Of a DNA stretch of 20,759 nt, positions 1 through 20,759 are shown in pieces (position 1 is the first letter of the stretch; each line of letters opens with the position of its first letter). Origin of the DNA: a virus; the IMG/VR virus record IMGVR_UViG_3300032322_001969, positions 1 through 20,759 of that record; one strand, given 5' to 3'. The notes under the pieces were generated by a model. That model saw only the letters and a list, made by a program, of their open reading frames with translations, was not told the origin of the DNA and ran no database searches. A program made the translations under genes and the position numbers.

Positions 1-1900
1 ACCAGTAAGAGGTTACTGGATTTTTTTGACCGATTCTGTTCAATCGGTCTTCTCCCTGGAATGTATCCCCTGGTGTCCACGGACGGTCAACCAGGATTAC
101 ATACGATGCACACTGAAGCTGCACTCCGACTCCTCCAGTCTTCGTAGTGGTTAAGAAGGCTTGATAACTCCCATTCCAGAACTCATCAATTAGAGACTGT
201 CTCTCTCCACTAGAGAGATTACTAGAGAGATAAGCAACTTTAACCCCACTCTTCTCTAGGAGTCGTTTTACACCTTCAATGGTTTCTAAAAACTCAGCAA
301 AAACCACCACTTGATTCCCAGTCTCTACAATTTCCTGGGCTAATGATGCCGCATCAGGAATTTTCCCTATTGAATTTGCCTTTCTCATTCCTAATGCTGC
401 AACCAAATTCTCTGCTTCTCCAGAACAAATACCTTTTAGTACCCGTTCTCCGTATTTCTCCATGAATAAGTTAAACTCCGTATTATAGACTGCTTGTTGT
501 TCTGGAGTAAACTCCACATCAACAAAAACTCTCTCCAACGGAGGCAAGTCTACACAGTCTTTTTTATCCTTGAAGAGAATCACTTTATCTGTGTATCTAT
601 TTTTCAGTCTGTTCATTGCGTAGACAGATTCATTGTACCTTTGGAAAAAGTGCTCTTCGCCTAATAATGCTTCATGCACTCTAAGCGCTAGTAACTGGCA
701 ATAGACGTTTGAGCACCTACCGTTCTTGATAGGAGTTCCTGAAAGCAAAAACACGAAGTCTGCCTGAAATGACAGATTCAAGAACTTTTGAGTTTGCTGT
801 GAACTGGGGTCTTGAGTCTTATGTGACTCATCCCCAATCAGAATGAATGGCTCTTTGACCTCTGTAGGTGTTAAACCCCAAGAATGTACAGTAGTATTTC
901 TAAGACCGACTGTTCCTACCGTACTCTCCCAGTTACCTTTTACAGAACTAGGACATACAATAACTACTCTGTACTCAGGATTTATATCTTGAATACACTT
1001 TGCCATAAATGCATTCATGAACGTCTTACCTAAACCCATGTCATGTGCATCTAAATGGAACTTTCGTTGAAATTTCCAGTGTAAAGACTCTACTTGAAAC
1101 TCTCTTAATTTGAGTTTCTTAAAGTCATCCTGAAAGAAATTAAACTCTACGAACTCATTTTGGAACAACTCTGTTTGAGCTAATTCGTAAGCTTCATTCA
1201 AAACATCGATAGACTTGAAATGTCTATCAAGCAGTCTCACATACTCATCCTCGAACGATAAGTCAAACGTAACACCTCCCCAATTCCAATACGTTAACCA
1301 GTTTACTGCGTACTCGAAGCAAGCTGGAGTAGTCCACCTTAAAGACTTCTTGTCCCAAGTAAATCCATGTCGAAACAAATACTTCCTATATACTCCTCCA
1401 GTACCAGTTCCATAAAACTTCCCGTTCTCGTAGTAGACAAAGAACTCTTTAAGTCTTTTGTTTAATTCAAGTTGTGAAATAGTCTCATAGCTATAACGGT
1501 TCCTCCACGTTGGAAATAGTGACCCTAAGATATTGATTATGTCCTTAGACTTCTCGAAAGTCCAACAGACGTACATACCATTACGGTATTTTGCTGTTCC
1601 TCCTAGTGTCTTCAAATTATCAATTAGGTACTTACTGTACCCAGGAGTATAAACGTAGACAAACTGTTTGTCCCCAGTTATAAGACCGATTCCTGATTTC
1701 TCAATTTCCTCTTTCAGCTTGTTGTCAATCTCAATTTCGTAATTGAGAAGGTCATCTTTTAACTCTTCTGGAGCTAGGACTAACCACTCACTGAACGGAA
1801 TAACTTTATCTTTTTTCAGGTAAGAGAATACCCTTTTCACGTTAGGGTCAGATTTATCACACTGACTGACGATTTGTCTTAGCAAGTCTACGCAGTTCAT
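1..1900 (-). CDS. SNF2-family helicase with HARP-like N-terminus (partial)
   Basis: The frame is open from an ATG at 1900 to the left edge, giving about 633 residues with no stop seen. Helicase motifs appear in order: Walker A DMGLGKT near residue 285, the DEAH-type box GDESH near 355, SGTP near 388, and the C-terminal signature QGEDRLNRIGQ near 618-629, so only a short tail is missing. The roughly 280 residues before Walker A contain two stretches resembling the HARP motif of SMARCAL1-type annealing helicases (YSKYLIDNLK near 80-115 and FTWDKKSLRWTTP near 172-188). Family knowledge suggests ATP-driven remodelling or annealing of branched DNA, as T4 UvsW does at forks and recombination intermediates. 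GGAGG lies 11 bases before the ATG, which follows the exonuclease stop by 2 bases, so it is the last visible gene of the replication operon. The helicase call is secure; the HARP assignment is by eye. Confidence 0.88.
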   Translation of the reverse strand, partial: MNCVDLLRQIVSQCDKSDPNVKRVFSYLKKDKVIPFSEWLVLAPEELKDDLLNYEIEIDNKLKEEIEKSGIGLITGDKQFVYVYTPGYSKYLIDNLKTLGGTAKYRNGMYVCWTFEKSKDIINILGSLFPTWRNRYSYETISQLELNKRLKEFFVYYENGKFYGTGTGGVYRKYLFRHGFTWDKKSLRWTTPACFEYAVNWLTYWNWGGVTFDLSFEDEYVRLLDRHFKSIDVLNEAYELAQTELFQNEFVEFNFFQDDFKKLKLREFQVESLHWKFQRKFHLDAHDMGLGKTFMNAFMAKCIQDINPEYRVVIVCPSSVKGNWESTVGTVGLRNTTVHSWGLTPTEVKEPFILIGDESHKTQDPSSQQTQKFLNLSFQADFVFLLSGTPIKNGRCSNVYCQLLALRVHEALLGEEHFFQRYNESVYAMNRLKNRYTDKVILFKDKKDCVDLPPLERVFVDVEFTPEQQAVYNTEFNLFMEKYGERVLKGICSGEAENLVAALGMRKANSIGKIPDAASLAQEIVETGNQVVVFAEFLETIEGVKRLLEKSGVKVAYLSSNLSSGERQSLIDEFWNGSYQAFLTTTKTGGVGVQLQCASYVILVDRPWTPGDTFQGEDRLNRIGQKNPVTSYW

Positions 1901-1902
1901 AT

Positions 1903-2724
1903 TTACACTAGCCTCCAAAGTCTACGGTAATCATTAGTATTCGGTGGGTTTCCGTACAAAAACTTATGATAATCTGAGTATACACTATACTCCGAAGAAG
2001 TGTCAAATTTCCCCCCTCTATAAACTAATGGCGGAGGCGGCTCTAGTTCGTAGAAGTCTTCCAGACTCTCTACTTGAGAGACATACTCTATTTTTCTAGG
2101 TATGTCCTCTTCAAAGTGTCTCTCCAGAAGCTCCGGTAACAGCTCTATTAAAGCAAGCTTCATGGTAGCTTTGTTAAGGCAAAGAAAAGCTAACTTAGGA
2201 AGTCGTAGTTCATAATTGTACGCGGCTAGTTGTGAGATATATCCCCTGTCGTTGTCTGGTCTTTTAACAAAAGCGTTGAAATACGTCCACGACATCGTTT
2301 TGACATCAATTAACGTATTTCCATTAACAATTCCGTCTATATGCCCAACGACCTCCACTCCGTTAACGTCTACAGACAACTCCTCTTGTCTACCCGTAAC
2401 CTGGAACCCTTTACATTTTAGTAAGTAGAAGATTAGAGTCTCAAAGAAGTGACCGAAGTATACAGTCATAGACATTGAGTGTGACTGTCTTCTCTTGTAT
2501 GGGAGAACACCTTCCTTCATCAGTTTCTTCAGAGCCAGAATGTGAAGAGGGTACCCTATGCTAGATAGTCGTAAGTAGCTATTCTCCGGCTTGTCTTCTG
2601 AGTCCATGAAAGCATCTAGGTTGTCTACTAACTCCTGAACTAACTCAGGCAGATACTTTTTCATCAATTTGAATGGAGTGGAATCTTCACTGTTCCAATC
2701 GTCAACGAATTCTCTTAAGTTCAT
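1903..2724 (-). CDS. PD-(D/E)XK (RecB/Cas4-like) exonuclease
   Basis: This 273-residue protein has the ordered motifs of a RecB-type PD-(D/E)XK nuclease: E95 in the GHFFETLI helix, D130 in VGHIDGIV, the D140-x-K142 pair in TLIDVKT, and the downstream QLAAY motif (Q165, Y169). Such enzymes degrade or resect DNA with Mg2+. In a T7-like phage this would fill the place of the gp6 5'-3' exonuclease, supplying single strands for annealing and recycling nucleotides from host DNA. It overlaps the 73-residue gene upstream by 23 bases and is followed after 2 bases by the SNF2 helicase. The Sak3-like annealing protein lies about 600 bases upstream, so this looks like an exonuclease-annealase pair. An alternative is a Cas4-like helper nuclease, but the four cysteines of a Cas4 iron-sulphur cluster are absent. 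Confidence 0.75.
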   Translation of the reverse strand: MNLREFVDDWNSEDSTPFKLMKKYLPELVQELVDNLDAFMDSEDKPENSYLRLSSIGYPLHILALKKLMKEGVLPYKRRQSHSMSMTVYFGHFFETLIFYLLKCKGFQVTGRQEELSVDVNGVEVVGHIDGIVNGNTLIDVKTMSWTYFNAFVKRPDNDRGYISQLAAYNYELRLPKLAFLCLNKATMKLALIELLPELLERHFEEDIPRKIEYVSQVESLEDFYELEPPPPLVYRGGKFDTSSEYSVYSDYHKFLYGNPPNTNDYRRLWRLV

Positions 2725-2923
2725 TTATTGTTTCCCATCCTCTGTGGATTTCTTTTAAGTCTTGGCAAAAGTTATCATCAAGTACACTACAGTGTTTTTC
2801 CAGAATCAGGTCTACAATCTCATCAAAGTCACACTGTAGGAACCACACGATAAATGACGCTTCAGGGTCTTTACCGATTACCCTTATTTTTCTTTGATTA
2901 CAAATCTTCTTGAAGTCAGTCAT
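2702..2923 (-). CDS. Small protein of unknown function, 73 aa
   Basis: This small reading frame has a basic N-terminus (TDFKKICNQRKIRVIGK), a hydrophobic and acidic middle (FIVWFLQCDFDEIVDLILEK) and a C-terminus rich in charged residues. I recognise no domain. It fits tightly in the operon: its 3' end overlaps the exonuclease start by 23 bases and carries that gene's purine-rich ribosome binding region. Its own start has no clear Shine-Dalgarno sequence. Instead a 9-bp hairpin lies 11 bases upstream of the ATG, which may affect its translation. It is probably a real gene because it fills the gap without leaving non-coding sequence, but its function is unknown. Confidence 0.6.
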   Translation of the reverse strand: MTDFKKICNQRKIRVIGKDPEASFIVWFLQCDFDEIVDLILEKHCSVLDDNFCQDLKEIHRGWETINELKRIR

Positions 2924-2933
2924 AGTTTATGGA

Positions 2934-2956
2934 GGGGATAGACTGTATCTATCCCC
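2934..2956 (-). other. Leader hairpin before the 73-aa gene
   Basis: GGGGATAGA (2934-2942) and TCTATCCCC (2948-2956) are perfectly complementary around a 5-base loop. On the minus-strand transcript the hairpin lies between a stop codon (2966) and the ATG at 2923. There is no U-tract after it, so it is not a standard intrinsic terminator. It may be an RNA-processing or stabilising structure, or may modulate translation of the next gene. Confidence 0.6.
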
Positions 2957-2965
2957 TAGTGAGTG

Positions 2966-3343
2966 TTACAGTTGGTAGTTACGTCTACGATGACTCACAG
3001 GTTCATCGTCATCATCATCATCGTCATTGTCTTTTCTACGTTTTGACTTAGTTCTGGACTTCGGCTTCTCTTCAGGTTCAGGTAAGTACACCTGCCCTGT
3101 CAGTTCAGGGCTGTTTCTACTGTCATCATCTGCCTCAAAGAGGGCAATCCCTAATTGAAGGTTGTCGTACTCAGTAAACTCAATCTCACCATCTTCCAAC
3201 ATTCTGATGAGTTCCTGTAGAAACTCGTTTCCCAACTGGACGTAACCAGTCATGACGGCTTTTGAGTCTCTTTTTGCATTCCAGAGTTTCACGTAAGTCT
3301 TTTCGCCTGGTGCAGACTTCTTCCTGTTTTTCCTCATAACCAT
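2966..3343 (-). CDS. Acidic-tailed protein, possibly a DNA-binding accessory, 125 aa
   Basis: The protein has a basic N-terminus (MVMRKNRKKS), a compact middle (YVKLWNAKRDSKAVMTGYVQLG, ending near LGIALFEADDD), then a low-complexity tail: proline and glutamate, a lysine and arginine run, seven aspartates and a final basic patch. I chose ATG 3343 because it follows the annealing-protein stop by 5 bases and has AGGTAAG just upstream; a TTG at 3361 could add 6 residues. No family is recognised with confidence. An acidic tail next to a Sak3-like annealase is reminiscent of phage single-strand-binding proteins, whose acidic tails contact partner proteins, but that is inference. Its poly-Asp coding DNA shares about 20 identical bases with the neighbouring gene. 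Confidence 0.65.
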   Translation of the reverse strand: MVMRKNRKKSAPGEKTYVKLWNAKRDSKAVMTGYVQLGNEFLQELIRMLEDGEIEFTEYDNLQLGIALFEADDDSRNSPELTGQVYLPEPEEKPKSRTKSKRRKDNDDDDDDDEPVSHRRRNYQL

Positions 3344-3348
3344 GATTC

Positions 3349-4062
3349 TTACCTGCTCCAACGTGGTTTTTTGTCTTTCTTCGGCTCTTCTTCTTCTTCT
3401 TCACCGTCGTCGTCGTCGTCATCTCCTTCGTCTAGGTAGTTAAGCGGGTATTTTTTCCAGTTTTCTCGGTCAACTTTTGCCTTAGCAAGGACTTTTTGTG
3501 CCCAACTTGGTTCACTAGGTTCATCGTCATCATCATCTGCTTCATCGGACTCACATTCCCGAAGGGGCTTCTTATCCCTTTTCTTCGTTCTACGCTTGTC
3601 TGAATACTGGTCGTCAGTTTCGTCTTCTGGAAACTTGATAAACAAGTCAAGTCCAATACCCGTTTCAAACGCGATGAGCTTTACAGTAGCTCGAACCATT
3701 GAATCAGTGATATTCCTGCTGGATGGTTCTTCCAAAGCTGCCCATCCCTGAAATGGAGTTCCTTGAACAGCGTAGTACATCGAGTTACTCTTCAATCCTG
3801 ACTCGTTATCGTAAAGCCAACACCTGAGGATGCATCCCGCTGGTGTAACCTTGATTTCGTCAAACTCAACACTCAACAATGGGAAGTGTTCTCTCAGGAG
3901 TAGAAGGATTACTGGGAGTTGAGCATAGAAATAAGTTTTATTCCTTACCTTTACTTCGGAGATTCCCTCAATTGAGAGACTCTTCATCTGTTGGAGCTTG
4001 TCAAAGGGACAAGTCCAGTATTTTTGATGTTCAGAGTGCTTAACAGGCGTAGCCAGTGTCAT
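3349..4062 (-). CDS. Single-strand annealing protein, Sak3-like (DUF1071-type)
   Basis: Residues 73-150 match the pattern of Sak3/DUF1071 annealing proteins as I know them: a beta-rich segment (TPAGCILRCWLYD, then GTPFQGWAALEEPSSRNI) followed by the helix RATVKLIAFETGIGLDLF at 124-141, ending in an acidic PEDE. In known relatives the equivalent reads roughly 'R.LVKAIA..GLGLYLY.GEDLP'. Such proteins bind single-stranded DNA and promote annealing. The C-terminal third (150-237) is low complexity, with alternating lysine-rich blocks and Asp/Glu runs, probably a disordered interaction tail. Its ATG overlaps the preceding stop as ATGA. The exonuclease two genes downstream supports a two-component recombination system. 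The family assignment is by eye; a generic replication protein is the alternative. Confidence 0.6.
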   Translation of the reverse strand: MTLATPVKHSEHQKYWTCPFDKLQQMKSLSIEGISEVKVRNKTYFYAQLPVILLLLREHFPLLSVEFDEIKVTPAGCILRCWLYDNESGLKSNSMYYAVQGTPFQGWAALEEPSSRNITDSMVRATVKLIAFETGIGLDLFIKFPEDETDDQYSDKRRTKKRDKKPLRECESDEADDDDDEPSEPSWAQKVLAKAKVDRENWKKYPLNYLDEGDDDDDDGEEEEEEPKKDKKPRWSR

Positions 4063-4358
4063 AAGTTGTCAATCCCTCTAAAGAAAATGTTTGTCGCTCT
4101 GTTTGCATTTCTCACATGAGAATCCAGACTCGATGGATTCTTCAGATACAAGAATACAAATATTATACCAGAAATGAGAACTTTTGTCAATTTGAAAGCG
4201 TATGGAACCCATAGAGGCTCCATTTCACTCTCCATGAACTGTTCGTTCCACAGGACGACTGGATGCAATGCTGCTTCAATCGTTTTAGTATCAGCTTCTC
4301 CCTGTTGAACCTTATGGAGAAGTTGAACTAACGTCCGATGACTATCCTTGTGATTCAT
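4059..4358 (-). CDS. Small protein with one predicted membrane helix, 99 aa
   Basis: The N-terminal half is soluble-looking and helical (HRTLVQLLHKVQQGEADTKT), followed by a hydrophobic stretch at about residues 53-73 (KVLISGIIFVFLYLKN) that reads as one transmembrane helix, then a basic, polar tail. A membrane protein is unexpected inside a replication operon; membrane anchoring of the replisome or an inhibitor of a host membrane process are possibilities only. It overlaps the upstream 61-aa gene by 17 bases and its stop overlaps the next ATG as ATGA, so it looks translated within the operon. It is too short and too little like known holins to call one. Confidence 0.6.
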   Translation of the reverse strand: MNHKDSHRTLVQLLHKVQQGEADTKTIEAALHPVVLWNEQFMESEMEPLWVPYAFKLTKVLISGIIFVFLYLKNPSSLDSHVRNANRATNIFFRGIDNL

Positions 4359-4527
4359 ATTCTACCTCCTCATACGGAATAAAGATTTCGTACTCTACCC
4401 ACATCTCCAACTCCTCACGCCGTACAGTCCCGAAATTCGTAAAATCTATAGACTTGTCGGAGACTGATAGGACTTGCACCCAACCGCGATTCTTCACTTT
4501 GAATCGCTGACCGACATGTACATCCAT
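4342..4527 (-). CDS. Small beta-rich protein of unknown function, 61 aa
   Basis: This 61-residue protein (starting MDVHVGQRFKVKNRGWVQVL) alternates hydrophobic and charged residues like a small beta-barrel of the kind seen in SH3-like or KOW-like folds, but I recognise no specific family. It starts 2 bases after the DNA polymerase stop, preceded by a strong GGAGG about 8 bases upstream, so it is probably well translated. Its resemblance in size and character to the 64-aa protein on the other side of the polymerase gene (also opening with an H-x-G-Q motif: DVHVGQRF against KTHIGQIV) suggests the two are distant paralogues flanking the polymerase. Confidence 0.6.
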   Translation of the reverse strand: MDVHVGQRFKVKNRGWVQVLSVSDKSIDFTNFGTVRREELEMWVEYEIFIPYEEVEYESQG

Positions 4528-4529
4528 GT

Positions 4530-6422
4530 TTACCCTCCTTCTTTAGCGTCATACCAGTTATCTGCTACATGAAACGTAGCTTTTACGGGTAGCGAAATCA
4601 AATCCTCACAGTAGAAAATTCTATTCGCTAGTGAAACAAACTCGTCTACTAGATTGTCTTTAACCTCGTACACTGACTCATCGTGTACTGCAAGAGTCTG
4701 TCTGTACATATCTTGCCATCCGTTGTCTTGTGCTTCAAAGTAGAGTCTAAGCTGAAGCTCTTTGAATATCGAACCAGCACTACCCTGGATTAGATAGTTG
4801 TTAACCTTTCTGAATCCAGCTTGATACACAGATTTGTCATCAGACAGCAACTCAGGGACGTATAACCGTCGTCCTAGACAGTCATGGATGACTCCAGACT
4901 GAGCTACAGCAATGTCTGCTACCAGTTCTTTCATCTCTTTAATCTTAGTCTGAGAATAGATTTCCTCAATCAATGCTTTTGCTTCTTTAACTGGTAGTCC
5001 AGAAGTCGAAGCTAATTTAGCCTCTCCGCCTCCATAGATTAGGCAGAACACGCTGTTTTTACAGGCTTTACGTTTCTTTATCCACTCTCTTTCTCCATAC
5101 TGTTCAATATAGTCTTCCTTCGAGCATTTAATAATCCAATTTTCGGTGTTGATGTCATGGACCTCAACCCCATTTCGTACCATATCGGAAAAGTACGAGT
5201 CACCTACTAAAGTTTCAAGATAGTGAGCTAACACTACTATCTCGATTTTCTCTAGGTCTCCACAGATTATTTTGTAGCCTGGTGGAGCTATGAACATCTT
5301 CCGAAGGTCTGCACCTTCATCTTTCGAGGGAATATTTTGGAGGTTAACTCCATAGTATCTCCCGTTATCATCCATTGAACTAGAACTAAGTCTTCCAGTT
5401 CTAGTCTTGCATTGGTTAAACGAACCATGTAGTATCCCATATTCACTGACTTGTTTTTCAATCTTATCAAGAAAATTTGATAAGAGTGTCTGTTTACTAC
5501 TGTACAACAGAAATAGTTTAGCTAGTGGATACGGTAAACTTCCTAGGATGTCCTTAGACATTTTAGGTTTACCCGTAGGTGTTGTTATTGCAGGTTTCCA
5601 TTTATAGATTTTCTGTAGTACTTGTGCTTTATGGTCGTCTGAATTAGGGTTGAACGGGGTTAAAGCACAGTGAGTGTACTCTTTCTTACCATTAATCTCT
5701 CGGTAAGATGTCATCTCAGACCCATTATCAGGGTCTACATAGGCATGATACCTGAATTCTTTCGTCTCAAAAGAGAAAGTATACCCTGTTATATGGGTAA
5801 TCTGACAATAAAGGTCATGAACCTCCATTTCTAATCTTAACTTGAACTCTCTAACAGAGTCTAAGTTAACATGACTACCCTGTTCGAGTTGTCTCACGAT
5901 TTTGGAATACGGGAGTTCAATCTCGATATAATGTTTCCACGCTTGTTTATCAGACTTGAGCCGTTTTCTGAAGTGTAAGAATAGCTTGTAGGTAATCTTC
6001 GCATCCTGCACTGCATACTTTTTAAGGTATTCAGTGGCTACCTTCCAGTTATTCGGTTTTTCCATCTTTGACTCCCCTACTAAGGGGGCTAAAGATAGAA
6101 GACTATGCTCATCAGTAGCCTCTTCCCTCTCAGGGGACACTGCAACCCACGCATACGACATTATCATCGTATCATGGTACTTTTTGACTTCAACACCGAA
6201 CCTTTCTAGTACGGCTACGTCGAAGGAGCTGTTATGAAAGATGAGGGTGTAATCATTCTCAATCAACTTTTTTATGAACTCTAAACCCTTATCAGGACTC
6301 AGAGCAAACCCTTTCTCTCCATCATAGAACGAGATAGCTGTGATTTCTCCCCAGTCCTTCCTAAATTTGATTGCTAGAGATGTAGTCTCTAGGTCTACCG
6401 CGATTAGTTTGTTACTGTTCAT
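4530..6422 (-). CDS. Family A DNA polymerase with 3'-5' exonuclease domain (T7 gp5-like)
   Basis: About 630 residues carry all landmarks of a T7-type replicative polymerase. Exonuclease motifs come first: DLET (D10, E12), HNSSFD (D68) and YAVQD (Y136, D140). The polymerase domain follows: TGRLSS near 342, LQNIP near 361, motif A GDLEKIEIVVLAH (D389), motif B RKACKNSVFCLIYGG (K455, F459, Y463) and motif C VHDE (D581). Motif A departs from the usual DYSQIEL, and motif B has Phe where T7 has Tyr526, the residue that governs dideoxynucleotide discrimination, so this enzyme should resemble E. coli Pol I in that respect. All catalytic carboxylates are present. ATG 6422 is chosen; a GTG at 6431 would add 3 residues. 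The start overlaps the preceding small gene by 11 bases. Confidence 0.95.
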   Translation of the reverse strand: MNSNKLIAVDLETTSLAIKFRKDWGEITAISFYDGEKGFALSPDKGLEFIKKLIENDYTLIFHNSSFDVAVLERFGVEVKKYHDTMIMSYAWVAVSPEREEATDEHSLLSLAPLVGESKMEKPNNWKVATEYLKKYAVQDAKITYKLFLHFRKRLKSDKQAWKHYIEIELPYSKIVRQLEQGSHVNLDSVREFKLRLEMEVHDLYCQITHITGYTFSFETKEFRYHAYVDPDNGSEMTSYREINGKKEYTHCALTPFNPNSDDHKAQVLQKIYKWKPAITTPTGKPKMSKDILGSLPYPLAKLFLLYSSKQTLLSNFLDKIEKQVSEYGILHGSFNQCKTRTGRLSSSSMDDNGRYYGVNLQNIPSKDEGADLRKMFIAPPGYKIICGDLEKIEIVVLAHYLETLVGDSYFSDMVRNGVEVHDINTENWIIKCSKEDYIEQYGEREWIKKRKACKNSVFCLIYGGGEAKLASTSGLPVKEAKALIEEIYSQTKIKEMKELVADIAVAQSGVIHDCLGRRLYVPELLSDDKSVYQAGFRKVNNYLIQGSAGSIFKELQLRLYFEAQDNGWQDMYRQTLAVHDESVYEVKDNLVDEFVSLANRIFYCEDLISLPVKATFHVADNWYDAKEGG

Positions 6423-6606
6423 ACCTATCACTCAAGTTGTCTACGTGAATTCTGAACGGTTCACTACCCTCTAAGGTAGTAACATATACATGACCTCTCT
6501 CTGTCGGTACTGTTATAACCAGAAGGGGAACCCTCTTAAGTGGAGGTTTTCCAGGTTTTCCAGTACGCGAAATCTCATACACAATTTGTCCTATGTGTGT
6601 CTTCAT
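6412..6606 (-). CDS. Small basic protein of unknown function, 64 aa
   Basis: The protein opens MKTHIGQIVYEISRTGKPGK and continues through a basic, valine-rich middle (LKRVPLLVITVPTERGHVYV) to a polar end. No known domain is recognised; it looks like a small all-beta fold. Its ATG overlaps the endonuclease I stop as ATGA and its 3' end overlaps the polymerase start, so translation of all three is probably coupled. The opening is similar in pattern to the 61-aa protein on the far side of the polymerase (H-x-G-Q). It may be a polymerase accessory, but only its position supports that. Confidence 0.6.
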   Translation of the reverse strand: MKTHIGQIVYEISRTGKPGKPPLKRVPLLVITVPTERGHVYVTTLEGSEPFRIHVDNLSDRYEQ

Positions 6607-7109
6607 AGTGAATCTAATTGGCTGAGGTCATTTTCGTTCCAAGGTGCTACCTTGATTTGGTTAAGGTGACACCATCTGATTATATGCTGATTAGACAACA
6701 TCTTCGGTAGTTTCTGCATTGATGAGTCAAAGACGTAATTACGTCTAGTATACTCATCCAGTACACTCTTTGACACTCTAGGGCACACCACTAGAGTTTT
6801 CCTCATCGGCTGGACTAATACTTTAACTCGTACTACAGTCTTCAACTTGGACAAGATTTCTTGAAACTCCTGCGTACTGTGAACGTCTATAGGTACAGAT
6901 AACTGTACCTGAGTAAAATTCATAATTTCGTTGACTTTAATGAGTTTTGCTCTATCGGGAGCATCTAAAATCCCTTTAACCTCAACGTAGTGAGCCTCAG
7001 TCTCGAAATCAGGAGTGTACGTTATCTGATATGGAATACCTACTGTTTCATACTCCCATTCGGGATGAGCTTGAGCAATCAGTCTTTCGTACTCACTTCT
7101 CATTGCCAT
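6603..7109 (-). CDS. Endonuclease I, Holliday junction resolvase (T7 gp3-like)
   Basis: The first 60 residues align by eye with T7 endonuclease I: RSEYE (E8, equivalent to T7 E20), EWEYETVGIPY, YTPDF (D34) and YVEVKG (E43, K45), the full PD-(D/E)XK catalytic set. The end also matches: IIRWCHLNQIKVA resembles the WCEKHGIKFA segment near the T7 C-terminus. Between these lies a segment of roughly 70 residues longer than in T7, making the protein 168 instead of 149 residues even though its N-terminus is shorter. The T7 enzyme cleaves branched DNA, helps degrade host DNA and resolves junctions before packaging. GAGG lies 7 bases before the ATG at 7109, and a conserved-loop hairpin lies upstream in the leader. 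Confidence 0.85.
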   Translation of the reverse strand: MAMRSEYERLIAQAHPEWEYETVGIPYQITYTPDFETEAHYVEVKGILDAPDRAKLIKVNEIMNFTQVQLSVPIDVHSTQEFQEILSKLKTVVRVKVLVQPMRKTLVVCPRVSKSVLDEYTRRNYVFDSSMQKLPKMLSNQHIIRWCHLNQIKVAPWNENDLSQLDSL

Positions 7110-7138
7110 GATTAGACCTCATTGGAATTTACAAGATG

Positions 7139-7157
7139 CTGGTTAGTCCCCTCCCAG
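7139..7157 (-). other. Conserved intergenic hairpin, copy A
   Basis: CTGG (7139-7142) and CCAG (7154-7157) flank an 11-base loop starting TTAGT and ending TC, the weakest-stemmed member of the hairpin family described in the findings. It lies between the pentapeptide stop at 7178 and the endonuclease I start at 7109. There is no U-tract, so termination is unlikely. Confidence 0.55.
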
Positions 7158-7177
7158 TGGTGAATCATGCCGGGGCG

Positions 7178-7762
7178 CTACTTCCGGCTGGGTGCTTTGG
7201 AATCTAGCAAACGTTGTACCGCGTCCCATTCGTCTTCAGGAACAAGTGCGATTATAACCGTGTCATTATTCGCTAACATCCCTGCTGATAACTTCACACC
7301 ATGTAGGTTAGCACCGTGTAAGGAAGTGTAACTAAGGTCAGCATTAAATAGGTCAGCCCCAGTTAGGTCAGCATCTCGAAGGTTAGCCCAACGTAGGTCA
7401 GCCCCGGCGAGGTTAGCACCATGTAAGTCAGTGCCCATCAGGTAAGCCTTGCGTAGGTCAGCCCCAGTTAGGTCAGCATCTCGAAGGTTAGCCTTAATGA
7501 GGCTAGCCCTAAATAAGTCAGCCCCGGTAAGGTTAGCCCCCGTGAGGTCAACCCCACGTAGGTAAGTCTCGTGTAAGATAGCCCCCGTGAGGTCAGCCCC
7601 GGTAAGGTTAGCCCCTTTGAGACTCACTCCACCCAGGTCAGTCCCCCTTAGGTCAACTCCATGTAAGTTCGCTCCGGTGAGGTTAACATTTGTCAGGTTA
7701 ATATCTCTAAAAACACGTTGTCCATCGGCATAGAGCCGTAACAGTTCTTCAGCGGTCATCAT
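7178..7762 (-). CDS. Pentapeptide-repeat protein 2, 194 aa
   Basis: After an N-terminal cap (TAEELLRLYADGQRVFRDIN) the protein is about 27 tandem A(D/N)LxG-type pentapeptides, residues 24-155, predicted to form a right-handed quadrilateral beta-helix. A C-terminal segment (VKLSAGMLAN, then IIALVPEDEWDAVQRLLDS) is shared with the neighbouring pentapeptide protein, so the two are paralogues. Some members of the superfamily (MfpA, Qnr) mimic DNA and bind gyrase; cyanobacterial ones are mostly uncharacterised, so the role here is unknown. The repeat coding DNA contains a 40-bp exact repeat 105 bases apart. Two adjacent ATGs exist (7762, 7759); comparison with the leader at 15279 favours 7759. No signal peptide is seen. 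Confidence 0.9.
   Translation of the reverse strand: MMTAEELLRLYADGQRVFRDINLTNVNLTGANLHGVDLRGTDLGGVSLKGANLTGADLTGAILHETYLRGVDLTGANLTGADLFRASLIKANLRDADLTGADLRKAYLMGTDLHGANLAGADLRWANLRDADLTGADLFNADLSYTSLHGANLHGVKLSAGMLANNDTVIIALVPEDEWDAVQRLLDSKAPSRK
7349..7493 (-). repeat. 40-bp exact direct repeat inside pentapeptide gene
   Basis: Positions 7349-7388 and 7454-7493 are identical over 40 bases, including silent positions. The offset of 105 bases is exactly 35 codons, or 7 pentapeptides. This points to a recent in-frame duplication or gene conversion that changed beta-helix length. Confidence 0.85.
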
Positions 7763-7792
7763 GTAGTCCTCATAGAAACGATGATGTTAATT

Positions 7793-7813
7793 GCTGGTTA
7801 GTAACTTCCCAGC
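7793..7813 (-). other. Conserved intergenic hairpin, copy B
   Basis: GCTGG (7793-7797) pairs with CCAGC (7809-7813) around the loop TTAGTAACTTC. The loop is identical to those at 14500 and 14897 while the stem differs by two compensated base pairs. It lies between the stop of the first pentapeptide gene (7821) and the start of the second (7762), with TAGTCT, a sequence also found upstream of other copies, on its 5' side in the transcript. Confidence 0.75.
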
Positions 7814-7820
7814 GGATAGA

Positions 7821-8393
7821 CTAGGATTCTAACAAACGTTTCACTGCACTCCATTTGTCTCTAGGAACAAGTGTAATTATGCTATCAACGTCTAGTGACA
7901 TCATTCCTGCTGACAACTTTACCCCCTGTATATTCGCTTTGCATAAAGTGATGCGAATGAGTTCAGCCTCATGCAGGTTAGCCTCATGTAAGTTAGCCCC
8001 ATGTAAATCAGCCTCCACTAGGCAAGCCCCGCTCAGGTTTGCCCTAGTCAGGTTCGACCCCGTGAGGTTCGCTTCGTGTAGATTCACATCATGCAGATTA
8101 GTCTCGATGAGATAAGCTTCCTGTATGTTAGCCTCACATAGATGAGCCATTGTGAGGTTAGCTTTATCGAGACAAGCACCGTTTAAGTTAGCTCTGGCTA
8201 GTTTAGCCCTTGTGAGGTCAGCACCCACAAGGTCAGCATTTTGGAGGTTTGCCTTCGTTAGGTCAGCCCCACTAAGATTAATCCCGGTGAGGACAGCATC
8301 CATCAGACAAACTCCCCTGAAGTTACGCTCTCCAGAGGCGTAGAGTTGTAGCAACTGTTCTTTCGTGATTGATTCACCTTGTAGTTTACTCAT
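7821..8393 (-). CDS. Pentapeptide-repeat protein 1, 190 aa
   Basis: This paralogue of the next gene has the same plan: an N-terminal cap (TKEQLLQLYASGERNFRGV), then about 26 pentapeptides of A(N/D)LxxA type through residue 155, then VKLSAGMMSL and IITLVPRDKWSAVKRLLES. The cap is typical of cyanobacterial pentapeptide proteins. Repeat units are more varied than in the neighbour, so the pair diverged well before this phage arose or has been under different constraint. The ATG is preceded by TAGGAGACAAG, a good ribosome binding site, and follows the 57-aa gene by 8 bases. Function is unknown; a DNA-mimic or gyrase-directed role is a family-based possibility only. Confidence 0.88.
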   Translation of the reverse strand: MSKLQGESITKEQLLQLYASGERNFRGVCLMDAVLTGINLSGADLTKANLQNADLVGADLTRAKLARANLNGACLDKANLTMAHLCEANIQEAYLIETNLHDVNLHEANLTGSNLTRANLSGACLVEADLHGANLHEANLHEAELIRITLCKANIQGVKLSAGMMSLDVDSIITLVPRDKWSAVKRLLES

Positions 8394-8401
8394 CTTGTCT
8401 C

Positions 8402-8575
8402 CTATGAATCAGTTGTTCTGGTTAGTGCTTCTTTCAGTTTCTTTTGAAAACTACTAATAAGTATATCGTACCTCATAAAATTAGTCAAATGTGTCTTCCA
8501 GATTAGTGCTTCGTAGTCATGAAGCATCTGAATCAAAACTTCTAGCTCTTTTTCAGTGAAAGATACCTCAATCAT
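8402..8575 (-). CDS. Small helical protein, 57 aa
   Basis: The reading frame runs from an ATG at 8575, overlapping the primase-helicase stop as ATGA, to TAG at 8402. The product begins MIEVSFTEKELEVLIQML and is likely two helices with a basic end (FQKKLKEALTRTTDS). The coupling to the primase-helicase stop and the immediate ribosome binding site of the next gene at its 3' end support a real gene. The last codons contain ACTAACCAG, the 3' half of the intergenic hairpin family, so the gene end may have formed over a decayed hairpin. Function is unknown. Confidence 0.55.
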   Translation of the reverse strand: MIEVSFTEKELEVLIQMLHDYEALIWKTHLTNFMRYDILISSFQKKLKEALTRTTDS

Positions 8576-10200
8576 AGCGTTACCTCAAAATATTGAGACT
8601 GTTGAACGTCATACTCTAGGTTAAACTCCGTACACCGTGATACGGACATCCTAGATTTCTTAATCAACTCACAGTGACGCTGAGTAGAATTCACCTTCCC
8701 ATTAAACGCTACCCCTGCTGTTATCATCTGAAAAATAGATGGGTTTCGGATGTCGCTATTCGTAATTCTACTACTATACTGCCCATCTACGTTTTTTATC
8801 GTGTGACCAACAAGAATAATTGGTACAGGTGGTCGTCTTTCTTCATAGTTCCCATTTGCAATGGATATAATTCTCCTCATAACACTACGGGAATCATCTA
8901 CGTTCTGCATCTTGGTGTCTAAGTCATTGATTACGTCAATAACTAATAGAGAAATGTCGTACTCAAATAGTGCACTGTGAATAGCTTGCTCTACTATACT
9001 AAAGTTGTCTGCCATCCCAGAGAAGTATACAACTTTCTCTGAGAGTCTTTTGATTTCTCTGTCTATCACGTCTTGTGAAATGTTTAGACCGTCACCTTCA
9101 GGAAATATAGGAGTGTTAAGGTGTCTCTCTAGTAAGAACCTCATGGAATCTGAGGCGTACATTTCTGTACCTACCCACAGAGCCTTTTTACCTTTGTTTT
9201 TTGGTGAAGCAATAACGTTATACAGGATGTTAACTGCAAAGGTACTCTTACCAGTACCAGAGTGTCCGAATAAACCCATTACTTCACCGGGCTTTATCCC
9301 ACCTCCTAGCATACTGTTTAGTGATTCGTATCCCACGTCAGTCCCTATCATGGACTGGTAGGACATCCGTTTACAGAACTCATCAACTAATTCATCGTCT
9401 GTTATCAGATAAGGGCTAGATTTGATTCTAGCATTGTCTAAAATCTCTCTAAGGTCATACCCTTCTTCGTAACACTCAGATATATCCTTACACGGAAGGT
9501 CTAAATAGTACGTCTTGTATACTGGAAGCAGTTCTTCTGCGGTTGTTTCAGCTTTCTTCCCTGCTTCATCATTATCAAAGCAGATGTAGATATATTCATA
9601 ACTTCGTAGTTCTTTAATATGACTCTTTAACACTTCTCTTACTGAGTCAGTACCGTTAACTCCGACTATATCAACACCTGACTCGTCTTTTAGCACTTCT
9701 GCTAGAGTCAACGTGTCACTTTCACCTTCACAGATGAATATGCATCTCTGTCCTGTTAGTCTTCCAAAGAACCCAAACTGACTCCCTTCCTCACACCATA
9801 TAGACTTACTTTTTAATTCCCTATCGAAATTACGATATTTTACACCGACTACATGACCCTGGTTATTATACCAGTAATAAACTTTCGTTTGTGTTAGTTC
9901 AAACCCCCACTTACTACCCTCTAGTAAATCAAAAACATTGTACTTAGCAAGAATCTCTGGAGAAATCCAAGGTTTACCTGGAATCTTCAGAGATTCTGCT
10001 AAGTCTATTTTAGGTACTTTGAACTTAGACTTTGTTTGCTTGTGACTACCGAACACTACATGATAGCCACAAGCATAACAATGGGCGGATTGACCATCTT
10101 TGGCGTGAACTAGGTTATCCTGACTAGAATCAAGACACCTGGGGCATTGTTCCCGAACTCTCTTAGAGGTACTCATAGTAATTTGCAGTAATGATGTCAT
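8572..10200 (-). CDS. Primase-helicase (T7 gp4-like)
   Basis: The protein, about 542 residues, has the complete T7 gp4 architecture. A zinc ribbon near the N-terminus has four cysteines in two pairs (CPRC at about 19-22 and CYAC at 41-44). A TOPRIM primase core follows, with the EGESD motif near 160 and CFDNDEAG near 210. The C-terminal RecA/DnaB-type helicase has Walker A GHSGTGKST at about 312-320, Walker B LLVIDVIND near 420 and VGHTIK near 466. It would prime lagging-strand synthesis and unwind DNA ahead of the polymerase encoded downstream. AAGGAG lies 4 bases before ATG 10200; an internal ATG at 10176 is an alternative. It overlaps the upstream gene by 38 bases and ends in an ATGA overlap with the 57-aa gene. 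Confidence 0.94.
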   Translation of the reverse strand: MTSLLQITMSTSKRVREQCPRCLDSSQDNLVHAKDGQSAHCYACGYHVVFGSHKQTKSKFKVPKIDLAESLKIPGKPWISPEILAKYNVFDLLEGSKWGFELTQTKVYYWYNNQGHVVGVKYRNFDRELKSKSIWCEEGSQFGFFGRLTGQRCIFICEGESDTLTLAEVLKDESGVDIVGVNGTDSVREVLKSHIKELRSYEYIYICFDNDEAGKKAETTAEELLPVYKTYYLDLPCKDISECYEEGYDLREILDNARIKSSPYLITDDELVDEFCKRMSYQSMIGTDVGYESLNSMLGGGIKPGEVMGLFGHSGTGKSTFAVNILYNVIASPKNKGKKALWVGTEMYASDSMRFLLERHLNTPIFPEGDGLNISQDVIDREIKRLSEKVVYFSGMADNFSIVEQAIHSALFEYDISLLVIDVINDLDTKMQNVDDSRSVMRRIISIANGNYEERRPPVPIILVGHTIKNVDGQYSSRITNSDIRNPSIFQMITAGVAFNGKVNSTQRHCELIKKSRMSVSRCTEFNLEYDVQQSQYFEVTL

Positions 10201-10501
10201 CAATCTCCTTACTGACTCTATAAGCTTCAGCTTTCTCTTTCTTTCTCCTCATTTCTTCTTTTTCGATTGTTCTCCTGTCTTCTAGTTCTTTAACCTCGTA
10301 CTCCTGTTCAAAATACTTGATACTGTACTTATCAGCCAGACTTTTCAGAAGGAACCATTTAGTCTTACCTGACACCTCATTAAAAACACAACGGACAATC
10401 TCTTTCCTTGTTTGTCCTTCCTGATGACCTCTGTTTTTCCCGTTAAGACTTAGCTGAATCTGAACAAATACAACATCTTCAAAGTCTACGCACACTAGCA
10501 T
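10163..10501 (-). CDS. Basic helical protein of unknown function, 112 aa
   Basis: The N-terminal 50 residues (VCVDFEDVVFVQIQLSLNGK, then KTKWFLLKSLADKYSI) look mixed alpha/beta. Residues about 66-98 are a highly charged helix (KELEDRRTIEKEEMRRKKEK) likely to be a coiled coil. No family is recognised. GAGG lies 7 bases before the ATG, and the 3' end overlaps the primase-helicase start and contains its ribosome binding site, so the two are co-translated. Position directly ahead of the primase-helicase could suggest a helicase loader or accessory, but nothing in the sequence demonstrates this. Confidence 0.65.
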   Translation of the reverse strand: MLVCVDFEDVVFVQIQLSLNGKNRGHQEGQTRKEIVRCVFNEVSGKTKWFLLKSLADKYSIKYFEQEYEVKELEDRRTIEKEEMRRKKEKAEAYRVSKEIDDIITANYYEYL

Positions 10502-10510
10502 GGTTTTTCC

Positions 10511-10870
10511 TCAAAAGTATTCTGACAGTGCATTGGAACTTAAGATTAACTCTTCGGGTGATTTGAAGAGTTGTTGATTCTCGTTAACCCACGTAATCTG
10601 TGGTTCTACCCACGTATAGGTCAAGCCACTTTCTTTGAAAATTTTAATGGACTCGATAGGAAGTTCATTAAACACTCTCTCTAATCCAGACGTAATCCTA
10701 TCGTAGGTGTCTGAACTAATCCTAGAAAACGTACTCACTGTGACTTTACCATAACAGAAGAGAATGTGGTACTCTTGCTGTTCTGATAACAGAGAGTGAA
10801 TTTCTTTCAAGATTGAATATTTTGGAATCCATTCTCTTTCCACGTAACTTTCTACTGCTTTAGTGAACAT
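10511..10870 (-). CDS. First gene of the replication operon, unknown function, 119 aa
   Basis: The frame is open from 10906, but the earlier ATG lies inside and upstream of a sigma70-like promoter (-10 at 10897-10902), so a transcript from it would not carry that start. I therefore choose ATG 10870, about 20 bases after the expected transcription start. The product (MFTKAVESYVEREWIPKYSI to ALSEYF) is an acidic, mixed alpha/beta protein with no recognised motif. There is no strong Shine-Dalgarno sequence before this ATG (GAAGTA only), so the leader is short. As the promoter-proximal gene of the replication block it is likely expressed early and at high level. Function unknown. Confidence 0.65.
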   Translation of the reverse strand: MFTKAVESYVEREWIPKYSILKEIHSLLSEQQEYHILFCYGKVTVSTFSRISSDTYDRITSGLERVFNELPIESIKIFKESGLTYTWVEPQITWVNENQQLFKSPEELILSSNALSEYF

Positions 10871-10896
10871 TACTTCAACTATACAACTACATATAT

Positions 10897-10925
10897 AGTA
10901 TACCATATTTCTTACGAATAGTCAA
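10897..10925 (-). promoter_or_regulatory. Sigma70-like promoter for the replication operon
   Basis: On the minus strand TTGACT (10925-10920) and TATACT (10902-10897) are separated by exactly 17 bases, a near-consensus pair. The -35 box begins within the last two bases of the preceding terminator U-tract. Transcription would begin near 10890 and serve the genes from 10870 leftwards. Use of the host RNA polymerase is implied. Confidence 0.8.
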
Positions 10926-10968
10926 AAAAAATGGGAAAGAGTATTGCCCCTATGCCTCTCTTTCCCAT
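10924..10968 (-). terminator. Intrinsic terminator after the NlpC-like gene
   Basis: On the minus strand ATGGGAAAGAG (10968-10958) pairs perfectly with CTCTTTCCCAT (10941-10931) around a 16-base loop, followed directly by a run of T bases to 10924. It ends the 12263-11002 transcription unit, about 34 bases after its last stop codon. Confidence 0.9.
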
Positions 10969-11001
10969 CTGTAGCGTAGACTACTTTATAGTATCATAGA
11001 T

Positions 11002-11424
11002 TCATGATTTAGTCAACTCATCGTAGAACTCATCAGGTGTTAGCATTTCAATAGGCATTTCTAATGCCCATTGAACAAAGTTTACACAGTTCATTGATGG
11101 GTACCCTAATGATGCCTTGATGAACTCCCATGAAGATGCTTTTAGTCCATTAAGACTTGATGACAACTCATTGGCACAGATTAACCTGTAGAATACCAGG
11201 TTCTCATTTACGTCTGGTAAAGTCACAGAGTATTTATTGTTTAGCTCATCGTAATAATCGTAGTAGACTAAACCGTATTTTCCTAACTCGAATACGGTGT
11301 TATCAATCACAATCCCAACGTGGACAAGTTCAATCTTTCTTCTGAATCTTAGACTTAAGAAGAATCTACATAGGAACTCTACGTTTCTGTCTTCTAGTTC
11401 TTCAAAAAAGATTACTCTAATCAT
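11002..11424 (-). CDS. Probable permuted NlpC/P60 (LRAT/YiiX-like) papain-fold protein, 140 aa
   Basis: ATG 11424 is chosen because it overlaps the upstream stop as ATGA; the frame is open to 11454. The protein has LVHVGIVIDNTVFELGKYG around His35 and YPSMNCVNFVQWALE around Cys113. A His in an 'HxGI' strand followed much later by Cys in an 'NCxxF' helix is the circularly permuted order of the NlpC/P60 superfamily seen in YiiX, YaeF and LRAT, where His and Cys form a papain-like active site. Members act on peptides, murein stems or lipid acyl groups. In a phage, lysis, host-envelope modification or a host-directed hydrolase are possible, but the placement outside a lysis cassette argues for caution. 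There is no signal peptide. The call rests on two motifs. Confidence 0.5.
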   Translation of the reverse strand: MIRVIFFEELEDRNVEFLCRFFLSLRFRRKIELVHVGIVIDNTVFELGKYGLVYYDYYDELNNKYSVTLPDVNENLVFYRLICANELSSSLNGLKASSWEFIKASLGYPSMNCVNFVQWALEMPIEMLTPDEFYDELTKS

Positions 11425-12263
11425 AGGTCTTCCATATTCCAAATGTTGACACATTCTATCTCTTCCAAGATAGACAAATCATGCTCTTTCCAATTCAAAA
11501 TCTCGATTGCTTGTGGTGTCCTGGATAACACCATCTCTACTTGATTCTTGTAAAATTGAAACTGGTATAATGCACCCGTAGTAGGATACTTATGGTACCT
11601 TCTTATATGATATTCTTCGTAAGTAACTCCTTCTTTTGCTATTCTTTGAAGTATTACAAAAAATTTAATAAATCTAGTACGGTAGTTCATAATACAACCA
11701 TCGTGTTGCAATGCTATACCGTATCGCCGTAGTTGAAAAACAGCTTCAATTTCTGATGATGCAGCGTGCCAAACAAACAGTAACCATTTTGGGGTTCGGA
11801 ACCACTGAGTTTGTACAAACTCATAGAACCCTAGGATTCTATCAAGAGTCCTATCTTCATCTACTTGGTAAGCCATCTTAAATTGCTTTCTTTCATGTCT
11901 GAGAACGTATTTATATGCTAAATCCCATAACTCTCTTTTCTTTCTTTCACTGACTTCTTGTCTACACATTATTTCCCATAACAATTGGACATCCTCAGAC
12001 ACCGTATACTCAGGGTGAAATAGATTTTTCTGGTAGGTACTATCCCAGAATATCCTGTATTCTAAACTACCTGGCTTAGGAGTTACAGGTATTATTCCCC
12101 ATATTGAGTCGTTGTCATCAGATAAAGCTTCTCTGAGTCTTAATTTTGATAGTCTTGCTTGTTCGATTCTTATCCTATTACTCTCTTTCTTCTCCCTCTC
12201 TCTCTGTTTATTTCTAATCTCTGTTATCTCATTTTCTGATTTTCTAGTTACGTGAATTGACAT
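11421..12263 (-). CDS. Unknown protein with basic N-terminal helix, 280 aa
   Basis: Residues 10-45 are a strongly charged helix (EIRNKQREREKKESNRIRIE), probably coiled coil or nucleic-acid binding. The rest is rich in Trp, Tyr, Arg and Phe (KPGSLEYRIFWDSTYQK, WFRTPKWLLFVWHAASSEIE) with no motif I recognise. AAGGGGA lies 7 bases before the ATG at 12263, and a sigma70-like promoter with a 16-bp palindrome lies 35 bases further up. Its stop overlaps the next ATG. It is the first gene of a two-gene unit closed by terminators on both sides, so the pair could be controlled independently of the rest of the arm. Confidence 0.7.
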   Translation of the reverse strand: MSIHVTRKSENEITEIRNKQREREKKESNRIRIEQARLSKLRLREALSDDNDSIWGIIPVTPKPGSLEYRIFWDSTYQKNLFHPEYTVSEDVQLLWEIMCRQEVSERKKRELWDLAYKYVLRHERKQFKMAYQVDEDRTLDRILGFYEFVQTQWFRTPKWLLFVWHAASSEIEAVFQLRRYGIALQHDGCIMNYRTRFIKFFVILQRIAKEGVTYEEYHIRRYHKYPTTGALYQFQFYKNQVEMVLSRTPQAIEILNWKEHDLSILEEIECVNIWNMEDL

Positions 12264-12293
12264 AGATAGTCCCCTTACAATTTCTGCTGTACT

Positions 12294-12325
12294 ATAGAGT
12301 ATACTCTATGATTGATCATGGTCAG
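12294..12325 (-). promoter_or_regulatory. Palindromic promoter/operator before the two-gene unit
   Basis: On the minus strand CTGACC (12325-12320) and TATACT (12303-12298) are 16 bases apart, a plausible sigma70 pair. The -10 element sits at the centre of a perfect 16-bp palindrome, ATAGAGTATACTCTAT (12294-12309). A palindrome over a -10 box is a typical repressor-site geometry, so this promoter may be regulated. Confidence 0.55.
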
Positions 12326-12506
12326 ATAACAAGGGATGAGAGTGAACCGGATTCAGCACCATAAGCCCCATACCGTCCCCTACAGCCTACCATACCGAGT
12401 CTGTGCGTGTATCCCTATCCTCACCCTCTAGCCTATCCTTCCTGCCCTTCCTGGAAGGGGGGATTGTGACAGTTATTATCCAGTGGGCAGAGAATAATAG
12501 TGGTAC
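12326..12506. other. Non-coding interval, pyrimidine-rich on the plus strand
   Basis: No gene, tRNA or protein frame is supported here. The middle part (about 12360-12460) is strongly C/T-biased on the plus strand, and it contains a palindrome CCCTTCC-T-GGAAGGG followed by a G run. It separates the terminator of the ParB-like gene from the next promoter. An unrecognised small RNA is possible but nothing specific supports one. Confidence 0.5.
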
Positions 12507-12544
12507 AAAAAAAAAGTCCTAGAATCAATTAAGACTCTAGGACT
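12507..12544 (-). terminator. Intrinsic terminator after the ParB-like gene
   Basis: On the minus strand AGTCCTAGA (12544-12536) pairs perfectly with TCTAGGACT (12523-12515) around a 12-base loop, followed by nine T bases (12515-12507). It lies 45 bases beyond the stop at 12590 and closes the first block of the left arm. Confidence 0.92.
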
Positions 12545-12589
12545 CTATCACACACCATGTACTTATAGACACTCACTCACACACACACA

Positions 12590-14134
12590 CTAAGAGAAAT
12601 AGGATTCCAATACGTTATCTTCCTCATCCTCATCATCATCATCCTCATCCTCTAGAAGGTCAACTGGCTCGTACTCTTCAGGCTCTAGAGCCTGGATTTC
12701 CGAAACAACGTTCCCCCAATCAACCCGGTCAACAATTGCCTCAAAGATTTCTCGTCCGATTGACTGCCTACGCGAATACTGGCGTAGGGATTTAGATTCT
12801 ACCAACAGGGTCAACTGAATCAGAACGTCAATGAAGTTAAAATCTCCACTAGACGGATAACGCTCCTTCAAGGGAATAGTTGAGAAATACTCTGAATTAA
12901 GGTCTTTCAGAGTTTCTTCCCAGTATGCGGAAGAAAACTCTGAAAATAAGAACTCAATCACAGAATGGATATTGTCCAGACTGAAATTATCCTTGTCAAT
13001 CTGTACGACGTTCAGTCCGTCTACAGTGTCGATATGAGCAGCATAGCCACTCAAGGATACTTCTAACATCCCCCAGAATACTGGAACCTTATGTTCCATG
13101 CCTGAAGCGTCTTTCTCCTTCCGTGAAGACTTGGGTTTGAAACCTTCTTCATAGACCAGACCCTCAAATGACTGGAGAACCTTATAAATCATCCTAGCCA
13201 GTTCCATCACCCAAGTAGTATTAGATGACAAACCAGACGAAAATCCAGTAACAGGGTCACAGCTTGCAGCCCATCCCTTGATACCACTCTGGGCGGTTTG
13301 TGGTTGAGGAACACCAGCAATAGACGTACACACCATTCTCCTATCAACAGCATCAAGAAACAACCTAACAAAGTAATCTTCTGCCGTAAAACGAAGGTCT
13401 TTATCCTTCTCCCGATGCCCTTCCCTGAGTGCAATAAGGTATGTTTGCGGATTACCGCGAACAATACCCTTGATGCTATCGGCTACAGCCATTTGTTCGC
13501 CCCTAGTGGCTTCCCTAGAACCTAACGCTCCAGCACCACCATTGGTCCCCAAGATGAGGTCAGAAACAACACGATTCATTTTGCTTTTCCACTTGTTCCC
13601 GTAACGGGATTGGAAAGCATCCTCGTCAAGGGTCTTGACGATACAGGTAACTTTCGTCTGGTAAAGAACCGCAGGCGGAACCTTAGAGTAAACTGCTTCC
13701 AACAAGATGGCGATAGACCTGTGACGTGCAGCAACAAGAATCAACTCACCATCGGGATATCGTACTAGCACGGGTTCAGACAGAAGCGGTGAACCATGAA
13801 GTAAACCTACTTCTTTATCGTTAAGCAGTTTGGCTACCTTGTTGGAATTGACTTGGAACTGATGGGACGTTGAAGCAATGAATGCTTTACACAAATCTTC
13901 AATAGAGATTTCTTCCACTGTGGTTTCGATGAACTGGTGTCGTCCCTGAAACCAGGTTTCATCTTTTGCAGATTTGTGTAATCCACTGGCAAACGAGATT
14001 AGGTCTTTATCAGCAGTAGTTCCTCTCTTAGTCTTTTTCACACCGAACACACCAGACCTGAATTCAGAGTTTTCACTGACCCATTCTTTAGGGATGTCAG
14101 CGGATTGGAAAACCTGACTGATTAAGCTTGCCAT
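12590..14134 (-). CDS. ParB/sulfiredoxin-fold domain protein with acidic tail, 514 aa
   Basis: Residues 118-146, LSEPVLVRYPDGELILVAAR then HRSIAILLEAV, resemble the ParB/Srx fold signature (P-x-x-VR-x-x-dG-x-y-x-L-V-A-G-E-R-R-x-x-A), with ARHR replacing the GERR box. ParB-fold proteins bind CTP, ATP or DNA, and some phage members are nucleases. The large middle region contains no motif I know, and the last 30 residues are extremely acidic (LLEDEDDDDEDEEDNVLESY). It could be a nucleoid- or segregation-directed protein or a phage DNA-processing factor. AGGAG lies 8 bases before the ATG in a leader (TTACATCATG) like those of neighbouring genes, and a strong terminator follows the stop. Confidence 0.5.
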   Translation of the reverse strand: MASLISQVFQSADIPKEWVSENSEFRSGVFGVKKTKRGTTADKDLISFASGLHKSAKDETWFQGRHQFIETTVEEISIEDLCKAFIASTSHQFQVNSNKVAKLLNDKEVGLLHGSPLLSEPVLVRYPDGELILVAARHRSIAILLEAVYSKVPPAVLYQTKVTCIVKTLDEDAFQSRYGNKWKSKMNRVVSDLILGTNGGAGALGSREATRGEQMAVADSIKGIVRGNPQTYLIALREGHREKDKDLRFTAEDYFVRLFLDAVDRRMVCTSIAGVPQPQTAQSGIKGWAASCDPVTGFSSGLSSNTTWVMELARMIYKVLQSFEGLVYEEGFKPKSSRKEKDASGMEHKVPVFWGMLEVSLSGYAAHIDTVDGLNVVQIDKDNFSLDNIHSVIEFLFSEFSSAYWEETLKDLNSEYFSTIPLKERYPSSGDFNFIDVLIQLTLLVESKSLRQYSRRQSIGREIFEAIVDRVDWGNVVSEIQALEPEEYEPVDLLEDEDDDDEDEEDNVLESYFS

Positions 14135-14190
14135 GATGTAACTCCTAAGAAATTGAGACTGTTTTAGTATCTTTGCACTAATCTACCTGA

Positions 14191-14232
14191 TTGTCAAATC
14201 TAGGGTAAAAACAATTATCCTAGATTTGACAA
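14191..14232. other. Perfect 14-bp inverted repeat
   Basis: TTGTCAAATCTAGG (14191-14204) and CCTAGATTTGACAA (14219-14232) are exact reverse complements with a 14-base spacer. It lies between the stop at 14239 and the ATG at 14134, both on the minus strand. Neither strand has a U-tract after the stem. The copy nearer the ParB-like gene reads TTGACA on the minus strand, so it may double as a -35 box or operator, but no convincing -10 is seen at normal spacing. Confidence 0.7.
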
Positions 14233-14238
14233 CAAAAA

Positions 14239-14460
14239 CTATGGTTTGTACTGTTTCTCCAATTTCTCAACAACTTCCTTGAGTGGCGTATTTTCCGGGT
14301 CTTCTAGGTCATAGCCTAGACTGGCAAGATTCGTTTTAGCGATGTTAAATGCTTCCTGTTTGTAAGTCGATAGAATCCTCTCAACTTCTGAATGAAACCA
14401 GTCAGCAATAACATCCTCGTCACTGAATCCTGATGATTCAAGCTTGTCTTTAGTGTCCAT
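14239..14460 (-). CDS. Small acidic helical protein, 73 aa
   Basis: The protein (MDTKDKLESSGFSDEDVIAD to EVVEKLEKQYKP) is acidic and helical, with no recognised domain. GGAG lies 7 bases before the ATG, in a leader carrying the conserved hairpin at 14494-14516. It is the fourth of five small cassette-like genes between the control region and the terminator at 12.5 kb, which by position are the first left-arm genes transcribed. Such early phage proteins often bind and redirect host enzymes, but there is no direct evidence for a target here. Confidence 0.65.
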   Translation of the reverse strand: MDTKDKLESSGFSDEDVIADWFHSEVERILSTYKQEAFNIAKTNLASLGYDLEDPENTPLKEVVEKLEKQYKP

Positions 14461-14493
14461 TGTGTTTTCTCCAATGATGAGGGTGATTGGGTG

Positions 14494-14516
14494 TGCCAGT
14501 TAGTAACTTCCTGGCA
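14494..14516 (-). other. Conserved intergenic hairpin, copy C
   Basis: TGCCAG (14494-14499) pairs with CTGGCA (14511-14516) around TTAGTAACTTC. It sits 18 bases past the stop at 14534 and about 35 bases before the next start, with GTGTG to its left in plus-strand order, as at 14891. Confidence 0.8.
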
Positions 14517-14533
14517 TGACAGACTAGAAGGTA

Positions 14534-14851
14534 TCAGAAAGCTTGACAAACGAAGTGAAACTTGTATGTCTCGGGGAAATACGCTTGCAGAATCTTCAAG
14601 GTTCCCTCAGCTTCAGCACGGGAACTGAAAATAACCTCTTCACCGCCAAAGTGAGACAGGATGTGTGAGTTAGCAGCAGAACATAGACAGTAGCCTTCCA
14701 TAGGCTCGTCGTCTTGCTCGATAATGGCAGGCTCAACGGTAGTCGATGGGTCATCAGCGAATCTATGGAAAGCGTAGCGATACGCTTCTTTCTCAGAATC
14801 AAACGACCGGAAATCACTGTCGGACAGGACTTCGTAAGCGATTGTAGACAT
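14534..14851 (-). CDS. Small protein of unknown function, 105 aa
   Basis: The protein begins MSTIAYEVLSDSDFRSFDSE and appears to be a compact alpha/beta domain (SRAEAEGTLKILQAYFPETY, then KFHFVCQAF at the end). The segment DSEKEAYRYAFHRFADDPST and the later FSSRAEAEGTLKILQ both read like a helix after a strand, possibly an internal repeat. No family is recognised. Its start region, GGAGAACACGCATCATGTCTAC, is closely related to those of the 119-aa and 181-aa genes upstream. The conserved hairpin precedes it at 14891. Confidence 0.7.
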   Translation of the reverse strand: MSTIAYEVLSDSDFRSFDSEKEAYRYAFHRFADDPSTTVEPAIIEQDDEPMEGYCLCSAANSHILSHFGGEEVIFSSRAEAEGTLKILQAYFPETYKFHFVCQAF

Positions 14852-14890
14852 GATGCGTGTTCTCCAATAGAAATGATGAGAAGGTGGGTG

Positions 14891-14913
14891 TGCCAGTTAG
14901 TAACTTCCTGGCA
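14891..14913 (-). other. Conserved intergenic hairpin, copy D
   Basis: TGCCAG (14891-14896) and CTGGCA (14908-14913) enclose TTAGTAACTTC. The whole 23-base unit is identical to copy C, and flanking sequence (GTG on the left, GACTAG on the right) is also shared. It begins 7 bases past the stop at 14920. Confidence 0.8.
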
Positions 14914-14919
14914 GTGAGA

Positions 14920-15279
14920 CTAGAGAGTGATTACAGGACGGTCATGCTGTCCTTTGTAGACACAAGCTCCATTACCCATCAGGTGAATGGCAAGACCATT
15001 CACTTTGACGGCTCGAACCCGCCATTCCCATCCTTCACCCCAATCATCAAAGTGGTACGTCTTGCCGTCAATGATAGCCTTCTGAATCTCCTCCCTCAGT
15101 GGCAGAAGTTCCTCATACTCATCTTTCACTGACGCAATGATGTCAAAGATAATATACCATCGGGGATGCCATGAGATTGAACGAGAAAAGTGTGAAGCAC
15201 GGTTGTCTGAATACAAAAAGGGTAGTGCATCCAGTTCTTCAATCATTGCTAACGCTGTCTCTTTCGTCATAGTAGACAT
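14920..15279 (-). CDS. Small protein of unknown function, 119 aa
   Basis: The protein begins MSTMTKETALAMIEELDALP, has an aromatic-rich centre (ISWHPRWYIIFDIIASVKDE), a helical LLPLREEIQKAIIDGK and a beta-rich end (GEGWEWRVRAVKVNGLAIHL). No family is recognised. The start region GAGGACTACATCATG is nearly identical to that of the second pentapeptide gene 7.5 kb away. The base composition is more GC-rich than the replication genes, and the whole 12.6-15.9 kb block shares this, which could mean a separate origin. Likely an early-expressed accessory protein. Confidence 0.7.
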   Translation of the reverse strand: MSTMTKETALAMIEELDALPFLYSDNRASHFSRSISWHPRWYIIFDIIASVKDEYEELLPLREEIQKAIIDGKTYHFDDWGEGWEWRVRAVKVNGLAIHLMGNGACVYKGQHDRPVITL

Positions 15280-15325
15280 GATGTAGTCCTCTCCTAGTAG
15301 TAGTAGGTTGTAGGGTGTGCTGGTT

Positions 15326-15362
15326 AGTACCCTCTGATAGTAACACCTTAGCAGAGGGTACT
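15326..15362 (-). other. Intergenic hairpin, variant with long stem
   Basis: AGTACCCTCTG (15326-15336) pairs perfectly with CAGAGGGTACT (15352-15362) over 11 bp with a 15-base loop. Its left arm overlaps GCTGGTTAGTAC, the hallmark of the shorter hairpin family, so the same site has a rebuilt, stronger stem. It lies between the stop at 15373 and the start at 15279. No U-tract follows on the minus strand. Confidence 0.75.
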
Positions 15363-15372
15363 GTCAAGCAGG

Positions 15373-15918
15373 TTAGCCAATCAGCTCAAGCCAGAACGAC
15401 TTCTTACGCTTGTCTCCTTTGGGCAGAGGCAAGTGGAGGGTGATTGCCAGTTCCCTGAGTTCCTTGACAGACAAGACTTTCGTTTCACCCTGGCGGTGAA
15501 TCCAGAGCAGGGTTTCCGATTGGGTCATGGTGTCCTCATAGTGAATGGGTTCAGGTGTTCCGTATTCCTCCTCGAGGGATTCTTCCCAGGTAAGGTCTTC
15601 CGGGGCAAACTCTTCAATCGTAGCAGTAAAAGGCACTTGACCAGATGCCAGACAACAGGCTTTCTCAATGAAGTAGTCCAGCATTTCAGTCGCAGGTGAG
15701 ACAGTGGTCGTAACACTCGCGGTGATTTCTTCATGGGCAGGCGACAGCAACAACATAGGTTCATGACCGGGTAACAACCGTTGTGTAGGGCTAGTAGCAT
15801 CCATCAGTGCAGCGTACATAGTCTGAAAGAAGATGGTGAACAGGATTCCCAGAAGGGCATGGAAGCTCGCGGTGAGCATTCCGTCAAGAATGAGGTTAAC
15901 GATGGTGAGCGTAGACAT
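15373..15918 (-). CDS. Membrane-anchored protein with SAP/HeH-like C-terminus, 181 aa
   Basis: Residues about 14-39 (LTASFHALLGILFTIFFQTM) form one predicted transmembrane helix. A proline- and acid-rich linker follows. The last 35 residues (VLSVKELRELAITLHLPLPK, ending KSFWLELIG) resemble the helix-extension-helix of SAP/HeH or Rho-N domains, which often bind nucleic acid or tether proteins. This might link phage DNA or a host factor to the membrane, but that is inference from a weak match. It is the first gene of the left arm, next to the control region, with GAGGAC and the MST start shared with its neighbours. Confidence 0.55.
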   Translation of the reverse strand: MSTLTIVNLILDGMLTASFHALLGILFTIFFQTMYAALMDATSPTQRLLPGHEPMLLLSPAHEEITASVTTTVSPATEMLDYFIEKACCLASGQVPFTATIEEFAPEDLTWEESLEEEYGTPEPIHYEDTMTQSETLLWIHRQGETKVLSVKELRELAITLHLPLPKGDKRKKSFWLELIG

Positions 15919-16279
15919 GATGTGTGTGTCCTCTATATGTGTACGTGGTGTGTGTGTGTCGTGGGGTGTGCCCCCGTTCGACTGAGAAGACTGTAGCGTA
16001 GCGGGAGGGAGAAAATCTGATTTTGTAATAATTCGTTACAATTGAGGGATGGTTGTCAGAACGGACTAAAAACACCTATTTTTTGTACCTATTTTACCTG
16101 TTTTATGGGGTTTCAAGGGTTCACTCTCATTTTTTCCGGGTGTGCGAGGGGTTTCGAGGGAGGTACGGGGGAATAACAGGTGTAGGTATATTATGACTTA
16201 GACACTCAGAAATTTTGCATAAAAATTTTAGTACCACAGCTAAGGGGAAACCAGATAACAGTAATAGGAGTTTTCGTAC
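15919..16279. other. Leader of the left arm, low-complexity sequence
   Basis: No protein gene is supported. The part next to the gene is GT-rich, with a (GT)6 run near 15948. Further out are TTGTAA-n7-TTACAA (16023-16041), two copies of ACCTATTTT, and two of GGGGTTTC(A/G)AGGG (16107-16119, 16148-16160). The leftward promoter for the 15918 gene should be here, but I cannot pick a convincing -35/-10 pair. Confidence 0.5.
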
Positions 16280-16467
16280 ACCCCCCTATATAGTAAGGAA
16301 TATATATAACATGTAATAAACTTGTAATTACAAGTGTTAACAAGTAATAAAAAAAAAAGAATTCCATGTAATAACAAGTAATTATTAAACAAGTAATTAC
16401 AAGTAAATACAAGTAATAAATACAAGTAATTACAAGTATATATATATATATATATATATAGGGGGGT
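16280..16467. repeat. Iteron-like array bounded by 13-bp inverted repeats
   Basis: ACCCCCCTATATA (16280-16292) and TATATAGGGGGGT (16455-16467) are exact inverted repeats enclosing a very AT-rich block. Inside are eight ACAAGT copies, mostly ACAAGTAAT (starting 16330, 16340, 16374, 16389, 16399, 16409, 16422, 16432), several exactly 10 bp apart. There is also a 14-bp palindrome CTTGTAATTACAAG (16321-16334), an A-run (16350-16358) and a (TA)12 tract (16437-16460). Direct repeats with one-turn spacing next to easily melted DNA are typical of replication origins or cooperative protein-binding arrays. Confidence 0.7.
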
Positions 16468-16495
16468 CTTTGGAAACTTTTTTATTTGGGATAGG

Positions 16496-16518
16496 GATAG
16501 TGTATATATTACACTATC
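16496..16518. promoter_or_regulatory. Palindrome GATAGTGTA-n5-TACACTATC
   Basis: Two perfect 9-base arms surround TATAT. The arrangement looks like an operator for a dimeric DNA-binding protein in the divergent region. It has no U-tract and no nearby upstream gene, so a terminator is unlikely. Confidence 0.55.
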
Positions 16519-16570
16519 TATTTCAGGACTTTTTAGGGTAGTTTTTATATGTTTTGAGATAAACACTATA

Positions 16571-16616
16571 GGTACTCAAGATGGTATACCTTAAGTAGTA
16601 ATATACCATAAGTACC
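16571..16616. promoter_or_regulatory. Two-step interrupted palindrome
   Basis: GGTACT (16571-16576) pairs with AGTACC (16611-16616), and inside it ATGGTATA (16581-16588) pairs with TATACCAT (16602-16609). The inner left arm extends into GGTATACC, itself a palindrome. TACTCAAGA (16573-16581) is also inverted at 16640-16648. This dyad lies about 80 bases before the first rightward gene and probably regulates it or forms a leader structure. Confidence 0.55.
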
Positions 16617-16695
16617 CCTAAATATCCCTATATATATAGTCTTGAGTAGTGTTAAGCTAATAATAGAGAGTACACGAACCATTTGGTAACACTCT

Positions 16696-16908
16696 ATGTC
16701 TGAAGCTACAGACCTGTATAACAAATATTTAAGACGTAATGAAAACCCAAAGATTCCACATGATAAAGCTCGAAAGAGGCTTTACATAGCTGCGTTAGAA
16801 CGGAGTGATAAAATTGGTATTCAAAAAGTGACATCTAACGAAGAGAAGAGAGTAGAGGTACTGACTGAGTTAGTGGTAGCGAAGGCTAAGAAATCCAGGT
16901 TCACTTGA
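16696..16908 (+). CDS. First gene of the right arm, basic helical protein, 70 aa
   Basis: The protein (MSEATDLYNKYLRRNENPKI to LVVAKAKKSRFT) is basic and largely helical, with a central NEEKRVEVLTELVVAKAKK helix. No domain is recognised. The ATG has no clear Shine-Dalgarno sequence, although GGTAAC lies 9 bases upstream. As the first gene reading into the virion module it might be a regulator, a scaffolding-related protein or a DNA-packaging accessory. It is followed by a tandem-repeat array with possible promoter function. Confidence 0.65.
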   Translation: MSEATDLYNKYLRRNENPKIPHDKARKRLYIAALERSDKIGIQKVTSNEEKRVEVLTELVVAKAKKSRFT

Positions 16909-16923
16909 AGTCATCTAAACTGT

Positions 16924-16967
16924 CTGTAAACTATCTGTAAACTATCTGTAAACTATCTGTAAACTAT
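16924..16967 (+). repeat. Four tandem 11-bp repeats
   Basis: CTGTAAACTAT is repeated four times without variation, preceded by a decayed unit (CTAAACTGT). Period 11 is close to one DNA turn. Each unit contains TAAACT, a reasonable -10-like hexamer, and TTGAAG at 16905-16910 lies 16 bases before the first. It lies between the 70-aa gene and the coiled-coil gene. Confidence 0.85.
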
Positions 16968-16987
16968 GTAGTCTTGAGGTGAGTGTT

Positions 16988-17419
16988 ATGGGAGGAAAAG
17001 GTGGGGGCGGTAACTCTGATTCTGGTGGGATGTCTAAAGAAGAGTTACAGATGCAAAGAGAACAGTTTGAGCGAAGAATGACTCTAATGGAAGCTCAAAC
17101 GAGTAATCAAAATGCTCTGTTATCTCAACAGTTCGCTACTACACGGACTCTTCAAGAAGAACAGGCGAGATTAGCAGCGTTAGCTTCTTCAGAACAAGAC
17201 CAAGCTGCTAGAGATAGTAAGTTAAGACAGGAACAACAAGCTGCTGAAGCTAGAGTCGGTACTGGTGAACAACTGAGAGGTCAGCAGTTACTAAGTAGGA
17301 TGCAACAAAGAGGAAATCAGCAAGCTGTGTTAGAAGCTAATAAAGCTTCAGGACAACAGACTGAATCAAGAGAAGGTTTACTGTCCACGTTAATGAAACG
17401 TTATAGAGGACTCACGTAA
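16988..17419 (+). CDS. Gly-rich, Gln-rich coiled-coil protein, 143 aa
   Basis: I chose ATG 16988 over GTG 16979 because GAGGTGAG sits at the right distance from the ATG. The N-terminus is MGGKGGGGNSDSGG, followed by a long charged helix (EELQMQREQFERRMTLMEAQ) and a Q/A/E-rich region (AALASSEQDQAARDSKLRQE) likely to be coiled coil. The end is basic (LLSTLMKRYRGLT). Similar Gly-rich then helical small proteins occur in podovirus head modules, so a minor virion or head-assembly protein is likely, but no family is named. Its stop is directly followed by the next ATG. Confidence 0.7.
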   Translation: MGGKGGGGNSDSGGMSKEELQMQREQFERRMTLMEAQTSNQNALLSQQFATTRTLQEEQARLAALASSEQDQAARDSKLRQEQQAAEARVGTGEQLRGQQLLSRMQQRGNQQAVLEANKASGQQTESREGLLSTLMKRYRGLT

Positions 17420-17935
17420 ATGGCTATCGGAAATCCGTCTTTATGGGATGAGTTTCAAGTTGTTGCAGCTAATGCCGCTGGTACTGGACAGATTGAACAC
17501 GTTCAGTTTGTAGGTCACACCAGTAATGCTACTGCAAAAGAAATCTTTCTGGGTGTAGTGTCTAACAACCTCACTCAAAGACTGCAACTTCCTAATAACT
17601 CCATCTCTCTAGTAGAGTTCAAAGCATTGGGTATTATTGATACGAACACTGGTGATATTGCTCATCACGTCTCCCGTGGTGCTTTCTCTGTTCGTAGGTC
17701 TGGTACTACTTCTTTTGTTGTTTCTGGTACTGATGCAGGCTGGGTAGCATCTAGTGGAAACCCTGCGATTCAGGCTATCAAAGGTACTGCTGGGCACGTA
17801 GCGTTTGCTGTGAATGATACAAATGATTACGTGACTTGTACTGTTACAGGTGTTGCTGCTACTGAGATTTCCTGGCTCGTAGTCTGTGATATTCTGTGTA
17901 TGCAGTATCCGAACGTTCACAAAATCAGTTCTTAA
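17420..17935 (+). CDS. Putative virion structural protein, beta-rich, 171 aa
   Basis: The protein is rich in Gly, Ser, Thr, Val and Asn with alternating hydrophobic residues (HVQFVGHTSNATAKEIFLGV, RSGTTSFVVSGTDAGWVAS, DYVTCTVTGVAATEISWLV), typical of a beta-sandwich capsid or decoration domain. No specific family is recognised; a head decoration protein or small fibre domain are plausible. The ATG follows the preceding stop with no gap (TAAATG), suggesting coupled translation. No signal peptide. Confidence 0.65.
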   Translation: MAIGNPSLWDEFQVVAANAAGTGQIEHVQFVGHTSNATAKEIFLGVVSNNLTQRLQLPNNSISLVEFKALGIIDTNTGDIAHHVSRGAFSVRRSGTTSFVVSGTDAGWVASSGNPAIQAIKGTAGHVAFAVNDTNDYVTCTVTGVAATEISWLVVCDILCMQYPNVHKISS

Positions 17936-17939
17936 CACT

Positions 17940-18173
17940 ATGAAACTTGATTCGCGTGATTCAATCGTTCAAGAATTTGATTCAGCACTTACAGTTGAAC
18001 TAGGTGTTGTTAACCGAGTTATAGCATCTTCTAAACTCCTAGCTTTAGAGATTTACGATTCACTACCTGACACTCCAATTCGGACACAGTTAATCAAAGC
18101 TGTGAACAGTGTTCGTCAAGACTACATTGCTGCTCTTCAATTAGCAACATTGATGTCTAAAATGGAACCTTAA
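17940..18173 (+). CDS. Small helical protein in the small-terminase position, 77 aa
   Basis: ATG 17940 starts 4 bases after the preceding stop; an upstream ATG at 17886 lies inside the structural gene. The product (MKLDSRDSIVQEFDSALTVE to LATLMSKMEP) is almost wholly helical and sits just before the large terminase. T7 gp18, the small terminase (DNA maturase A), is a helical protein of about 89 residues in the same relative place, so this is a candidate functional counterpart. There is no sequence motif to prove it. A terminator-like hairpin follows the gene. Confidence 0.55.
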   Translation: MKLDSRDSIVQEFDSALTVELGVVNRVIASSKLLALEIYDSLPDTPIRTQLIKAVNSVRQDYIAALQLATLMSKMEP

Positions 18174-18206
18174 TGCTAATAAAAGTCTTGTTACAACACC
18201 ACGCTA

Positions 18207-18238
18207 AGCGTAGAAAAGTCCCTCTACGCTTTTTATTA
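18207..18238 (+). terminator. Terminator-like hairpin abutting the terminase start
   Basis: AGCGTAGA (18207-18214) pairs with TCTACGCT (18223-18230) and is followed by TTTTATTAT. ACGCT at 18201-18205 offers an alternative partner for the AGCGT arm, so two mutually exclusive structures are possible. The U-rich tract runs almost to the ATG at 18240. Confidence 0.75.
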
Positions 18239-18239
18239 T

Positions 18240-19907
18240 ATGAGTGATGAGAACTATAGACTAAGAGTTAGAGCTTTACATGACCCTAGAGTGTTGTGTA
18301 ACTTACTACGTTTTCATGGTGGTTGGAAAAATTTCTCAAAAACTATACATAATGAACTTATAGCCCATCTTGCTAGACCACAGTTAGTAGACCCTTCTGA
18401 GTCTAGTTTGTATCGTAAGCGTGTTAATTTACTACCTAGAGGTCATCTTAAATCAACAGTTTCCGTTCTAATTATTCTATGGAGACTCTATAGAAACCCT
18501 AATCTTAGAATTTTAATCGGATGTGATGATAAAGAACTAGCAAAATCATTTCTTCGGGAAGTTAAATTCTATTTAGAGTCTACAGAACTTCAAGAGAAAG
18601 TGTGGCATAACAGACCACATATACCAGGTGTTCTTGTTCCAGTTATTGATGCTGCTGGTAAACGTGAAAGAATCGGTAATAGAGACTTATACGTTGAGCA
18701 GTTAGCTGAAAAAGTAGTCTGGTCATCTGAAATGATTTATCTAGTTAGACAACACTGGATGAAAGAACCGTCTATTGGTACTATCAGTGTTGACCAATCC
18801 GGTACTGGAGACCACTTTGACTTGTTGGTGTTAGATGATATTGTTAACTTCTATAATTCTGATACTCCTAAAAAAGCAGAAAAGATATTCACATGGGCTG
18901 CGGATATGACATCCGTACTAGACCCTGCAAAGTGGATGGATATAGGGTCATATAAAGACCCTGAGACTGGTGAGAATGTTAAATTTGGTGAGTATGTTGG
19001 AGGTGAACAGATTCTTAATGGGACGCTGTACTACAAGTGGGACTACTGGCACCATGTGATGAAAACACAAGCCACTAGAAAATTTGTTATCCTTAAGAAG
19101 AACATTTATATAAATGGAGTAGATAGCTCTAACGGATACATATATCCTGAAAAGTTTAACCCAGACTACGAATCTGAAGTTAGAGAAGACTGTATTACTT
19201 TCCGTAGATTCTCTTGTCAGTATTTACTCAAAGTAATCGATAGTAGCACTCAAGTTCTTGTACAAGACGACATTCAAATATATAATCCAGAAACTATTGA
19301 AGTTACTTCACATACAGGAGTGTTCGTAACACTCTACAGGGACATTAAGAAGCAGATAAGACCTATTTTAACTATAGATATAGCTATTTCTCAATTAGAG
19401 AAAGCTGACTCATCAGCAATAACCGTAGGTGGTGTTGATGATGAAGATAATTTAGTAGTGTTAGACGCTTTCAAAGGTAAAGTTCTACCAGATACATTTT
19501 TACAAGAGGTATTTAAGAGAATTGAAGAGTTTAATATCACTAAGTTAATAGTTGAAGGAGGTGTTGGGTACCAGGATTCCTTAATATACGCTATTAGAGC
19601 TGAAGCAACTAGACAGCAAAAATTGATTCTTATTGACAGATACGTTCCAAGAGGTGATAAGAAGACTAACATTGAGTTAGTTCTACAACCTGTTATGGTT
19701 CATAAAAAGTTATGGATGCCACAAAAGTTATTAAGTAAGTATGAATCAGAATTTGAATTTTTTCCACAAGAAGGTGGAGAAGATGACTTACTAGACACTC
19801 TTAAACTATTAAGGATGTACTCTAAGAAACTGGTGGTAAACAAGTCAGCAAATTCTCAAGGTACTCGTCATTTAACAGTGAATACTAGATATGGAGGGTG
19901 TCGATAA
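18240..19907 (+). CDS. Terminase large subunit (T7 gp19-like)
   Basis: The protein, 555 residues, has Walker A LLPRGHLKST at 64-73, which is the T7-type form (PRGHxKS), and Walker B DLLVLDDI at 194-201. The C-terminal RNase-H-like nuclease has the expected acidic positions: D380 in ILTIDIAIS, E439 in LIVEGG and D516 in GEDDLLDTL. It would cut concatemers and drive DNA into proheads through the portal encoded next. The start lacks a Shine-Dalgarno sequence and follows a terminator-like hairpin, so expression may rely on read-through or structure change. The stop is one base before the portal ATG. All catalytic residues appear intact. Confidence 0.93.
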   Translation: MSDENYRLRVRALHDPRVLCNLLRFHGGWKNFSKTIHNELIAHLARPQLVDPSESSLYRKRVNLLPRGHLKSTVSVLIILWRLYRNPNLRILIGCDDKELAKSFLREVKFYLESTELQEKVWHNRPHIPGVLVPVIDAAGKRERIGNRDLYVEQLAEKVVWSSEMIYLVRQHWMKEPSIGTISVDQSGTGDHFDLLVLDDIVNFYNSDTPKKAEKIFTWAADMTSVLDPAKWMDIGSYKDPETGENVKFGEYVGGEQILNGTLYYKWDYWHHVMKTQATRKFVILKKNIYINGVDSSNGYIYPEKFNPDYESEVREDCITFRRFSCQYLLKVIDSSTQVLVQDDIQIYNPETIEVTSHTGVFVTLYRDIKKQIRPILTIDIAISQLEKADSSAITVGGVDDEDNLVVLDAFKGKVLPDTFLQEVFKRIEEFNITKLIVEGGVGYQDSLIYAIRAEATRQQKLILIDRYVPRGDKKTNIELVLQPVMVHKKLWMPQKLLSKYESEFEFFPQEGGEDDLLDTLKLLRMYSKKLVVNKSANSQGTRHLTVNTRYGGCR

Positions 19908-19908
19908 T

Positions 19909-20759
19909 ATGGAAAATCTGTCAGATAAGACTAGAAGTCTAGTAGAGCAATATATCATTAACCAACATAGAGATTTTTCTGATGCTCGGATAGGAGTGGA
20001 GGAAACTTGGATTGAGTGTTGGGCACAGTACACAACATCCGTACAGTCATTAGAATATATTCGTAGTAAAACTACTCAGACTATCGGTAATGTTTCTAAT
20101 AACTGGAGACATCGGTACAATCTCGGAAAAGTTTATGAAGCAGTAGAGATGCTTCATTCTTATTTTTACAAAGCTCTTTTTCCAGTGTCTACCTGGTTCA
20201 GTGTTGAACCGAGAATGCCAGAGTATGGAGAGGAAGCTAGAATACTTAAAAAATTGATGGCATTCGACTTTGACGTATCTAATTTTTACCAGGAAGCTGA
20301 CAGTTTTCTCAGACAACTTATAATCTTAGGCACTTCGTGGCAGAGTATCGAGTGGTGTGAGGAGAACCAGCGAAATAAGTTCAGAACACTAGACGTGTTC
20401 GATGTCTGGGTAGACCCTCTAGCTCATACTGTAAATGATTCCGATTTGATAGTTAGATACTTACTAACAAAAGAAATTATACTGAAAAAAATTGATAGTG
20501 GAGAGTTCGACTGGAATAAAGAAGACTTCGAGAAATACTGTGAAAAACGGACTCTCCCACAGGATGATAAATACAGTGTTCAAACTATCCGTGACTTTAT
20601 GGGTCTAAACCCGTTTAGTACCAAAAACGAGAAAGACAAGTACGAGGTACTGGAATACTGGGGAGATGTACGGTTAGTAGACGACTCTTTTATTAACTAT
20701 AAAGCTAAGTTGATAGGCGGAAGACTTGTTGAGTTTGAAAAATGCACTTATAGTGCAAA
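19909..20759 (+). CDS. Portal protein (partial)
   Basis: The frame opens at ATG 19909, one base after the terminase stop, with GGAGG about 11 bases upstream, and stays open to the right edge (about 283 residues). Its position immediately after the terminase and the segment DVFDVWVDPLAHTVNDSDL near residues 160-180, a pattern common to portal proteins of short-tailed phages, support the call. Early residues (GVEETWIECWAQYTTS, then NNWRHRYNLGKVYEAVEMLH) are consistent with the clip/stem build-up seen in podovirus portals. The remaining part of the gene lies outside. Confidence 0.7.
   Translation, partial: MENLSDKTRSLVEQYIINQHRDFSDARIGVEETWIECWAQYTTSVQSLEYIRSKTTQTIGNVSNNWRHRYNLGKVYEAVEMLHSYFYKALFPVSTWFSVEPRMPEYGEEARILKKLMAFDFDVSNFYQEADSFLRQLIILGTSWQSIEWCEENQRNKFRTLDVFDVWVDPLAHTVNDSDLIVRYLLTKEIILKKIDSGEFDWNKEDFEKYCEKRTLPQDDKYSVQTIRDFMGLNPFSTKNEKDKYEVLEYWGDVRLVDDSFINYKAKLIGGRLVEFEKCTYSA

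Follow-up and report, generated by a model that had tools for sequence, protein, structure and literature searches.

A phased short-repeat array next to a predicted genome end in a viral fragment related to cyanopodoviruses

The repeat block at positions 16280..16467 of the window, by which we mean the whole 20,759-base viral fragment analyzed here (the entire record IMGVR_UViG_3300032322_001969 of IMG/VR), contains a phased array of a single core adjacent to a terminus signal, an arrangement also present in Mastigocladus phage CHP58. The block may represent the right-end repeat array of the concatemer junction in a T7-like podovirus with direct terminal repeats (DTRs), at the position of the right-end short repeats of T7 and T3, an assignment that we hold with moderate confidence. 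Most likely, the array is lineage-specific and belongs to the machinery of the genome end instead of being an isolated origin. Terminal short repeats (SRR and SRL) are known in T7-like phages, and the new unit, together with its C6/G6 inverted flanks, is a variant of these repeats.

Organization of the repeat block

The array itself (16309..16440, + strand) is built on the core (T)ACAAGTAA(T) and comprises eight exact ACAAGT units, one ACATGT variant and one inverted copy. The exact units are located on the + strand at 16330, 16340, 16374, 16389, 16399, 16409, 16422 and 16432, with spacings of 10, 34, 15, 10, 10, 13 and 10, and are preceded by ACATGT at 16309 and by the inverted ACTTGT at 16320. 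The eight units, several of them at 10-bp spacing, had been recognized in an earlier note on this DNA, and their occurrence is beyond chance: the counts of 6-, 7-, 8- and 9-mer words in the block were unmatched by dinucleotide shuffles (0/500 for each word length). All five copies of ACAAGTAAT in the window fall within the block, where 0.42 copies were expected for the window as a whole. Two opposed units form a perfect palindrome, ACTTGTAATTACAAGT, which the same note had given as 14 bp long and which in fact spans 16 bp (16320..16335). The A-run and the (TA)12 stretch mentioned there correspond to an A10 tract at 16349..16358 (+ strand) and to positions 16437..16460, respectively.

The block is bounded, as originally described, by exact 13-bp inverted repeats, ACCCCCCTATATA on the left (16280..16292) and TATATAGGGGGGT on the right (16455..16467), both given as on the + strand. 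This is the longest inverted repeat in the gap between the gene arms, and none of 300 shuffles of the gap reached 13 bp. Since each arm of the repeat is partly TA repeat, its informative part is the C6/G6 portion. The proposed placement between two transcription arms also holds, the block being situated between the leftward replication arm and the rightward terminase/portal arm. To our knowledge, an ACAAGT-type unit fits no known origin box.

Other repeats were observed nearby. The space from the array to the first rightward ORF contains an inverted repeat, GATAGTGTA/TACACTATC (16494-16518), and a long hairpin, ACTCAAGA...TCTTGAGT (16575-16646). An 11-bp tandem repeat, TAAACTATCTG, with 4.7 copies and 97% matches, lies between the first two rightward ORFs (16916-16967).

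Relatives of the window and the expected junction of genome ends

On the rightward arm, a T7-like terminase large subunit is succeeded by a portal protein that was matched in relatives; a primase-helicase and a DNA polymerase of family A are encoded on the leftward arm. The terminase large subunit (18240..19907, + strand; phrog_38), which served as the query for relatives, is 36-39% identical to those of Anabaena phage A-4L, Phormidium phage Pf-WMP3 and Arthronema virus TR020, members of the Saffermanviridae. By this protein, the window is a relative of the Saffermanviridae cyanopodoviruses, and the kinship of its terminase with those of DTR podoviruses is that expected for a T7-like DTR podovirus genome end. 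When the terminase of the window was used as a tight query, no near relative was retrieved; the terminase search of bacterial genomes yielded two distant matches in metagenome-assembled genomes that were of no use, and the gap had no DNA similarity to phage records.

The genomes of A-4L, Pf-WMP3 and TR020 have their ends where the two arms meet, and their DTRs measure 810, 234 and 216 bp, respectively. Assembly usually collapses a DTR, and the gap between the arms of the window (15919-16695) is therefore the expected end junction in a collapsed assembly; to judge from gene order, it should be the site of the joined ends. The predicted inner side, i.e., the start of the terminal repeat together with the leader of the leftward early arm, occupies 15919..16196 (- strand) by comparison with the same three phages, whose repeats begin here; the far end of the repeat is not placeable.

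A bipartite terminus signal

A run of G residues (G6 or G7, mostly followed by AA) recurs in the gap of the relatives. A second block was learned by expectation maximization on 27 aligned sites from relatives, with the window left out. The resulting motif consists of G6, a median of 35 nt and then AAAATTTTTACA, with the spacing kept within 2 nt at most sites, and its log-likelihood was 87.9, compared to 38 to 50.2 in shuffled controls; the training sites were picked by their G-run, such that the learning tests the second block and the spacing, the G-run itself excepted. Scanning with this model recovered the held-out loci CHP58, L022, L028, L044, L052 and L059, among which L022, L028 and L044 carry only G5. 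Three further held-out loci (L030, L036 and L080) were given lower weight, being closely related to loci of the training set. Many loci did not contain a good site in the model scan, in part because the contig stops short of the gap.

The position of the DTR end relative to the G-run was taken from the ends of database records. The end follows the run by 25 nt in TR020 and T7 and by 26 nt in A-4L and Pf-WMP3, with shorter distances in Pf-WMP4 and LPP-1. Seen from within the repeat, a C-run of at least four residues begins at DTR nucleotides 19-30 in 11 of 11 DTR podovirus lineages from three families (T7, SP6, P-SSP7, Syn5, phiKMV, TR020, A-4L, Pf-WMP3, LPP-1, ICBM1 and VpV262), where 0.53 would be expected from shuffles; Syn5, phiKMV and VpV262 were added once the pattern was known from the others, and the corresponding P value of ~2e-16 is optimistic, because the range of 19-30 was fixed on lineages other than these three. 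An A/T tract just beyond the DTR end is usual and less regular than the G-run, and a run of six A/T residues outside the end was lacking in Pf-WMP3, LPP-2 and P-SSP7. As read from these sites and record ends, the terminus signal is bipartite: a G-run, ~25 nt, the DTR end and then an A/T tract.

In the window, the only site that fits the rule has its G-run, GGGGGAA, at 16167..16173 (+ strand) and its outer A/T block, in two copies (AAATTTTGCATAA and AAATTTTAG), at 16208..16231 (+ strand). With the window held out of training, this was the top site of the whole window in the model scan (at 16172, 21.0 bits; GGGGGAA plus the A/T block from 16208), and the simple rule gave a single fit (16167-16219) with 0.05 expected. 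The DTR terminus is accordingly predicted at 16196/16197, with the cut 25 nt past the G-run, on the basis of the record ends of T7, T3, phiKMV, VpV262, TR020, A-4L and Pf-WMP3. The sequence outside this predicted end, CTTAGACACTCAGAAATTTTG, is like that of T7, TAGTCACTCAGATTTTTATGG. The G6 run at 16461, within the right inverted repeat, was first considered as the terminus box because in relatives an array immediately precedes a box of this kind. This assignment was rejected, as no A/T block is found at the required distance and the G5 box at 16167 is a far better fit.

A DTR with a conserved, GC-rich 5' end had been noted earlier for cobaviruses only (PMC6775973). No report of the wider G-run and A/T terminus pattern was found in the searchable literature, which misses most subscription journals, and the wider signal may be undescribed so far.

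Some variations on the signal were also observed. The outer A/T block occurs in two or three copies (AAAATTTTGCA-type) in L044 (2390-2500), L022 (1025-1070), L115 (5110-5140) and the window (16208-16231). In TR020 (L002, 44530-44620), a G7 run faces the C6 run of the terminus signal across the DTR end, ~60 bp apart. In L048 and L038, a C-run occurs within 30 bp after the G-run, with a palindrome-like stretch in between.

Repeat arrays around termini in T7-like phages and in CHP58

The block lies on the terminase side of the predicted end and starts at a distance of 83 nt from it, the first unit following at 112 nt. If the end is placed as predicted, phased short repeats thus lie within ~300 bp of the terminal repeat boundary, as do repeats of the SRR/SRL type. 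In T7, CCTAAAG-type units, which we take by name to be the SRL/SRR repeats, were found at 39621-39706, i.e., 72-157 nt outside the end defined by the DTR start at 39778, and a longer array is present at the left end; the outer T7 array fell short of significance in the array test. Significant arrays were detected on both sides in T3, ICBM1 and phiKMV, and on the inner side in SP6. None was detected in Syn5, P-SSP7, VpV262 or Pf-WMP4, such that arrays are not obligatory. Among the relatives of the window, significant arrays were present on the inner (early) side in 13 of 38 loci and on the outer side in 6 of 40, compared to 3 of 62 background segments, and the units vary from phage to phage.

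The window thus resembles T7 and T3 in having short phased units adjoining the terminal repeat, 72-157 nt outside the end in T7 and at least 112 nt outside it in the window. It differs from them in its unit (ACAAGTAAT versus CCTAAAG), in a spacing of mostly 10-15 bp versus 12-13 bp, in the 13-bp inverted repeats that enclose the array along with A10 and (TA)12, and in the lack of a comparable array on the early side. Beyond single chance copies, the window shares no 7-mer unit with T7, the CCTAAAG unit included. Relative to the G-run, the array is on the early side in most of the array-bearing relatives and on the terminase side in the window.

The closest counterpart is provided by CHP58, in which six 19-bp units, GGGGCATACAAGTATAACT, with the core TACAAGTA, start 140 nt past the G-run. 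The core TACAAGTA is shared with the window in the same orientation and at about the same offset from the G-run (137 nt for the first unit of the window, the variant one), and in both cases an A/T-rich stretch follows the array. In contrast to the window, the CHP58 array has a regular 19-bp unit, GGGGCATACAAGTATAACT, and lacks the enclosing C6/G6 inverted repeat. Permutation of the CHP58 unit columns produced the shared core in 0.3% of trials for a 7-mer and in 0.15% for an 8-mer, and the core is absent from 12 other arrays; since about ten arrays were compared, the true chance of such sharing is closer to 2 to 3%.

The earlier note had named lack of conservation among related phages as a refuting outcome, and this was checked in part: the exact ACAAGTAAT array was not found in any related viral contig, whereas arrays with different units often adjoin the terminus signal and one relative, CHP58, has the core in common with the window. 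Exact iteron searches of viral contigs returned nine matches that do not share the junction, and a search of viral contigs for the CHP58-type unit returned none.

Possible roles of the block

The earlier note had offered two readings, a replication origin and a cooperative binding array. The 10-bp phasing, the single core and its presence at about the same place in CHP58 argue for the latter, and the former gained no support. An iteron-type origin, in which an initiator would bind the phased units and open the adjacent (TA)12, is nevertheless given some weight, although we regard it as rather unlikely. Phased direct repeats adjoining an A-tract and A/T-rich DNA are the anatomy of iteron origins in plasmids and theta-replicating phages, and the phage encodes its own primase-helicase and DNA polymerase. 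The (TA)12 stretch here and the A/T-rich stretch after the CHP58 array keep this role in consideration, the sequence itself being compatible with either an origin or end maturation. Unlike those origins, however, the array is located at a predicted genome end, and neither Pfam nor PHROG identified an initiator among the scanned ORFs, several of which have no known family. In addition, the GC-skew minimum is found at ~14 kb, away from the array (although the skew tracks gene direction anyway), and a position ~110 bp outside the terminus signal is better explained by end maturation.

Control of transcription of the divergent arms, e.g., of the rightward late arm, by an operator array appears more doubtful still. 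The location between the arms, 229 nt ahead of the first rightward ORF, and the 10-bp phasing would be suitable for such a role, but promoter-like matches in the gap are at the level of shuffles (4 versus 3.8), and arrays elsewhere adjoin the terminus signal. Least probable is a functionless expansion of an A/T-rich spacer by neutral slippage. Short repeats do occur in neighboring spacers, such as TAAACTATCTG (4.7 copies at 16916-16967), yet the units of the block have unequal spacers and are partly inverted rather than strictly tandem, their core is found again in CHP58 at a similar offset, and slippage would leave the 13-bp inverted flanks unexplained.

If the block is a right-end array, a phage or host protein would bind the ACAAGT units cooperatively along one face of the helix. 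The complex, together with the adjacent A/T-rich and inverted-repeat DNA, could help the terminase or the replication/recombination machinery to recognize the junction, and could likewise assist in completing or cutting the terminal repeat. The unit would evolve fast between phages, while the G-run and A/T terminus signal would be retained. More tentatively, and with slightly more doubt than belief, we suggest that a G-run, 25 nt, the cut and an A/T tract form a left-terminus signal common to T7-like DTR podoviruses across the Autographiviridae, Saffermanviridae and Zobellviridae, which would allow genome ends to be read in collapsed metagenomic assemblies, and that fast-evolving arrays such as ACAAGTAAT provide the same end-forming complex with lineage-specific docking sites.

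The completion of the left terminal repeat before packaging in T7-like phages is described as incompletely understood (PMC3350473). A sequence-readable terminus signal with surrounding arrays would render end formation testable in many phages, and would serve as a means to orient collapsed metagenomic podovirus genomes.

Additional ORFs of the leftward strand

Two observations concern proteins encoded on the - strand. A 514-aa ORF (12590-14134) has no Pfam, PHROG or phage-record match, and a sequence query with the orphan protein gave no matches; its segment ILVAARHRSIAILL is, in our impression, reminiscent of ParB-like motifs. Two adjacent ORFs of the replication arm (7178-8393) contain pentapeptide-repeat-like A(D/N)LxxA sequences.
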